From: Mariniphaga sp.
GTDB lineage: Bacteria > Bacteroidota > Bacteroidia > Bacteroidales > Prolixibacteraceae
Direction: 5' to 3'
Length of the DNA stretch: 64,000 nucleotides
Assembly: GCA_024636975.1 (NCBI GenBank)
Contig: JAGXGA010000030.1
Span: forward strand, 62,001-126,000
The notes under the pieces were generated by a model, which saw only the letters and a program-made list of their open reading frames with translations, did not search any database and had not been told where the DNA came from. How positions within the stretch are numbered: position 1 is the stretch's first letter; each line of letters opens with the position of its first letter. Positions 1 to 64,000 of this stretch are shown here, piece by piece. Made by a program: the position numbers and the translations under genes.

Positions 1-102
1 TCCAATTTTACCACGTTACTCGAAAAATATTCAGATGTGATTGGGGCTTGCGTAGAGGAAAATATCTATGAGCGCCATCTAAAACGACTATTCGATTTGT
101 AA
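1..102 (+). CDS. C-terminal end of an unidentified protein (truncated by window edge)
   Basis: An open frame runs from the first base to a TAA at 100-102 and gives 33 residues ending in ...HLKRLFDL. It stops 10 bp before uxaC on the same strand, so it is probably the preceding gene of the uronate operon. Altronate oxidoreductase (uxaB) or altronate dehydratase (uxaA) would be expected there and neither is found elsewhere in the window, but the tail is too short for me to recognise either. Identity is unresolved. Confidence 0.5.
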   Translation, partial: SNFTTLLEKYSDVIGACVEENIYERHLKRLFDL

Positions 103-112
103 AAGACTATAT

Positions 113-1516
113 ATGAAAACATTTATGGACAATAATTTCCTGCTGCAAACGGAAACAGCGCAGGAGTTGTACCACAACCACGCGGCTAAATTACCTATTT
201 TCGATTACCATTGTCACATCCCTCCCAAAGATATTGCAGATGACAGAAAATTTGAAAATATTACCCAGGTGTGGCTTTATGGCGATCATTATAAGTGGAG
301 GGCCATGCGTACAAATGGTGTGAACGAACGTTACTGCACAGGTGATGCTTCCGATTGGGAAAAGTTTGAAAAATGGGCTGAAACAGTGCCCCATACGCTA
401 CGTAACCCGCTTTTTCACTGGACCCATCTGGAATTAAAACGTTTTTTCGGCATCGGGAAAATTCTTTCTCCTGAAACAGCAAAGGAAGTGTGGGATGAAT
501 GCAATGCCAAACTGCAAACTCCGGAATATTCAGCACGAAACTTAATCCGTATGGCCAACGTACATACAATTTGTACAACAGATGACCCAATTGATTCACT
601 TGAATACCACCGGCAAATAAAGGACAGCGGCTTCGAAGTAAAGGTATTGCCTGCCTGGCGCCCGGATAAGGCTATGGCCGTAGAAAATACAAAAGCATTT
701 AATGAATACATAAATAAGCTGGCCGAAGCTGCAGAAATTAAAATTTTATCGTATCCCGATTTTGTAGATGCACTGGAGAAAAGACACCGCTTCTTCCATA
801 AAAACGGATGCCGGTTATCGGATCATGGCCTTGAGACAGTTATTGCAGAAGAATACACCGATAAGGAGATAAGAGATATTTTCGAAAAAATCAGGGGGGG
901 ATATGATTTAAAAGAAATTGAAATCCTGAAGTTTAAAGCAGGAATGTTGTATGAGTTTGGTATTATGGATCATTCACGGGGGTGGACACAGCAGTTTCAC
1001 CTGGGGGCGCTTCGTAACAATAATACCCGGCTGTTTAACTTGTTAGGACCAGATACAGGATTTGATTCCATAGGAGATTTTGAAGTTGCCCGGCCACTTT
1101 CAACACTTCTCGACAGGTTAGATCAAACAAACCAGCTTGCCAAAACCATTCTGTATAACCTGAATCCACGTGACAATGATTTAATTGCCACTATGAGTGG
1201 GAATTTTCAGGATGGTTCTGTTCCCGGAAAAATGCAATATGGCTCAGGGTGGTGGTTTCTCGATCAAAAGGACGGAATGGAAAAGCAAATAAATACACTT
1301 TCGAATCTTGGGCTTCTGAGCCGGTTCATTGGCATGCTTACCGATTCGAGGAGTTTCCTTTCCTATATCCGCCATGAATATTTCAGGCGAATCTTATGTA
1401 ACCTTATTGGCAATGATGTAGAAAACGGGGAACTTCCGAACGACAGGGAGTTGATTGGGAATATGGTTGAAGACATTTGCTTTAATAACGCCAAAGCTTA
1501 CTTTAATTTTGAATAA
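113..1516 (+). CDS. uxaC: Uronate (glucuronate/galacturonate) isomerase
   Basis: Isomerises D-galacturonate to D-tagaturonate and D-glucuronate to D-fructuronate in the cytoplasm, the first step of the Ashwell pathway. The 467 residues match the usual family length of about 470. The N-terminus carries the amidohydrolase metal motif FDYHCH (His33, His35), followed by the family hallmarks GDHYKWRAMRTNG and CTGDASD and, later, TTDDPIDSLE, as in E. coli UxaC. The ATG at 113 aligns with the family N-terminus (M-x-x-F-M-x-x-x-F-L-L). The gene sits 10 bp after the preceding frame and heads a run of uronate genes (KDG kinase, KDPG aldolase, TRAP transporter), so galacturonate from pectin is its likely substrate. 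I am sure of the family; substrate preference is inferred from context. Confidence 0.96.
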   Translation: MKTFMDNNFLLQTETAQELYHNHAAKLPIFDYHCHIPPKDIADDRKFENITQVWLYGDHYKWRAMRTNGVNERYCTGDASDWEKFEKWAETVPHTLRNPLFHWTHLELKRFFGIGKILSPETAKEVWDECNAKLQTPEYSARNLIRMANVHTICTTDDPIDSLEYHRQIKDSGFEVKVLPAWRPDKAMAVENTKAFNEYINKLAEAAEIKILSYPDFVDALEKRHRFFHKNGCRLSDHGLETVIAEEYTDKEIRDIFEKIRGGYDLKEIEILKFKAGMLYEFGIMDHSRGWTQQFHLGALRNNNTRLFNLLGPDTGFDSIGDFEVARPLSTLLDRLDQTNQLAKTILYNLNPRDNDLIATMSGNFQDGSVPGKMQYGSGWWFLDQKDGMEKQINTLSNLGLLSRFIGMLTDSRSFLSYIRHEYFRRILCNLIGNDVENGELPNDRELIGNMVEDICFNNAKAYFNFE

Positions 1517-1530
1517 TTTCACTCTACCTG

Positions 1531-1561
1531 TTTTTTATGTGGCAGGGGAAAATTACATTTG
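1531..1561 (+). promoter_or_regulatory. Internal promoter before kdgK
   Basis: TACATTTG at 1554-1561 is an exact match to the Bacteroidota -7 element TAnnTTTG. A TTTT stretch at 1531-1534, 19 bp upstream, is a one-mismatch -33 element (TTTG). Predicted transcription start is near 1568 and the kdgK ATG is at 1591. It would allow kdgK-eda and perhaps the transporter to be transcribed apart from uxaC. Confidence 0.5.
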
Positions 1562-1576
1562 CAATCGATTGCAAAT
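1557..1576. promoter_or_regulatory. LacI-family-type operator, perfect 20-bp palindrome
   Basis: The 20 bases are a perfect inverted repeat with core TTGCAATCGATTGCAA and a central CG, the layout typical of LacI-family operators. It overlaps the -7 element at 1554-1561 and the predicted start of transcription, a position expected for repression. No LacI-family gene is seen in this window, so the regulator must be elsewhere. Family assignment rests on operator architecture only. Confidence 0.65.
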
Positions 1577-1590
1577 TTAAATACAAAACT

Positions 1591-2628
1591 ATGCAAAAAA
1601 AAGTTGTTACATTTGGAGAAATCATGCTTCGTCTGGCAACACCGGGCTATCTGAGATTCTCACAGAGCAATGAATTTACTGCCACTTTTGGCGGAGGAGA
1701 GGCCAATGTAGCCGTGTCGCTTGCCAATTACGGCGTTCCGGTTGATTATATTACACGGCTGCCTGAAAACGATATTGGGCGCGCTTGCATGATGGATTTA
1801 CGCAAACATGGAGTAGGTACGCAGAATATTATATGGGGCGGGGAACGATTGGGAATTTATTTCCTGGAAACAGGCGCTGTTAGCCGGGGGAGTAAAGTGA
1901 TATATGACCGGGCTCATTCATCTGTTTCGGAGATTGAACCGGGAATGGTTAACTGGGAAAAGGTATTCGAGAATGCAGGCTGGTTTCACTGGACCGGAAT
2001 AACACCTGCCATATCGCAAAAAGCTGCTGATGTATGCCTTCAAGCAGTCAGGAAAGCAAATGAATTAGGTATTACCGTTTCATGCGATCTGAACTTTCGT
2101 AAGAACTTGTGGAAATATGGAAAAAAGGCAGGGGAAGTTATGCCTGATCTTGTGGCAGGTACCGACATCGTTTTGGGTAATGAAGAAGATGCTGAAAAGG
2201 TTTTGGGAATTCATCCCGAAGGTGTGGATGTGACAGCGGGGCATGTTGAAGGTGCAGCCTATGAGTCGGTTTCCAGGCAAATCATGGAACGATTTCCGCG
2301 TTGTAAAAAGGTAATCACCACTCTTCGCGGATCGGTAAATGCCAATCATAATTCATGGTCGGGAGTATTGTGGAATGGTCAGCAGTTATATGAATCTCCT
2401 GCCTATCAGATTACCCATATCGTGGATCGTGTGGGTGGTGGCGACTCATTTATGGGCGGACTTATTTATGGTTTGCTTACCTATGAAGGAGACGATCAGA
2501 AAGCCTTGAATTTTGCGGTTGCTGCATCGTGCCTGAAACATACGGTATACGGCGATTTTAATGAAGTAACCGTTGAAGAAGTGGAAAAACTTATGGGCGG
2601 AGATGCTTCCGGCCGGGTTGCCCGCTAA
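1591..2628 (+). CDS. kdgK: 2-dehydro-3-deoxygluconate (KDG) kinase, PfkB family
   Basis: Phosphorylates KDG to KDPG with ATP. The 345-residue product has the PfkB/ribokinase signatures: GGGEANVAVSLANYG near residues 34-48 for substrate binding and GGGDSFMGG near residues 282-290 with the catalytic Asp285. A longer frame begins at ATG 1537, but that extension would run through the promoter and operator at 1531-1576 and adds residues that do not look like a kinase N-terminus; MQKKVVTFGEIMLRL from 1591 is the normal family start. Eda follows 85 bp downstream. Fructokinase-like kinases share the fold, but position between uxaC and eda favours KdgK. Confidence 0.92.
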   Translation: MQKKVVTFGEIMLRLATPGYLRFSQSNEFTATFGGGEANVAVSLANYGVPVDYITRLPENDIGRACMMDLRKHGVGTQNIIWGGERLGIYFLETGAVSRGSKVIYDRAHSSVSEIEPGMVNWEKVFENAGWFHWTGITPAISQKAADVCLQAVRKANELGITVSCDLNFRKNLWKYGKKAGEVMPDLVAGTDIVLGNEEDAEKVLGIHPEGVDVTAGHVEGAAYESVSRQIMERFPRCKKVITTLRGSVNANHNSWSGVLWNGQQLYESPAYQITHIVDRVGGGDSFMGGLIYGLLTYEGDDQKALNFAVAASCLKHTVYGDFNEVTVEEVEKLMGGDASGRVAR

Positions 2629-2713
2629 TGAATTGATGGATCAACCAAATAATCATTTAGGTTGAATGCCGTCAACTTTAAACTTTTTTCTTTAAACTTT
2701 AAACTCAAATAAT

Positions 2714-3388
2714 ATGGCCCGGTTTTCAAGAATTGAAGTAGCATTGAAAATGAAGGAAACAGGAATGATTCCGGTATTTTACAATCCTGATGCTGAAGTT
2801 TGTAAAAAGGTAGTGCAATCGTGTTATGAAGGGGGAGTACGGGTATTTGAATTTACCAACAGGGGCGATTTTGCAACACTGGTATTTGCTGAGATCAACA
2901 AATGGGCAATACAGAACTGTCCGGAAATGATCATGGGAGTTGGTTCCGTTGTTGATGAAGGAACGGCCGCCATGTACATTGCTTTGGGAGCTAATTTTAT
3001 TGTCTCTCCGCTTATTGATGAAGCAACTGCAAAAGTTTGCAATAAAAGAAAAATTGCATGGAGCCCGGGCTGCGGCACAGTAACAGAAATTGGAAGGGCC
3101 CATGAGCTGGGGGCAGAAATCATTAAAATTTTTCCCGGGGCACAGGTTGGTGGACCGGGGTTTGTAAAAGCAGTGAAGGGCCCTATGCCCTGGGTCAGTA
3201 TAATGCCAACAGGAGGTGTTTCGCCAACAGAAGATAACCTTAAAGAATGGTTTGAAGCAGGTGTTACCTGTGTTGGAATGGGATCAAAATTATTTCCTGC
3301 TGAAGTTTTGGCAAACGGAAATTATTCCTACATTTCGCAAAAATGCAGTGAAGCATTGGCAATTATTAATAATTATAAAAGAAAATAA
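2714..3388 (+). CDS. eda: KDPG aldolase (bifunctional Eda family)
   Basis: Cleaves 2-keto-3-deoxy-6-phosphogluconate to pyruvate and glyceraldehyde-3-phosphate. The 224-residue protein has the class I aldolase signatures: RVFEFT with the catalytic Glu46, GVGSV, SPGCGT, and EIIKIFPG with the Schiff-base Lys138; the phosphate-binding PTGGV lies further on. It is preceded by kdgK and followed 11 bp later by the TRAP binding-protein gene, so the last two catabolic steps and uptake appear co-transcribed. It is slightly longer than E. coli Eda (213 residues). Confidence 0.93.
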   Translation: MARFSRIEVALKMKETGMIPVFYNPDAEVCKKVVQSCYEGGVRVFEFTNRGDFATLVFAEINKWAIQNCPEMIMGVGSVVDEGTAAMYIALGANFIVSPLIDEATAKVCNKRKIAWSPGCGTVTEIGRAHELGAEIIKIFPGAQVGGPGFVKAVKGPMPWVSIMPTGGVSPTEDNLKEWFEAGVTCVGMGSKLFPAEVLANGNYSYISQKCSEALAIINNYKRK

Positions 3389-3399
3389 ATCATATTCTG

Positions 3400-4383
3400 A
3401 TGATGTTCAGCAAATCAATTAATTCTCTCATCCTCCTGTTTTTCATTCTGATATTTTCGTGTAAAGGTCCGCTTGAGCAGAAGGAATTGAAGCTTGCTCA
3501 TGGCTTGCCAACCGATCACCCGGTTCACCAGGCCATGGAGTATATGGGGCAACGGGTTCGGGAGTTATCTGATAATAAACTCACTGTTGAGGTTTACCCT
3601 TCAGAGCAATTGGGTTCAGAGCAGCAATGTGTGGAATTGGTTCAGATTGGCAGTCTTGCCATCACCAAAGTGTCGGCTGCAGTTATGGAAAGCTTTACCG
3701 ATGAATACAAGGTATTGGGACTGCCTTATATATTCAAATCGAAGGAACATGCATTTGAGGTATTGGATGGTGAAATTGGCGATGACCTGCTGATGAGTTC
3801 AACCGATAAATGGATTAGGGGCCTTACATTCTACGATGCAGGTTCACGCAGTTTCTATACCATATCGAAACCCATTGAACATCCTGATGATTTGGTTGGG
3901 ATGAAGATAAGGGTAATGAACAGTATTACCGCAGTAGGTATGGTCCGTGCACTGGGTGGCTCGCCAACACCAATTTCTTACGGCGAATTGTATACTGCGT
4001 TGCAAAGCGGGGTTGTTGACGGTGCTGAAAACAATCCACCCAGCCTTTATACTTCGCGACATTATGAGGTTTGTAAATATTATTCGCTCGATGAACATAC
4101 AACAATTCCCGATGTGCTGGTTATCAGCCAGATTATCTGGGATAAACTTTCTGAACAGGAAAAGGAGTGGATTCAGCAGGCTGCCGACGAATCGGCCGTG
4201 TTGCAGCGAAAACTTTGGGCCGAATCGGAAGAGGAATCATTACGGGAAGTTCAGAAAGCAGGAGTACAGATAAACAAGCCCGACAAAGATCCTTTTATAC
4301 TTAAAGTGCAACCTTTTTTAGAAACATATAAGGATAATGAAGCTATCTATTCTTATATAAAACGAATTCAGGCTGTGCAATAA
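3400..4383 (+). CDS. dctP: TRAP transporter solute-binding lipoprotein, DctP family
   Basis: Binds an acidic sugar in the periplasm and hands it to the DctQM permease. The 327 residues start with a lipoprotein signal (hydrophobic stretch, then SC with Cys21); after the Cys come KGPLEQ, not an acidic run, so surface export is not expected. The DctP fold shows in LKLAHGLPTDHPVHQAM, LGLPYIF, the carboxylate-binding Arg in GMKIRVMNS, and VDGAENNPPS. The neighbours make galacturonate, glucuronate or an oligouronide the likely ligand (inference). ATGs at 3400 and 3403 are equally possible starts. Lipid anchoring is less common than free periplasmic binding proteins. Confidence 0.93.
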   Translation: MMFSKSINSLILLFFILIFSCKGPLEQKELKLAHGLPTDHPVHQAMEYMGQRVRELSDNKLTVEVYPSEQLGSEQQCVELVQIGSLAITKVSAAVMESFTDEYKVLGLPYIFKSKEHAFEVLDGEIGDDLLMSSTDKWIRGLTFYDAGSRSFYTISKPIEHPDDLVGMKIRVMNSITAVGMVRALGGSPTPISYGELYTALQSGVVDGAENNPPSLYTSRHYEVCKYYSLDEHTTIPDVLVISQIIWDKLSEQEKEWIQQAADESAVLQRKLWAESEEESLREVQKAGVQINKPDKDPFILKVQPFLETYKDNEAIYSYIKRIQAVQ

Positions 4384-4402
4384 ATAATAATCTGAAATAA
4401 TT

Positions 4403-4876
4403 ATGCGAAAAAAGATTGAAAAATCGCTGGAATGGTTTCTTGTTTTTTTAATGAGCATTCTCGTTCTTGATGTTCTTTGGCAGGTATTCAGCCGTTATGT
4501 CCTGAATGCTCCCAGCAGTTATACCGATGAATTGGCAGGTTTTCTTCTGATTTGGGTAGGTGTATTGGGTGCTGCCTATGTTGCAGCCAACCGTGAACAC
4601 CTTGCAATTGACCTTCTGCTCCAGCGTAGTTCTCCCGAGAGAAAATATAAACTGGAAATTTTGATTGCTGCGTGTATAATTATTTTTTCAGTGACAGTAT
4701 TAATAATTGGAGGGTCATGGCTTGCATATACCAGGTTTTATCTTTCTGTTCAGTCGGCAGCCATAGGGCTTCCGCTGGGTTTTGTATACCTGGTGTTGCC
4801 AATCAGCGGAATTTTAATTACCTATTTCGATATTGATAACATAATCAAATTAGTTAAAGATAACCGGAAAAACTAA
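4403..4876 (+). CDS. dctQ: TRAP transporter small permease subunit, DctQ family
   Basis: Small inner-membrane subunit that partners DctM. The 157 residues contain four hydrophobic segments (about 10-31, 45-63, 83-107 and 122-144). The family-typical WQVFSRYVLNAPSSYTDELAGFLLIW lies between the first and second; I quote it only to locate the conserved R-Y-x-L-N-x-P and T-D-E-L elements. It lies 19 bp after dctP and 4 bp before dctM, the standard TRAP gene order. Confidence 0.93.
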   Translation: MRKKIEKSLEWFLVFLMSILVLDVLWQVFSRYVLNAPSSYTDELAGFLLIWVGVLGAAYVAANREHLAIDLLLQRSSPERKYKLEILIAACIIIFSVTVLIIGGSWLAYTRFYLSVQSAAIGLPLGFVYLVLPISGILITYFDIDNIIKLVKDNRKN

Positions 4877-4880
4877 AATT

Positions 4881-6344
4881 ATGGAGTTACTTGAAATATT
4901 TGTACTTGTTTTCAGCTTTCTTATTCTGCTGATTATTGGAGTTCCAATTGCATTCAGTATTGGTATTTCCGGTATTTTGACTATGCTTATCAGCATTGAT
5001 ATACTGCCGGCATTAACCACATTTTCACACCGCATGGCAACCGGACTCAACAGTTTTGCCCTGTTGGCCATACCCTTTTTTATTCTGGCCGGTAACCTAA
5101 TGAATAGTGGAGGAATAGCCATCAGGTTAATTGATTTTGCACGTGTACTCGTAGGAGGCATTCCCGGTGGTGTAGCCATGGTAAATGTAATAGCGAACAT
5201 GCTCTTTGGTGCAATATCCGGTTCAGCAGCAGCTTCGGCTTCGGCAATCGGCAGCATCATGCAACCTGAAATGAAAAAAGAGGGTTATCCCGAGAATTTC
5301 AGTGCTGCAGTAAATATTACCTCTGCTACCACCGGACTTTCGATTCCTCCCAGCAACATATTAATCGTTTATTCTCTTGCCAGCGGCGGCGTTTCCATTA
5401 CGGCATTGTTTCTTGCCGGATATTTGCCTGGTATATTTACCGGCCTTGGTATTATGTTAACAGCAGTAACTATGCTTATATACCAGCGTAAGGGAAGTAA
5501 AGCTGCTTTAAAGGCTTTGGGAGTTGTTGCAGTTATTGCTGTTGTAGCGATATTGTTATACCAGGCAGTTCTTTTATCAAATCAAACATTCTCGCCAGTT
5601 GTAAACAGGGTTTTACTATACCTTGTTTTAGCTGCTGTAGCTGTTTGGGGAGTATTAAAAACTATAAGAAATAAGCAAAAGGCGTTAGTTGGCGCTAAAA
5701 AATTCCTTGATGCCATTCCAAGCCTTCTGATGCTGGTAATTGTTATTGGCGGTATTGTAGCCGGTTTTTTTACTGCTACCGAAGCCTCGGCAATTGCAGT
5801 ACTGTATTCACTAATCCTTGCCTTTATTTACCGTGAGGTTTCCATAAGCGATTTACCTGTTATTATTTTGCGCTCGGTAAAAACAACAGGTATTGTTATG
5901 CTTTTGGTTGCTACATCAATAGGCCTGTCGTGGATTATGGCCTATGAAAACATACCACAGAATGTTAGTGAAGGGTTGTTGTCATTAAGTAATAATCCAA
6001 TTGTAATATTGCTCATGATAAACCTTATCCTTTTGGTTGTGGGTGTATTTATGGATATGACTCCTGCCGTTTTAATATTTACACCCATATTTTTGCCAAT
6101 CGTAACTGCCATGGGGGTTGACCCGATACATTTTGGTATCATAATGGTTCTCAACCTGAGCGTTGGTCTGTGTACCCCACCGGTAGGTTCAGTTTTGTTT
6201 ATCGGCTGCAGTGTTGCAGGTTTAAGCATCGATAAAGTGGTAAAACCATTGATTCCGATGTTTCTTGCCATGGTCATTGTCCTGCTGCTGGTTACCTATT
6301 TCCCTCAGATCAGTTTATGGCTGCCAGCCCAGTTTGGCTTCTAA
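4881..6344 (+). CDS. dctM: TRAP transporter large permease subunit, DctM family
   Basis: Forms the sodium-coupled transport channel. The 487 residues are almost wholly hydrophobic, with about 12-14 predicted membrane spans. Family motifs include the start ELLEIFVLVFSFLILLIIGVP, the first repeat's FGAISGSAAASASAIGSIM and SIPPSN, and the second repeat's DMTPAVLIFTPIFLPI and GLCTPPVG. It is the last gene of the uronate operon; a hairpin with a T-run begins 19 bp after its stop. The central part is somewhat longer than in typical DctM proteins of about 430 residues: two extra hydrophobic segments near residues 205-255 fall between the two halves. Confidence 0.94.
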   Translation: MELLEIFVLVFSFLILLIIGVPIAFSIGISGILTMLISIDILPALTTFSHRMATGLNSFALLAIPFFILAGNLMNSGGIAIRLIDFARVLVGGIPGGVAMVNVIANMLFGAISGSAAASASAIGSIMQPEMKKEGYPENFSAAVNITSATTGLSIPPSNILIVYSLASGGVSITALFLAGYLPGIFTGLGIMLTAVTMLIYQRKGSKAALKALGVVAVIAVVAILLYQAVLLSNQTFSPVVNRVLLYLVLAAVAVWGVLKTIRNKQKALVGAKKFLDAIPSLLMLVIVIGGIVAGFFTATEASAIAVLYSLILAFIYREVSISDLPVIILRSVKTTGIVMLLVATSIGLSWIMAYENIPQNVSEGLLSLSNNPIVILLMINLILLVVGVFMDMTPAVLIFTPIFLPIVTAMGVDPIHFGIIMVLNLSVGLCTPPVGSVLFIGCSVAGLSIDKVVKPLIPMFLAMVIVLLLVTYFPQISLWLPAQFGF

Positions 6345-6362
6345 AAGTAACTTTAAATATAA

Positions 6363-6399
6363 GAAAACCGGAAATGTAATTATATGTTTCCGGTTTTTT
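6363..6399 (+). terminator. Intrinsic terminator of the uronate/TRAP operon
   Basis: An 11-bp perfect stem (6364-6374 with 6387-6397, core ACCGGAAA/TTTCCGGT) with a 12-base loop and a run of T. It separates dctM from the regulator gene. Confidence 0.85.
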
Positions 6400-6499
6400 G
6401 CATTTCGGGAAAAATTGAAAATGTACGAAATATTAGTAATTTGCGTTTTATTGATAGTAAAGTGAGCGTTAGAAAATATATTAATGTGAAGAGTTTACA

Positions 6500-9400
6500 A
6501 TGAGGCGGATTTCGTTCATATTTTTTGCATTCATCCTGGTACATAGTTTACCTGTGCGTGCTGCTTTATCTGAACTGAGTTTTGATATTTTTACCCAGGA
6601 GAATGGACTTCCTCATAATCAGATCCAGTGCATATATCAGGATAATAAAGGCTGGATATGGATTGGTACCAGTCAGGGACTTAGCCGATTCGATGGTTAT
6701 ACGTTTGTGAATTTTTTACCCGACCCGTCTGACAGCACAAGCTTGAAGGGAAACCTGGTGAGGGTTATTAAGCAGGATAGTAAGGGAAATTTGCTGATAG
6801 GTACAGAAAACGGTGGACTTAATGTTTTTAATTATGAAAAGGAACGGTTTTCCCATCCGTTTAAAAATCTAAGCGATTATAATTTTGGGGAGATATCAGT
6901 GAATGCTATTGCCGAAGACCAAGTGAAAAACATATATCTGGGTACTGATCTGAATATTTTGATTATGGATACTTTAGGGACAATGGTTCCTATTGATCCT
7001 GAAGTCAATACCGAAGATGATCATTTAAATGGAAATTACATCCGGAATTTACAATTCGACAATCGCGGAATATTATGGATAGGTACAAACAATGGTCTGT
7101 ATACATATAATCCTCAGACCAATGTTGCAGGGTATTTTCCATTGCAATTCAAGACTAATCAAAACAGGGAAATCTGGGAGATTTTCCCGGATGATGACGG
7201 AAGCCTTTGGATTGGCACTTATTCATCCGGATTGTTTAAGATTTCACCACATGACAATTCAGTTCTGTCGATAAAACTGGAGCCGGAACTGGACCGCACA
7301 GAAACGGTCCGCTCGGTTTCTAAAGGTGTTTTTGGCGAATATTGGATTGGCACTCGCGGAGGTTTATACATTTACTCACTGGAAAAAGGAGTAACCGGCT
7401 TTTTTAAGCAGGACGAGCGTGATTCAAGAAGCATTTCAAATAATTCCATACTCTCAATTTACCATGATTCACACGGAGAAACATGGATTGGTACACGTCA
7501 TGGATTAAATCTCCTTGCTAAAAGCAAACAGGTTTTTCATCATTTTGGAGCGTTGCCCGGCGAGGATAAGTATTTGAACAGCAGTATTATTTATGCGTTT
7601 TGGATTGATGACGAAGGTAAAATATGGATAGGCACTGAAGATGGTGGCATTAATATATTTAATCCGGAAACAGGAACCTTTCAATATCTTACAGCCAGGG
7701 AAAACGATCCCAACTCCATTTCACAAAACTGTATCAAGGCATTCCTCGACGATAAACATGGAAATTTGTGGGTTGGAACTTATCTGGGAGGTATTGATGT
7801 TATTGATCTGAGTTCAGGAAGCATCTCTCATTTTAAGCATGAACCGATTAGACAAGGCACTCTTTCTGATAACAGGGTATGGGATTTTTGCCTGGACAGA
7901 AACAATGATATCTGGATAGCCACCTCGGGTGGTGTTGATAAATACAATAGAAAGACAAATACTTTTGAACATCTCCGGCATTTTAATGGAGACGGACAGG
8001 TTTCATGGATTGAGGCTGATTCCAATGGCAACTTGTGGATGGGTAGCCTGGATGAAGTTATAGTTTACAATATGGAAACAAATCAGATAAATCGATTTAA
8101 TGAACATTCACGGTCGATGTATGAGGATACCCAAAACCGGATATGGATTGCTACTATAGATAAAGGAGTAGCTATTTATTCAGCAGGTAAGGGAGCTGTT
8201 AAATATTACGATGAAAAAGACGGACTTGCTAATAATCAGGCGCTTTGTATTCTGGAGGATGCCGACAAAAATTTATGGATCAGTACAACCAATGGGTTAT
8301 CCGAATTTGATGTAAGCAATGAATTTTTCAGGAATTTTACCAGTAAGGATGGTTTAAGTAATAACCAGTTTTGTTATGGTGCTGCTTATAAAACGAATGA
8401 CGGGCAAATGCTTTTTGGCTCTGTTTCAGGATTTAACATGTTCGATCCTTCTGGAATAATTACTGAGAACCAAAATATTCCCATAGTGCTGACCGATTTA
8501 AAAATCTTCAATAAGTCGGTTCCTGTGGGTGACGACAAACAGTCGGTGTTGCAGAAAAGTATTTCCGAAACCGATCACCTGCTGCTGGATTACAATCAGA
8601 ATATGTTTACAGTTGAATTCGCAGCTTTAAATTTTGTAAACAGCGACAAGAATTATTATTCGTATACACTTGAGGGATTTAATACCCGGTGGAGCGAGCC
8701 TGGGACCAGCCGTTCGGCAACCTATACCAATCTCAATCCGGGAGAGTATCTTCTTCGGATAAAAAACGTGGTTCCGGGAAATCAGAATGCAGGTAGTGAA
8801 CGGCAGTTAAAAATAACCATATTGCCTCCTTTCTGGAAAACAGTGTGGTTTTTAACCATTCTGGTTATTCTGATCATGTTTCTGATTTTTATACTGGTCA
8901 GGTTTTTTATAAACAGGGAAAAAATAAAAAGCCAACTGGTAATGGAAAGGGTTAACGCACGTAAGTTGCATGAGCTTGATATGATGAAGTTAAAATTTTT
9001 CACTAATATCTCCCACGAAATAAGAACTCCACTTACCTTGATCATGGGGCCTATTGATAAAATTTTAAAACATGATATGCCGGCCGGGGAAATTAAAGAG
9101 AACCTGAAGCTGGTTGATCGTAATGCCAAAAACCTAAATAAGTTGATTAGCCAGTTGCTCGATTTCAGGAAACTCGAAAGTGGAAATTTAAAACTAAACC
9201 TGGCTGAGGGCGATCTTGTGCTGTTTATCCGGAATATTGTTGGTAGTTTTAATGAACTGGCCATTGAGAAGCAGGTGAAGTTGAAATTCAATACAATTAA
9301 AAAACAACTATTTGCAGAATTTGATCCCGATAAGATTGAAAAGGTACTTAATAACCTGCTGTCGAATGCTTTTAAATTTACTGATGCCGGAGGTGCAGTC

Positions 9401-10576
9401 ACTGTAAATCTCTCACTGGTATTTGATCTCGACGATGAGGATTTTTCGACAGAGGAAAAGGAAAAAGAGTTTGTTGAAATTGTTGTCAGAGATACAGGCA
9501 GAGGCATTCCTGAAAAAAGTCAAAACAGGATTTTTCAGCGTTTTTTTCAGGCCGATAATGATGCGAAGGATTCAGGGACAGGAATTGGCCTTGCATTGGT
9601 AAAAGAGTTGGTGGGTTTACATAAAGGGAAAATTTTTGTTACCAGTAAACCTGGGAAAGGCACCAAATTTACTGTTCGTATTCCTTATATTTTGGCAACA
9701 TCAGGTCAGTCAAAAGAAGAACTATGTGAAGAAGTTTCAAACGATGTAATTTTTCCTGCACAACGGATAAAAGGGAAAGGTGAAGATAACCTGCAGTCGA
9801 AAATCATGCTTATTGTAGAAGATAATTCCGATGTAAGGCAGTTCATTTCAGGACATTTCAATACAACCTTTAAGATAATTGAAGCCGCAAATGGTTTGAT
9901 TGGGCTGGAAAAGGCAGTTGAAACGATACCTGATATCATTATCAGTGATGTTTTAATGCCTCAGCTCGACGGCTATGAATTCTGCAGGCGAATTAAAAAC
10001 GATGAACGGACTTCACATATTCCTGTATTGCTGCTAACAGCACTCCATTCACGGGAGAATGAAATTAAGGGTATAACTACAGGAGCTGATGACTATATTA
10101 CCAAACCATTCGATATTGGTCTTCTTCAGGCCAAAGTGGAAAGTGTGCTGTCTATTCGTGATTCCCTGAAGGTTAAATACAGCCGGAATGTTGTTCTGGA
10201 ACCTAAAAATGTGGTTATTGCTTCACCCGATGAACGGTTTTTGCAGAAAGTCATTGAGGTAATAGAACAAAATATTTCCAACAGTGAAATGGATATTGAA
10301 AGCTTTTCAGAGTTGGTCGGGGTGAGCAGGATGCAGTTGTATCGTAAACTTCATGCCCTTACAGATATGACAGTAAAAGAATTTATCCGGCACATCAGGC
10401 TAAAACGGGCAGTTCAGCTATTGATCCAGAAAAAAATGAATGTTTCAGAAGTAGCTTATGCAGTTGGGTTCAATGACCTGTCGCATTTCCGAAAATGTTT
10501 TAAAAGTGAATATGGAATGAGTGCTTCAGAGTATATTACAAATCATAACGAAGAACAGATGCCGGCGGTATCCTGA
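6500..10576 (+). CDS. Hybrid two-component system regulator (HTCS): sensor kinase, receiver and AraC activator in one protein
   Basis: Senses a periplasmic oligosaccharide and activates nearby pectin genes. The 1358 residues run in order: signal peptide (about 1-21); two seven-bladed propellers of Reg_prop repeats, visible as about 14 W-I-G-T type strands from residues 50 to 660; a Y_Y_Y domain (about 700-770); one membrane span (about 780-805); HisKA with the phospho-acceptor His839 in NISHEIRTPLT; an ATPase domain with DTGRGIPE and GTGIGLALV; a receiver (about 1105-1220) with Asp1150 in SDVLMP; and a C-terminal AraC helix-turn-helix (about 1255-1350). It lies between the uronate operon and SusC and reads the same way, the usual site for the regulator of the adjacent locus. 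The ligand is probably a pectic oligosaccharide (inference). Confidence 0.96.
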   Translation: MRRISFIFFAFILVHSLPVRAALSELSFDIFTQENGLPHNQIQCIYQDNKGWIWIGTSQGLSRFDGYTFVNFLPDPSDSTSLKGNLVRVIKQDSKGNLLIGTENGGLNVFNYEKERFSHPFKNLSDYNFGEISVNAIAEDQVKNIYLGTDLNILIMDTLGTMVPIDPEVNTEDDHLNGNYIRNLQFDNRGILWIGTNNGLYTYNPQTNVAGYFPLQFKTNQNREIWEIFPDDDGSLWIGTYSSGLFKISPHDNSVLSIKLEPELDRTETVRSVSKGVFGEYWIGTRGGLYIYSLEKGVTGFFKQDERDSRSISNNSILSIYHDSHGETWIGTRHGLNLLAKSKQVFHHFGALPGEDKYLNSSIIYAFWIDDEGKIWIGTEDGGINIFNPETGTFQYLTARENDPNSISQNCIKAFLDDKHGNLWVGTYLGGIDVIDLSSGSISHFKHEPIRQGTLSDNRVWDFCLDRNNDIWIATSGGVDKYNRKTNTFEHLRHFNGDGQVSWIEADSNGNLWMGSLDEVIVYNMETNQINRFNEHSRSMYEDTQNRIWIATIDKGVAIYSAGKGAVKYYDEKDGLANNQALCILEDADKNLWISTTNGLSEFDVSNEFFRNFTSKDGLSNNQFCYGAAYKTNDGQMLFGSVSGFNMFDPSGIITENQNIPIVLTDLKIFNKSVPVGDDKQSVLQKSISETDHLLLDYNQNMFTVEFAALNFVNSDKNYYSYTLEGFNTRWSEPGTSRSATYTNLNPGEYLLRIKNVVPGNQNAGSERQLKITILPPFWKTVWFLTILVILIMFLIFILVRFFINREKIKSQLVMERVNARKLHELDMMKLKFFTNISHEIRTPLTLIMGPIDKILKHDMPAGEIKENLKLVDRNAKNLNKLISQLLDFRKLESGNLKLNLAEGDLVLFIRNIVGSFNELAIEKQVKLKFNTIKKQLFAEFDPDKIEKVLNNLLSNAFKFTDAGGAVTVNLSLVFDLDDEDFSTEEKEKEFVEIVVRDTGRGIPEKSQNRIFQRFFQADNDAKDSGTGIGLALVKELVGLHKGKIFVTSKPGKGTKFTVRIPYILATSGQSKEELCEEVSNDVIFPAQRIKGKGEDNLQSKIMLIVEDNSDVRQFISGHFNTTFKIIEAANGLIGLEKAVETIPDIIISDVLMPQLDGYEFCRRIKNDERTSHIPVLLLTALHSRENEIKGITTGADDYITKPFDIGLLQAKVESVLSIRDSLKVKYSRNVVLEPKNVVIASPDERFLQKVIEVIEQNISNSEMDIESFSELVGVSRMQLYRKLHALTDMTVKEFIRHIRLKRAVQLLIQKKMNVSEVAYAVGFNDLSHFRKCFKSEYGMSASEYITNHNEEQMPAVS

Positions 10577-10590
10577 AACGTATTCTTAAA

Positions 10591-10615
10591 AAAAGTCCCG
10601 CATTTTGGGAATTTT
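10591..10615 (+). terminator. Weak possible terminator after the HTCS gene
   Basis: AAAAGTCCC and GGGAATTTT pair around a 7-base loop with one mismatch, followed by only a short T-rich stretch. Support is weak. Confidence 0.3.
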
Positions 10616-10692
10616 AACCCCCTTATGGGAAGCAATGTAACAGCTTCCGGTATTTGATCATACATTTCTTACAAGCTAATTTTCTAACTTGC

Positions 10693-10824
10693 ATGACGAG
10701 ATATATGATTGTTTCCACAATGAAAAAGATCCAAAACAAATTGAAAAGAACCAACTTACTGATTGTAACATCTGCAATTGTATTGTTTGCAGCTATTCTG
10801 ATATTTCTTAACCTTATTTTATGA
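10693..10824 (+). CDS. Small single-span membrane protein, function unknown
   Basis: A 43-codon frame in the 306-bp gap between the regulator and SusC. It has three in-frame ATGs (10693, 10705, 10720); the last gives a 34-residue protein that starts MKKIQNKLKRTN, a basic N-terminus, followed by one hydrophobic helix of about 20 residues and the ending LNLIL. The basic head plus a single helix is typical of small bacterial inner-membrane proteins. I recognise no family, and the only support is composition and position. It could be chance coding. Confidence 0.35.
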   Translation: MTRYMIVSTMKKIQNKLKRTNLLIVTSAIVLFAAILIFLNLIL

Positions 10825-10882
10825 GCAGGATTAAGTTAATTACTTATTTGTTATCGATAATTTCAAACCTAATTTTAAGATT

Positions 10883-13800
10883 ATGCTAATATTGAAAAGG
10901 AATAATCGAAAATGTCTTTGGGAAAAATTTTCGTTGTTTGTATTCCTGCTAGTTACACTGTTGTTATTTTCCGTTCCAGTATCTGCACAGTCACAAGTAG
11001 TGAGAGGAAAAGTGACTGAAGCAAACTCTGATGAAGCCCTGCCAGGTGTAAACATTGTAATTAAAGGTACAACAACAGGAACAATTTCAGATGTAGATGG
11101 TAATTACGAGTTAAATGTGAATAATGCGCAAACGGATGTACTTGTTTTTCGATTTATTGGTTACACTGAAATGGAGGTGCCGGTAAACGGGCAGTCGACA
11201 ATTAATGTTGAAATGGAAACAACTTCTTTCGGCATTGAGGAAGTGGTTGCAATTGGCTACGGAACCGTTTCGAGACGTGACTTAACAGGTTCAGTTTCTT
11301 CTGTGTCGGGAGATCAGTTAAGAGATATTCCTGTTACTTCAACCGCCCAGGCTTTAACAGGTCGATTGGCAGGAGTGCAGATTACAACTACTGAAGGGTC
11401 GCCGGATGCTGATATAAAAATACGGGTACGAGGAGGAGGTTCCATTACTCAGGATAATTCTCCATTGTATATTGTCGATGGCTTTCCGGTTAGCGGCATC
11501 AGCGATATAGCACCGACTGATATTGCTTCCATCGATGTATTAAAGGATGCCTCTTCAACGGCTATATATGGTGCCAGGGGAGCCAACGGAGTCATCATTA
11601 TTACAACGCGTGAAGGTGTGGAGGGAGAAATCCGCGTTGATTACAACATGTATTATGGTGTAAAACAACTGGCTAAGAAGCTTGATGTTTTAAACCCGTA
11701 TGAATACGTGCTCTGGCAGTATGAACTGGCAGGGGAAAGCGGAAATACTGCCCGTAATTTCCAACGGTATTATGGTGTATTTGGCGATCTGGAACTTTAC
11801 CAGGCACAAAATGGCTCCGACTGGCAGGAGGAGATCTTTGGCCGTGAAGCCTTCACCCAATATCATAATGCCAGCATTACAGGGGGTTCAAATAACAGCA
11901 GATTCAGCCTTAGTCTCACACATACCGATGATGCAGGCATTATGCTCAATTCAGGTTACGTTAGAAACAATGTAAACTTTAAATTAAACAGTAAAATATC
12001 GGAAAAGATTACCCTTGATTTCAATACCCGGTTTGCCGATACGAATGTCAGAGGTGCAGGAACATCTACAGAAGGATCATCAACCAACAGCCGTCTGAAA
12101 CATGCCATAAAATATTCCCCTGTACGTGGGTTGCAGGACTTTCTTGATGCCGTTGATTTTGATTCCGACATGGAGGCTGCCAGCCAGCTTTACAATCCGG
12201 TTGATGTAGTAAACGACGATTACAGCAATTCCGACCGGAAAAATATAACTTTTAATGGTGGGGTCAGCTTTGAGCTGGTTGAAGGACTTGTAGTAAAAAG
12301 CGACTGGGGCGTGGAATTTGAAAGCCGGAGAGATGACCGATTCTATGGACCTTCTACTTCTCAGTCGAAAAATAATAGCGGCGGAACCCCAATGGTTAAT
12401 ATTGAAACCCGGGAAGGGTTAACTCAAAGGGTAGCCAATACACTTTCCTACTCAAAGGATGGTTTATTTGGTGGCCATAATCTGGATGTACTGTTGGGGC
12501 AGGAGATTTATTCCTTTAAAACGAACCGTGTTGAGATGGAATCACGGTTTTTCCCAAATGATGTGGATCAGGATGCTGCATTGGCTATGCTGAACCTGGG
12601 TACTCCACAGCCTACTATTTCATTTGTTTCTCCTGAAAACAGGTTGACTTCCTTTTTTGGACGGTTGAACTATACTATACATGAGCGTTATCTGGCCACA
12701 TTTACAATGCGTGCTGACGGTTCGAGTAAATTTGCAGCAGGAAACAGATGGGGGTATTTCCCTTCGGCAGCATTTGCCTGGAGGGTATCGGAAGAGTCAT
12801 TTTTGCAGGGTGCTGATAATCTCTCCAATTTGAAGCTCAGGGCTAGTTATGGAACTGCAGGTAACAACCGTATAGGCGACGATATGTGGAAGATGCTTTA
12901 CACCACCAATGACGGGAATAAACCTTACTTTATTGATGAGGAACTTCAAAACCAGCTGATACCTGGAAATACAATAGCCAATCCCGACTTGCGCTGGGAA
13001 ACAACTTACACCCGTAACCTGGGGTTGGATTTTGGATTTTTTAATTCACGGCTCAGTGGTACCATCGATGCTTATATGAACACAACCAATGACCTTCTGA
13101 TAAGGGCAAATATACCAAGCAGTACCGGTTATGATTTTCAGATGCAGAATATAGGGAAAACATCCAACAAAGGCATTGAACTCAGTATGGATGGTTACCT
13201 GGTTCAAACCAGGGATTTTTCTCTCAGTGCCTCGTTCAACATTGCATTTAATGTAAATAAGGTGGAAGAACTTGGCGATGTTAAAATGTCGTTACAAAGT
13301 TCGGGATGGTATGGCAGTTCATCGGGACCAACAGGCGATTATCTGCTGGAGGAAGGGCAGCCGGTTGGGCAAATGTGGGGCTATGTAACAGATGGTATGT
13401 ACCGCTATGATGACTTCAATTATGACCCGGATACAGAAACTTATACACTGAAACCTGGGATAGCAGATAACAGCACACTTATTGGTGCCCGGTTTTTTGG
13501 CCCCGGTACTTTGAAATTCAAAAAATTAACGGGTGAAGGAACAGTTATTAACCCTGAGGAAGACCGAACCATTATCGGGAATGCCAATCCTAAACATACC
13601 GGTGGTTTCAATTTGGCTGCCACCTATAAGGGGTTAGATTTTTCTGCCTTCTTTAATTGGGTATATGGAAATGATATCTACAATGCAAATAAGCTTGAAT
13701 TTACATCTTTTCCCGATACAAGGCCTTACGGTAACCTGCTGGAAATGATGAATTGGGAAGATCGTTTCTCGATTATTAATAGGGAGACCGGCGAATTTGT

Positions 13801-14143
13801 TTACAGCCCGGAGGAGCTTGCTGCTCTTAACCAGAATGTAGAGATCTGGCATCCTATGATGAGTCGTGTTGTTGCTCACTCATGGGCCATTGAGGATGGA
13901 TCATTCCTGAGACTCAATAATCTTACATTAGGCTATACGCTTCCTAATTTATTAACATCAAGAGTTTTCATTGAACAACTAAGGTTTTATTTAACCGGGT
14001 ACAATCTGTTTATCCTAACAAACTATACAGGTTACGATCCGGAAGTGGATACCCGTCGTTCTACACCGCTTACACCTGGTGTTGATTATTCAGCTTATCC
14101 CAGAAGCCGTTCTGTAATTGCCGGAGTAAATATAACTTTCTAA
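10883..14143 (+). CDS. susC: SusC-family TonB-dependent outer-membrane transporter
   Basis: Imports oligosaccharides captured by the partner SusD, powered by TonB. The 1086 residues hold a signal peptide (about 1-36, ending VSAQ), a carboxypeptidase-regulatory-like domain (about 40-125, with GKVTEANSDEALPGVNIVIKG), a TonB box-like EEVVAIGYGT near 120-130, a plug domain (about 135-245, containing RVRGGGSI, PLYIVDGFPV and ANGVIIITT), then a 22-strand barrel ending in Phe (VNITF). SusD starts 5 bp after its stop. The neighbouring pectate lyases and polygalacturonase make homogalacturonan oligosaccharides the likely cargo (inference). Confidence 0.96.
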   Translation: MLILKRNNRKCLWEKFSLFVFLLVTLLLFSVPVSAQSQVVRGKVTEANSDEALPGVNIVIKGTTTGTISDVDGNYELNVNNAQTDVLVFRFIGYTEMEVPVNGQSTINVEMETTSFGIEEVVAIGYGTVSRRDLTGSVSSVSGDQLRDIPVTSTAQALTGRLAGVQITTTEGSPDADIKIRVRGGGSITQDNSPLYIVDGFPVSGISDIAPTDIASIDVLKDASSTAIYGARGANGVIIITTREGVEGEIRVDYNMYYGVKQLAKKLDVLNPYEYVLWQYELAGESGNTARNFQRYYGVFGDLELYQAQNGSDWQEEIFGREAFTQYHNASITGGSNNSRFSLSLTHTDDAGIMLNSGYVRNNVNFKLNSKISEKITLDFNTRFADTNVRGAGTSTEGSSTNSRLKHAIKYSPVRGLQDFLDAVDFDSDMEAASQLYNPVDVVNDDYSNSDRKNITFNGGVSFELVEGLVVKSDWGVEFESRRDDRFYGPSTSQSKNNSGGTPMVNIETREGLTQRVANTLSYSKDGLFGGHNLDVLLGQEIYSFKTNRVEMESRFFPNDVDQDAALAMLNLGTPQPTISFVSPENRLTSFFGRLNYTIHERYLATFTMRADGSSKFAAGNRWGYFPSAAFAWRVSEESFLQGADNLSNLKLRASYGTAGNNRIGDDMWKMLYTTNDGNKPYFIDEELQNQLIPGNTIANPDLRWETTYTRNLGLDFGFFNSRLSGTIDAYMNTTNDLLIRANIPSSTGYDFQMQNIGKTSNKGIELSMDGYLVQTRDFSLSASFNIAFNVNKVEELGDVKMSLQSSGWYGSSSGPTGDYLLEEGQPVGQMWGYVTDGMYRYDDFNYDPDTETYTLKPGIADNSTLIGARFFGPGTLKFKKLTGEGTVINPEEDRTIIGNANPKHTGGFNLAATYKGLDFSAFFNWVYGNDIYNANKLEFTSFPDTRPYGNLLEMMNWEDRFSIINRETGEFVYSPEELAALNQNVEIWHPMMSRVVAHSWAIEDGSFLRLNNLTLGYTLPNLLTSRVFIEQLRFYLTGYNLFILTNYTGYDPEVDTRRSTPLTPGVDYSAYPRSRSVIAGVNITF

Positions 14144-14148
14144 ACAAA

Positions 14149-15999
14149 ATGATTATGAGAACAAAAATAATATATATTATACCCTTACTATTCGGAATGA
14201 TGTTGTTAACCAATTGCAACGATGAATTCCTGGCTACCGAAACCCAATCGAGTTATACCACTGATGTTGTATTCTCCAATCCGGCATTTACTCAAAATGC
14301 CTTATATGGGATCTACTCACTTATGACTCTCGATGAAATGTATTCTCAGAAACTTCCGTATTATGCCGCTCTGAATTCCGATATTGAAGTTGTAGCTTTT
14401 GGTAGCGGCGATTATGCAGACAACGGACGTCGTGGAATTGGTAACTATCTGGCCACACCGGGAAACACAGAACTGGCCCGTCCGTGGAATGCTTTGTACC
14501 GCGCTATTGAACGGGCAAACATTCTTATTGCAGAAGTTCCCAACAGTCCTGTAATGAGCGGTGATGATGAAGAAGCCAAAGCTAAAATGTGGGGGTACTA
14601 TGGCGAAGCTTTAACTCTTCGGGCTCAGTTCTATTTTGATCTGGTGCGCAATTGGGGAGATGTCCCGTTTAAAACAGACCCAACACAGCCTGATGGCTCC
14701 AATTTCTTTTTAGGCAAAACCGACAGGGATGCTATTCTTGAGGCGATAATCGAAGATCTACAGGAAGCCGAACCTCTTGTGCCCTGGATTAACCAACATG
14801 AAGCAGGTACGCCTGAACGTATATCGAAAGGTTTTGTGAAAGGCTTAATGGCCCGTATAGCTCTTCAGAGAGGAGGATATTCACTGCGTGCTGAATCAAA
14901 CAGCATGGAACGTGGGTCTGATTGGGAAACCTGGTATCAGCTGGCAAGAAATCAAACAAAAGAGTTAATCGACAGAGGTGTGCACGGATTAAATCCATCG
15001 TATAAGAATGTTTTTATGCGTCAGAATCAGTTGCAGCCCGATCGTCAGTTTTATGAAAGCCTGTTTGAAGTAGGTCATGGAATGGCTCGCAGCGGTGAGG
15101 CTGGTTATTATATTGGTATTCGTTACGATACAAGTCCAAAATATGGAAGAGGCACCCAGGGTGGAGCCCTTACCTTGCCACATTACCTGTATTCCTTTGA
15201 CCCGGAAGACAGTCGCCGGTTCTTAGCGGTTGCTTTTTACAAGTACAACAATTCGCCTCAAATGGAAATTTACACCGATCCCTCGCAATACCGTATAGCA
15301 AAATGGTCGGTTAAATGGATGACTGATGCCTATATTGCTGCCAACCGGAACGCTGGCAATAAATTACTTACAGGCATAAACTGGACGCTGATGCGTTATT
15401 CCGATGTTCTACTGATGTTTGCCGAGGCTGAAAATGAGTTGAACGGGCCAACTGATCTGGCTAAAGAAGCTTTAAAAGAGGTGAGAAGGAGAGCTTTTCC
15501 CGCTGATTCACATGCCCGTACAGTGGAGACTTTTGTTAATGGTCTGGGAAGTAAAGAAGACTTCTTTCAGGCTATAGTAGATGAACGGGCTTTAGAACTT
15601 GGTGGCGAAAGCATCCGCAAGTACGATCTGATCCGATGGAACCTGCTGTATGATAAAATTTCTGAAGCACGTGAATTGAATCGCCGGATCCTTTATGGCG
15701 AAGCACCCTATGGTGAACTTCCTAATTACCTTTATTACAAGTTCCAGGAAAATGATCAGGAGAATCTTGATTTTGAATCGCTTAACCTCAATGAAGACCT
15801 GGGAGATACAAATATACCCGGTTTCAGCAGGGTGGAATGGTTACCGGGCTTAAGCGATGGCAACAAAGAAAATTTTATTGACTGGCTGAATCTGATGTCA
15901 TCGGGGCTTGACCAAAATCCTCAGCGGCATTTGTTGCCTATTGCTCAGCCAGTGATAGATGATGCCAACGGTGCGTTAACCAATGATTATGGATATTAA
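14149..15999 (+). CDS. susD: SusD/RagB-family surface glycan-binding lipoprotein
   Basis: Lid of the SusC transporter, anchored on the cell surface. The 616 residues start with a lipoprotein signal, Cys23 in LTNCNDEF; the acidic residues right after the Cys match the Bacteroidota surface-export signal. The N-terminal TPR-like SusD segments are seen in LYGIYSLM and RPWNALYRAIERANILI, and the C-terminal RagB part in RYSDVLLMFAEAENEL and IVDERALELGGESIRKYDLIRW. ATG 14155 is an alternative start. It is coupled to SusC (5-bp gap) and followed 18 bp later by another lipoprotein. Confidence 0.96.
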   Translation: MIMRTKIIYIIPLLFGMMLLTNCNDEFLATETQSSYTTDVVFSNPAFTQNALYGIYSLMTLDEMYSQKLPYYAALNSDIEVVAFGSGDYADNGRRGIGNYLATPGNTELARPWNALYRAIERANILIAEVPNSPVMSGDDEEAKAKMWGYYGEALTLRAQFYFDLVRNWGDVPFKTDPTQPDGSNFFLGKTDRDAILEAIIEDLQEAEPLVPWINQHEAGTPERISKGFVKGLMARIALQRGGYSLRAESNSMERGSDWETWYQLARNQTKELIDRGVHGLNPSYKNVFMRQNQLQPDRQFYESLFEVGHGMARSGEAGYYIGIRYDTSPKYGRGTQGGALTLPHYLYSFDPEDSRRFLAVAFYKYNNSPQMEIYTDPSQYRIAKWSVKWMTDAYIAANRNAGNKLLTGINWTLMRYSDVLLMFAEAENELNGPTDLAKEALKEVRRRAFPADSHARTVETFVNGLGSKEDFFQAIVDERALELGGESIRKYDLIRWNLLYDKISEARELNRRILYGEAPYGELPNYLYYKFQENDQENLDFESLNLNEDLGDTNIPGFSRVEWLPGLSDGNKENFIDWLNLMSSGLDQNPQRHLLPIAQPVIDDANGALTNDYGY

Positions 16000-16017
16000 T
16001 TGTTAATATTGAAAACC

Positions 16018-17589
16018 ATGAATGTAAAAATATTCAACTTCATATTTCTAATAACAGCAGGACTGGTATTATTTACTGCCTGTGAGAAAGAAGACGAGGT
16101 AGTAAATCAGCAAGTGCGTCTTTTCAGACCGGTTGAACTTTCAACAAATTTTGATGGAACAACGGTTACAATAGCGTGGCTTCCCATAAGGGGAGCACAG
16201 GGATACGATCTTGAACTTAGCCGCGACAGTCTGCAATTTGAAAATGTAGTAGAATCAGTTGCCGGAATAATGGAATCGAGAATTACCGTACCTGATTTGG
16301 CCGGGGGCAGCCGCTATTCTGTAAGGGTTAAAGCATTGGCTCAGGAGGAACAATACAACTCAGAATTTGCTGAATTGACGTTTGTGACATCAACCGAGAA
16401 TATCATTTACCAGGTCAGCAGTGAAGATATCGGGGCCACAGATGTCGTGTTGAAATGGGATCCGTCAAAGGTGGTGACACATATTCAATTGACACCGGAA
16501 TCGGGATCTCCACTTCAGTTTGAACTTAATGACCAAGAAAAAGCAGCCGGGGAGAAACTGATTGAAGGACTTGAAGGAGAAACGGTTTACGCTGCTGAAA
16601 TATTTAACAATGATATCCAGCGGGGAAGCGTAACCTTCAGAACATTAATTGATATTGAAGATGCTTATATTGTTTATCCTGAGGATAATTTAAGGGAAAT
16701 ATTAACGACCGAAGGTCAAGGGGTTTTCGTTCTGATGCCTGGAGACTACACTGTAAGTTCAGGTGCTGTAACCTTAACCGGATCAACATCCCTTAAAGCA
16801 TTCAATGCTGCCAATAAGCCTAAGGTTCATTTGCTGATTGATATTGACGGACCGGGTACCTACCAGTTCGAAGACATAGAATTCTCTGGTTATATAGTCG
16901 ATGAGTTGGGAAATTTGAGTGAAACAGAACGGGAAAGCTACGTGCTCAGGATCAATCAAAATACACTGGCTGATGCTGTTACGATGAAAAACTGTGTGGT
17001 AAAAAATTACGACAGGTCGCTGATAAGGGGTACCAGCAATGGTTCTGTTGATGTAATTACTATTGATGGCTGTTATGTTGAAGATGTTACCTCAGGGAAC
17101 AATGAATTTCTTGATTTCAGATCGTGTGCAGTAAATGAAATCAATATTACCAATTCTACATTTACGAAATCATCTAACACGCGTCACTTCCTGCGTTGTG
17201 ATGCAATTGAAGGATTGGAAAATCAAATAATAAATATTGATAACTGCACATTTTACAAAGTAGCAACACCTGCAAACCGGATACTATATATCCGGACACT
17301 GAATAACCAGGTTACCCTTACAAATTGTGTGTTTTCTGAAATGGGTGAAGCTGAATATGTAATTGAAAACCCGGCTATAGGTTTTCCTGATATTGATTAC
17401 AACTATTATCATAATGCAATAAATCTGGCAGCATCAGAATTTAACGGACCAAACAACATTGTTGATGATAGTGTAAGCCCGTTTGCCGGAGATCCTGAAG
17501 CAGGTGATTTTAGTGTCGATTTCAATTCGCCCATTCGAAATTCAGGTGAGGGCGCGGGTCCTATGGGAGATCCTGGATGGGTAAATTGA
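16018..17589 (+). CDS. Surface lipoprotein with FN3-like domain and right-handed beta-helix (DUF4957/DUF5123-like)
   Basis: Occupies the SusE/SusF position, so it probably binds pectin at the surface (inference). The 523 residues begin with a lipoprotein signal, Cys22 followed by EKEDE, a strong surface-export signal. Residues about 30-130 look like a fibronectin type III domain (SRDSLQFENV, VPDLAGGSRYSVRVKAL), followed by a second sandwich domain to about 215. The C-terminal ~300 residues are parallel beta-helix repeats with N-x-x-V/F turns (MKNCVVKNYD, IDGCYVEDV, ITNSTFTKS, IDNCTFYKV, LTNCVFSEM), the pattern of DUF4957/DUF5123 proteins in pectin loci. I see no catalytic lyase signature. A frame opening with TTG at 16000 adds six residues; ATG 16018 is the better start. 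Confidence 0.85.
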   Translation: MNVKIFNFIFLITAGLVLFTACEKEDEVVNQQVRLFRPVELSTNFDGTTVTIAWLPIRGAQGYDLELSRDSLQFENVVESVAGIMESRITVPDLAGGSRYSVRVKALAQEEQYNSEFAELTFVTSTENIIYQVSSEDIGATDVVLKWDPSKVVTHIQLTPESGSPLQFELNDQEKAAGEKLIEGLEGETVYAAEIFNNDIQRGSVTFRTLIDIEDAYIVYPEDNLREILTTEGQGVFVLMPGDYTVSSGAVTLTGSTSLKAFNAANKPKVHLLIDIDGPGTYQFEDIEFSGYIVDELGNLSETERESYVLRINQNTLADAVTMKNCVVKNYDRSLIRGTSNGSVDVITIDGCYVEDVTSGNNEFLDFRSCAVNEINITNSTFTKSSNTRHFLRCDAIEGLENQIINIDNCTFYKVATPANRILYIRTLNNQVTLTNCVFSEMGEAEYVIENPAIGFPDIDYNYYHNAINLAASEFNGPNNIVDDSVSPFAGDPEAGDFSVDFNSPIRNSGEGAGPMGDPGWVN

Positions 17590-17597
17590 TTATTTTG

Positions 17598-17642
17598 CGA
17601 AGGCATGGATATAAAAACATGCATGTCTTCGTTTTGTTATTT
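17598..17642 (+). terminator. Hairpin with T-rich tail between the SusCD group and the lyase genes
   Basis: CGAAGGCATG (17598-17607) pairs with CATGTCTTCG (17622-17631), ten pairs including one G-T, followed by TTTTGTTATTTT. It may end or attenuate the SusCD-lipoprotein transcript before the pectate lyases. No clear TAnnTTTG promoter was found in the 48 bp left before the next ATG, so partial read-through is possible. Confidence 0.6.
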
Positions 17643-17689
17643 TATGCACCTCATATTTGCTTAATGCAAGGAAAACTTAATCTTGAATA

Positions 17690-19138
17690 ATGATAAAGAG
17701 AATTAAAATACTACTTTTTGTTTTGTTGACTGCGGTTATTTTTGTTGGATGCGAAAAGGAGGATCCTATCCCGGGACCGGGAGACCCAACTACTGACGAG
17801 CCGGGAAATGGAGATGACGATGATGATGACGATATAGTTCCTGACGAAATACCCGCCTTTCCTGGTGCCCAGGGAGGTGGTATGTTTGTTACAGGCGGCC
17901 GTGGAGGTGATGTGTATGTTGTAAATACACTCGAAGACGGGCCTGCAGAAGGAACTTTACGATGGGCTGTCGATAAAGAAGGCCCACGCACCATCGTTTT
18001 TGCTGTTACAGGAACCATCTATCTGAATACAGAACTGCGAATTTCCAATGGTGACCTTACCATAGCCGGTCAATCGGCGCCCGGCGGAGGAATAACACTG
18101 GCGAATTACCCGGTACGTATTTCTGCTGATAATATAATAATTCGCTTCCTGCGATTCAGAATGGGAGATGAACGGAATGTGGAAGGCGATGCCATCTGGG
18201 GACGCCAGCAAAAGGATATTATACTTGACCATTGCAGCATGAGCTGGAGTACCGACGAAACCGCATCATTCTACGACAATGAAAACTTCACCATGCAATG
18301 GTGCCTTATTGCAGAAAGCCTCAATGAATCGGTCCACGGGAAGGGTGCACACGGTTATGGCGGGCTTTGGGGCGGCTATAATGCATCGTTTCACCACAAC
18401 CTTCTGGCTCACCATAAAAGCCGGAACCCAAGATTTTATGGTGTGCGCGATGGTATTGAAAGGGAGAAGGCTGAATTGATTAATAATGTCATTTACAACT
18501 GGGGCAGCAATTCATCTTATGGAGGTGAAGGTGGAGAATACAATATCATTAATAATTATTATAAATCAGGGCCGGCAACAAAAAGCAACAAAGACAGAAT
18601 ATTTGAAGCCTATTATTTAGGTTCCTATGGTAAATTTTTTGTTGAAGGAAATTTAGTAGGTGGGTTCCCGGATGTTACGGCAGATAACTGGCTGGGAATT
18701 GATTTGAAAAGCGGTGGCAACAAGGAAGATCTTAAAGCTTTATCGGTTTTTGAAATTACCGAAGTGGAATTCACATCAGCAGATGAAGCCTATGAAAAAG
18801 TACTGGAACATGCAGGTGCCAGTTTATGGCGCGATACTGTTGATGCCCGTATAGTTGAAGAGGTTGCAAATGGCACAGCTACATTTGGTGGAACGTATGG
18901 TGATGGTTTGGGAATTATCGATACTCAAGGCACCATTGGTGGATGGCCCGAATTAAAAGAAGGGATCGCTCCGGCTGATACCGATCAGGATGGCATGCCT
19001 GATGCATGGGAAACAGAAAAAGAACTTAACCCTAACGATTCCAATGATGCAAGTGGTAAAGATTTAAGTAACTACTACACCAACCTTGAAATTTATCTGA
19101 ATAATCTTGTAAGTAATACTATTAACTTCGGAAATTAA
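17690..19138 (+). CDS. Pectate lyase, polysaccharide lyase family 1, surface lipoprotein
   Basis: Cleaves polygalacturonate by beta-elimination, probably at the cell surface. The 482 residues start with a lipoprotein signal, Cys21 followed by EKED (surface-export type), then a Pro/Gly/Asp-rich linker with seven consecutive Asp (42-48). The mature domain opens with IPAFPGAQGGG and GGRGG and shows PL1 beta-helix features: ILDHCSMSWSTDE (Ca-binding acids near 180-190), HGKGAHGYGG and HHNLLAHHKSRNPRF with the likely catalytic Arg (245/248). The C-terminus has a DTDQDGMPDAWE motif, a thrombospondin type 3-like Ca loop. It is paired with a close paralogue 28 bp downstream. Confidence 0.93.
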   Translation: MIKRIKILLFVLLTAVIFVGCEKEDPIPGPGDPTTDEPGNGDDDDDDDIVPDEIPAFPGAQGGGMFVTGGRGGDVYVVNTLEDGPAEGTLRWAVDKEGPRTIVFAVTGTIYLNTELRISNGDLTIAGQSAPGGGITLANYPVRISADNIIIRFLRFRMGDERNVEGDAIWGRQQKDIILDHCSMSWSTDETASFYDNENFTMQWCLIAESLNESVHGKGAHGYGGLWGGYNASFHHNLLAHHKSRNPRFYGVRDGIEREKAELINNVIYNWGSNSSYGGEGGEYNIINNYYKSGPATKSNKDRIFEAYYLGSYGKFFVEGNLVGGFPDVTADNWLGIDLKSGGNKEDLKALSVFEITEVEFTSADEAYEKVLEHAGASLWRDTVDARIVEEVANGTATFGGTYGDGLGIIDTQGTIGGWPELKEGIAPADTDQDGMPDAWETEKELNPNDSNDASGKDLSNYYTNLEIYLNNLVSNTINFGN

Positions 19139-19165
19139 AACCTGATTTGAAAATTCATAATAGCA

Positions 19166-20545
19166 ATGAGAATTATTCATTTCCTTTTTTTTATAATAAC
19201 ACCTGCTTTTTTAAATGCTCAGGTTCCTGCTTTTCCTGGTGCTGAGGGAGGTGGTATGTATACAACAGGTGGGCGGGGAGGTCGTGTTATTTTTGTGGAT
19301 AATCTAAACGATAAAGGAGATGGAAGTTTAAGAAAAGCAATAGAAGCAGAAGGTCCACGAACTGTTATATTCAGGGTTTCAGGTAATATTGAATTAAAAA
19401 AAAGGCTGCATATAAAAAACAGTGATCTGACTATCGCAGGACAAACAGCTCCCGGAGAAGGCATTTGTTTGGTGAATTATGGAATCCGGCTTGATGCCGA
19501 CAATGTTATCATAAGATACATCCGGATAAGGCCGGGAGATAAATCAAAAGAGGAAATTGATGCCATTTCAGGGATTGGAAACGAAAACATCATTATCGAC
19601 CATTGCAGCTTTAGCTGGGCTATCGATGAAGTGGCATCGTTTTACGACAATAAGAACTTTACCCTGCAATGGAGTATTTTAAGCGAAAGCCTGTATGATT
19701 CTGATCATAGCAAAGGAGAACATGGCTATGGAGGAATATGGGGTGGATACAATGCATCATTTCACCATAACCTGTTATCAGATCATACAAGCCGGAATCC
19801 CAGGCTAAATGGTTCCCGCTATTTAGGGAAACCTGAGCTTGAAATAGTTGATTTACGTAATAATGTGATTTATAACTGGGGTTTTAACAGCATTTACGGT
19901 GGTGAAGAGGGAAGTTATAACATAGTAAACAATTACTTTAAACCGGGACCTGCAACACGTGAAAGTAAGAAAAACAGGATACTGGATTTAACCCAACAGT
20001 TTTATAATAAAAACATTAATCCCGATACTTTAGGGGCAGGATGGTTTTTTATCGAAGGAAACGTAATGGAAGGGAATAAAAAAGTGACAAGGCGAAATTG
20101 GGAATATGGAGTTGAAGGCTCAGATGTAGACGAAGAAGCCAAATCGGGATCCCGGTTGAATGAGCCGGTGCCTTATGTCCATGTAAACACCACAAGTGCT
20201 GCCATAGCGTACCGCCAGGTAATGCAGCAGGCGGGTGCCAGTCATATTCGGGATGCAGTTGATAAGCGGATTATAGATGAAGCAAAAACCTGTACTGAAC
20301 GATATGGGAATTCATTTGAAGAAGGACGCAATGGAATTATTGATTCACAAAATGATGTTGGTGGCTGGCCAATACTGGTGAACAAGAAACCGCCAACTGA
20401 TTCAGACAATGATGGTATGCCCGATGATTGGGAAAAAAAGAATAAACTGAACCCTTTTGATGCATCAGATAATATTGCCTATACACTGGATAAAGGATAT
20501 ACCAATGTGGAAGTTTATATTAATTCCATTGTAGAGAAAAGATGA
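19166..20545 (+). CDS. Pectate lyase, polysaccharide lyase family 1, soluble secreted form
   Basis: Paralogue of the preceding lyase: VPAFPGAEGGGMYTTGGRGG, IIDHCSFSWAIDE, HGYGGIWGGYNASFHHNLL and TSRNPRL match it nearly position for position, as does the C-terminal Ca-loop motif DSDNDGMPDDWE. It differs at the N-terminus, which is a short signal peptidase I leader (about 1-18, ending LNAQ) with no lipobox and no acidic linker, so it should be periplasmic or released. The 459-residue pair may split surface and periplasmic cleavage of homogalacturonan (inference). Start ATG 19166 gives the shortest sensible leader. Confidence 0.93.
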   Translation: MRIIHFLFFIITPAFLNAQVPAFPGAEGGGMYTTGGRGGRVIFVDNLNDKGDGSLRKAIEAEGPRTVIFRVSGNIELKKRLHIKNSDLTIAGQTAPGEGICLVNYGIRLDADNVIIRYIRIRPGDKSKEEIDAISGIGNENIIIDHCSFSWAIDEVASFYDNKNFTLQWSILSESLYDSDHSKGEHGYGGIWGGYNASFHHNLLSDHTSRNPRLNGSRYLGKPELEIVDLRNNVIYNWGFNSIYGGEEGSYNIVNNYFKPGPATRESKKNRILDLTQQFYNKNINPDTLGAGWFFIEGNVMEGNKKVTRRNWEYGVEGSDVDEEAKSGSRLNEPVPYVHVNTTSAAIAYRQVMQQAGASHIRDAVDKRIIDEAKTCTERYGNSFEEGRNGIIDSQNDVGGWPILVNKKPPTDSDNDGMPDDWEKKNKLNPFDASDNIAYTLDKGYTNVEVYINSIVEKR

Positions 20546-20572
20546 CATGCTAATTTTGGAAGGAAATTGAAA

Positions 20573-22279
20573 ATGAAAAAAATAGTTGTTCTGACTGTTG
20601 AATCAGTCTCTTTAATTCTTTTGTTGCTGGCCTTGTCGCTGGCACCACCGGTGCAGGCACAGGATGGGAAAGATGGAAAGGATACTTCAATTTACAAAAG
20701 ACTGGAATTTGAGATGCAGGAAATACCTGAGCCTGTAATACCAGATTACACAGTTAACATCAAAGAATTTGGAGCTGTCAGCGGTGGTCAGATTTTAAAC
20801 AGCCAGGCTTTTGCTGATGCCATAGAAGCTGTATCAGAGAGGGGAGGAGGGAGAGTTGTTATTCCTGCCGGAATCTGGCTTACCGGGCCTGTAATTCTAA
20901 AAAGCAATCTTGAACTTTACACCGAACCGGGAGCTCTGATTATATTTTCCTCAAACAAGGATCTCTATCCAATTATAGAAACCAGTTTTGAAGGATTGGA
21001 TACCTGGAGGTGCATTTCTCCTATATATGGTAAAAACATCGAGAATGTCGCCATCACAGGAAGTGGTGTTTGGGATGGCGCAGGCGATGCATGGCGGTTT
21101 GTTAAAAAAAGTAAGCTCACTGTTAATCATTGGAAAGAGCTGGTAGCTTCAGGTGGTGTAGTAAATAAAAAAGGCGATGAATGGTATCCATCGGAACAAT
21201 TCAAAAAAGCACATGAAACTGCCAATATGAACGTTCCCTCAGGACTAAAAACCAAAGCGGAGTTTGAGGCTATACGCGATTTTCTTCGCCCGGTTATGGT
21301 GAGCATTCAAAACAGCAAACGTATCCTCCTGGATGGTTCAACCTTCCAAAATTCGCCCGCATGGTGCATTCACCCATTAATGGTGGAAGATTTAATCGTA
21401 CGAAACATTACTGTCCGCAATCCCTGGTATTCTCAAAACGGTGATGGAATCGATATTGAATCATGTAAAAACGTATTGGTGGAAAATTCAAAATTCGATG
21501 TCGGTGACGATGCAATCTGCATAAAATCGGGTAAAGACGAAGACGGACGCCGGCGGGGAGTGCCGGCAGAAAATATTGTAATTACAAATAACGTTGTTTA
21601 TCACGGGCATGGAGGAGTTACTGTGGGAAGCGAAATGTCGGGTGGTGTGCGTAATATACATGTTTCCAACTGTACCTTTATGGGAACTGATGTCGGGCTG
21701 CGTTTTAAAAGTACGCGTGGTCGCGGTGGCATCGTTGAGAATATTTATATTTCTGATATACGAATGACTGATATTCCTACCAATGCCATTTCATTCAACC
21801 TGTATTATGGAGGGATGTCAGTTTCGGAAATGATGGAAAAAGGCGGATTGGAAACTTATGCTGAAAAAGAGCCGGTAACAGAAGAAACACCACAATTCAG
21901 GAATATTACCATTCGCGATATCGTAGTTAAGGGAGCACAACAGGCAATATTTTTGCAGGGCTTACCGGAAATGAAACTTGAAAATGTAGTTATGGAGGAT
22001 ATGCTGCTTCAGGCTGAAAAGGGCATTTCAATAATTGATGCAGAAAATGTAAAACTGAATCGTATTGATTTAATTACTGATCATAAAACAGCGATTGAAA
22101 TTTTAAATTCAAGAAATCTGGAAGTTAATAGCCTGAATTATAAGTTTGAAGGGCCGCAGGTGTTTACTGTTAATGGCAAGGAAAGTGAAAATATCCGTTT
22201 AATGCCTTCTGCTGGTTTTAATATTAAAAGCCATACGCAATTAGGTGAAGAAGTTCCTGAAAGTGCAGTTGAATATTAA
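20573..22279 (+). CDS. Polygalacturonase, glycoside hydrolase family 28
   Basis: Hydrolyses alpha-1,4 bonds between galacturonates. Residue numbers count from ATG 20573 (568 residues); a frame opening with TTG 20567 would add two. A signal peptide ends at about AQA (residues 27-29). GH28 catalytic signatures are present in order: NGD with Asp291, GDD with Asp312-Asp313, GHGG with His346, and RFKSTRGRGG in place of the classic R-I-K. An insertion near residues 165-240 (KSKLTVNHWKEL to FLRP) is typical of Bacteroidota exo-acting GH28 enzymes. It ends the + strand pectin module, 27 bp after the second pectate lyase. Exo or endo action cannot be decided from sequence alone. Confidence 0.94.
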   Translation: MKKIVVLTVESVSLILLLLALSLAPPVQAQDGKDGKDTSIYKRLEFEMQEIPEPVIPDYTVNIKEFGAVSGGQILNSQAFADAIEAVSERGGGRVVIPAGIWLTGPVILKSNLELYTEPGALIIFSSNKDLYPIIETSFEGLDTWRCISPIYGKNIENVAITGSGVWDGAGDAWRFVKKSKLTVNHWKELVASGGVVNKKGDEWYPSEQFKKAHETANMNVPSGLKTKAEFEAIRDFLRPVMVSIQNSKRILLDGSTFQNSPAWCIHPLMVEDLIVRNITVRNPWYSQNGDGIDIESCKNVLVENSKFDVGDDAICIKSGKDEDGRRRGVPAENIVITNNVVYHGHGGVTVGSEMSGGVRNIHVSNCTFMGTDVGLRFKSTRGRGGIVENIYISDIRMTDIPTNAISFNLYYGGMSVSEMMEKGGLETYAEKEPVTEETPQFRNITIRDIVVKGAQQAIFLQGLPEMKLENVVMEDMLLQAEKGISIIDAENVKLNRIDLITDHKTAIEILNSRNLEVNSLNYKFEGPQVFTVNGKESENIRLMPSAGFNIKSHTQLGEEVPESAVEY

Positions 22280-22504
22280 AGTTGTCATGTTATTTTTTTG
22301 AACCCCAAGCTTAGCTGCATCGATTTGATCAAAGCCACTAATAACCGCTTCGGTTTATAAATAACCGACATAGCCCCCAGGGTATCTCGGAAGATTTAGT
22401 TGCCTTTAGCAGAAATAGCAATCAATTTGAATTCCCACTGATTTACGCATATATACAATTAGCTGTCTTCCAAATGGTGGCCAATATTCAATTACAATTT
22501 TTAT

Positions 22505-22545
22505 CAAAAAAAAGAACCGCCAGGGTCGCTGACGGTTCTTTAAAA
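22505..22545. terminator. Bidirectional terminator between convergent gene groups
   Basis: AAAGAACCGCCAG (22511-22523) pairs with CTGACGGTTCTTT (22529-22541) with one mismatch and a 5-base loop; an A-run on one side and a T-containing tail on the other let it work on both strands. It closes the + strand pectin module and the - strand locus. The rest of the gap (22280-22504) shows nothing else I can name. Confidence 0.75.
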
Positions 22546-22563
22546 ATAGCGTTTGATGTAAAC

Positions 22564-24426
22564 TTATTTTACAATCAGTTTTTGAGTAAAGTCATTACTC
22601 ATTTGTGATTTTATAATGTACATTCCCGACTGTAAATCACTAACGTCGATAAAATCGCTTGATGATTCAATCAGTCTTGATTTAACCATACTGCCTGAAA
22701 GGTTGTAAATAGCAACCTGGGTAGCCTTTTTAACATTTACAAACACCTTATCTGTAGCAGGATTAGGATATACTCTCACTTCCTGCATAATATCGATTGG
22801 CTTAACGCTTGTAGTTAACGGTTCAACCTTGAGGAAATAGATATTCACACCACTGTCGGATGAATAGAGATAAATAGTAGTTGAATCGCCTTCATATTCA
22901 TAAATGCCTTCTGAAATTTCAGCACCAAGTGCAGGGAAAACTGCAAATATTGAATCCGGATGTCCGGCAGCTATTTGGAGCTCTCTGTCTTCGCTGCTGC
23001 TGGAAGACATACCCATTACAGTAATTTTGGAATTACCTGGTACTTCAAATGATAAAACTCTGCCCAGAGGCATTCCGTCATCATCAAAATCACCGCTTCC
23101 GCCTAATTTCAGACGATGGGTGAATACCATACCATTAAGTTCCTTGCCGTTTTCATCTATCACAACAGCTTTCTCGCTGTGGGCCCAAATAGTCAGACCG
23201 TTTACTATGGTTGTAGTATCCACAGTTCCCAATGAGTTGTATGGAGAGTTGCTTATGTTCCATTCACCTTCCACCACAACAGCTGTATCTTCTTCCATTG
23301 TTAATGCAAAGGCTGCAATTCCGTTATTGGGCGACATGATGAACATCATAGCTGTGTCCCCCTGAATGCTAACTGCCATTGGAGCGGCATATGAAGCATT
23401 GGAATTAGCCCCTAACCCTCTTTCAGGGAATACGGCAATTGAATCTGCTTCTTCTGCTCCTGCTTCAGGGATTTGGAACAATTGGAACATTGCTGCAGGA
23501 ACGCCACTAGCAGGAACATGATTGGTAGTAGGAGCGAGGATAAAATCCTGATCCATGAAAGTAAAGAAATTTACTCCCGAAATACCTGCTTGCTGTGGTG
23601 CAAACTCTCCTGTAAAAGTGGAAAGCAGTTCACCCTGCATGTTATATAAAGCTGGAAAAGTGGAATGTCCGTCTGCCCAGAAATGCATGCTATCGAGTGG
23701 TTGTAAACGGGGCGTAATACCAAGTTTTGCAATGGCACCTTCTACAGGAGCAGGATATACTTCCTGAAGGACAATCATTTCAGGAACAGTATCGGCGACA
23801 CCTGCCTCAATATCCCATTTAAATACGGTTGGCTCAACAGCTGCACCGTTGGCATCACCAACAATTACATATCCATTTTCTTCAGCTGAAACATCTCCAT
23901 AGAAAGCAAAACCATCTCCCAATCTGTAAAAAGGAGCGCCAACTCCGTCTATAGTATCAGGCTCTGACATCCACTCCACCAACGTTGAAGTAGTGTAAAC
24001 ACCTTCTTCTTCTTCCATCATGTACACCTTAAAAGGATGTGAATGGGTATTGGTAGCCAGGTTTGCAATCAATATCTTTCCTGAAGGTGTAATAGCTATA
24101 TCATTGACAGGAAAGGTGCCACCTCTTACAATGTTGGTATCAATTTCAATGTTTTCAACGAAATCTCCTGTAGCAGCATCAAGAACAACCAATACCGGAG
24201 GATTTTCATTGCGTGATACAACAAAAAGTTGCCCGTCGTGATAAGCCATTCCGCGCTCTGTTAGGCTACCCATCCATGAAGGTATTTCGCCTCCTATCGG
24301 AATGCCGGAACTCCAATCAGCAGTGCCTGCCACTGAATGATCCCAAACTGGTGTTACAACTGGTTGCTGGGCAAATGACATTGCTCCAAACAACATAAAA
24401 ACAAACAAAAAAGTAAAATTTCTCAT
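22564..24426 (-). CDS. T9SS-exported beta-propeller protein (DUF4623-like) with C-terminal sandwich domain
   Basis: 620 residues with a signal peptide (about 1-19, ending SFAQ). Residues about 25-390 look like a propeller with repeated strand patterns (AYHDGQLFVVSRNENPP, LDAATGDFV, NDIAITPSGKILIANL, GDGFAFYGDVS), resembling DUF4623. Residues about 400-535 form a separate domain with FTHRLKLGGSG, RVLSFEVPGNSKITVMGMSSS and DRELQIA, like the C-terminal sandwich found on some Bacteroidota pectate lyases (from memory, not searched). The last ~75 residues are a type A T9SS sorting domain (VRVYPNPATDKVFVNV ... GMYIIK ... QKLIVK), so it is exported to the surface or medium. No catalytic motif is recognised. 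It is last in the - strand locus. Confidence 0.8.
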   Translation of the reverse strand: MRNFTFLFVFMLFGAMSFAQQPVVTPVWDHSVAGTADWSSGIPIGGEIPSWMGSLTERGMAYHDGQLFVVSRNENPPVLVVLDAATGDFVENIEIDTNIVRGGTFPVNDIAITPSGKILIANLATNTHSHPFKVYMMEEEEGVYTTSTLVEWMSEPDTIDGVGAPFYRLGDGFAFYGDVSAEENGYVIVGDANGAAVEPTVFKWDIEAGVADTVPEMIVLQEVYPAPVEGAIAKLGITPRLQPLDSMHFWADGHSTFPALYNMQGELLSTFTGEFAPQQAGISGVNFFTFMDQDFILAPTTNHVPASGVPAAMFQLFQIPEAGAEEADSIAVFPERGLGANSNASYAAPMAVSIQGDTAMMFIMSPNNGIAAFALTMEEDTAVVVEGEWNISNSPYNSLGTVDTTTIVNGLTIWAHSEKAVVIDENGKELNGMVFTHRLKLGGSGDFDDDGMPLGRVLSFEVPGNSKITVMGMSSSSSEDRELQIAAGHPDSIFAVFPALGAEISEGIYEYEGDSTTIYLYSSDSGVNIYFLKVEPLTTSVKPIDIMQEVRVYPNPATDKVFVNVKKATQVAIYNLSGSMVKSRLIESSSDFIDVSDLQSGMYIIKSQMSNDFTQKLIVK

Positions 24427-24747
24427 AATAAAATATTTAAGTTAAAAACTAATAAAATGAACGTTTACAAGGTACAAAAATCTCTCTTTATTTATTATGA
24501 TTTTTGAGGGTTTTTTCAACAAATGTGCTTAATTATGCCTGGAAAATTGAACTATTCACGAATGAATTATTCTTTTCCATTTTTCCTTTATTAATAAATC
24601 ACATTGCTGATACATCGTGCTAAAAGTTGTTACTCGTGCCTGGGTTCACAAAAAAAATATTCTCCACCACCAATGTTTTGTCTAAGGTACATCGATGCAT
24701 ACAGTAACATACAGGCCGAAAAGAATGTTCAGGCAATATTTATATCA
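24427..24747. other. Gap without a recognised gene (321 bp)
   Basis: Lies between two - strand genes of the second glycan locus. It is AT-rich, with no convincing coding frame, terminator hairpin or full promoter. On the - strand a partial -7 element (TACCTTG, one base short of TAnnTTTG) lies about 40 bp before the 24426 start. Confidence 0.5.
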
Positions 24748-27537
24748 TCAGGGGTTAACCATTTTAACAGTTTTTCTTCCGTAACCTGTTTCGAGGGAAA
24801 GTAAATATACTCCTGAAGGAATTTCTGAACATGAATAATTCAGAGAATGCATACCTTCGCTTTTAACCGTAGATTCCGGAATCAAAATTCTTCTGCCGGT
24901 TATGCTGGTTATATAAAGTTTAACTTTAGAAGCTTTAGATAATGAATACCTGATCTGCATTGTTTCAGGTGCTGTAAAAACAGGTTGAAGCAAAGAAAAC
25001 TTGTTTTCAGACAGGTCATTTGAACCGGTTGTTAAGGCAGAAAAGGAAATTACTTCCGACCAATCGGTATAGGAAGCAGTACCGTAATTGGCACGTGCTT
25101 TCACAAACCAGGTTCCATCAATAACATCATCAAGAACCAGGCTGTATTCAGGAGCGCTTACTGAATACTGAAACCTGTTGTTCCATGGAAAAGTCTCAGA
25201 ATTGGAAAGCTGATAGGTGATGCTTCTTGCAAGTGGCTGCTCTTCAACCGAAATAGTAACAACAGGTCCATTTACTGTTTCGCCATCTGCCGGTGCAATA
25301 ATAACTGGAACCGAAGGTGGAGTAGTAACGGTTGAAAATCTTACCACATCCGACCAGAGTGTTACTGAATCATCTGCTGTGGCCTGTAATCTGAGATAAT
25401 AGGTGGAATAAGGAAAGATGACCCCGGAAGGCAATTTTAGTGAATCACCTTCAATTCCATTTTCATCAAAAACAACATCCGAAAAAAAGCTGTTGCCCGA
25501 AATTTGCATCCTGATGCTAAAATCTTCATTGAAAGGTTCCCATTTAATAACCGGGGTAATTTCCACGCCAGCCATTTCATTCAGTGGATAAATAACTTCC
25601 GGACGTGGCAAAGAATGCATAGTGAAGCTGCGAACAGCGGATGTTGTGTCCGCTGCATTTGCCATTCGCGTTATAACTCTCCAGTGATAAGAAGAATCTT
25701 CATCTAAGCTAAGGTTTTCGGAATTGTAAAAAGTGGCAAAGACATTTCGCCTGTTGATAACCGAAGTAAAAGATGAATCGGAGGAAACTTCCAGAAGGTA
25801 GTATTCGGCGCCGGGAACTTCATTCCACCAGAAAGTAAAATCCGGATATACATCTCCTTCATTGTCAGGATAAATTAGCACAACAGGTTGGTTCTCGTTT
25901 TTTTGACTGCTCATTACTACTGGTGGAAATTCATTGCCGTTACGATCGAGTACTGATACTGCAAAGCTATGACCACTTAAGAGGTGCGCCTGATCTGATA
26001 AATTAAATTCAGTTGAATAAGAAATCCCAAGCAGGTATAAAGCATCATCAAATAATCCGGGTTGATCTGCAAGCAGTTCAGGAAAGGCATAAACAGCATA
26101 CCGTACATTTTCTTCATGTGATTCCCATACAAGTTGTTCGTTTTCGATATGGAGGTTAAAAGGAAGATCCCGTTCCTGTTTTTCTTCCCATGAGATTACC
26201 GGAGTCAATGCTTTAGAGGCAAATTCATTGCTTCTGAGGTAATTCATAAAACCTTTTACGAATAAATTAGAAGCTCTGAAAAACACACTCCCCGGAGCCT
26301 GATTTTTATCGGAAAGGCGGTTCCACTGAATCTGGAGGCCTACTTCCGATGCATCAAAGGCCACATCTGCTTTCTCTGCTGTGAGTTGAGAGAAATACTC
26401 CAGCATTGACAACCCGTTTAGTTCGGTATTTAAAAAGCTACTGTAGGCCGATTTCAGCGCTACGGGAGGAGGATAATCTGATTCGTCGAGACTGGAAAGA
26501 GAATGGCTCACATACAGGTGCCGGTTATACCGGTTGGCAACATCCGACCACCAGGGGGCAAGTTTCTTATAATCCTGACCAGCGCTGGTGGTAGGCCAGT
26601 ATACCTGGGGCGATATATAATCGACAGTTCCTGCATTTAGCCAGGCTATCGGATCAGCATAAATGGTTTTATAGGCATCCATTCCCGTTATTCCCTGTGG
26701 CAATGTTAATCCGTATGAAGCAGCAACCTGAGGATCCATTGTCCAGATGCCAAACGGAGACACTCCAAACTTTACCCACTGTTTATTATCCTGAATGGTT
26801 TGGTAAACGCCTGCAATCATCTTATTGATATTATCCCTCCGCCAGTCGTGGATATCCATTCCATCAGGCTTCCAGTTGTTTTGTGAATACTGATCAAGGG
26901 AAGAGGGTGTTCCGCCATAGGCATAGAAATAATCGTCGAAAACAATTCCATCAACGTCATAATTCTGAACGAGTTCTTCTACAATATCATTAATCCGTTC
27001 CCGAACTTCCGGGTTCCCCGGATCAAGAATTGCGCCTCCACCACTGTAGGAGAGTACCCACTCAGGGTGCGTTTGACTGTAGTCGCCATCCTGACCCGAA
27101 TATTTCCCGGCAACCGATTCAAACCGGTAAGGATTTAACCAGGCATGCAGTTCAAGACCTCTTTTATGGCACTCCTCTATAGCAAATTGAAGCGGATCGT
27201 ATCCCGGGTCCTGACCCCTTGTCTCTACCAGATGTGCTGACCAGGGTTCATAACTTGAAGGATAAAAAGCATCAGCTTCCGGGCGAATCTGAAAGAACAC
27301 TGAGTTCATATTGGCTACCTTCATCGAATCGAGGATGCGAACAAGTTGTTGTTTCTGTTGATTTATGTATTGTTCGCCGCCCCCGGCAGGTATTTTGGTC
27401 TTGGGCCAGTCAAGGCCCCAAACAGTCGTTAACCATGCCGATCTCATTTCCTGTTTGGGTAGTTGGGCAGTCGTTATGTTGCAGAAACCGGAAAATACGA
27501 TGAATAGAAAAATAAATAAGGTAGATCTTTGAATCAT
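24748..27537 (-). CDS. Large secreted glycosidase-like protein, GHL10/DUF187 family
   Basis: 929 residues with a signal peptide (about 1-25). Residues about 30-430 are the GHL10 (PF02638) TIM barrel, shown by MRSAWLTTVWGLDWP at its start, FFQIRPEADAFYPSSYEPWS, GLELHAWLNPYRF, ILDPGNPEVRE, DGIVFDDYFY with paired Asp, and YISPQVYWP. It is followed by about three Ig/FN3-like modules (about 540-830) and a C-terminal domain of about 80 residues that looks like a T9SS sorting domain lacking the usual YPNP opening. It is probably exported. The family is predicted to act on glycans; the substrate is unknown to me. It lies downstream of a strong hairpin (27573-27620) that separates it from the SusCD genes on the same strand. 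Confidence 0.9.
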   Translation of the reverse strand: MIQRSTLFIFLFIVFSGFCNITTAQLPKQEMRSAWLTTVWGLDWPKTKIPAGGGEQYINQQKQQLVRILDSMKVANMNSVFFQIRPEADAFYPSSYEPWSAHLVETRGQDPGYDPLQFAIEECHKRGLELHAWLNPYRFESVAGKYSGQDGDYSQTHPEWVLSYSGGGAILDPGNPEVRERINDIVEELVQNYDVDGIVFDDYFYAYGGTPSSLDQYSQNNWKPDGMDIHDWRRDNINKMIAGVYQTIQDNKQWVKFGVSPFGIWTMDPQVAASYGLTLPQGITGMDAYKTIYADPIAWLNAGTVDYISPQVYWPTTSAGQDYKKLAPWWSDVANRYNRHLYVSHSLSSLDESDYPPPVALKSAYSSFLNTELNGLSMLEYFSQLTAEKADVAFDASEVGLQIQWNRLSDKNQAPGSVFFRASNLFVKGFMNYLRSNEFASKALTPVISWEEKQERDLPFNLHIENEQLVWESHEENVRYAVYAFPELLADQPGLFDDALYLLGISYSTEFNLSDQAHLLSGHSFAVSVLDRNGNEFPPVVMSSQKNENQPVVLIYPDNEGDVYPDFTFWWNEVPGAEYYLLEVSSDSSFTSVINRRNVFATFYNSENLSLDEDSSYHWRVITRMANAADTTSAVRSFTMHSLPRPEVIYPLNEMAGVEITPVIKWEPFNEDFSIRMQISGNSFFSDVVFDENGIEGDSLKLPSGVIFPYSTYYLRLQATADDSVTLWSDVVRFSTVTTPPSVPVIIAPADGETVNGPVVTISVEEQPLARSITYQLSNSETFPWNNRFQYSVSAPEYSLVLDDVIDGTWFVKARANYGTASYTDWSEVISFSALTTGSNDLSENKFSLLQPVFTAPETMQIRYSLSKASKVKLYITSITGRRILIPESTVKSEGMHSLNYSCSEIPSGVYLLSLETGYGRKTVKMVNP

Positions 27538-27572
27538 AGTGTTGCTTTTATGCTGAAAATTTTAATTAAAAT

Positions 27573-27620
27573 AAAAACTTTCCGGTGGATTGTTTAAAAT
27601 AATCCTTCCGGAAAGTTTTT
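27573..27620 (-). terminator. Strong hairpin between the SusCD-lipoprotein genes and the GHL10 gene
   Basis: A perfect 13-bp stem (AAAAACTTTCCGG at 27573-27585 with CCGGAAAGTTTTT at 27608-27620) with a further inner 5-bp helix (GGATT/AATCC). Reading the - strand, the right arm ends in a T-run, so it can terminate transcripts coming from 27633. It would uncouple or attenuate GHL10 expression. Confidence 0.8.
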
Positions 27621-27632
27621 AAGGGGATTGTT

Positions 27633-29261
27633 TTATCTGAGCGTTTGGTCAACAGCAATGCCGTAGGCCTCCACTCCTTGTATAAAATATTCAATTACAG
27701 GTTCTTCTTCATTTAATTTTATGCGTTTAATTCCCGAACGGTGCAGCGGGTTAGCCTGGTAATACTCTTCAGGGTCGCTACCTGCCGGAGGTTGCGGACC
27801 TCTGTAAGCCCAGTACACGTATTCACCATCAATGGCCATACCTGTAACAAACAGGGCTTCTGTATCGCCACCTTCACCATCAAACGGAGAATTATCGATA
27901 ACCTTTAGCCCCGAGCCGTCGAGATCGCTTTGGATGACCATTTTATAACGGCTATCAGCAAAATAAACCTTCTGATTGACCTCGTCAATTACAAAGGAAC
28001 GGATACCGAAGTTGCGCAGGACGCTTCCTGCTCCCGGTACAGGATCTCCATCAACCTTATCGCGGCCAAGGATATCACTTTCGGTAAACTTAAATATACC
28101 TGAGCCGGTGGTATGTTTAGCCCACCACCAAACCCCATTGTACTTGGTAATGGTTCCGTTAATATTACCCCAGCTAATACCTTCACCATAATAACCCAGC
28201 CAGGTGTTTCTTACAAAATAATCGTATTCAGTAAGCGAAAATTTTTCATTGCGGGTATTTGTAGGTGTACGGAATATTCCCTCGCGTCGATCGGCCCAGT
28301 AAATCATTCCTTCCTGTTCATCAATGTATCCGTAATAAAAATCAAGGAAAGTATTTCCGCCAAAATTTTCTATCACTGATTCCCTTCGCGAACCGTCGTG
28401 TGCGACTACAAATATTTCTCCATCACCGGCAGTTAAATATTCAGGTTCATTGACAAACGCAAAACGTGTTCCGGCATCAAAAACATACAACCAGTTCCCG
28501 CTATAGCGCAAAGTAAGGGGGTGTTTCCCTGAACGGTATCCTAAATCGAAAGGATTATTTAATGAAGGTTCTATGTCATAAATTAATTTTTTGGCCATTA
28601 TATTGCCACCTTTTACAGCATAATAGAGTGTTTTTGCCGGTTGGTTGTAGTTCACCTGCACATTTACATTCACAGGAGTCAGATTTTTACCGTCGATAGT
28701 AATTACAAGCGATACCATCTGGCTGCCAATACTGCCAAATACCACTGAAGGTGATTCCAACTCACTATTACCATTCTCATCAATCCCTTCGCCAACTGTA
28801 CCGCCCGGAAATTTCCATTTGTATGCTACTGGTTTATCTTCCGGGTTTTCAAGGAGCACATTAAATGATACCTGTGTTTGATTATAAACAATGGCAGGAT
28901 CTGTTGCCGTGTATTGCACAACCGGTACAATATCACTTATCATTATCTTTTTTCGTACTTCATGTACACCGTCAACGGTTAGTGATACAGTATATGTACC
29001 GGGTTCATCATAACTGTGTACCGGATTTTCTTCGTTTGAAGTAGTTCCGTCGCCAAAATTCCATTGCCACGAACTACCTGTAACTGAAAGGTTATTAAAC
29101 TGTATTGGTTCCCCTATAACATAATGCAGGGTAGGAGCAGAATAATCAAAATCAACTTCTGATGAAGTGAAATATTCAGGTTCAATCTCACTTTCACACG
29201 ACCAGAATCCAAGGCCATAGAAAAGTATTGAAAGTATTACTAATATTTTTACCTTTTTCAT
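27633..29261 (-). CDS. Surface lipoprotein with PKD domains and a C-terminal beta-propeller
   Basis: 542 residues. The lipoprotein signal has Cys22 followed by ESEIEPEYF, an acidic surface-export signal. A clear PKD domain lies at about 35-110 (WQWNFGDGT, HSYDEPGTYTVSLTV) and a second, more divergent one at about 112-205 (YKWKFPGGT, SQMVSLVITI). From about 210 to the end are YWTD/DUF5050-like propeller strands (IYWADRREGIFRT, KVYFADSRYKMVIQSDLDGSGLKVI, YVYWAYRG). Its place after SusC, SusD and another lipoprotein makes it a likely surface glycan-binding protein (inference). It lies 11 bp from the next lipoprotein gene and is the last gene before the hairpin. Confidence 0.88.
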   Translation of the reverse strand: MKKVKILVILSILFYGLGFWSCESEIEPEYFTSSEVDFDYSAPTLHYVIGEPIQFNNLSVTGSSWQWNFGDGTTSNEENPVHSYDEPGTYTVSLTVDGVHEVRKKIMISDIVPVVQYTATDPAIVYNQTQVSFNVLLENPEDKPVAYKWKFPGGTVGEGIDENGNSELESPSVVFGSIGSQMVSLVITIDGKNLTPVNVNVQVNYNQPAKTLYYAVKGGNIMAKKLIYDIEPSLNNPFDLGYRSGKHPLTLRYSGNWLYVFDAGTRFAFVNEPEYLTAGDGEIFVVAHDGSRRESVIENFGGNTFLDFYYGYIDEQEGMIYWADRREGIFRTPTNTRNEKFSLTEYDYFVRNTWLGYYGEGISWGNINGTITKYNGVWWWAKHTTGSGIFKFTESDILGRDKVDGDPVPGAGSVLRNFGIRSFVIDEVNQKVYFADSRYKMVIQSDLDGSGLKVIDNSPFDGEGGDTEALFVTGMAIDGEYVYWAYRGPQPPAGSDPEEYYQANPLHRSGIKRIKLNEEEPVIEYFIQGVEAYGIAVDQTLR

Positions 29262-29272
29262 AATGGTTTCTT

Positions 29273-30133
29273 TTATAATACTGAAACGACTTTTGTTTCA
29301 GACAAATTTTCAACCTGGTTGCCGTTAACAATTCTGAAACGGGCATTTAACTGGTAATTCTGTGAAAAATCCACAGAATAATATTGCCTGTTTCGGTTAT
29401 AAATTAAATCTCCAAAAGGCAATTCCCTAAGATGTAATTTTAAAGCTTCTTCAGCTTCAGCTTTCATTACCCTGATTTCTGTTTCACCTTCCATAATAGT
29501 ATCAAAATAGCCTTCAAAAACTTCATCTTCAACAACCTGTCGATAAACTCTCAGAAGATTTCTAAAATCCTGGTAACCAAGCTGGGGGAACAGGTTGTTG
29601 AGAAACTGTTCCTGTATATCAGCCGGAATTAACTGATTAAACTGCTCCTGGTTAAATACAGATGGGTTTTCATAACTGAGCGCGGCCAGTGTGTAACTAA
29701 CTGGAAATTGATCTTCAATAACATAGGCTTTCTTTTCTGGATCATAGTTTTCTTCAGAATGTGCAAAGGTTTTAATTTCCAGAAATTCACGGGCCAGTTC
29801 TGTGGAATCCAGTATTAATGTATAACCATTGGCTGGATAAGTAAGGGTATAATTCAATATCTTATCAATATTGTACCAAATCCCAAGGTATTCAATAGTC
29901 TCATCTGTTGACCAATATTCGGCGTAAAAATCCACATTATTGCCGGCTGTTATATTCGTGACGGGGATATCCCAATAAATATTTGCAGCAATATAACCAG
30001 GGTCAGATATTTCACCAACCGGATCATTAATTTCACACGAACTGATTACAACTGATAAACATACAAGCGCCAGAATATATTTTGCCGGTATGCCTAAGTA
30101 TTTCGTTTTTATATTTAAACTGTAACTATTCAT
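29273..30133 (-). CDS. Lipoprotein of unrecognised family in the second SusCD locus
   Basis: 286 residues. The signal is long, with a basic stretch (residues 9-19) before the hydrophobic core, and the lipobox Cys33 is followed by EINDP, a surface-export type sequence. The first ~120 mature residues look like a beta-sandwich (IAANIYWDIPVTNITAGNNVDFYAEY is its opening strand pattern). The middle (about 165-235) is predicted helical, with QEQFNQLIPADIQEQFLNNLF and an acidic run EAEEALKLHL. A final strand-rich tail runs to the end. I recognise no domain. It is tightly packed between SusD (18 bp) and the PKD lipoprotein (11 bp), so it is surely part of the operon and probably a surface accessory protein. 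Confidence 0.85.
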   Translation of the reverse strand: MNSYSLNIKTKYLGIPAKYILALVCLSVVISSCEINDPVGEISDPGYIAANIYWDIPVTNITAGNNVDFYAEYWSTDETIEYLGIWYNIDKILNYTLTYPANGYTLILDSTELAREFLEIKTFAHSEENYDPEKKAYVIEDQFPVSYTLAALSYENPSVFNQEQFNQLIPADIQEQFLNNLFPQLGYQDFRNLLRVYRQVVEDEVFEGYFDTIMEGETEIRVMKAEAEEALKLHLRELPFGDLIYNRNRQYYSVDFSQNYQLNARFRIVNGNQVENLSETKVVSVL

Positions 30134-30151
30134 ATTTTTTATTTTTACAGG

Positions 30152-31729
30152 TTAATTTTGTGGTGCCCAAATCATTGGCCTTTTCAACCATTCCGGATTA
30201 CGGAATGCATCCAGACGCATAAGTTCTTCACGGTTGTACTTTTCTTCTGTTTCAGGGTCATAGTTTAGCCGCTGAATCCACTGGTTATCGGCCGACCAAT
30301 AGGCTTCATATAAGTTATGTGGCCGTCTCAACCCGGGATAAATAACAGTATTATCAAATCTCCGGTCATTTAAATCATTGCTGTATCCATACCGGCGTAA
30401 ATCGTTCCACTGCTCAACCTGCAGGTACATGGCTTTGTATTTTTCTGTCATTATATCACTGATGGTAATATTCGCAGGTCCCGGCACCAGATCAGAGTTG
30501 CCCAGATAGCTGTCGATTTCCTCCTGTGGAACCTGCAACCGTTGCATGTGCGATTCAATGCCCATCCGGAGATGTTGTGCGGCCTTATTTTTATCGCCCG
30601 CCCAATAGGCTGCCTCAGCGGCAATAAAATGCAATTCCTCTTCAGTAATAAAAGTAATAGTTGATGTATCGGTAGTCAAAACCGACTCATATAAGTCGGG
30701 GTACCATTCAAGCTGATCGGTAGGTGGCATTCCCGAGTTGTTTTCCAGATAGCGGTAGGCTACCACTCCCTCATCATCAGCACGGGGTTCCATTATGTAA
30801 GGAAGCCGTGGATCGGAATACTCCATAGTTGCAGGATCATATCCCATCATATCTTCAACCAGGTACTTTGCAGGAATGGCAGAAAGAAGGTCGTTTGACC
30901 GGCTTTCCCAGGAGTTTACCGGTTTATTGGTCCGGCCCCACGGATTATTCTTTTCAACACTCGACCCTCCATCGAACTTATACTTTGGATCGCTCCAACC
31001 ACTCAGCGCCTGTTCGGCAGTTGCAAGCACTGCAGAAGCATTACCCGGATTCTGATTAGGCAAATCGCGTAACATAATTCTGGCCTTCACTGCCAGAAGT
31101 ACCTGTTTCCATTTATCCATATCGCCTGCAAATACCCTGTCGACATTCAACCCCATCGGACGGTTGGTTTCCTGCTTCACTTCAGGGCTGTTAAACAATG
31201 CAATGAGTGCATCGGCTTCCTGGTTCATCCACTCATAAATACTCTCCTGGGAATCGTATTTGGGCGATGATGACTCGTAAGCTTCCGTCAGAGGCATATC
31301 ACCAAAAACATCGGTAGTTTGCTGCGTGGAAAGAAGCCGGAGCAGTCTCGTCAATGCAATATAATTCATTGAATTTTCTTCCTCCGCAAACCGCAGCAAC
31401 TCTTTGGCATTTGACCCTACATCATAAAAATGACGCCGCCACTGAGGATGCCGGTTCATTCCCAGAAATTCCCATCCGCTTCGATAGGCATGGGTTCCGG
31501 TCTGGCTGCGGCCTCCGGTAGTAAGAGCCTGCGACAGGTAGGTTCCGTATTCGCTGTGATCATAATTCTGCAATGCAGTATAGAATAAAATTACGGGCAT
31601 GATTTCATTTACAGGTACCTGGTCCACCCCATCAGGGTCGCGGTTATCGCCTAAGAAATCTTCACAGGATAAACCTGTAAAAAACAGTAAAATAATGAGG
31701 AAATATTTTATGTGCTTCATAATATACAT
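30152..31729 (-). CDS. SusD-like surface lipoprotein (SusD-like_2 type)
   Basis: 525 residues, with a lipoprotein signal (Cys22 in LSCEDFLGDN; acidic surface-export signal) and ATG 31720 as an alternative start. The sequence differs from the classical SusD at 14149: it has the N-x-x-P-V-N-E-I-M-P-V-I start, QQTTDVFGDMPLTEAYES, MNQEADALIALF and WNDLRRYGY of the SusD-like_2 group (PF12771). It lies 3 bp from SusC and should form the lid of that transporter. It is evidence that this locus handles a different ligand from the first one. Confidence 0.9.
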   Translation of the reverse strand: MYIMKHIKYFLIILLFFTGLSCEDFLGDNRDPDGVDQVPVNEIMPVILFYTALQNYDHSEYGTYLSQALTTGGRSQTGTHAYRSGWEFLGMNRHPQWRRHFYDVGSNAKELLRFAEEENSMNYIALTRLLRLLSTQQTTDVFGDMPLTEAYESSSPKYDSQESIYEWMNQEADALIALFNSPEVKQETNRPMGLNVDRVFAGDMDKWKQVLLAVKARIMLRDLPNQNPGNASAVLATAEQALSGWSDPKYKFDGGSSVEKNNPWGRTNKPVNSWESRSNDLLSAIPAKYLVEDMMGYDPATMEYSDPRLPYIMEPRADDEGVVAYRYLENNSGMPPTDQLEWYPDLYESVLTTDTSTITFITEEELHFIAAEAAYWAGDKNKAAQHLRMGIESHMQRLQVPQEEIDSYLGNSDLVPGPANITISDIMTEKYKAMYLQVEQWNDLRRYGYSNDLNDRRFDNTVIYPGLRRPHNLYEAYWSADNQWIQRLNYDPETEEKYNREELMRLDAFRNPEWLKRPMIWAPQN

Positions 31730-31732
31730 GAT

Positions 31733-34700
31733 TTAAAAAGTTGCACTTAAAGTGAATGTATAGCTCCTGGGATTTGGTATTCCCAGGTAATCGATACCGA
31801 ATGTGCCTGTACCGCCGGATGATCCTGTGTAATTAACCACCGGATCGGAGCCTGAATAATTTGTTAAAAGAAGAAGATTTCTTCCTGTGGCCGAAAAACT
31901 CAGTCCTTTAATTCCTATTTTCTGAGCTAAATTATCGGCATTGTAGCTTAATGTGGCATATCCGATACGCATCAGTGAACCATCTTCTACAAAATTGGAA
32001 CCAACCGGTGCAAAATAATTTAGGTAGAAAGCCTGATCGAAAACCACCGGTACGGTATTTTCCGTGTAGGTTCCATCGGGTTGTTCCACCACACCGTCGA
32101 TAAGTATTTGCCTGTTGCGATAAGTCTCCATGTTTTTTGACTGGCCTCCCGACATCAGGCTGCGGAGGGTACCGTTCACCACATCGCCTCCTTTACGGAA
32201 GTTAGTCATTACCGACAGCGACCAGGCTTTGTAATTCCAGCGGTTTAGCCAACCGACGGTAAATTCGGGCTCCCGGTTTCCAATAAGCAGTGAACTGGAA
32301 GCATTTATTTTAGGACGACCAAATTCATCAACGATTATTCTGCCGTCATCCGTCCGCTCGTAATCTTTGCCGGAAAGGGCCATTGTGGAACCGTTAAGAT
32401 AGGCAGTCGGCCTGATATCGCTAACCTGCCCCGCATAATGATATACTTCCACCAGGTCGTCGGGAAGATTTTCAACTGTTCCGTGGCTCCGCCCAAAGTT
32501 TGTTATCATATTCCAACTGAAATCAGGAGTATTTACCATAACCTGATCCCACGAAAATTCAATACCTTCATTACGTATGTCTCCTTCATTTCGTGTTTGA
32601 AGAATATTTCCCGATGCGGGGGATACCCTTACATCCACAATCTGATTCGACACCTCAGTAACAAACCAGGCTAAATCGAGGCGTGTACGGTCATTAAAAA
32701 GCCGAAAATCGGCCCCTATTTCCCATGAAGTTGTCATTTCAGGCTCAAGGTTCGGATTACTGCTGCGGGTGGGATCTACCCCATATCCCTCGTCGGGATG
32801 TGGCATTGCTTTATACCAGTTGCTTAAACGATATAACGGGGCATCTTTCCCTACACGCGCCCAGTTGGCACGAAGCTTTCCAAAACTGATTATATTATCA
32901 GGAACTGTCATTAATTCTGTAAAAATGATCCCCGTACTGAAAGAGGGATAGAAATAAGAACGGTTTTCAACCGGAAGGGTAGAGGAGTGGTCATTACGGC
33001 CTGTTGCGCTGAACTGTGCAATACCCCGGTAATCAAGTTTCACCTCACCATAAAAACCGTACATATTTTTTTCTCTACGGTTCATTGTAATGTTTTCCCT
33101 GCGGATATCGGCCAGGTTGTTAATACTGTAAAATTCAGGCACAATAAACTGACGGCCTCCCATGCCAACCGAACGCCCTGATTCAGTTTTGATATCAACC
33201 CCGGCAAGCATTTCCACGCCAACATCTTCGCTCAATTCTTTGTTCCAGGTCGCCAGTATACCACCATTAGCAACCGAGCTGCGGCCATCGGAATAAAAGA
33301 ATGACCCCAGGTAATCTAAATCCTCTGATGTAGGTTCCTGTCCGGGCTCCAGGCTCCAGCGCGGAGTTACAATACTATTACTTTCCGATTCAGTAAGGTC
33401 GTAACTCATTCTGCCGATCAGGTTAAGGTTCCCGATCACATTCCAGGTTACTGAACCCTGCATAAGTGAACGGTTTGAATCGTAGCGTGAATAATCTTCA
33501 TACCTCGACCACAACGGGCTAAGGGGTGAATTATAACGGTTGTTGGTATTGATGTAAAGCCAACGGATTGATCCGTCAGGATTTTTGTAATTTGTAATGT
33601 CATCATCTATAGGCCACTGATAGGCTGAACTCAGGCCGGCTCCGCCACGTGAATTCCGGGATACCAGGTTGGCCATTAAATCAATGGTCACCCGTTCTGA
33701 AGCTTTATAACTTGATTTAAAAAGTACTCCATACCGCTCGAGGTAATCGGCCGGAACGATCCCCTCGTGACGGACATAATTTCCCGAGGTGTATGAGGTG
33801 AAGCGTTCACTTCCTCCGGAAACCGACAGATCGTATTTCTGATAAAATCCTTTCTTTAGAAATTCCTGGGGATTGTTGTAAACAAACGTTCCTTCGGGAA
33901 CGGGAGGTCCCCATCCACCCATCGATTGCTCGCGGTAAACACCATATGCACCCCTGAGGTACATTTGCTGAATTTCGGGAACCCGGTAGGGTTCGTCAAT
34001 CTGTACTGAGCCGCTGGCTTCAACACGTATTTCACCAATCTGCCCCGATTTGGTAGTGATTATGATAGCTCCGTTCGATGCTTCCTGTCCATAAAGTGCG
34101 GCTGCAGCAGCGCCTTTAAGCACTGTGATGTTTTCAATATCATTTGGGTTTATTTCTGCTGCCTTGGAAGCACCTCCGGAAATGTGCATCCCGTTAAGTA
34201 TGAAAATTGGCTCATTGTTCTGCGCCGGATTAATTGATGAAATTCCGCGTATGAGAATTTGGGCCGATCCTGAAGGTGAACCTCCGGTTCCTGATACTTC
34301 AACGCCCGAAATTTTTCCTTGCAGTGCATCCACAAAATTGACCTGACGTCCTTCGTTGAGATTCTCGGAATTAACCGACTGAACGGCAAAATTCAGGTTC
34401 CGCTTTTCCGAAACAATCCCCATTGCCGTAACCACAACTTCATCGAGGCCCATCACTTCTTCTATGAGCACAACATCGATTGATGTCCGGCCTTCAACAG
34501 CTTCCTCCAGAGTACGAAATCCTACAAACGAAAATACGAGTGTGGAGCCGGGATCAACCGCCAGACTATAATTCCCGTCAACATTGGTTACAGTACCGTT
34601 CCCCGTTCCCTTTTCAAATATGTTTACACCGGGTACTGGTTGACCTGTCTCATCGTTTACTGTGCCTGTTACTGTTATCTGATCATCCTGATAATTTATA

Positions 34701-34816
34701 TCTCTTGCCCCTAATTTTCCGGAGAAGAGAAACATCAATGGAATCAGCAGGTAAAAAAGAAATTTGGATGATTTAATAAACAAGAAATCCCTGTTAAGTT
34801 TACTATTATCTTTCAT
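31733..34816 (-). CDS. SusC-family TonB-dependent outer-membrane transporter (second locus)
   Basis: 1027 residues. The N-terminus is long and basic (about 20 residues) before the hydrophobic signal core, which ends around GARD. A carboxypeptidase-regulatory-like domain follows (about 47-120, GTVNDETGQPVPGVNIFEKG), then the TonB box-like LDEVVVTAMG, a plug with ILIRGISSINP and NGAIIITTKSG, and a barrel ending in FTLSATF. It is only distantly related to the first SusC. GH105 lies upstream on the same strand (162-bp gap) and the SusD-like gene is immediately downstream. Confidence 0.94.
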   Translation of the reverse strand: MKDNSKLNRDFLFIKSSKFLFYLLIPLMFLFSGKLGARDINYQDDQITVTGTVNDETGQPVPGVNIFEKGTGNGTVTNVDGNYSLAVDPGSTLVFSFVGFRTLEEAVEGRTSIDVVLIEEVMGLDEVVVTAMGIVSEKRNLNFAVQSVNSENLNEGRQVNFVDALQGKISGVEVSGTGGSPSGSAQILIRGISSINPAQNNEPIFILNGMHISGGASKAAEINPNDIENITVLKGAAAAALYGQEASNGAIIITTKSGQIGEIRVEASGSVQIDEPYRVPEIQQMYLRGAYGVYREQSMGGWGPPVPEGTFVYNNPQEFLKKGFYQKYDLSVSGGSERFTSYTSGNYVRHEGIVPADYLERYGVLFKSSYKASERVTIDLMANLVSRNSRGGAGLSSAYQWPIDDDITNYKNPDGSIRWLYINTNNRYNSPLSPLWSRYEDYSRYDSNRSLMQGSVTWNVIGNLNLIGRMSYDLTESESNSIVTPRWSLEPGQEPTSEDLDYLGSFFYSDGRSSVANGGILATWNKELSEDVGVEMLAGVDIKTESGRSVGMGGRQFIVPEFYSINNLADIRRENITMNRREKNMYGFYGEVKLDYRGIAQFSATGRNDHSSTLPVENRSYFYPSFSTGIIFTELMTVPDNIISFGKLRANWARVGKDAPLYRLSNWYKAMPHPDEGYGVDPTRSSNPNLEPEMTTSWEIGADFRLFNDRTRLDLAWFVTEVSNQIVDVRVSPASGNILQTRNEGDIRNEGIEFSWDQVMVNTPDFSWNMITNFGRSHGTVENLPDDLVEVYHYAGQVSDIRPTAYLNGSTMALSGKDYERTDDGRIIVDEFGRPKINASSSLLIGNREPEFTVGWLNRWNYKAWSLSVMTNFRKGGDVVNGTLRSLMSGGQSKNMETYRNRQILIDGVVEQPDGTYTENTVPVVFDQAFYLNYFAPVGSNFVEDGSLMRIGYATLSYNADNLAQKIGIKGLSFSATGRNLLLLTNYSGSDPVVNYTGSSGGTGTFGIDYLGIPNPRSYTFTLSATF

Positions 34817-34978
34817 CTACAATTGGTTTTGGTGATGTCATAGAATTAAACTTTAATTGTCTGGTTGCAATTTAGGAAAATTCATCCTATATGAAAATAA
34901 TATTTATCAGGGTTTGAGTTATAAACAAAGCATTATTGAACAAAATCTTAATTTATTTATCTAGCATAGGTGAAAATA

Positions 34979-36160
34979 TTATTTATTCAGTTCAATAGCT
35001 GCTAAAATTACCGGTCCCATTCCCTTGGGATCATTATCAATTTGTTTTTCTGAAATGTAATATTCATAATCTCCCATACGATAGGGATTTCCTCCAAGTC
35101 CGCAGGCACCGCATGTTTGAGTGAGCACCGGATATCCGTCATCGCCTTCCACCACAAGATTTTTAAACAGGCTTTCAAAAGCACTGTTTGCAACTTTGAA
35201 ATACTTTTTGGGCAGGTAACCTTCTTTCGCTCCTTTGGCATAAGCATATATAATCATTGCAGAACCCGAGGCTTCTTCATAATTTCCTTCCCGTCTGCCC
35301 ATATCCAGTACCTGGAACCATAAGCCGGTTTCTTCATCCTGAACCTTTAAAAGTGCCTGGCTGAGGCTATTCAGGATCCGGATGATAGCCACTCTTTCAG
35401 GATGATCTTCCGGTAGATAATCCAGTACATCAACCAGTGCCATCATGTACCACCCGGTAGCGCGGCTCCAGAAATGCTTCGACTGCCCGGTTTCCGGATT
35501 GCTCCAGCGCTGCTCCCTGCTTTCATCCCATGCATGATATATCAGCCCTGTTTCAGGGTCGAGGGTTTTTTCGTAAATCAGTTGTATCTGAAAGGCAACT
35601 TCATCAAACCATTTCGGTTCATTGAACATATAAGCATACCGCACCAGGAAAGGGGAAGCCATATATATTCCGTCGAGCCACATCTGCCACGGATAACTTT
35701 TTTTATGCCAGTATCCATTTGATTTTGTTCGTGGATGGTTCTCCATCTGCGAAACCAACGTCTCAACAGCTTTCTTGTATTTTGGATTACCTGTCCGTTC
35801 ATAAAGCGTTAGCATATTAAGTCCGGGCCGCACCCGGTCGATGTTGTAGTCGGTAAGTTTATACCCATGAATGGTTCCGTCTTTCTGCACAAAGTAATCG
35901 ATATACGCCTGCATGTAATCAGAATACTTTTGATCGTATTTTCCAAGCCTGTCAATGGCAGAGCCTAATAATGCATAATCATATTCATATTTGGGTTTTT
36001 CGCGATCGTAATAAATAAGACTGTCACTACGATGCAGCACTGCATCGGCAAGTTTTAGAGCCCTTTCAGGTTTTTTTTCGCTTTCAGTCTTTTGCCTGAC
36101 AGAATTAAACCCAAATGCCAGGGTAGCTGTCAGAAGAATCAATATTTTATGGTGTTGCAT
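34979..36160 (-). CDS. Unsaturated rhamnogalacturonyl/uronyl hydrolase, GH105
   Basis: Removes the 4,5-unsaturated uronic acid left on oligosaccharides by polysaccharide lyases. The 393 residues form an alpha/alpha-barrel of the GH88/GH105 clan: MLTLYERTGNPKY, PWQMWLDGIYMASPFLVRYA with the catalytic Asp163, YHAWDES, FWSRATGWYMMALVDVLDYLP, EASGSAMIIYAYAKG, and a glycine-rich CGACGLGG near the end. The N-terminus has one hydrophobic stretch (about 6-18) without a clear cleavage motif. It heads the second SusCD locus on the - strand and could also act on products of the pectate lyases in the first locus. Confidence 0.9.
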   Translation of the reverse strand: MQHHKILILLTATLAFGFNSVRQKTESEKKPERALKLADAVLHRSDSLIYYDREKPKYEYDYALLGSAIDRLGKYDQKYSDYMQAYIDYFVQKDGTIHGYKLTDYNIDRVRPGLNMLTLYERTGNPKYKKAVETLVSQMENHPRTKSNGYWHKKSYPWQMWLDGIYMASPFLVRYAYMFNEPKWFDEVAFQIQLIYEKTLDPETGLIYHAWDESREQRWSNPETGQSKHFWSRATGWYMMALVDVLDYLPEDHPERVAIIRILNSLSQALLKVQDEETGLWFQVLDMGRREGNYEEASGSAMIIYAYAKGAKEGYLPKKYFKVANSAFESLFKNLVVEGDDGYPVLTQTCGACGLGGNPYRMGDYEYYISEKQIDNDPKGMGPVILAAIELNK

Positions 36161-36425
36161 AATCTTTATTTGTTAGTTTGCCGGAAAAGTTCATTTTTTT
36201 CTGCACATCGGCAGGCTCCTGACCTATTTATCCATCTGTACTTTAAAAAACAATGAAACTTAAAGTTAATTGAAATCTAACGTTTTAACAAAAATAGAAC
36301 TTTAAAATAAAAATCTTCGTTACAGGTAGTCTATCCGCAGAAAAATACCAGGTAAAAATAAGTTTGTTACAATCGTAACAATAATCCGGCTATGTAAACA
36401 ACCGGATTAAATGAGTCATTCTACC

Positions 36426-36565
36426 TACCTTCTCCGGTGCAAACTCAATGTAAATTCAATATAAACTCAATATTAACTCAATGTAAACTCAATTAGAGTT
36501 GAATTTACATTGAGTTATTACTGAATTAATACTGAGTTAAGATTGAGTTTAGTATGGAGAAAGTA
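36426..36565. repeat. 140-bp palindrome built from ten 11-bp units (copy 1)
   Basis: From 36442 there are five direct 11-bp units close to AACTCAATNTA, then from about 36497 five units in the opposite sense close to TNNATTGAGTT. The outer arms TACCTTCTCC (36426-36435) and GGAGAAAGTA (36556-36565) also pair, and every arm shares the same centre at 36495.5. The inner stem is GTAAACTCAA/TTGAATTTAC with a 6-base loop. It lies in the 668-bp gap between divergent genes (GH105 and a propeller lipoprotein). A second copy lies at 63594-63733. Confidence 0.9.
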
Positions 36566-36828
36566 TAGATTTTTAATGATGAAGAACCTATTTGTTTAGC
36601 TGCTTGCATTAATTGCTGCTAATTTAAGATAAATCAGACTATCCGGGACTTTTTATTTCGTCAATAAATACCTGATTTTTTTACTTAGGGGGAATTGACA
36701 TTTTCCCTATATCATTCTGAGATTATGGTTTTTTTCTATTTTTAGCCTTTCCAGGGAAGAGGAGCTCCTGGAAAACGAGTTGAGTTTATTGTAATCTATT
36801 AACTATTACCTTTTAATGTTTTTACTAC
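36566..36828 (+). other. Leader region of the propeller lipoprotein gene
   Basis: No coding frame was seen here or in 36161-36425. TATTTTTA (36737-36744) is a one-mismatch -7 element, without a good -33. Downstream, TTTCCAGG (36748-36755) pairs with CCTGGAAA (36767-36774) to make a small hairpin near the expected 5' end of the mRNA. Both calls are tentative. Confidence 0.35.
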
Positions 36829-38109
36829 ATGAGAAATTATTTGTTACTATTCATTTTTATTTCGATTTCGGCAGGGTGCATCAGGCAAAATAACTGGAAT
36901 CAATACCTTGGACCAAACAGGAATGTCATTGCAGATGAAGTGAAAATTTCAGGAACATGGCCTGAAAAGGGTCCTTCAAAATTATGGGAGGTTTCATTGG
37001 GTCCTGGTTACGGAGGTGCAAGTATATACGGTAATGAGGTATTTGTTTTGGATCGGATTGAGGAAGAATCGGATGTTTTAAGATGTTTCGATCTGGCTAC
37101 AGGCGAAGAAAAATGGAGTTTTAAATATGAGGCCGAGGGGAAAATCCCATTCCCGGGATCACGCACTGTGCCTTATGTCGATAAAGATTATATCTGGACC
37201 GTTGGTCCTTTGGGTGATTTTTATTGTTTCAGTAAAAAGCAGAAAGCGCCGGTATGGAACCTGAACCTAAAAGATGAATTTGATGCGGAACTTCCAAACT
37301 GGGGATTTTCACAGTCTCCTTTAGTATATGATGATTTAGTGATTGTTGCACCCCAGGGTAGCAAAGCCGGTGTGGCAGCATTCAATAAAAAAACAGGGGA
37401 GATTGTATGGCAAACCCGTCCTTTAACCGGTCACAACTTTCATGTATCTCCTGTTAGTGGCCGTTTTGGGGGTATCGACCAGGTGGTAATGATTAGCCCA
37501 TACAATCAGAGAGATTCACTTCAAATGCATGAAGTTGTTGGTTTTGATATTAAAACTGGAAAAGAGCTTTGGAAATATGAAGGATTAAAATCGTTTGCAA
37601 CCATTTCTCCTGCTACGGTAATCGATGACAGTCGACTATTCCTGACCGACTGTTCCTATAATGGAAACTATAATCCGGTTTCCATTCTTTTGGAAATTGC
37701 TAAAGATGAGAACGGGTTTAATGTAAAGGAAGTTTTCAAGACCGAGGAAGCAGGTTGCAAAATGCATCCCGCAGTATATTTCCAGGACCATCTGTACCTT
37801 AACACCAACGGCAGGCCCAATCAGATGGTCTGCATGACAATGGACGGCGAAGTAGTTTGGGAATCGGGTTCGGCTGCCAATTTTGAAATGGGAAGTTTAA
37901 TAATGGTTGGCGGGTTAATAATCAATCAGAATGGTAAGAGCGGCGAAATTCATCTTATTGAGCCTTCACCGGAAGGCTACAAAGAACTCGGGAAAGCCTC
38001 ATTTTTTAGTTCCGATAAATCGCAGGCATGGGCTCCTATGGCATCAGCCAGGGGAAAGCTGCTTGTGCGGGACATGGAAAAACTGGTATGCGTGAATTTG
38101 GTTGATTGA
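36829..38109 (+). CDS. PQQ/BamB-like beta-propeller lipoprotein
   Basis: 426 residues with a lipoprotein signal (Cys17 in SAGCIRQNN); the residues after the Cys are not acidic, so it should face the periplasm. The body is made of PQQ-type blades with the W-K-x-x-T-G pattern: LGPNRNV at the start (common in this group), CFDLATGEEKWSF, AAFNKKTGEIVWQT, GFDIKTGKELWKYEG and MDGEVVWESGS. Proteins of this class are often annotated as outer-membrane assembly factor BamB or as alcohol dehydrogenase-like; neither role is supported by the context. It stands alone between the palindrome and a bidirectional terminator. Function unknown. Confidence 0.85.
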   Translation: MRNYLLLFIFISISAGCIRQNNWNQYLGPNRNVIADEVKISGTWPEKGPSKLWEVSLGPGYGGASIYGNEVFVLDRIEEESDVLRCFDLATGEEKWSFKYEAEGKIPFPGSRTVPYVDKDYIWTVGPLGDFYCFSKKQKAPVWNLNLKDEFDAELPNWGFSQSPLVYDDLVIVAPQGSKAGVAAFNKKTGEIVWQTRPLTGHNFHVSPVSGRFGGIDQVVMISPYNQRDSLQMHEVVGFDIKTGKELWKYEGLKSFATISPATVIDDSRLFLTDCSYNGNYNPVSILLEIAKDENGFNVKEVFKTEEAGCKMHPAVYFQDHLYLNTNGRPNQMVCMTMDGEVVWESGSAANFEMGSLIMVGGLIINQNGKSGEIHLIEPSPEGYKELGKASFFSSDKSQAWAPMASARGKLLVRDMEKLVCVNLVD

Positions 38110-38192
38110 ATTTACACCCTGAAATGCATTCCGTAAAACCTTATAAATTGCCCTTTAACTAATGTTTTAAGATTTTATTTGAACTTATTCAA

Positions 38193-38230
38193 TACAAAAA
38201 AAGCTCTGCGGGTGCAGAGCTTTTTTTGTA
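38193..38230. terminator. Bidirectional terminator between the propeller gene and pntB
   Basis: A perfect 17-bp stem (38193-38209 with 38214-38230, core AGCTCTGC/GCAGAGCT) with a 4-base loop, flanked by A7 and T7, so it can serve both convergent genes. Confidence 0.92.
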
Positions 38231-38247
38231 TGATTAATTGGCATTTA

Positions 38248-39687
38248 TTACATTGTTTTTATTTCGGTGACCAATTTTTGAATGGAGCTTTTTGCATCAC
38301 CAAACAGCATTCTTGTTTTTTCATTAAAGAACAGTTCGTTTTCGATACCTGCATAGCCTTTTCCCATACCACGTTTCATTATGATAATGTTTTTGGCAAG
38401 ATGTGCATCGATAATCGGCATGCCGTATATCGGACTTCCCGGATCGTTGTATGCAGCAGGGTTGACCACATCGTTGGCGCCAACCACAATTGCAACATCC
38501 ACATTAGGCATGTCGGGATTGATGTCGTCCATTTCCACCAGTTTTTCATAGGGAACATCAGCTTCGGCAAGTAAAACGTTCATATGTCCCGGCATACGTC
38601 CGGCAACTGGATGGATGGCATACTTAACATCCACTCCCTTTTTCTCAAGTAGTTCATCCAGTTCCTGTGTGATGTGCTGGGCCTGGGCGACAGCAAGTCC
38701 GTACCCTGGTATGATAACAATTTTTTGTGAATAGCTCATTAAAACGGCTGCGTCGCTTAAAGCAATCTCCCTGATGTTACCTTGTTCGCCTCCGGCAGCG
38801 GATACACCTCCGCCAAATGCGCCGATAATTACATTTATGAGCGAACGGTTCATTGCCTTACACATAAGCAGGGTAAGTATCATACCTGCAGCGCCTACTA
38901 ATATACCACCAAGGATCATGGCCATATTATTGTAAATAAAGCCGGCCATGGCGGCTGCAATTCCGGTAAATGAATTAAGCAGTGATATTACTACCGGCAT
39001 GTCGGCGCCACCAATAGGCAAAACAAACATTACCCCGTAGACCAGTGAAATGGCAAAGAGGGCATAAATGGCCCAGATCATCTCGTCCGGCGGGTTGGGG
39101 GAGACTGTGATGTAAACTCCCAACCCAAGCGTTAGAACAAGCAATAAAAGGTTAATGTATGTCATGAATGGTTTCATGACGTCGCCCACTTTTCCATCCA
39201 GTTTTCCGTAGGCTATCATACTTCCACTGAAAGCAACAGCGCCGATAATTAACCCTAATACGGTAACCAGGATAGAACCTACATCACCTGTAAGGGCTTT
39301 CGGGTATTCGAGTAACGCAACCAAAGCAGAGGCTGCACCTCCGGTAGCGTTGTAAAGTGATACCAGCTGAGGCATGGCAGTCATCTTTACTTTACGGGCA
39401 ATAATCCAGCCTATTGCAGAACCCACACCGATTGCGGCCAGAATAATCCAGATGTTTGTAAGCGAAATGTTGCTACCATTATCATCGCGGTGCAGCAATA
39501 AGGTAGTTAACATGGCAAGTGCCATGCCCCCAAACGCATAGAGGTTTCCCCGGCGGGCAGATTCAGGATGTGAAAGCATTTTCAATCCTACAACAAATAA
39601 CAGGGCGGCCACCAGGTAGCTTAGTTCCAACAAGGAGTCGCCAACGGTATATTGAGTTCCGTTTAATGTTCCTAAAACTTTATCCAT
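38248..39687 (-). CDS. pntB: NAD(P) transhydrogenase subunit beta
   Basis: Part of the proton-driven transhydrogenase that makes NADPH from NADH. The 479 residues give about nine membrane spans (1-285), followed by the cytoplasmic NADP-binding domain III, seen as VIIPGYGLAVAQAQH, GRMPGHMNVLLAEADVPYE, DDINPDMPNVDVAIVVGANDVVNPAA, IDAHLAKNIIIMKRGMGKGYAG and LFFNEKTRMLFGDAK. It follows pntAB with a 6-bp gap. The length is slightly above that of E. coli PntB (462 residues). Confidence 0.96.
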   Translation of the reverse strand: MDKVLGTLNGTQYTVGDSLLELSYLVAALLFVVGLKMLSHPESARRGNLYAFGGMALAMLTTLLLHRDDNGSNISLTNIWIILAAIGVGSAIGWIIARKVKMTAMPQLVSLYNATGGAASALVALLEYPKALTGDVGSILVTVLGLIIGAVAFSGSMIAYGKLDGKVGDVMKPFMTYINLLLLVLTLGLGVYITVSPNPPDEMIWAIYALFAISLVYGVMFVLPIGGADMPVVISLLNSFTGIAAAMAGFIYNNMAMILGGILVGAAGMILTLLMCKAMNRSLINVIIGAFGGGVSAAGGEQGNIREIALSDAAVLMSYSQKIVIIPGYGLAVAQAQHITQELDELLEKKGVDVKYAIHPVAGRMPGHMNVLLAEADVPYEKLVEMDDINPDMPNVDVAIVVGANDVVNPAAYNDPGSPIYGMPIIDAHLAKNIIIMKRGMGKGYAGIENELFFNEKTRMLFGDAKSSIQKLVTEIKTM

Positions 39688-39693
39688 GATTTC

Positions 39694-40008
39694 CTACTTT
39701 TTTTTCTTTTTAAACATTTCAAGCATTCTGTCGGTAACGGCAAAACCGCCCACTACGTTTAGAGTTCCAAACATTAGCGCCAGAATACCCAGCACCAGTT
39801 CAGCCGAAAACGAAGAAAGGTTGGCATGACCAACCAAAATGATGCCCCCGATTATGATAACCCCGCTTATGGCGTTTGCTCCCGACATTAGCGGAGTATG
39901 CAATACGGCAGGTACATTGGAAATCACTTCAATACCCAGGAAAACCGATAATGCGATTATAAAAATGGCTTCCTTATATTCGAAAAAATACTGTAAAACT
40001 TGTTCCAT
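39694..40008 (-). CDS. pntAB: NAD(P) transhydrogenase subunit alpha, membrane part (PntAB/alpha-2)
   Basis: 104 residues with three hydrophobic spans (about 12-31, 40-60 and 66-88), corresponding to the C-terminal membrane domain of E. coli PntA, which here is a separate gene. The family signature SNVPAVLHTPLMSGANAISG is present. It lies 6 bp before pntB and 7 bp after the NAD-binding subunit gene. The alpha subunit is thus split, as in many Bacteroidota and Alphaproteobacteria. Confidence 0.94.
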   Translation of the reverse strand: MEQVLQYFFEYKEAIFIIALSVFLGIEVISNVPAVLHTPLMSGANAISGVIIIGGIILVGHANLSSFSAELVLGILALMFGTLNVVGGFAVTDRMLEMFKKKKK

Positions 40009-40015
40009 ATCCGGT

Positions 40016-41149
40016 TTATTTTATATTTTCAATTACTGATTTAACCCGTTCATTGTAAACTTCACCCTGATGTGTAATGCAGGTACCTTTTACTATTTCA
40101 TCTTCGAAATTAAGGTTCAGGCTTCCATCTTCCCCAATAATCAGCTTTACAAAATTCAGAACGTTTTTTCCAAACATCCGGCTGGCATCAATCGACATTT
40201 GAGCCGGGTAATTTGATTCGCCGATTATGGTTACGCCTTTATGAGAAATGGTTTCGTTGTTTTTTGTCAGTTCGCAGTTTCCACCAGACGAGGCTGCAAG
40301 ATCAACGATTACAGAACCAGGTTTCATCTTTTCAACAGTTTCAGTTGAAACCAACAGGGGTGCTTTTCTTCCCGGTATCTGCGCAGTACAAATTACGACA
40401 TGCGACTTTATTGCCTGTTCGTCGATTGCCTGCTGCTGTTTTTGTTTGTATTCTTCGGTTTGTTCTACTGCATAGCCTCCGGCAGCCTTGTCTTCGGTAG
40501 CACCTTCCACCTCAACAAACCGGCCCCCTAAACTTTGAACCTCTTCCTTAACAGCAGCGCGTACATCGAATACATACACCTGTGCCCCCAGTTTCCGGGC
40601 TGTGGCTACTGCCTGCAATCCGGCTACACCAGCTCCCAGTATCAGTACGTTGGCAGGGCGTATGGTACCCGCGGCAGTCATAAACATGGGAAAGAATGTA
40701 GGCAGCCGCAGGGCAGCTTCAAGGACTGCTTTATATCCGGCAACAGTAGCCATCGAAGAAAGAATATCCATGGCCTGTGCACGGGATGTACGGGGAATTG
40801 AATCGAGGCTGAAGGTGGTTACCTCACTTTCAAGGAAGGTTTTCACCAGACCTGTTTCCCATAATGGGTTGAAAGCACTGATCCATACCTGCGACTTTTT
40901 CAGAGTTTTTAAATCATCAGCTGAAGGTGGCTGGATCTGAAGCAGTACATCTGCTTTTTGAAATATTTCACTGCGGGAGTGCACTTTGGCGCCAACCTCT
41001 GCATAATCAGCATCAGTAGCAAATGCAGATTCCCCGGCTTTTTGCTCAACCAGAACCTCAGCTTTTAACGCTACCAGGCTTTGCACTGCTTCCGGTAATA
41101 AGGCCACCCGGTTTTCGGTGCCGTATTCCTTTAATAAACCAAGAATCAT
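40016..41149 (-). CDS. pntAA: NAD(P) transhydrogenase subunit alpha, NAD-binding part (PntAA/alpha-1)
   Basis: 377 residues of the alanine dehydrogenase/PntA N-terminal type, without membrane spans. It has RVALLPEAV near the start, QIQPPS, SLDSIPRTSRAQAMD (family signature), the Rossmann motif LILGAGVAGLQAVATARKLGA, VFDVRAAVKEEVQSLGG, and the mobile-loop region before it. It is first in the three-gene pnt operon, under a promoter that carries a LacI-type operator. Confidence 0.95.
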   Translation of the reverse strand: MILGLLKEYGTENRVALLPEAVQSLVALKAEVLVEQKAGESAFATDADYAEVGAKVHSRSEIFQKADVLLQIQPPSADDLKTLKKSQVWISAFNPLWETGLVKTFLESEVTTFSLDSIPRTSRAQAMDILSSMATVAGYKAVLEAALRLPTFFPMFMTAAGTIRPANVLILGAGVAGLQAVATARKLGAQVYVFDVRAAVKEEVQSLGGRFVEVEGATEDKAAGGYAVEQTEEYKQKQQQAIDEQAIKSHVVICTAQIPGRKAPLLVSTETVEKMKPGSVIVDLAASSGGNCELTKNNETISHKGVTIIGESNYPAQMSIDASRMFGKNVLNFVKLIIGEDGSLNLNFEDEIVKGTCITHQGEVYNERVKSVIENIK

Positions 41150-41177
41150 AAAAATTTGATTTAGATGAATTTGAAGG

Positions 41178-41185
41178 CAAAATTA
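41178..41185 (-). promoter_or_regulatory. -7 promoter element of the pnt operon
   Basis: On the - strand TAATTTTG, an exact TAnnTTTG match, lies 28 bp before the pntAA ATG. No TTTG is found at the -33 position; that place is taken by the palindrome at 41200-41215. Confidence 0.6.
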
Positions 41186-41199
41186 ATAAAAAAATATCA

Positions 41200-41215
41200 C
41201 CGTTAACGTTAACGG
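41200..41215. promoter_or_regulatory. LacI-family-type operator upstream of pntAA, perfect 16-bp palindrome
   Basis: CCGTTAACGTTAACGG is a perfect inverted repeat with a central CG. It covers the expected -33 region of the pnt promoter, consistent with control by a LacI-family protein. The half-site differs from that of the kdgK operator (TTGCAATC), so a different regulator is likely. Confidence 0.6.
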
Positions 41216-41249
41216 AAATATTTTTTTCAATTGTTTTTTCAAGAAGTTT

Positions 41250-43925
41250 TTAACAATAATAATTTTTTACTGCTTCAAGTAACTGAGCTTTGCTGAACGG
41301 TTTGGCCAGGTAATAATCACATCCGCTGGCAATTGCTTTTTCCCGATCGCCTGAAAGTGCATAGGCGGTTTGGGCAATTATAAATACCTGATTATTGATT
41401 TCCTTTATTTTCTGTGTAGTTTGATACCCGTTCATGCCAGGCATCTTAATATCCATTAATATGAGATCTATTTTTTCAGTGCTTTCTTTAAACATTTGCA
41501 GAGCTTCCAAACCATCGGAAGCATATATTACTTTTTTACAGCTTCCGTTAAGGAGTTCTGAAAGATAGAGTTGGCCTATTGCATCATCTTCAGCCACAAG
41601 GACGGTGAGGTTTTGTAATATTTCACTTTCAACGGAATCAATATCCAGCGGAATTTCTTCCAGAAACTCAAAAGGCTTTCCATTATAAGGTAATGTGAAA
41701 TAAAATTTTGTTCCTACTTTCGGTTCCGATTCAAGCCATATTTTCCCGCCAAGCATATCAACGTATGCCTTTGCAATTGAAAGTCCCAATCCGGTTCCTT
41801 CATAAGGTTTGGTAAGGCTCATATCGGCCTGCACAAACCTGTCAAACACATGCATCTGTCGGTCCGATTCAATACCAATACCGGTATCATTGACAAAAAG
41901 TTCGATCATGTTGTTTTTTAACTTGTACCCAAACCCGATGTTGCCGGCAGAAGTGTATTTTATTGCATTTTTAATAAGATTTGAAAAGATGGCGCTGAGC
42001 TTTTTCCCATCAGATTCGATCAGGGCGTCAGAATCACGAAAATCTTTATGGCAGGTAAGGGTTAAGTCTTTGCTCATTGCCTCTGGCATGTACTGGTAAT
42101 AGAATGAATCCATCAGATCATTTAAGTTGATGTCGGTCATTTCGATTTCCATGGTACCCGACTCAATTTGTGAAATTTCAATCAAATCGTTGATGGTATT
42201 CAACATCCGCTCACTGCTCTTTTTTATGATGTTGATGTATTTTATTTTTTCCTTACCTGTTAATTTCTGCTCTTTAAGTAGATCAGTGAAGCCAATAATT
42301 CCATTCATCGGTGTGCGGATTTCATGACTCATATTTGCAAGGAATGCCGATTTCAGCCGATCGCTTTCTTCAGCTTTTTCCTTTGCCAGCACCAGATCTT
42401 CAATCATTTTCCTTTTGTCTGTAACATCCTCCATAACAGCTACAAAATGACTTATTGATCCATCATTATCAAAAATAGGGGAAATGCTGGACTCCTGCCA
42501 GTACTCTTCGCCATTCTTCTTTCTGTTTTTAAATTCACCTTCCCAGGAAGTTCCAGCGGCAATGGTATTCCACAACTTCTCATAAAATGTTTCTGTTTGG
42601 TAGCCTGATTTCAATATCCGGGGATATTTTCCTAAAACTTCTTCCAGCTTATATCCTGTCATAGATGTAAACTCAGGGTTTACATATTCAATTATTCCTT
42701 CAGGATTGGTTATGACTATCGCTACAGGGTTTTGTTCAACTGCATGATTGAGAAGTTGCAATTTTTGTTCGGCCTTTTTCCTGGCACTTACATCATGTAT
42801 AATTAAATGAAGTACTTCTTTTTCTTCATAACTTACCATGCTGCTAAATATTTCAACATCCACAACTTCACCGTTGGCATTAATATGTCGTAATTCCGAT
42901 AAAGTATTTTTCTGTAAGTCCCGTATATTCATACTCTGGTATACCTCAGAGGAGGGAAGAAAATTGATTTCGGAAACATTCATTTGCTGAAGTTTTTCTA
43001 CAGGCCAGCCATAGAATACGGAAGCCGATTTATTAGCTTCAAGAATGTTCCCGGTATCAGGATCTATAATTAGTTTTACAGCCGAATGGTTTTGAAAAAA
43101 CGTCTGGAATTTCTTTTCACTCTCGCGTAAATTTGCTTCAACTTGCTTCCCGTGTGTAACATCACGCAAGATCCCCTGAATTTCAGTATTTCCGTTTAAG
43201 GAAGTACAGGTAACCGATGCATCAATTTCCTTTTTTAAGCCATCTTTTGTTAAAGCCGTAAATTCAAACCGTTGCTTTCCATTCCTGGCTTCAGTCATTT
43301 TTCTGAACCCATCCTCTATTTCCTGCCTGCACTCGGGGGCAGCCAAACTAGGAAAGCAGAATTCCGGCAGGCAAACTTCATTAAAACCATAACCAAACAA
43401 GTGTTCAAATTCAAGGTTAATCAATTCAAACTTCTGATTTTTAATCAGAAACACTGCATTATCTGAATTTTCAAATACATTTTGGTAATTATTTTTCTTT
43501 TCTTTCAGCTTTTCTTCAGCTTCATAATACATTGTTTGCCACTTCTGCTTTTCCAGTGCATTCAGAATAGAAAAGGGCAACCGTTTTATTTGCTCATTAA
43601 GAATATAATCATCAGCACCCGCCTTCAGGCATTCTAAAGCAATGTCCTCATTTTCGATACTGGAAAGCATCAGAAGAGGTATATATTCAGGTGCTGACCG
43701 CATATGTTTGAGTAATTTCAGATTGGCGTCCAAAGAAGGATAGCAATCTGCAATAACCACGTGCGGATTGAAAGCTGAGAATTCCTTTTGAAATTCAGCA
43801 TGGTAATTTGCTGCCCGGTAAGTAAAACCATCTATTTCCATGGTAACCGCCTGCAAAGCATTTTCTACTTGTTCCTGTAACCCGGTTACAAGCAAAATTC
43901 GTATGGCTTGATTTTTCACGTTCAT
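41250..43925 (-). CDS. Cytoplasmic hybrid histidine kinase: receiver, PAS repeats, kinase, receiver
   Basis: 891 residues from ATG 43925. The order is an N-terminal receiver (about 1-125; phospho-Asp in VIADCYP), three PAS modules (about 130-260, 265-390 and 395-525, with FENSDNAVFLI, FFQNHSAVKLIIDP and NPVAIVITNPEGIIEYVNPEF), HisKA with His in NMSHEIRTPMNGIIGF, an ATPase domain (NDTGIGIES, GTGLGLSIAKAYVDML) and a C-terminal receiver with Asp in LMDIKMPGMNG. I see no membrane span, so it is a soluble sensor. A longer frame starts at 43979, but AGGAG (43930-43934) sits 4 bases before ATG 43925 and a promoter element lies at 43951-43958, so the shorter start is preferred. No DNA-binding output domain and no adjacent partner are seen. 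Confidence 0.93.
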   Translation of the reverse strand: MNVKNQAIRILLVTGLQEQVENALQAVTMEIDGFTYRAANYHAEFQKEFSAFNPHVVIADCYPSLDANLKLLKHMRSAPEYIPLLMLSSIENEDIALECLKAGADDYILNEQIKRLPFSILNALEKQKWQTMYYEAEEKLKEKKNNYQNVFENSDNAVFLIKNQKFELINLEFEHLFGYGFNEVCLPEFCFPSLAAPECRQEIEDGFRKMTEARNGKQRFEFTALTKDGLKKEIDASVTCTSLNGNTEIQGILRDVTHGKQVEANLRESEKKFQTFFQNHSAVKLIIDPDTGNILEANKSASVFYGWPVEKLQQMNVSEINFLPSSEVYQSMNIRDLQKNTLSELRHINANGEVVDVEIFSSMVSYEEKEVLHLIIHDVSARKKAEQKLQLLNHAVEQNPVAIVITNPEGIIEYVNPEFTSMTGYKLEEVLGKYPRILKSGYQTETFYEKLWNTIAAGTSWEGEFKNRKKNGEEYWQESSISPIFDNDGSISHFVAVMEDVTDKRKMIEDLVLAKEKAEESDRLKSAFLANMSHEIRTPMNGIIGFTDLLKEQKLTGKEKIKYINIIKKSSERMLNTINDLIEISQIESGTMEIEMTDINLNDLMDSFYYQYMPEAMSKDLTLTCHKDFRDSDALIESDGKKLSAIFSNLIKNAIKYTSAGNIGFGYKLKNNMIELFVNDTGIGIESDRQMHVFDRFVQADMSLTKPYEGTGLGLSIAKAYVDMLGGKIWLESEPKVGTKFYFTLPYNGKPFEFLEEIPLDIDSVESEILQNLTVLVAEDDAIGQLYLSELLNGSCKKVIYASDGLEALQMFKESTEKIDLILMDIKMPGMNGYQTTQKIKEINNQVFIIAQTAYALSGDREKAIASGCDYYLAKPFSKAQLLEAVKNYYC

Positions 43926-43929
43926 CACA

Positions 43930-43934
43930 CTCCT
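43930..43934 (-). promoter_or_regulatory. Shine-Dalgarno-like site deciding the kinase start
   Basis: On the - strand AGGAG lies 4 bases before ATG 43925. Such sites are uncommon in Bacteroidota and in this window, so it is informative for the start. Confidence 0.55.
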
Positions 43935-43950
43935 GCAATTTTCAATAGGC

Positions 43951-43958
43951 CAAAAATA
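43951..43958 (-). promoter_or_regulatory. -7 promoter element of the hybrid kinase gene
   Basis: TATTTTTG on the - strand is an exact TAnnTTTG match 25 bp before ATG 43925. No clear -33 element was seen. Confidence 0.5.
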
Positions 43959-44297
43959 TACATTTATCCTGTTTTCCATTCACCGGGATTTATGCAGATA
44001 TTGAGTGGTAACTGTTTAATTTACAAAAAGAACATAAAGTAAAATATCTATCAAGTAAGTTCTATTTGTTTAAAATACAAGATGTTTAAAACGATTTGGG
44101 TTTAGTAAAAAATTGCATTACAACAACCTTATGATTACATATGAAACATTGGAATACCATTTAGAACACGTAATTTTTTTAACTTTTTAACAAATATTAA
44201 AGAACTTCTTAAATTTATTAAAAAAAGAATAAATCAGGTTTACATAAAAAGCTAAGTAGTGTAAAAACCATTATAAAGCAATCGGTTACTGTAAAAA
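43959..44297. other. Gap without a recognised gene
   Basis: About 340 bp of strongly AT-rich sequence between the kinase gene and the end of tex, both on the - strand. No frame with coding character and no clear hairpin terminator for tex was found. Confidence 0.5.
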
Positions 44298-46433
44298 TTA
44301 ATCCTGAGGTACCTCCTTTAAAGATAATTGTATGCGATTACGGGAAGCATCTACCTCCTTTACCCTTACTTTTATATGTTGATGAAGTTTAACTATTTCA
44401 TTTGGATCAGATATAAAACGGTCGGCAAGCTCTGATATATGTATTAATCCCGACTGCTTGATACCGATATCGACAAAAGCACCAAATTTGGTGATATTAT
44501 TTACTATACCAGGTAAAATCATTCCTTCTTTCAGGTCACCCATTGAAAAAACGCCATCAGCAAATTCAAAAACCTTTATGGGCTTGCGCGGATCACGCCC
44601 CGACTTTAGCAGTTCAGCCTTGATATCGACAAGTGTAGGTAAGCCGGTTTCATCTGTCACATACTTGTTCAGATCAATTTGTGAAACCAGTTTTTCGTTT
44701 TGTACAAGTTCATTTACCCGGCAGTTTAAGTCGGCAGCCATTTTTTGAATGATAGAATACGATTCAGGGTGCACTGCTGAATTATCAAGTGGATTCTCAC
44801 TGTCAGGTATTCGCAGGAAACCGGCTGCCTGTTCAAATGCCTTAGGTCCCATTCGCGACACATTTTTCAGTTCTTCCCGGGAAGTGAAAATGCCCTTTTC
44901 TTTCCTGAAATCCACGATATTCTGTGCCAGTTGGGGCCCCAGTCCTGATATGTAGGTAAGCAGGTGTTTGCTTGCAGTATTCAGGTTCACACCAACCGAA
45001 TTTACACTGAGTTCAACTACTGAATCAAGCGTGTTTTTTAACTTTTTCTGATCCACATCGTGTTGGTATTGTCCGACACCTATGCTTTTGGGATCAATTT
45101 TTACCAGTTCTGCCAGTGGATCCATTAATCGTCTGCCAATAGAAACAGCTCCGCGTACTGTAACATCGTACTGGGGAAACTCTTGTCGGGCAACCGGGGA
45201 GGCGGAATAAACAGACGCACCGTCTTCACTTACTACATAAACTCTTATTTCACGGTTGTAGCGCAGGTTCTTTACAAATGATTCTGTTTCCCGGCTTGCT
45301 GTTCCGTTTCCTATGGCTACTGCATCAATTTGATACATTTCAACCATGGATGACAGTTTTTTTGCTGCCATTTTTTTCTCTTCCTGGGGTTTATGGGGAT
45401 AAATGGTTTCATTGTGCAAGAGATTTCCCTGTTCATCGAGACATACTATCTTACAGCCGGTGCGGTAACCGGGGTCAATGGCGAGAATACGTTTCTGGCC
45501 CAGAGGGGGCGCCAACAAAAGCTGGCGCAGGTTTTCAGCAAATACCCCTATCGCGTCAACATCAGCTTTTTCTTTGGACAGTGATGCAAACTCTGTTTCT
45601 ATTGAAGGTTCAAGTAATCGTTTATAACTATCGGCTAAAGCTCTTTCAACCAGCTTTGAACTGGCATTGTTACCCCTTACAAAAAAGCGCGATAAATTTT
45701 CCTGTGCCCGGTCATCATCAGGCTTCACGGATATACGCAGAAAGCCTTCATTTTCTCCCCGACGCATTGCAAGCAACCTGTGAGAGGGACATTTCCTGAG
45801 TGGTTCGTTCCAGTCAAAGTAATCGCGGTATTTTGCAGCCTCTTCTTCCTTTCCTTTTACAACTTTTGATGAAATGTGTGCCTGCTTTTCAAACTCCCGT
45901 CTTACAATATTCCTGGCTTTTTCATTTTCACTTATCCATTCAGCAATAATGTCACATGCACCTGCCAGGGCATCTTCCACATTCTCCACCTCACCATTCA
46001 GAAACTTTTCTGCTCTTTGATCGGGAAACCGTTCTTCCTGTTTCATAACTATTTTTGCAAGAGGTTCCAAACCCCGTTCCCGGGCAATGGTTGCTTTGGT
46101 TCGCCGTTTGGGCTTATAAGGCAGGTAAATATCTTCGAGTTCAACCGGGTCGAAACAACTCTCAATACGATGTTTTAATTCTGGTGTCAATTGCTCCTGC
46201 TCATTAATGGTTTTCAATACCGTTTCCTTCCGTTTTTCCAGTTCGGTGAGCTTTTCAACCTGCTCCTTCACCTGCAATACCTGCACTTCATCTAAACTTC
46301 CTGTGCGTTCTTTCCTGTACCGGGAAATAAAGGGTACTGTAGCTCCTTCATTCAGTAAGTCGCTGGTATTTTTAACCTGAGTTTCTTTAATTCCCAGATG
46401 GAGGGCAATAATTTCAATGATCTTTGGATTCAT
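44298..46433 (-). CDS. tex: Tex-family RNA-binding transcription accessory protein
   Basis: 711 residues from ATG 46433, where MNPKIIEIIALHLG matches the family start; an upstream in-frame extension to 46556 crosses the promoter region and is rejected. Tex features in order are the N-terminal helical domain with LLNEGATVPFISRYRKE, ELEDIYLPYKPKRRTKATIARERGLEPLA, the YqgF-like domain (LAIDPGYRTGCKIVCLD), helix-hairpin-helix segments (LNTASKHLLTYISGLGP, FTSREELKNVSRMGPKAFEQ) and a C-terminal S1 domain (LKEGMILPGIVNNITKFGAFVDIGI). Family role: nucleic-acid binding linked to transcription; exact function is not settled. It is divergent from ffh. Confidence 0.95.
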   Translation of the reverse strand: MNPKIIEIIALHLGIKETQVKNTSDLLNEGATVPFISRYRKERTGSLDEVQVLQVKEQVEKLTELEKRKETVLKTINEQEQLTPELKHRIESCFDPVELEDIYLPYKPKRRTKATIARERGLEPLAKIVMKQEERFPDQRAEKFLNGEVENVEDALAGACDIIAEWISENEKARNIVRREFEKQAHISSKVVKGKEEEAAKYRDYFDWNEPLRKCPSHRLLAMRRGENEGFLRISVKPDDDRAQENLSRFFVRGNNASSKLVERALADSYKRLLEPSIETEFASLSKEKADVDAIGVFAENLRQLLLAPPLGQKRILAIDPGYRTGCKIVCLDEQGNLLHNETIYPHKPQEEKKMAAKKLSSMVEMYQIDAVAIGNGTASRETESFVKNLRYNREIRVYVVSEDGASVYSASPVARQEFPQYDVTVRGAVSIGRRLMDPLAELVKIDPKSIGVGQYQHDVDQKKLKNTLDSVVELSVNSVGVNLNTASKHLLTYISGLGPQLAQNIVDFRKEKGIFTSREELKNVSRMGPKAFEQAAGFLRIPDSENPLDNSAVHPESYSIIQKMAADLNCRVNELVQNEKLVSQIDLNKYVTDETGLPTLVDIKAELLKSGRDPRKPIKVFEFADGVFSMGDLKEGMILPGIVNNITKFGAFVDIGIKQSGLIHISELADRFISDPNEIVKLHQHIKVRVKEVDASRNRIQLSLKEVPQD

Positions 46434-46454
46434 GTAAGTCAAATTTTTCCAGAA

Positions 46455-46462
46455 CAAAGGTA
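46455..46462 (-). promoter_or_regulatory. -7 promoter element of tex
   Basis: TACCTTTG on the - strand, an exact TAnnTTTG match 21 bp before the tex ATG. No -33 TTTG at the right spacing. Confidence 0.5.
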
Positions 46463-46543
46463 GAAAGATATTTTTAAGAGAACATGGTGCAGGCAGGGCT
46501 TTTGATGACTCAAATATGTATGCCGTAAACAGATCTGAACAGT

Positions 46544-46574
46544 TTTGCCCTTTCACTTTTTACTTGTATTTTTG
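46544..46574 (+). promoter_or_regulatory. Promoter of ffh
   Basis: TTTG at 46544-46547 and TATTTTTG at 46567-46574 are both exact Bacteroidota elements with a 19-bp spacer, the optimal distance. Predicted start is near 46581, 21 bp before the ffh ATG. One of the clearest promoters in the window. Confidence 0.8.
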
Positions 46575-46601
46575 GAGCTTGTTATCAAATTTAATGATAT
46601 G

Positions 46602-47942
46602 ATGTTTGAAAATTTATCAGATAGGCTGGATCGATCGTTTAAGCTGCTGAAAGGGCAGGGGAAAATAACGGAAATAAACGTTGCGGAGACCCTTAAGGAG
46701 ATTCGACGTGCATTGCTGGATGCCGATGTTAACTTTAAGATAGCTAAAAGTTTTACCGATGATGTAAAGATAAAAGCAATGGGCCAGAACGTGCTTACTG
46801 CTGTTAAACCCGGTGAACTGATGGTGAAAATTGTGAAGGATGAGCTTGTTGAATTAATGGGCGGTGAATCAGCCGGCATTGATTTAAGCGGCTCTCCATC
46901 GATAATTTTAATGGCTGGTTTGCAGGGGTCAGGTAAAACCACCTTCTCAGGTAAGTTGGCTAACATGCTTAAACGCAAAAAAGGGCGGCACCCGTTGCTT
47001 GTGGCCTGCGACGTTTACCGGCCTGCAGCTATAGAACAGTTAAAAGTACTGGGCGGGCAGATAAATGTTCCGGTTTATACAGAAGAAGGAAGTATGGAAC
47101 CGGTTAAGATAGCTCAGGCAGCCATTAAGGAAGCCAAAAAGAACGGCAATGATGTGGTTATTATTGATACCGCAGGCCGACTGGCAATTGATGAGCTGAT
47201 GATGAAGGAAATCTCAGCCATCAAAAATTCGGTCAATCCAAACGAGATTCTTTTTGTGGTTGATTCCATGACCGGGCAGGATGCCGTTAATACAGCCAAG
47301 GAATTCAATGATATACTCGATTTCGATGGAGTGGTGCTTACAAAACTTGACGGTGATACAAGGGGAGGGGCAGCCCTTTCTATCCGCTCGGTTGTTGAAA
47401 AGCCTATTAAGTTTGTAGGGACCGGCGAAAAACTTGATGCCATTGATGTTTTCTATCCCAGCAGGATGGCCGATCGTATACTGGGTATGGGTGATATTGT
47501 TTCTTTGGTAGAAAAGGCACAGGAACAATACGACGAAGAGGAAGCCCGTCGCCTGCAGAAAAAACTTGCAAAAAACACCTTCAATTTTAATGACTTCCTG
47601 AAACAGATCAACCAGATTAAAAAGATGGGTGATTTGAAGGATGTTGTTTCCATGATTCCGGGAATGGGGAAAGCCATGAAAAATCTGGACCTTGATGATG
47701 ATGCTTTCAAGCACATTGAAGCCATTATTTATTCCATGACTCCCGCTGAACGGGAAGATCCAGCCCTTATAAACGGAAGCCGGCGTAAAAGAATAGCCAG
47801 CGGATCGGGGACTAACATTCAGGAGGTAAACCGGTTGCTCAAGCAATTTTCTGAAACCCGTAAGATGATGAGAATGGTTTCGCAGGGGAAAAACCTTCAG
47901 AGGATGATGGGTGGCATGAAGCAACCAGGTGGGAAATTCTAA
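46602..47942 (+). CDS. ffh: Signal recognition particle protein Ffh (SRP54)
   Basis: GTPase that targets nascent membrane proteins to the Sec machinery with 4.5S RNA. The 446 residues from ATG 46602 (MFENLSDRLDRSFKLLKG) have the N domain, then G-domain motifs GLQGSGKTTFSGKLA, DVYRPAAIEQL, DTAGRL, TKLDGDTRGGAALS and the C-terminal methionine-rich M domain (MMRMVSQGKNLQRMMGGM). ATG 46599 just before it is equivalent. A longer frame from 46545 runs through the promoter and is rejected. folD follows 65 bp later. Confidence 0.97.
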   Translation: MFENLSDRLDRSFKLLKGQGKITEINVAETLKEIRRALLDADVNFKIAKSFTDDVKIKAMGQNVLTAVKPGELMVKIVKDELVELMGGESAGIDLSGSPSIILMAGLQGSGKTTFSGKLANMLKRKKGRHPLLVACDVYRPAAIEQLKVLGGQINVPVYTEEGSMEPVKIAQAAIKEAKKNGNDVVIIDTAGRLAIDELMMKEISAIKNSVNPNEILFVVDSMTGQDAVNTAKEFNDILDFDGVVLTKLDGDTRGGAALSIRSVVEKPIKFVGTGEKLDAIDVFYPSRMADRILGMGDIVSLVEKAQEQYDEEEARRLQKKLAKNTFNFNDFLKQINQIKKMGDLKDVVSMIPGMGKAMKNLDLDDDAFKHIEAIIYSMTPAEREDPALINGSRRKRIASGSGTNIQEVNRLLKQFSETRKMMRMVSQGKNLQRMMGGMKQPGGKF

Positions 47943-48007
47943 GATTGCGGCGCTTCAAAAACAGAATTAACAGTTAATAATAAAAAGGGAAATAAAGGAT
48001 TAAGGGC

Positions 48008-48886
48008 ATGGTATTAATTGATGGTAAAAAAGTAGCAGCAGAAATGAAACAGGAAATTGCTGCCAAGGTAGCTGAACTGAAAGAGAATGGAGGTAAGGCA
48101 CCCCACCTGGCAGCAGTACTTGTTGGGCATGACGGAGGCAGTGAGACCTATGTGGCCTATAAAATAAAGGATTGCGAAGAGGTAGGTTTCAAATCATCGC
48201 TTATCCGTTACGAAGATGATGTTACAGAAGAAGAACTGCTGGCCAAAGTGCAGGAACTAAATGAAGATGATGACCTGGATGGCTTCATCGTTCAGCTGCC
48301 CCTGCCAGGCCATATATCCGAACAAAAAGTTATCAAAACCATTTCTCCAACTAAGGATGTTGATGGTTTTCACCCTCAGAATGTAGGGAGGATGGTAATT
48401 GGCCTTCCGTCATTTGTATCGGCCACCCCTTTTGGTATCGTTGAACTGCTTAACCGTTACAAAATCGATATGAACGGGAAGAATTGTGTTATTATTGGCC
48501 GGAGCAATATAGTTGGACGTCCGCTTAGTGTGCTGTTGTCACAAAAGGCAGTGAATGCTACGGTAACTGTTGCCCACAGCCGCACAAAAAACCTGGAAGA
48601 GCTTTGCAGCAGTGCCGATATATTGATTGCTGCTATCGGAGTGCCTGAATTTGTTAAGGGAAACATGGTAAAGGAAGGTGCTGTAGTTGTTGATGTAGGC
48701 ACCACACGAGTCAGATCGGAAGTAACCAAATCGGGCTGGAAGCTTAAAGGCGACGTGCTGTTTGAGGAAGTAGCGCCAAAATGTTCTTATATTACTCCTG
48801 TGCCCGGTGGAGTGGGGCCTATGACCAGGGTTTCCCTGCTGCATAATACCTTTATGGCCGCCACAAACCAAATCTACAAAGATTAA
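48008..48886 (+). CDS. folD: Methylenetetrahydrofolate dehydrogenase / methenyl-THF cyclohydrolase
   Basis: Interconverts 5,10-methylene-, methenyl- and 10-formyl-THF. The 292 residues have the family elements [22 protein letters not shown] (the catalytic Lys region around residue 56), [44 protein letters not shown] (NADP-binding) and [11 protein letters not shown]. It lies on the same strand as ffh and DUF3276. It links functionally, though not physically, to FtcD at 56492, which feeds one-carbon units into the same pool. Confidence 0.96.
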
Positions 48887-48945
48887 TGTGTTATTAAATA
48901 GGACAACTTTATTTAAAAAGCATATCTGTTTTATAATTTATTTTC

Positions 48946-48953
48946 TACTTTTG
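48946..48953 (+). promoter_or_regulatory. -7 promoter element of the DUF3276 gene
   Basis: TACTTTTG, an exact TAnnTTTG match 35 bp before the ATG at 48989. The -33 region is T-rich without an exact TTTG. Confidence 0.5.
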
Positions 48954-48988
48954 ACAACTAACCATTCATAATAAAAACCAAAAGATTC

Positions 48989-49366
48989 ATGGAAACCACG
49001 GGTTACAAGGATGATAACAGAGTACCTGAAATTTTCTCCAAAACCATCAGGGCAGGAAAAAGAACCTACTTTTTCGATGTTAAAAGCACCAGAAACAACG
49101 AGTACTACCTAACCATCACTGAAAGCAAGAAGAAGTTTGCCGATGATGGTAACTTTCGATATGAAAAGCATAAGCTGTTCCTTTATCCTGAAGATTTCGA
49201 TAAATTTTCTGACACATTCAGCGAAGTAATTGATTATATCAATGAAAATCAGCCCGCTGAGATGTTATCTGAAAATAAGGAATCTGAGGAAGACTCAAAA
49301 AAAGTGAACATTGAACAGGAAGCCTCAGGAGAGAATTATAGCGGAATTGAATTTGAGGACATTTAA
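48989..49366 (+). CDS. DUF3276 (PUR-alpha-like) nucleic-acid-binding protein
   Basis: 125 residues. The first ~85 form the PUR-like fold typical of Bacteroidota DUF3276 proteins: EIFSKTIRAGKRTYFFDVKST, YYLTITESKKKF and KHKLFLYPEDFDKFSDTFSEVIDYI. The last ~40 residues are an acidic, low-complexity tail (ENKESEEDSKKVNIEQE). The family is small and probably binds single-stranded DNA or RNA; its cellular role is not established. It is convergent with the ABC-F gene, with only 3 bp between stops. Confidence 0.92.
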   Translation: METTGYKDDNRVPEIFSKTIRAGKRTYFFDVKSTRNNEYYLTITESKKKFADDGNFRYEKHKLFLYPEDFDKFSDTFSEVIDYINENQPAEMLSENKESEEDSKKVNIEQEASGENYSGIEFEDI

Positions 49367-49369
49367 CTG

Positions 49370-51238
49370 TCAGCTCATTTCGCTTAATTCCAGCCAGCGC
49401 ATTTCCTTTTCATCTATCTTCTCCCTGACCAGCATCAATTCTTCCGACTTCTGATGCAGTTGTTCATGGTCTAAAACTCCTGAATTCAACTCGTTCTCAA
49501 GTTGATCAATTTGCTGTCCCATCCTTTCAAGCTCTTTCTCAAGGATTTCCATTTCCTTTTTTTCCTTGAAGGTTAATTTCTTTCTAGCTTCTGGCACAGG
49601 TTTATCTGGGCGGGGTTCTTTTTCCCGTCTGGCGGCTAAAGGGGCAACCTGTTCAACCTGATTGTCCATCTGCTGACGGTATATGGAATAATTTCCGGGA
49701 AAATCTGTTATAACCCCATCTCCTTCAAAAACCAACATATGATCAACAATCTTATCCATGAAAAAACGATCGTGTGATACAACAAGTACGCATCCCTCAA
49801 AGGCTCTAAGGTAATCTTCCAGTACGTTTAAGGTAAGAATATCCAAATCGTTGGTAGGCTCATCCAGAATAAGGAAGTTGGGGTTTTGCATTAATACTGT
49901 GCATAGGTAAAGTCTGCGCTGTTCACCTCCGCTTAACTTCTCAATGAAATTATATTGTGTTTCGGGAGGAAACAAAAACCTGGTCAGCAGCTGTGTACTT
50001 GTCATACGGGAGCCATCCTCAAATATAATGAATTCGGCAATCTTATTCACAGCATCAATAACCCGCTCCCGGGGATCGAAATTAATGCCATCCTGCCGGT
50101 AAAATCCGAACTTAATAGTCTGACCTATTTCTATATTACCATTGTCGGGCTCCAGGTTGCCTGTAAGAAGTTTCAGGAAAGTAGTTTTACCTGTACCATT
50201 TTTACCAATGATACCGGCCTTTTCGAAACGGGAAAACTTGTAAGAGAAATTTTCAACCAGCTTTATGCCAGGGTATGATTTCGAAACACTTTCCAGCTCT
50301 ACAATTTTCTTTCCCAGCCTGGCTGATTTAACGCTCAACTCTACGCTTTCCTGACCGATTTTTTGTTTGGCTTTTTCTTCCGTTTCATAAAATGAATCTA
50401 CCCTGTATTTGGCTTTATGGCTGCGTGCTTTAGGCATTCTCCGCATCCAGTCAAGCTCTTTTCTAAGAAGGTTTTTCGCTTTATCTACCGATGCCTGCTG
50501 CATTTCAATCCGCTCGGCCCGCTTTTGCAAAAAATAGGAATAATTACCCTGGTAGCGGTACAGTTGGTTGTCTTCCATTTCTATTATTTCGTTGCAAACC
50601 CTATCTAGAAAATAGCGGTCGTGGGTAACCATTAACAGGGTAGACCTGGTTTTGCCCAAATAGTTCTCAAGCCATTCAATCATTTCCATATCCAAATGAT
50701 TGGTAGGCTCATCCAGTATAAGAAAGTCGGGGTTCTGAACGAGCACCTTAGCAAGTGCCAGTCTTTTCTGCTGCCCACCCGAAAGGTGTTTAACCTGTTG
50801 TTCAAGGTCAACTATTTTCAATTGCGAAAGCACCTGTTTAATCTCAACCTCAGCATCCCAGGCCCCCAGTTCATCCATTTTCGCTGAAATCTCAGTAATT
50901 TTTTGCTGGTCGTTATGTGCCATTGCCAGTTCAAATTCCTTAACTGTTTTCAGCTTCTCGCTATCGGTTTCAAATATCTCTTCTATAACTGTATACTCGG
51001 GATTGAGCCGTGGAATCTGTTCAAAATAACCCATTCTAATGTCATTTGAAACAGTTACTGTTCCTTCGTCCTGGGATTCTTTACCGGCCAGTATATCAAG
51101 CAGGGAAGACTTGCCGGTACCATTGCGTGCTATTAATGCAACTTTTTGACCTTCAACTACAGTGAATGATATACTTTCGAAAAGCATCAAATCTCCCCAA
51201 CGCTTTGAAAGATTTTCAGCCTGAATAAATTGTTTCAT
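49370..51238 (-). CDS. ABC-F family ATPase, Uup-like
   Basis: 622 residues with two ABC cassettes and no membrane spans. Cassette 1 has Walker A ARNGTGKSSLL, signature LSGGQQKRLALAKVL and Walker B ILDEPTNHLDMEMIEWLE. Cassette 2 has GKNGTGKTTFL, LSGGEQRRLYLCTVL and LDEPTNDLDILTL. Between them is the ~80-residue ABC-F linker with PKARSHKAKYRVDSF. The C-terminus (about 530-622) is a charged coiled coil, as in Uup. Such proteins act on the ribosome or on branched DNA; the subgroup cannot be fixed here. It is divergent from nth. Confidence 0.93.
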   Translation of the reverse strand: MKQFIQAENLSKRWGDLMLFESISFTVVEGQKVALIARNGTGKSSLLDILAGKESQDEGTVTVSNDIRMGYFEQIPRLNPEYTVIEEIFETDSEKLKTVKEFELAMAHNDQQKITEISAKMDELGAWDAEVEIKQVLSQLKIVDLEQQVKHLSGGQQKRLALAKVLVQNPDFLILDEPTNHLDMEMIEWLENYLGKTRSTLLMVTHDRYFLDRVCNEIIEMEDNQLYRYQGNYSYFLQKRAERIEMQQASVDKAKNLLRKELDWMRRMPKARSHKAKYRVDSFYETEEKAKQKIGQESVELSVKSARLGKKIVELESVSKSYPGIKLVENFSYKFSRFEKAGIIGKNGTGKTTFLKLLTGNLEPDNGNIEIGQTIKFGFYRQDGINFDPRERVIDAVNKIAEFIIFEDGSRMTSTQLLTRFLFPPETQYNFIEKLSGGEQRRLYLCTVLMQNPNFLILDEPTNDLDILTLNVLEDYLRAFEGCVLVVSHDRFFMDKIVDHMLVFEGDGVITDFPGNYSIYRQQMDNQVEQVAPLAARREKEPRPDKPVPEARKKLTFKEKKEMEILEKELERMGQQIDQLENELNSGVLDHEQLHQKSEELMLVREKIDEKEMRWLELSEMS

Positions 51239-51252
51239 GCAATAAATTTTGG

Positions 51253-51260
51253 CAAAACTA
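51253..51260 (-). promoter_or_regulatory. -7 promoter element of the ABC-F gene
   Basis: TAGTTTTG on the - strand, an exact TAnnTTTG match 14 bp before the ATG; implies a very short leader. No -33 match at normal spacing. Confidence 0.5.
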
Positions 51261-51384
51261 CTAATTTAACAACAAATGCCCCTACTAATTTTACCGTCAA
51301 TATCAAGCTTCAAACATTTCCTGCCTGCCTTTCACCTTCTGTGAGCGTCACCTTCAAAACAGGCAGAAATTATAAAAAAACATT

Positions 51385-51392
51385 TATTTTTG
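51385..51392 (+). promoter_or_regulatory. -7 promoter element of nth
   Basis: TATTTTTG, an exact TAnnTTTG match 16 bp before ATG 51409. No clear -33. Confidence 0.5.
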
Positions 51393-51408
51393 AAGAAACT
51401 TGAATTTG

Positions 51409-52065
51409 ATGCGTAAGAAAGAGCTGTTTGCAAGTGTGATCGAATACTTTAAAGAAGCCATGCCGGTTGCTGAAACTGAACTGGAATATGAGAATCCTTT
51501 TCACCTTATTGTAGCTGTGATATTATCGGCACAATGCACCGACAAACGTGTAAATCAGATTACGCCGGAATTGCTTAAACGATTTCCCACGCCTTTCAAA
51601 ATGGCAGAAGCCGAACTTGCAGAGGTGTTTGATTACATAAAAAGCTGCTCCTATCCGAATAACAAATCGAAACATTTGGTAGGAATGGCCCGCAAACTGG
51701 TAGAACTTTTTGAGGGACAGGTGCCCGACAATGTTGACGATTTACAAAAGTTACCGGGTGTTGGTCGTAAAACAGCCAATGTTATTGCTTCGGTTGTGTT
51801 TAATAAGCCAGCCCTTGCCGTTGATACTCATGTTTTCAGGGTAGCAGCACGCATAGGTCTTACAATCAATGCCAAAACGCCACTTGCCGCTGAGATCCAG
51901 CTCATGAAATACATTCCTGAGGAACTTGTTTCCATAGCCCACCACTGGCTTATATTGCATGGCCGGTATGTTTGCCAGGCCCGGAAACCTCTTTGTGAGA
52001 AATGCGGATTGACATCAGTTTGCAGGTATTATCTCAAAAAAGAAGGTAAACCGGGACAGTCTTAG
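51409..52065 (+). CDS. nth: Endonuclease III, DNA glycosylase/AP lyase
   Basis: Base-excision repair of oxidised pyrimidines. The 218 residues from ATG 51409 have the helix-hairpin-helix LPGVGRKTANV with the catalytic Lys121, Asp139 in VDTHVFRV, and a C-terminal 4Fe-4S cluster with the exact Nth spacing C-x6-C-x2-C-x5-C (CQARKPLCEKCGLTSVC). A TTG-initiated extension from 51400 adds three residues and overlaps the expected transcription start; ATG 51409 is preferred. Its stop codon overlaps that of the ZIP transporter gene on the other strand by 4 bp. Confidence 0.97.
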   Translation: MRKKELFASVIEYFKEAMPVAETELEYENPFHLIVAVILSAQCTDKRVNQITPELLKRFPTPFKMAEAELAEVFDYIKSCSYPNNKSKHLVGMARKLVELFEGQVPDNVDDLQKLPGVGRKTANVIASVVFNKPALAVDTHVFRVAARIGLTINAKTPLAAEIQLMKYIPEELVSIAHHWLILHGRYVCQARKPLCEKCGLTSVCRYYLKKEGKPGQS

Positions 52066-52886
52066 TTCAGCAGCAATAAGCTTACTGCCATTATTACCAT
52101 ACCGCCAATCAACCCATAAATGCCCCAGTGGTGTTCACCATATTCTTCAGCTGAAGGCAATAGTTCATCAAGCGATATGAAAACCATAATGCCCGCAACG
52201 GCAGCCATTGTTGAAGCCATTACTGCCACCGAATTGCCTTCAGTTAAATAAGGCATTAGTACAAAATAAGCTAATAAGGCACCTATAGGTTCGGCAAGCC
52301 CCGACAAAAACGAATAGAAAAAAGCTTTTCTACGGCTACCTGTAGCATAAAATATGGGGACCGAAACAGCTATTCCTTCAGGGATGTTGTGAATGGCAAC
52401 TGCTACTGCAATGGCAACACCCACTGCCGGATCATGCAGTACACTCATAAATGTGGCAATACCTTCCGGGAAGTTGTGCACAGCCACTGCAACTGCTGTG
52501 AGGACGCCCATTCGGTAAAGTTTCTTGCTCTGAACTGCTTTTTTTGATTTATTCATCTCTTCCACAGCATGCATCTCGTGCGGGTTTTCATACGAAGGGA
52601 TGAATTTGTCGATGAGCGCTATAAGCAGCATTCCTCCAAAAAATGAGGTGATTGTATAAAGTGTTCCGTCGAACTCGCCAAATTTTTCAATGAAAGCAAT
52701 TTTAGCCTCCGCAAATATCTCGACAAAAGATATATATATCATAACCCCCGCTGAAAACCCCAGAGAAACTGTCAGAAGTTTTGTATTGGTGGAGCGTGCA
52801 AAAAAAGCTATAGCACTGCCGATACCTGTTGAAAGACCGGCAAAAACTGTTAAAAGCAAAGCAAGGGTAGCATTGGAAATATCCAT
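52062..52886 (-). CDS. zupT: ZIP-family divalent metal transporter (ZupT-like)
   Basis: Imports zinc or other divalent metals through the inner membrane. The 274 residues have eight hydrophobic spans and the two ZIP metal-site motifs HNFPEG and HNIPEG about 25 residues apart, with FVEIF in the second span region. A His/Glu-containing cytoplasmic loop (ENPHEMHAVEEMNKSKK) lies between spans 3 and 4. Tail-to-tail overlap with nth is 4 bp. I see no Zur-type operator. Confidence 0.93.
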   Translation of the reverse strand: MDISNATLALLLTVFAGLSTGIGSAIAFFARSTNTKLLTVSLGFSAGVMIYISFVEIFAEAKIAFIEKFGEFDGTLYTITSFFGGMLLIALIDKFIPSYENPHEMHAVEEMNKSKKAVQSKKLYRMGVLTAVAVAVHNFPEGIATFMSVLHDPAVGVAIAVAVAIHNIPEGIAVSVPIFYATGSRRKAFFYSFLSGLAEPIGALLAYFVLMPYLTEGNSVAVMASTMAAVAGIMVFISLDELLPSAEEYGEHHWGIYGLIGGMVIMAVSLLLLN

Positions 52887-52905
52887 AGAGTCACTATTTG
52901 AAATT

Positions 52906-52913
52906 CAAAATTA
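52906..52913 (-). promoter_or_regulatory. -7 promoter element of zupT
   Basis: TAATTTTG on the - strand, an exact TAnnTTTG match 19 bp before the ATG. Confidence 0.5.
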
Positions 52914-53026
52914 TGAAAAAAGTGGCTTAATTAAGCCCACTCAACAATTAATTAATAAACTTCCTGTTGAATGTTAAGTTCTTAATAACAGTAGGTGTAA
53001 TCATGTGAAATATATTCATCCCGAAC

Positions 53027-53056
53027 TTTGATATTTTGTTAAACTTACTATTTTTG
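53027..53056 (+). promoter_or_regulatory. Promoter of the ferredoxin gene
   Basis: TTTG at 53027-53030 and TATTTTTG at 53049-53056, both exact, spaced by 18 bp. The ATG is at 53090, leaving a leader of about 27 bases. Confidence 0.78.
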
Positions 53057-53089
53057 TCATCTTCATGTTAAATTTAAAAGCTCGTTATT

Positions 53090-53260
53090 ATGGCATATAA
53101 AATTTCTGAAGAGTGTATTGCATGTGGAACATGCATTGACGAATGCCCGGTAGATGCAATTGCCGAAGGTGATATTTATGTAATTGATCCTGACCTTTGC
53201 ACCGATTGTGGCTCTTGCGCTGAAGTGTGCCCGGTTGAAGCTATTTCGATAGAGGAGTAA
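53090..53260 (+). CDS. Small 2[4Fe-4S] ferredoxin
   Basis: A 56-residue electron carrier of clostridial type. It has two C-x2-C-x2-C-x3-C-P motifs, CIACGTCIDECP (about 9-20) and CTDCGSCAEVCP (about 37-48), each followed by V-D/E-A-I as usual. Its own strong promoter and a downstream terminator show it is a single-gene transcript. Such ferredoxins are typical of anaerobic or facultative lifestyles. The first Cys lies at residue 9 and the short acidic C-terminus ends EE. Confidence 0.96.
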   Translation: MAYKISEECIACGTCIDECPVDAIAEGDIYVIDPDLCTDCGSCAEVCPVEAISIEE

Positions 53261-53281
53261 ACCGGATTCCATAATTTTCTG

Positions 53282-53313
53282 AAAGCCTGGCTATCTATTA
53301 GTCGGGCTTTTTT
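53282..53313. terminator. Terminator after the ferredoxin gene
   Basis: AAAGCCTGGCTA (53282-53293) pairs with TAGTCGGGCTTT (53299-53310), 12 pairs with two G-T, followed by a T-run. It lies 2 bp from the end of the convergent YfcC-type gene and may serve it too. Confidence 0.75.
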
Positions 53314-53315
53314 AA

Positions 53316-54911
53316 TTAGAACCCGCTCAGCTGCATTAGTACAGTCGGTAGCAGCAACAGGAATCCCAGGAAGAACAATATCACAATGAAAGGCGCCACC
53401 CATTTGAACCACTTGTCATAGGGAATGCGTGCAATCCCCAGTACTCCAATCAACACCCCTGATGTGGGGGTAATCATATTGGTAAATCCGTCACCCAACT
53501 GAAATGCGACCACTGTTGCCTGCCGGGAAATGCCGATCAGATCGGAGAACTGCGACATCATAGGCATGGTCAGGGCCGCCTTGCCTGAGCCCGATGGTAT
53601 GAATATATTCAAAAAGGTCTGAATGACATACATAACACTCACCGAGCCAACCTTGCCCATATCTTCCATCGATTGGGAAACATAATAGAGCAAGGTGTCA
53701 ATAATGCGGCCATCTTCCAAAATTACCACAATCCCTCCGGCCAGACCTACCACCAAAGCAGCTGAAAGAATATCTTTTGCACCTTCAATGAACAAATAGG
53801 TTATCTGATTTGCAGTTTTGCCGGAAGCGATTCCCGAAAAAATTCCAAGCGCCAGAAATAAGGTGGCAATTTCCATAACATACCACCCGTACCCCATAAC
53901 ACCTATAATCAGAAAAACAATTGTGAATAATAGCAGATTCAGTATAAAATAATGAAACGTTTTTCGCAGGGAAAGAAAACCGGTAATAATGAACAAAAGA
54001 GTAGCAACCGGAACAGCCGGGATGCTCAATTCACTGTTGCCTAGTTTTAAATGATTTATTGGATAAAACAGTGAAAATAAAATGAGAAATGCGGAAAGCG
54101 AACCAAACGAAATCCAGGCTCCCCGTGGAACAGAATGAACAAAATCCTCACTGGTGTTTTCATTGCGTTGCCGCCAATAGGCATCTTCTTTATAAACCGG
54201 CGATTTCCCGGGGTTCTTATGAATTTTTGATGCATACCTTAGAATAAAAGTAAAACCAACCAGGTTAATTACCATCCACATAAACAACCGGTATTCAATC
54301 CCTGTAAATAGAGGTATATCTGAAAGTCCCTGGGCAATACCCACAGTAAAAGGGTTCAGAAACGCGCCGGCAAATCCCAACGCAGCAGCAACAAAACACA
54401 GTGACACACCGACAATGGAATCATAACCCATCGATACCGCCAGCGGAACAAAGATAATGGTGAAGGCAATAGTTTCCTCACTCATGCCAAATACGGCTCC
54501 AAACAAACTGAACACAAGCATAATACCGGTAAGTATTATATTGTTTACACCCAACTTTCGCACCAGTTTCGAACGCTCCAGCTTTTTCGAAAACTTCAGA
54601 AAGGAAAATATTCCGATGTCAATTGACTTGCTTTCATTCAGTATCCAAAAAGCTCCTCCTATCATCAAAATAAAGGCAATTATGTTAGCTGTATTTACAA
54701 AACCGTCAAAAAATGCTGAAAACACCTGCCATGTCTGAGGATTGCTTTCGGTAAACTCAAAGGACCCGGTTTTAATTACCTCCCTTTCAACATTGTTCAC
54801 AACAACCCGCTCCCTTTCAAACTCCCCTCCCGGGATAAACCATGAGAAAATGGCACATACAATTATTAATAGAAATATGATTACATACGTATGTGGAATC
54901 TTTTTAAGCAT
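53316..54911 (-). CDS. YfcC-family membrane transporter
   Basis: 531 residues with about 12-13 hydrophobic spans, of the YfcC/COG1288 family of putative amino-acid or carboxylate carriers in the ion-transporter superfamily. Marks are KKIPHTYVIIFLLIIVCAIFSWFIPGGEF near the start (an F-S-W-x-x-P-x-G-x-F pattern), FGMSEETIAF, NPFTVGIAQGLSDIPLFTG, FIPSGSGKAALTMPMM and FTNMITPTSG. It is divergent from hutI, with 292 bp between, so a role in histidine or glutamate transport is possible, but this is only inference. Confidence 0.88.
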   Translation of the reverse strand: MLKKIPHTYVIIFLLIIVCAIFSWFIPGGEFERERVVVNNVEREVIKTGSFEFTESNPQTWQVFSAFFDGFVNTANIIAFILMIGGAFWILNESKSIDIGIFSFLKFSKKLERSKLVRKLGVNNIILTGIMLVFSLFGAVFGMSEETIAFTIIFVPLAVSMGYDSIVGVSLCFVAAALGFAGAFLNPFTVGIAQGLSDIPLFTGIEYRLFMWMVINLVGFTFILRYASKIHKNPGKSPVYKEDAYWRQRNENTSEDFVHSVPRGAWISFGSLSAFLILFSLFYPINHLKLGNSELSIPAVPVATLLFIITGFLSLRKTFHYFILNLLLFTIVFLIIGVMGYGWYVMEIATLFLALGIFSGIASGKTANQITYLFIEGAKDILSAALVVGLAGGIVVILEDGRIIDTLLYYVSQSMEDMGKVGSVSVMYVIQTFLNIFIPSGSGKAALTMPMMSQFSDLIGISRQATVVAFQLGDGFTNMITPTSGVLIGVLGIARIPYDKWFKWVAPFIVILFFLGFLLLLPTVLMQLSGF

Positions 54912-55203
54912 AGTTCTGATTTTAATTGCAGCGAAAATAATAAATCCGTTTGGTTGGCAATCCTTTATTTAGAATTACATGCTCCTATATGGCTTTTACA
55001 GGGGCTTTAGGAATTCATTATAAATAAATGCTTTAAGACATTTTTTAAACATTTATTCACCACCAAATTTATGAAGAAAAAAAATTCCAATAAACAATTA
55101 TTATTCATTTCAAAGTTGTAACTTAAAACGATTTAAAACACTAAAAGGATGCTTCAGGAAGGAGATAAATCTATTAAATTAATCGGTTTAAAGACTTTTA
55201 TTT

Positions 55204-56457
55204 ATGAAACTATTACTCGAAAATATAAAAGAGCTGGTACAGGTTGATGAAAGTTTTGATGCTTTCAAAGCGGGGAAAATGATGGCCGGAGTTAAAACCA
55301 TTAAAAATGCCTTTTTGATCATCAGAGACGAACTGATCCAGGATTTTGGGCCTATGAGCCAATTAAAAGATGTTTATAAGGATGACGATTTTCTGGTAGA
55401 GATCGATTGCTCAAACCGGTTGGTTTATCCCGCCTATTGCGACTCACACACACATATTGTATTTCCCTCATGGCACGAAAAAGAATTTGCCACCTACCTC
55501 CGGGAATCCATGGATGGCGTTCCTTCATTACGTAAAAACGGTATACTTAGCTCATCAAAATTGTTACATAATGTCTCAGATGAGCAACTTTATGAAAGCA
55601 CAATTGAACGAATAAAAGATATTATAAAAACAGGAACCGGTGCTGTGGAAATTAAAAGTGGGTTAGGATTGAATGAAGAGGATGAATTAAGAATGCTCCG
55701 GATCATTAAAAAGATTAGAAAGAGTACCCCGGTGTGTGTGCGGTCGACATTTCTGGGTGCGAATGCTGTACCTGAGCAATACCAGGATAATGTTGCATAC
55801 TATGTTGATCTGGTTGTAAAGGAAATGATTCCACGTGTTGTTTCAGAAGAACTTTCCGATTTTATTGATGTATCGTGCGACAGAAGTTTCTTTTCAATTG
55901 AAGAGACAGAAAGAATCCTGGAAGAAGGGATCAGGCAAGGCCTTCGCCCAAAATTGCATGCCAATGCTTTTGGTATGACCGGTGGTGTACAGGTGGGTGT
56001 TAAGTACGGTGCTCTATCCGTTGATCACCTGGAGTACATCGGTACTGAAGAAATTGAAAGCTTAAAAGATACAGCTACCATGCCAACAGTCCTTCCGGGA
56101 GCCTCATTCTTCCTGGGAACTAAAAATGCACCTGTCCGAGAAATGATCCAGGCAGGGTTACCAGTTGCCCTTGCTTCAGGTTTTAACCCCGATACATCTC
56201 CCAGCGGGAACATGAACTTCATTTCTTCACTTGGCTGCATCAACTACAAAATGTCACCCGAAGAGGTAATTAATGCCTCCACACTGAATGCAGCATACGC
56301 AATGGGGATAAGTGACCGGCTGGGAAGTATTGCCCGTGGGAAAACAGCCAACCTGTTTATCACTTCTGATATTCCTGGTATTGAATACCTGCCTTATGCA
56401 TACGGTTCCAATCTTGTTGAAACTGTCATTCTTAACGGGGAAATTCAGTTGCTTTAA
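55204..56457 (+). CDS. hutI: Imidazolonepropionase
   Basis: Hydrolyses imidazolone-5-propionate to N-formimino-glutamate, the third step of histidine degradation. The 417 residues have the amidohydrolase metal motif DSHTH (His82, His84), TVEIKSG-like GAVEIKSGLGLN, the later metal His in LHANAF and the SVDHLEYI segment, the catalytic region TVLPGASFFLG, and the C-terminal GFNPDTSPSGNM. ftcD follows 34 bp downstream. hutH and hutU are not in this window. Confidence 0.95.
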   Translation: MKLLLENIKELVQVDESFDAFKAGKMMAGVKTIKNAFLIIRDELIQDFGPMSQLKDVYKDDDFLVEIDCSNRLVYPAYCDSHTHIVFPSWHEKEFATYLRESMDGVPSLRKNGILSSSKLLHNVSDEQLYESTIERIKDIIKTGTGAVEIKSGLGLNEEDELRMLRIIKKIRKSTPVCVRSTFLGANAVPEQYQDNVAYYVDLVVKEMIPRVVSEELSDFIDVSCDRSFFSIEETERILEEGIRQGLRPKLHANAFGMTGGVQVGVKYGALSVDHLEYIGTEEIESLKDTATMPTVLPGASFFLGTKNAPVREMIQAGLPVALASGFNPDTSPSGNMNFISSLGCINYKMSPEEVINASTLNAAYAMGISDRLGSIARGKTANLFITSDIPGIEYLPYAYGSNLVETVILNGEIQLL

Positions 56458-56491
56458 ATAACTTTGTTCTTGTTTAAGAACAATTCGCTAT

Positions 56492-58189
56492 ATGGACCAG
56501 ATCATAGAATGCATACCCAACTTTTCGGAAGGAAGAAATCCTGCCCGGATAAAAGAAATTACAGATGCCATAGAATTGGTAACGGGAGTAAAATTGCTTG
56601 ATGTATCCTCAGGGAAAGCAACCAACCGCACAGTGGTAACTTTTGCAGGTGATCCCGCTTCGGTAGTAGAAGCTGCTTTCAGGGGCATTCAAAAGGCTGC
56701 CCAGGTTATTGATATGTCTAAACATTCAGGTGTTCACCCGAGGTTTGGAGCCACCGATGTGTGTCCGCTGGTTCCTGTTGCAAATACTTCAATGGAAGAA
56801 ACAGTGGAGTATGCCCGTAAGCTTGCCGAAAGGGTAGGGAATGAGCTGGGTATTCCGGTGTATTGTTATGAAAATGCTGCCTATTCGGAAGACCGGCGCA
56901 GCCTGGCCAGTTGCAGGTGGGGCGGTTATGAAGGATTGAAAAAAAGAATGGAATCGGAAAAATGGAAACCTGATTATTGTAGTAATATAAGATCGCCTCA
57001 AATTGAAAAAACAGGCGCTGTTGCCATCGGTGCCCGTAATTTTTTAGTAGCCTACAACATCAATCTGAATACCGTTTCCTCCCGTATAGCCAATTCCATT
57101 GCACTCGATGTCAGAGAGTCGGGCCGGAATAAGCGCGATGCGGAAACAGGAGAGGTGGTAACAGATGAAAACGGAGAACCTGTGCGCGTACCCGGATCAT
57201 TAAAGAAAACACGGGCCATTGGCTGGTACATTGATGATTTTGGTATTGCCCAGGTATCCATGAACCTTACCGATCTCTCGGTTACACCTGTTCATATTGC
57301 CTTTGATGAAGTAACCAGAAAAAGCGCAGAGCGGGGAGTAAGGGTAACCGGTTCGGAGCTGGTAGGGCTGATTCCCCTGCAATCGCTGCTCGATGCCGGC
57401 AGGTATTTCCTGAATAAGCAAAAACGTTCATCCGGTGTATCTGACGATGAACTTATAAAAATTGCTGTAAAATCGCTCGGTCTCGATGATTTCCAGGCAT
57501 TCGATCCACGTAAAAAAGTAATAGAATACCTACTCGATGATGATGCCTGTAAGCGGTTAACCGATAAACCGGTATCAAAATTCGTGTACGATACTGCTTC
57601 CGAATCACTGGGACCAGGCGGAGGTGCTGTATCTGCAGTAGTTGGTGCATTGGGTTCAGCATTGGCAGGAATGGTTGCCAACCTTTCTGCACAAAAAAGC
57701 GGTTGGGAGCATCGCTGGGAAGAATTCAGCAACTGGGCTGAAAAGGGAAAGCAGTACCATCAGGCTTTGCTGGAGTGTGTCGATGAAGATGCACAATCAT
57801 TTACCCGGCTTTTCAATGCGCTTAAATTACCGGCAACAAATAAAGAGGAAGCAGCACACCGGGAGGAGGCAGTTCTAACTGCCTCGAAAAATGCAATGAG
57901 TGTTCCGTTAAAAGTTATGAAAAATGCGCTTCAATCAATGGATGTTTTAAAAGAAATGGCTGCAAACGGTAATCCCAATACCATCTCCGACGCTGGTGTA
58001 GGTGCATTCTGTGCCCGGGCCGCCATAGAAAGCTCGCTGCTGAACGTAAGAATCAATTCAAAGCATTGCACCGACAGACAGTTCGTAAAGGAGACCTTGC
58101 ATCAGGCTGAAAAGATTACAGAATCTGCATTGCAAAAACAGGCCGAAATCCAAAAGATTACGGATGAAACTTTGGGTGACCTGAAATAA
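56492..58189 (+). CDS. ftcD: Bifunctional glutamate formimidoyltransferase / formimido-THF cyclodeaminase
   Basis: Transfers the formimino group from formiminoglutamate to THF and then releases ammonia to give methenyl-THF. The 565 residues match the full-length animal-type fusion: the transferase domain (about 1-330; ECIPNFSEGRN, HSGVHPRFGATDVCPLVP, GARNFLVAYNINL) and the cyclodeaminase domain (about 365-560; SLGPGGGAVSAVVGALGSAL, NPNTISDAGVG, AAIESSLLNVRIN). It is in one operon with hutI. This route yields ammonia and a one-carbon unit instead of formate, feeding FolD. Confidence 0.95.
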   Translation: MDQIIECIPNFSEGRNPARIKEITDAIELVTGVKLLDVSSGKATNRTVVTFAGDPASVVEAAFRGIQKAAQVIDMSKHSGVHPRFGATDVCPLVPVANTSMEETVEYARKLAERVGNELGIPVYCYENAAYSEDRRSLASCRWGGYEGLKKRMESEKWKPDYCSNIRSPQIEKTGAVAIGARNFLVAYNINLNTVSSRIANSIALDVRESGRNKRDAETGEVVTDENGEPVRVPGSLKKTRAIGWYIDDFGIAQVSMNLTDLSVTPVHIAFDEVTRKSAERGVRVTGSELVGLIPLQSLLDAGRYFLNKQKRSSGVSDDELIKIAVKSLGLDDFQAFDPRKKVIEYLLDDDACKRLTDKPVSKFVYDTASESLGPGGGAVSAVVGALGSALAGMVANLSAQKSGWEHRWEEFSNWAEKGKQYHQALLECVDEDAQSFTRLFNALKLPATNKEEAAHREEAVLTASKNAMSVPLKVMKNALQSMDVLKEMAANGNPNTISDAGVGAFCARAAIESSLLNVRINSKHCTDRQFVKETLHQAEKITESALQKQAEIQKITDETLGDLK

Positions 58190-58221
58190 ATGATTTTGAA
58201 AAATTAAAAGAGCCGGTTGCT

Positions 58222-58641
58222 TTAATACCTTTCCATTTTTGAGAAAAAGAATCCCGATTCAATTTCAGCATTTTCATCGCTGTCGGACCCATGCACAGCA
58301 TTTTGCTGAAGACTTGTTCCGTAAAGCTTCCGTATGGTTCCATCGGCAGCTTGTTCAGGATTTGTTGCTCCTATAAAATTCCGGAATGCTTCCACTGCAT
58401 TTTCCTTTTCAAGGATAATGGCCACTATAGGACCTGAACTCATAAACTCCACAAGCGATTCATAAAATGGTTTGCCCTTATGAACCGCATAAAAGGCACC
58501 TGCCTGCTCATTTGTCAGACGTGTAAGCTTCATTGCCCTGATTTGAAACCCTTCTTCTATAATCATTTTGAGAATTGCACCGGTATAATTCTTTTTAAAA
58601 GCTGTGGGCTTTATCATTGTGAAAGTTCGGTTACTTGCCAT
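58222..58641 (-). CDS. ndk: Nucleoside diphosphate kinase
   Basis: Balances nucleoside triphosphates by gamma-phosphate transfer from ATP through a phospho-His. The 139 residues have FTMIKPTAF near the start, [22 protein letters not shown], and the active-site His117 in NAVHGSDS. It is convergent with ftcD (32 bp) and divergent from the DHH phosphoesterase gene. Confidence 0.97.
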
Positions 58642-58673
58642 TGTATTTGAATTTATTAAGAATTTACAACTTG

Positions 58674-58681
58674 CAAAATTA
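58674..58681 (-). promoter_or_regulatory. -7 promoter element of ndk
   Basis: TAATTTTG on the - strand, an exact TAnnTTTG match 32 bp before the ndk ATG; -33 not clear. Confidence 0.45.
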
Positions 58682-58703
58682 ACAAAAATTGCGCAATGAA
58701 GGC

Positions 58704-58733
58704 TTTGCGTGCATAGCAGATTTCTTATCTTTG
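58704..58733 (+). promoter_or_regulatory. Promoter of the DHH phosphoesterase gene
   Basis: TTTG at 58704-58707 and TATCTTTG at 58726-58733, both exact, with an 18-bp spacer. The ATG is at 58749. It rules out an upstream TTG start at 58689. Confidence 0.78.
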
Positions 58734-58748
58734 TGCTTTCAAATTTTT

Positions 58749-59813
58749 ATGGCATTAAAAAATACTGGAAATGAGATTATTAGCTCCCTGAAGAGCTTGC
58801 TTGCAGAACAACCGAAGAGTGTTGTACTGGTGACACACGAAAATCCCGACGGCGATGCCATCGGTTCTGCTATTGGGCTCGGGGAAGTGCTGAAAGAGTT
58901 TGGACACAAGGTGAATATTATTGTACCCAATGCTTACCCCGATTTCTTGAAATGGTTTTCCACTGAAATCGAGATCGTGGTATATGAGCGGAAACGGCCG
59001 CGGGCAACAACTCTTTTGGGAAAAGCAGATGTATTGATATGTGTCGACTTTAACGAGCCAAAACGGGCAGCACGGATGAAGAAAAAACTCCTGGAATTTT
59101 CAAAACCCATGGTACTTATCGATCATCATCCAAATCCTTCCGATTTCTGTGATTATATGATTTCAGAACCGCAGTACAGTTCGACTGCTGAACTGGTGTT
59201 TGACGTTGTGACACTAATGGGAGTGAATCATTGCCTGAATCACGATGCAGCTGAGGCACTGTTTGCAGGCATTATGACCGATACCGGTTCCTTCAGTCAT
59301 AACATATCCAGCCCAAATGTATTCCTGGTTGTAGCAAAACTCATAGAATGCGGAATTGATACAGAAAAAATACACGATGCTGTTTACCATACGTTTTCGG
59401 AACACCGGATGAAATTACTGGGGCATTCGCTCGATAAAATGAAAGTTTTTCCGGAATACCGATCAGCTGTTATCTGGCTTTCACTGGAAGAACTGAAAGA
59501 TTATAATTTTCAGCCCGGAGATATTGAAGGATTTGTTAATTATCCGCTATCAATAAATAATATTGTTTTTTGTGCGTTATTTATGGAAAGGAAGGACCAT
59601 GTGAAAGTATCGTTCCGCTCAAAAGGAAGCTTTCCTGCCAATGAGTTCGCACGCGATCATTTTTCGGGAGGAGGACACCGAAATGCAGCCGGAGGAGAAA
59701 TAAAGATTCCGCTTGATGATGCTGTAAATAAATTCACGCAACTTTTAAAGGAGTATAAACATCTGTTAAAGGAAACAACAATTAAAAAAAATGAAAAGTA
59801 TGATAATAAATAA
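58749..59813 (+). CDS. nrnA: DHH/DHHA1 phosphoesterase, NrnA-like (oligoribonuclease / pAp phosphatase)
   Basis: Degrades very short RNA and may hydrolyse pAp. The 354 residues have the DHH motifs THENPDGDAIGSAIGL, CVDFNEPKR, the name-giving DHHPNPSD, GIMTDTGSF, and the C-terminal DHHA1 FSGGGHRNAAGG. ATG 58749 (MALKNTGNEI) fits the promoter at 58704-58733. The last 23 bp overlap the start of the FKBP lipoprotein gene, suggesting coupled translation. Confidence 0.93.
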   Translation: MALKNTGNEIISSLKSLLAEQPKSVVLVTHENPDGDAIGSAIGLGEVLKEFGHKVNIIVPNAYPDFLKWFSTEIEIVVYERKRPRATTLLGKADVLICVDFNEPKRAARMKKKLLEFSKPMVLIDHHPNPSDFCDYMISEPQYSSTAELVFDVVTLMGVNHCLNHDAAEALFAGIMTDTGSFSHNISSPNVFLVVAKLIECGIDTEKIHDAVYHTFSEHRMKLLGHSLDKMKVFPEYRSAVIWLSLEELKDYNFQPGDIEGFVNYPLSINNIVFCALFMERKDHVKVSFRSKGSFPANEFARDHFSGGGHRNAAGGEIKIPLDDAVNKFTQLLKEYKHLLKETTIKKNEKYDNK

Positions 59814-60318
59814 AAAAACATTTTTCAATATAGCGCTGGCTGCTATAATTGCGACGCTGGTTTCCTCGTGCCTTAAAACCGATGACCATGACATCACCTA
59901 TTCTGCCGACGAGGAACGTGCGCTTCGTGGTGCATACATCGACAGCCTTATATCCAACGATCACGACATTGATACTACAGCCAATGGTGTTTATTATGTC
60001 GTTATCGAAGAAGGGGAAGGCGAATTCGCCAAAGAAGGGGATACTTTAACTGTAGGCTATGCTGGATATTTTATTGATGGAGTAATGTTTGATTCCTCTG
60101 AATTGCATTTCCCGGAAGGAAAAATGGAGTTTATTCTTGGTGTAGACCGCATGATTCCCGGTTGGGAAGAAGGCATACAGAAAATGAATGAAGGAGCCAG
60201 GATGCAGTTTATTATTCCATCGGAACTTGCATACGGGAGCGCCGGTTCAGGAAGAGTAGCTCCATACCAGACCCTGGTGTTCGTTACCAGAATGTTCGAA
60301 ATTCAACCTTCAGAATAA
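59791..60318 (+). CDS. FKBP-type peptidyl-prolyl isomerase lipoprotein
   Basis: 175 residues. Its start (ATG 59791, or 59800) lies inside the 3' end of nrnA. It has a lipoprotein signal with SSC (Cys29 counted from 59791) and a helical spacer, then a complete FKBP domain (about 75-173) with DTLTVGYAGYFIDGVMFDSS, the FILGVDRMIPGWEEGI binding-pocket segment, and MQFIIPSELAYGSAGSGRVAPYQTLVF. These match active FKBPs, so isomerase activity is expected, probably in the periplasm. A second, degenerate FKBP-like lipoprotein follows 19 bp later. Confidence 0.93.
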   Translation: MKSMIINKKTFFNIALAAIIATLVSSCLKTDDHDITYSADEERALRGAYIDSLISNDHDIDTTANGVYYVVIEEGEGEFAKEGDTLTVGYAGYFIDGVMFDSSELHFPEGKMEFILGVDRMIPGWEEGIQKMNEGARMQFIIPSELAYGSAGSGRVAPYQTLVFVTRMFEIQPSE

Positions 60319-60337
60319 TTAAATTATCTACTTTAAA

Positions 60338-60871
60338 ATGAAACGTATCCTAAAAGTATTTACAATAGTTCTTATTGCTGCAGCTTTCTTTTCATGCAAG
60401 GAAAACAGTCTTGAAAAGCAGCGTGAAAATGAAATTAAAAAACTTAATGAATTCATAAAAAACCATTATCCCGGTGAAGAACCCAATCCTACCGGGTTGT
60501 ATTATTTCGGGCTGGAGGAAGGAACCGGTGATTCAATAAAAACAAATGACCGCGTGCAGGTTTTTTATGAACTCTGGACCCTCGACAGCGTAAATGTGCG
60601 CTCAAGCGGCAGGTATGAACCGCTGGAACTGGTGGTGCTTCCACCTACCCAATTGAGCTCATCTGCTCAAAGCGTAGGCCAGATACGTGCATTACATGAA
60701 GCGCTCACTTATATGAAAAAAGGGTCGAAATCATTATTAATATTTGATTCAGCCCTGGGATTTGGTCAATACGGGACTACCGGAATCGGTGCCTTCACTC
60801 CCCTGATGATGGAAGTTGAAGTGTATAAGGTTTATCCGGCGCCGGTGCAGGAAGTTCCGGACAATGAATAG
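60338..60871 (+). CDS. FKBP-like lipoprotein, probably without isomerase activity (GldI-like?)
   Basis: 177 residues with a lipoprotein signal (Cys20 in FFSCKENS). The order mirrors the neighbour: helical spacer, then an FKBP-like domain (about 60-165; DRVQVFYELWTLD, LHEALTYMKKGSKSLLIFDSALGFG, TPLMMEVEVYKVYP). The pocket residues that mark active FKBPs are mostly replaced: the F-D-S-S and V-I-P-G-W segments are absent. It may be a chaperone-like or structural relative. Gliding/T9SS protein GldI is also an FKBP-like lipoprotein, and T9SS substrates are encoded in this window, but that link is only a suggestion. Confidence 0.8.
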   Translation: MKRILKVFTIVLIAAAFFSCKENSLEKQRENEIKKLNEFIKNHYPGEEPNPTGLYYFGLEEGTGDSIKTNDRVQVFYELWTLDSVNVRSSGRYEPLELVVLPPTQLSSSAQSVGQIRALHEALTYMKKGSKSLLIFDSALGFGQYGTTGIGAFTPLMMEVEVYKVYPAPVQEVPDNE

Positions 60872-60891
60872 AAATTAATGCTTTGCACCAG

Positions 60892-61962
60892 ATGGACAGG
60901 ATTCAGCTCCTGAAAAAGCTACTGCCCGGTTTTATTCCACTTTTCGTTTTCATTGCAGCCGACGAAATTTGGGGGACTAAAACCGGGCTGTTTGTTGCTG
61001 TTGGTGCAGGTACCATTGAAATGGGATGGGTAGCCGTTAAGGAAAAACGGTTCGACAAGTTTATCCTTTTCGATACCCTGCTGTTGGTAGTGTTGGGCGC
61101 CGTTTCAATTGTACTCGACAACGATTTGTTCTTCAAATTAAAACCCGGTCTCATTGAGCTTATCCTGGTTGCTGTTCTTGCTGTTTCAGCCTTCTCCGGA
61201 GTAAATGTCATCGGCCTTATGGGAAAGCGTTTCATGAAGGATGTCACCTTCAATAAGGAGCAATTGGCTCAAATGCGCAGGAGCCTGAAAACATTGTTTT
61301 TTATTTTCCTGGCACATACGATCCTTGTTTTTTATGCCACCTTTTACATGAGCAAGGAAGCCTGGGCTTTCATCAGCGGAGGCTTATTCTATATTATATT
61401 TGGAGTTTATTTTCTTTTTGAATTCCTCAGGCAGAGGAAGAAAAAGAAAGCATTGACAACGGAAGAATGGGTTCCGCTTGTTGATGAGAATGGCAAAGTT
61501 ACGGGACAAGCGCCACGCAGCCGGGTACACGACGGCAGTAAATTGCTTCATCCGGTAGTGCATATGCATGTACTGAACCGGAATAAATCGGTTCTTCTCC
61601 AGAAACGACCGTTATCGAAACTCATACAACCCGGAAAGTGGGATACAGCTGTCGGCGGTCATATTTCAGCCGGAGAAACCCTCGAAAAAGCACTTTACAA
61701 GGAGGCTTTCGAAGAAATTGGCCTGAAAAATTTTGAAGCCCGTTTACTCCAGGTCTACAAATGGGAATCGGAAGTAGAAGCCGAACTGGTATACCTGTTT
61801 ATTACCCACGATTATAAAACCTTCAAAGTGCATTCCGACGAAGTGGAGGAGGCGCGGTTCTGGACAAAAAACCAGATTGAAAAACAGCTCGGCAAGGCTG
61901 TATTTACCCCTAATTTTGAATACGAATACCAATTCCTGAAAGAGAAAGGATTGCTGAGCTGA
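60892..61962 (+). CDS. Fusion of a septation-protein-A-like membrane domain and a Nudix hydrolase
   Basis: 356 residues from ATG 60892 (a TTG at 60883 would add three). Residues about 8-180 hold five or six hydrophobic spans resembling the IspZ/YciB intracellular septation family (IFLFVFIAADEIWGTKTG-like start, VLDNDLFFKLKPG, FFIFLAHTILVFYATFYMSKEAW). Residues about 190-356 are a Nudix domain of the IPP-isomerase-like YfcD type (EEWVPLVDENGKVTG, VLLQKRP), with the Nudix box from Gly256 to Leu278 intact except Arg replaced by Lys270 (G-x5-E-x7-K-E-x2-E-E-x-G-L). The substrate is unknown. It follows the FKBP genes by 20 bp. Confidence 0.85.
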   Translation: MDRIQLLKKLLPGFIPLFVFIAADEIWGTKTGLFVAVGAGTIEMGWVAVKEKRFDKFILFDTLLLVVLGAVSIVLDNDLFFKLKPGLIELILVAVLAVSAFSGVNVIGLMGKRFMKDVTFNKEQLAQMRRSLKTLFFIFLAHTILVFYATFYMSKEAWAFISGGLFYIIFGVYFLFEFLRQRKKKKALTTEEWVPLVDENGKVTGQAPRSRVHDGSKLLHPVVHMHVLNRNKSVLLQKRPLSKLIQPGKWDTAVGGHISAGETLEKALYKEAFEEIGLKNFEARLLQVYKWESEVEAELVYLFITHDYKTFKVHSDEVEEARFWTKNQIEKQLGKAVFTPNFEYEYQFLKEKGLLS

Positions 61963-62026
61963 AAATCATAAGTTGATTTCTTTCCTCCGCACAACAGCAT
62001 AACTTTTAATTGCTTTTAAAAATCGT

Positions 62027-62728
62027 CTATTTACCCAACAGAAAAATGGCAGGTTGTTTATGCAGGTCAGGAACCTGTTTCTTCCATTGTGCAACCGTTT
62101 TAGTTGCAATAAATTCATTTTCACCGGTAAGGTTGGCAGCAATGCAGAGCAGGGTAGAAGGGGAGCAAACTTTTAACAGGTCTGCTATCAAAGAATTGTT
62201 CCGGTAAGGAGTTTCAATAAACAGTTGTGTTTGATTACCGGAAACCGCTTTATTTTCAAGCGCCGAAATTGCACGCGAACGCTCCGGAGATCTCACAGGC
62301 AGGTAGCCGTTAAAGGCAAAGTTCTGTCCGTTCATTCCCGATGCCATCAGTGCCAGCAATATGGAGGAAGGCCCCACAACAGGCACTACTTTCAATCCTT
62401 TCCGGTGAGCAATTTCTACTACACTGGCGCCTGGATCGGCCACTCCCGGACAGCCGGCCTCCGAAACAACAGCCATATTTTCCCCCTGTTCCAGGGGCTT
62501 TAAATAGCCTGAAATCGCATCAACATCAGTATGTTTGTTAAGTTCATAGAATGTAAGCCTGTCAATGTCGATGTTGCGGTCAACCTGCTTTAAAAACCGC
62601 CGGGTTGTCCGGATGTTTTCTACAATATAATAACGCGTTTTGCCAATTATTTCAATAACTCTTGCAGGCAACACATTTTGCCAGTCGCCCTCATGTAAAA
62701 CATTTGGTAATAAATACAGCTCTGCCAT
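62027..62728 (-). CDS. SAM-dependent methyltransferase of the RsmI/tetrapyrrole-methylase fold
   Basis: 233 residues. The motifs PNVLHEGDWQNVLPARV, VENIRTTRRFLKQV, VVSEAGCPGVADPG (the RsmI signature), VVPVVGPSSILLALMASGMNGQNFAFNGYLP and IETPYRN are those of the short Bacteroidota RsmI-like proteins, which lack the N-terminal LYVV-PTPIGN start and the C-terminal extension of full RsmI (about 285 residues). It may methylate 16S rRNA C1402, or may be a paralogue with another target. It is convergent with the fusion gene and divergent from the metallo-hydrolase gene. Confidence 0.88.
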   Translation of the reverse strand: MAELYLLPNVLHEGDWQNVLPARVIEIIGKTRYYIVENIRTTRRFLKQVDRNIDIDRLTFYELNKHTDVDAISGYLKPLEQGENMAVVSEAGCPGVADPGASVVEIAHRKGLKVVPVVGPSSILLALMASGMNGQNFAFNGYLPVRSPERSRAISALENKAVSGNQTQLFIETPYRNNSLIADLLKVCSPSTLLCIAANLTGENEFIATKTVAQWKKQVPDLHKQPAIFLLGK

Positions 62729-62780
62729 TCGTTTTTTACTGTAAAAGTACTGTTTCCCACCATTTCCCGTAAGCTTTTAT

Positions 62781-62788
62781 TAATTTTG
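62781..62788 (+). promoter_or_regulatory. -7 promoter element immediately before the metallo-hydrolase ATG
   Basis: TAATTTTG, an exact TAnnTTTG match whose last base is only 4 bp before the ATG at 62793. Transcription would start at or next to the start codon, so the message may be leaderless. The -33 element is not clear. Confidence 0.45.
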
Positions 62789-62792
62789 TAGC

Positions 62793-63578
62793 ATGTCGAA
62801 TGTTAAAAAGCCGGAAATTGAAGCTGTATTTTTAGGTACAGGCACATCACAGGGTGTACCTGTAATTGGCTGTGAATGTTCAGTGTGCCGCTCTTCCGAT
62901 GCAAAAGATAAGCGTTTGCGCGCCTCGTTATTATTAAAAGTTCAGGGACAAAACATTCTTATTGATGCAGGTCCCGATTTCCGACAGCAAATGCTCAGGG
63001 AACAGCTAAAGAGGCTGCGGGCTATTTTGATTACCCACGAACATGTTGATCATATATTTGGCCTCGACGATATACGGTCGTTCAACTGGTTGCAAAAACA
63101 CCCGACCGACATATATGCTGAAGAAAGAGTGCAGGAAGCTATCAGACGCATCTTCTATTATGTCTTTGCCAAACAGAATTATCCCGGAATACCACAAATG
63201 GAGCTGCATCTTGTCAACGATCAGCCTTTTGATATCGATGGAATCCGGATCAATCCCATCCGTTGCTACCATCACAAGCTGCCGGTATACGGCTTTCGCG
63301 TGGGTGACCTGAGCTACATTACCGACACCAATTATATACCTGACGGGGAAATGGTCAAGCTGCAGGGAACAAAAATCCTAATTATCAACGCACTGCGAAA
63401 GGAAAAACACATATCGCATTACAACCTGGAAGAAGCCCTCGAAGTTATAAATGAGGTTCAACCTGAACAAGCTTATTTAACGCACATCAGCCATGGCTTT
63501 GGAAAACACGACGACATCCGGGCGATACTCCCTCCAAATGTCTTTCCGGCATATGATGGGCTTAAGGTAAGGGTATAA
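62793..63578 (+). CDS. Metallo-beta-lactamase-fold hydrolase, PhnP-like
   Basis: 261 residues. GTGTSQGVPVIGCECSVCRSSD holds the three Cys (27, 29, 32) of the structural zinc site of the PhnP group, and THEHVDH (His82, His84, Asp86, His87) is the metal-binding motif of the fold; further ligands are in CYHHKLPVYGFRVG, ITDTNY and THISHGFGKH. PhnP acts on phosphoribosyl cyclic phosphates, but no other phosphonate genes are nearby, so the substrate is open. Stand-alone gene, followed by the second palindromic repeat. Confidence 0.92.
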   Translation: MSNVKKPEIEAVFLGTGTSQGVPVIGCECSVCRSSDAKDKRLRASLLLKVQGQNILIDAGPDFRQQMLREQLKRLRAILITHEHVDHIFGLDDIRSFNWLQKHPTDIYAEERVQEAIRRIFYYVFAKQNYPGIPQMELHLVNDQPFDIDGIRINPIRCYHHKLPVYGFRVGDLSYITDTNYIPDGEMVKLQGTKILIINALRKEKHISHYNLEEALEVINEVQPEQAYLTHISHGFGKHDDIRAILPPNVFPAYDGLKVRV

Positions 63579-63593
63579 AAGCCACATTTACTA

Positions 63594-63733
63594 TACCTTC
63601 GCCTGACTAAACTCAATGTAAACTCAATATAAACTCAGTATTAACTCAATGTAAATTCAATTTTGATTGAATTTACATTGAGTTATGATTGAGTTATAAC
63701 TGAGTTAATACTGAATTACCATCGGAGTTAATC
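63594..63733. repeat. 140-bp palindrome built from ten 11-bp units (copy 2)
   Basis: Five direct units near AACTCAATNTA (from 63610) are followed by five inverted units. The start TACCTTCGCC (63594-63603) and the GGAG at 63724-63727 occupy the same offsets as in copy 1 (130 bp apart in both). The inner stem GTAAATTCAAT/ATTGAATTTAC (63651-63676) is perfect with a 4-base loop. By hand, 108 of 134 positions agree with copy 1, without gaps. The outer right arm no longer pairs well. It lies between convergent genes. Confidence 0.9.
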
Positions 63734-63753
63734 CAGCAAATTACCTGGGAATC

Positions 63754-64000
63754 TTAAGAATTTTTCGGTTTAAACAGCCACGGCAGAACGATGATCAGAG
63801 CAGACAGCAGATAAATTATACCTGCTGCCATAAAAGCAGTACTTAGGTTTATATTATCAATCATCCAACCCAGCAGAGGACCAACTGCCGCAAAGATTAT
63901 CCGGATAACCATGTTTCGCACCGATAGGATGGTTGCCCGCATCTGATCAGGAGAATAGATGTTGATGTAATTTTTAAAAATAGGGGTTGCCAGTCCGCGA
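63754..64000 (-). CDS. C-terminal part of a major facilitator superfamily transporter (truncated by window edge)
   Basis: The frame continues past the window end; about 81 residues are visible. SPDQMRATILSVRNMVIRI is the typical cytoplasmic motif after span 10 of MFS drug-type exporters, followed by two hydrophobic spans (FAAVGPLLGWMID and TAFMAAGIIYLLSALIIVLPWLF) and a short basic tail. The substrate cannot be inferred. Confidence 0.85.
   Translation of the reverse strand, partial: RGLATPIFKNYINIYSPDQMRATILSVRNMVIRIIFAAVGPLLGWMIDNINLSTAFMAAGIIYLLSALIIVLPWLFKPKNS

Follow-up and report, generated by a model that had tools for sequence, protein, structure and literature searches.

Evenly spaced, two-fold symmetric arrays of 11-bp units along chromosomes of Prolixibacteraceae: a set of putative protein-loading sites

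The window analysed here is a 64,000-nt stretch (contig C51:62001-126000) of a Mariniphaga genome of 5.76 Mb in 67 contigs, called G000 below. At 36426-36565 it carries an imperfect palindrome of 11-bp units between divergent ORFs, 34979-36160 on the minus strand and 36829-38109 on the plus strand, from whose starts (36160 and 36829) it is separated by 266 and 264 bp, respectively. Its inverted arms, 36426-36492 and 36499-36565, show 78% complementarity across their 67 nt. From left to right, the element comprises an outer arm TACCTTCTCC (36426-36435, plus strand), a half-array of units AACTCAATGTA, AATTCAATATA, AACTCAATATT, AACTCAATGTA and AACTCAATTA (36442-36495, plus strand) with start-to-start spacings of 11, 11, 11 and 11, a dyad whose two-fold axis passes between bases 36495 and 36496, a half-array of five reverse units (GAGTTGAATT, TACATTGAGTT, ATTACTGAATT, AATACTGAGTT and AAGATTGAGTT; 36496-36549, minus strand) and an outer arm GGAGAAAGTA (36556-36565, minus strand). 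Outer arms were assigned from the sequence and inverted-repeat analysis, half-arrays from the sequence, its repeats and TRF, which found period 11 in each half, and the dyad from the centring of copies. The whole dyad-symmetric array spans 36403-36588, an outer limit derived from 111 arms of its family (family A, below) and not from the window copy alone. A first-pass annotation, made from the letters, had described a palindrome of phased 11-bp units with one centre located between divergent genes; its description of the sequence was correct, and both architecture and position were borne out by the analyses above. A second copy of the same family was detected about 27 kb from the first, between convergent ORFs, at 63590-63737 (C51:125590-125737) by covariance model, TRF and pattern scan.

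Folding z-scores of the window copy are -9.23 and -10.82 for the two strands, and when a pattern of two units was scanned across the window with 3 mismatches or fewer allowed, 13 matches appeared (those in the second copy among them) where 0.15 would be expected. Together with the 143 or more covariance-model matches in the same genome described below, these values exclude chance. No Rfam family reached its gathering score anywhere in the 64-kb window. The ORF 36829-38109 beside the palindrome is PQQ-repeat-like by reading of its sequence. Judged by the pntB gene, the nearest named relatives are two Mariniphaga records. In Mariniphaga sp. KA03, the closest named relative, this gene is not at the corresponding place: the interval between pntB and a hydrolase-like gene is occupied by another frame, which reads as PAS/kinase-like, and no palindrome was seen there. 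The site is therefore not comparable between the two genomes.

BLAST with the window element returned at least 80 matches in G000, on both strands (40 candidates scored). A covariance model (R1), built from an alignment of 20 copies (A1), gave at least 143 matches at no fewer than 73 places among the best 150 of 4638 candidates. Sixty-seven of these places (L051-L117) are of the window's type, family A, with the core TTGAGTT/AACTCAA, and six (L118-L123) carry variant cores such as CGAATT/AATTCG. E-values with R1 were weak at two of the latter, L122 (0.016) and L123 (0.81); in a phased-unit scan the same two scored 29 and 34, whereas no score of 12 or higher arose in shuffled DNA. A search with L120 revealed a second subfamily at 19 or more further places (21 of 51 candidates scored), and two more copies (C38:225173 and C48:70571) emerged when gap regions totalling 400 kb were scanned. 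The family thus has at least 94 members (73 + 19 + 2) in this genome.

The majority of the 73 places measure 126-148 bp. Lengths of the R1 matches cluster at 148, 137 and 126 bp, with one full unit missing at 14 places (137 bp) and two at 2 places (126 bp), 16 of the 73 in all, and copies therefore differ by whole 11-bp units. The first-pass annotation would have taken the palindrome for a local duplication without function had no other copies existed and the phasing not been conserved; the many copies, and their differing by whole units, show the opposite. Seventy of the 73 copies overlap no ORF of 90 codons or more, with ORFs defined by a simple length rule rather than by a gene finder. The gene context is tandem for 36 copies, divergent for 19 and convergent for 16, the remaining 2 lying at contig ends. 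Orientation relative to tandem genes is random (14 same, 17 opposite). Similarly, no bias was observed relative to GC skew (P 0.79), hence no replication-strand preference, or relative to neighbouring copies (15/31).

In family A, the unit T-T-G-A-n-T-T is kept at the same phase in both arms, with approximately 1.5-2.0 bits, while the spacer between cores drifts, more strongly in one of the two arms. Conservation includes the outer arms (TACCTTCTCC/GGAGAAGGTA type) but, still in phase, continues outside them. In a profile of 111 of 132 family-A arms (L104 was left out, being too near a contig end), positions G75, A77, G79, T80, A81, G86, A88, A90 and C92 were conserved with P <1e-5 each, and the isolated position A143 also passed this threshold. 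In-phase conservation thus extends to about 92 bp from the dyad and defines an element of about 186 bp; the 111 arms show no sharp end, conservation fading outward. The proposed 11-bp phase over ten units and across the dyad is accordingly confirmed and reaches further than had been described. The two arms of an element are not equivalent. Clustering by k-means, with two types imposed, was applied to 117 of the 134 arms of L051-L117 (17 being out of register), and 43 of the 51 elements with both arms paired one arm of each type. Arms within one element also differed more than random pairs (10.88 vs 9.04+-0.29). This asymmetry resembles the state of a founder from which copies reached many places, and thus implies past dispersal.

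The copies are evenly spaced along the chromosome. For 92 listed places, a set without the two extra gap copies, the 56 within-contig gaps have a mean of 42.9 kb and a coefficient of variation (CV) of 0.46, against 0.89+-0.10 for uniform placement on the same contigs; none of 5000 randomisations was as even. Only 4 gaps are below 20 kb (21.1+-3.2 expected), the smallest within a contig being 13.5 kb, and on contig C50 the gaps are 35, 33, 39, 28, 30 and 37 kb. The subfamilies interleave along the chromosome. Among the places listed, the largest gap is up to 94 kb. Three large gaps were scanned: C38:155-325 kb and C48:37-131 kb hold one further element each, and no further element was found in C14:1-86 kb.

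A search for further copies in this and related genomes had been advised by the first-pass annotation, and it succeeded for the own genome only. No DNA match to the window element was obtained in 39 relatives of G000, among them three congeners, and none to the covariance model in 11 of these 39. The trait is patchy, the window's family being absent from the 3 congeners examined. A search of the genome_contigs collection (84,980 species, from which the own genome may have been left out) with the exact core pattern was negative, the window element had no match in plasmid or phage collections, and exact core patterns of family A and of the families F1 and F2 introduced below had none in viral contigs.

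Palindromes with a tandem period of 7-16 were also sought by a sequence-blind scan. In gap regions of G000 itself, 3 of 5 hits had period 11. No period-11 palindrome was seen in 400 kb of a congener (G003) or in the surroundings of one gene at 80 loci of relatives (1.29 Mb), where 10 of the 15 hits had period 7; nor was any seen, with a different scan threshold, in five further genomes at 61-80 kb each, lengths at which power is limited. As a separate observation, relatives carry long arrays of degenerate 7-bp units (GTCTTGA/GAATCTG and GTAAACA types; L250:12676, L268:16882, L284:13278, L397:5915 and L400:4952), some with partial inverted symmetry, 7 being the commonest non-11 period in the scan. 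These might be analogous or a quite different repeat class.

The same scan of 200 kb of G013, a complete single-contig genome of 4,465,088 bp from another genus of Prolixibacteraceae, gave four hits, all of period 11, and none in shuffles. The G013 units are unrelated in sequence to those of G000. A first family, F1, with GGGTAACNNAA-type units, occupies at least 67 places (own model R2, best 150 of 1101 candidates), three of them weak (E 1e-4 to 0.016). It carries a TA step at 11-bp intervals across the dyad (alignment columns 26, 38, 48, 59, 70, 81, 92 and 103) with one or both letters near-invariant. A single F1 gap is below 27 kb; it measures 13.5 kb and involves a weak hit (E 1.1e-4). Two of the three largest F1 gaps were examined for other fillers, and four elements of a second family, F2, were found inside, all of period 11 with scores of 1.87-2.07; other new hits in these gaps scored at most 1.58 and shuffles at most 1.44. 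F2, with CATGGTTTGTC-type units, is present at 38 or more places at E <1e-15 (40 of 48 candidates scored). Two weak F2 matches (E 0.08 and 0.15) were left out of the map, one of which would, if real, lie about 4.6 kb from an F1 element.

Taken together, F1 and F2 comprise at least 105 elements in G013 with a mean gap of 42.5 kb and a CV of 0.40, whereas random placement gave 0.99+-0.09 and no case as even in 10000. Gaps below 15 kb numbered 3, against 31.0+-3.9 expected, and 95% of the chromosome lies within 30 kb of a site (75% for random sites). Even spacing, which goes beyond anything claimed by the first-pass annotation, is a property of both genomes (CV 0.46 vs 0.89 in G000, 0.40 vs 0.99 in G013). 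Moreover, only 2 of the 38 F2 elements are within 15 kb of an F1 element, compared with 16.9+-2.9 when the F2 map was rotated (P 0.0019), and the mean F2-to-F1 distance is 37.5 kb compared with 22.2+-2.4 kb under rotation (P 0.0012). Two families unrelated in sequence thus avoid each other on one complete chromosome. Spacing alone is no proof of function, because random placement with exclusion also fits (CV 0.49 for an exclusion of 20 kb and 0.34 for 25 kb; observed 0.40). The sole gap above 82 kb in the combined map, G013:C1:1607911-1726361 (118 kb), may correspond to the replication terminus, to an island or to a third family that escaped detection.

F2 matches were obtained in 4 of 12 genomes tested, namely all four tested of G013's genus; place counts in G041 (40 of 71 candidates scored) and G042 (40 of 46) are lower bounds. 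Among the 36 F2 places listed in G042, a single contig of about 5.2 Mb, no gap is below 27.6 kb, while 5.6+-2.0 gaps below 25 kb were expected (P 0.0017). In G041, 2 of the 17 listed within-contig F2 gaps are 19-22 kb. F1 matched 2 of 61 genomes, G013 and G022, the latter of yet another genus, and none of three congeners of G013. The 18 F1 matches of G022 lie on 13 short contigs, and spacing there can therefore not be judged.

About 94 evenly placed arrays in one genome, with a version of different spelling in a related genus, suggest a chromosome-landmark system that has gone undescribed rather than a chance repeat. We propose, with a probability of about one half, that they are DNA sites of two-fold symmetry, distributed over the whole chromosome and acting as putative protein-loading arrays. 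Dyad symmetry, one core per helical turn and an exclusion of 20-25 kb point to protein loading at the dyad and to sites that would serve tens of kb. Each site would lie between genes and comprise some 8-10 or more units of 11 bp, each spanning one helical turn, arranged about the dyad. A putative sequence-specific protein may load at the array centre and oligomerise outward on one face of the DNA, so that each array would serve some 20 kb in both directions in organising or segregating the chromosome, much as matS, SlmA or Noc sites do in other bacteria. Another site in the vicinity would then be redundant and would be lost. Lineages with different unit sequences would presumably have different or co-evolved putative readers. 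The reader protein itself, like the function and time scale of the arrays, is something that we infer.

The presence of the core TTGANTT in both arms without pair covariation, phased conservation beyond the outer arms and copies that are mostly ORF-free and randomly oriented argue for such loading arrays; the patchy distribution, gaps of 60-118 kb and the founder-like arm asymmetry count against them. Of the options raised by the first-pass annotation, an array of sites for an oligomerising protein fits best, with the core in both arms and no covariation beyond shuffles, the binding itself being putative. In a fuller and tentative form, for which we would give somewhat less than even odds, the arrays would constitute an accessory chromosome-organising system of some Prolixibacteraceae: some 90-105 arrays per chromosome, kept about 40 kb apart by exclusion, in which arrays of unrelated sequence would be functionally interchangeable and each would be read by an oligomerising protein specific to its lineage.

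The main rival, and the strongest, is that the arrays are relics of a MITE-like non-autonomous transposon with long-range target immunity, the spacing having been left after decay and serving no present function. We consider it unlikely. Such relics would agree with the founder-like arm asymmetry (43/51 elements), with the random orientation of copies and with patchy occurrence such as that of F1, found in G013 and G022 yet not in the three congeners of G013 (2/61 genomes). Random placement with a 20-25 kb exclusion also matches the spacing. A long-range precedent is offered by cis-immunity of Mu, which in vivo peaks at about 5 kb and weakens from 5 to 25 kb (PMC7350765). However, no coherent target-site duplication was observed in 51 family-A elements, for ends 60-110 bp from the dyad and lengths of 2-9, or in 26 F1 elements. 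The best excess for family A was a 2-bp match (12 vs 4.0, one of several thousand combinations), with duplications of 4 bp or more in at most 3 cases (0.75 expected), and for F1 it was 4 vs 0.9; old duplications could have eroded. A transposon would further sit uneasily with constraint that lies outside the arms and fades outward with no sharp end, and with the presence of F2 in 4 of 4 genomes tested of one genus. Exclusion between families with unrelated units would also be unexpected from end-specific immunity, unless ends are shared.

Nor was a partner element seen. The 73 copies, taken with their flanks, are bare arrays. A transposase search of G000, which covered the Y1 family, gave 7 matches, 1 of them within 1.5 kb of a copy. 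The window element had no plasmid or phage match, and the A, F1 and F2 cores no viral-contig match. The non-autonomous repeat option of the first-pass annotation survives only as relics of an immune element, while no duplication, sharp end or partner was seen in its favour. Two other repeat classes were considered and rejected: REP/RAYT, for arrays that are mostly 126-148 bp, not 20-40 bp, with a single Y1 match of seven near a copy, and integron attC or clustered arrays, for copies that are dispersed with a smallest within-contig gap of 13.5 kb. As to the individual Y1 matches, the one at G000:C18:8045-8386 is about 1.3 kb from the second-subfamily array L122 (G000:C18:6583-6708), and the other six are not near listed arrays. 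A GC-rich imperfect palindrome with a 12-bp period at G000:C14:62397 (L186:2697) stands outside the 11-bp families; it may be coding, because it is about 100 bp from the Y1 match C14:62107-62292, which is in a 1251-aa open frame.

Alternatively, the arrays could be strong DNA gyrase sites, about 140 bp of two-fold phased sequence wrapping on two GyrA C-terminal domains and regularly placed for topological domains; we hold this to be improbable. DNA gyrase is, as far as is known, universal, whereas the arrays are patchy. The E. coli gyrase motif is given in PMC6379681 as 130 bp, symmetric and with a 10.75-bp GC periodicity in both flanks, and the size and symmetry of the arrays make this explanation attractive (PMC6379681 and PMC12393610). 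We analysed GC phase in 43 of the 67 family-A copies, 20 loci of family B (L144 visibly mis-centred) and 26 of 30 F1 loci; F2 values were excluded for inconsistent centring. The GC period of clean arms was 11.00 for family A and 11.25 for family B, and the near-invariant TA-step letters of F1 every 11 bp across the dyad also speak for wrapping on gyrase. In contrast, the best GC period of F1 was 9.25 or 12, the GC phase relative to the dyad differed between the G000 families (4.6-5.5 bp) and F1 (2.7-4.0 bp, weak), and core conservation of 1.5-2.0 bits is as in direct readout. Phasing of the gyrase type is thus present only in part.

The RNA-hairpin option of the first-pass annotation, here taken as a long hairpin of RNA (or single-strand DNA) under selection for base pairing with A-form turns of 11 bp, appears very improbable, although the window copy is predicted to fold very stably (z -9.23 and -10.82). 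In 39 of 43 oriented elements (alignment A3, without L095, L097, L103 and L115), pairing is found in 83.7% of cells (83.9% in shuffles), and the covariation score is 0.114 in both. Wobble-sense concordance was 291/429, where 281 was expected and up to 304 arose by chance. Copies moreover occur in all gene contexts and in both orientations. We set this option aside for want of covariation in oriented copies, of a consistent wobble strand and of an orientation bias at tandem genes. An apparent anti-pairing signal (82.8% vs 85.2% in shuffles) vanished once copies were oriented by arm type; the two founder arm types explain it, and no active avoidance of pairing is claimed. Finally, a local chance duplication without relatives is refuted by the roughly 94 copies in the genome and by further families in other genera.

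If the arrays are functional as loading sites, they would be landmarks of chromosome organisation visible in the sequence, in a bacterial group where, to our knowledge, little is known of such organisation, and domain size and site redundancy would be directly testable. If instead an immune transposon left them as relics, they would document clearly how target immunity has shaped a genome. Judged by titles and the first lines of abstracts, in a literature incompletely covered, no description of such evenly spaced arrays was found. We know of no repeat class with an even whole-chromosome spacing common to families of unrelated sequence. In our view the arrangement is new in kind; the mechanism is not yet so rated.

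Among known systems, the parC centromere of plasmid R1 (ParMRC) resembles the window array in having ten tandem units of 11 bp that form two sets of five. It is one plasmid site, whereas the arrays are chromosomal, number dozens and have their sets inverted about a dyad. All repeats of parC reportedly run in one direction, with a promoter between the sets; the two inverted sets of the arrays depart from this unidirectional arrangement. MITEs and REP/REPIN/BIME elements are similarly palindromic, intergenic and present in many copies per genome, REPs being 20-40 bp (PMC3733652). The arrays differ from them in their even spacing, their lack of sharp ends and the absence of a detected target duplication. 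The E. coli gyrase motif, about 130 bp, symmetric and helically phased, bears a partial likeness to the arrays; it is described in PMC6379681 as a degenerate GC pattern and not a series of tandem units, and a GC phase is not common to the array families.

A parallel in distribution is with matS/MatP, SlmA and Noc sites, which are dispersed over the chromosome and bound by a dedicated protein. PMC3116907 describes SlmA sites as 12-bp palindromes, 50 in E. coli, and places MatP sites in Ter and SlmA and Noc sites outside Ter. Many dispersed, non-randomly distributed sites are also what we observed for the arrays in G000, G013 and G042. The arrays differ from these sites by their size (about 150-186 bp), their extension over the whole chromosome, their mutual exclusion and their exchangeable unit sequence.
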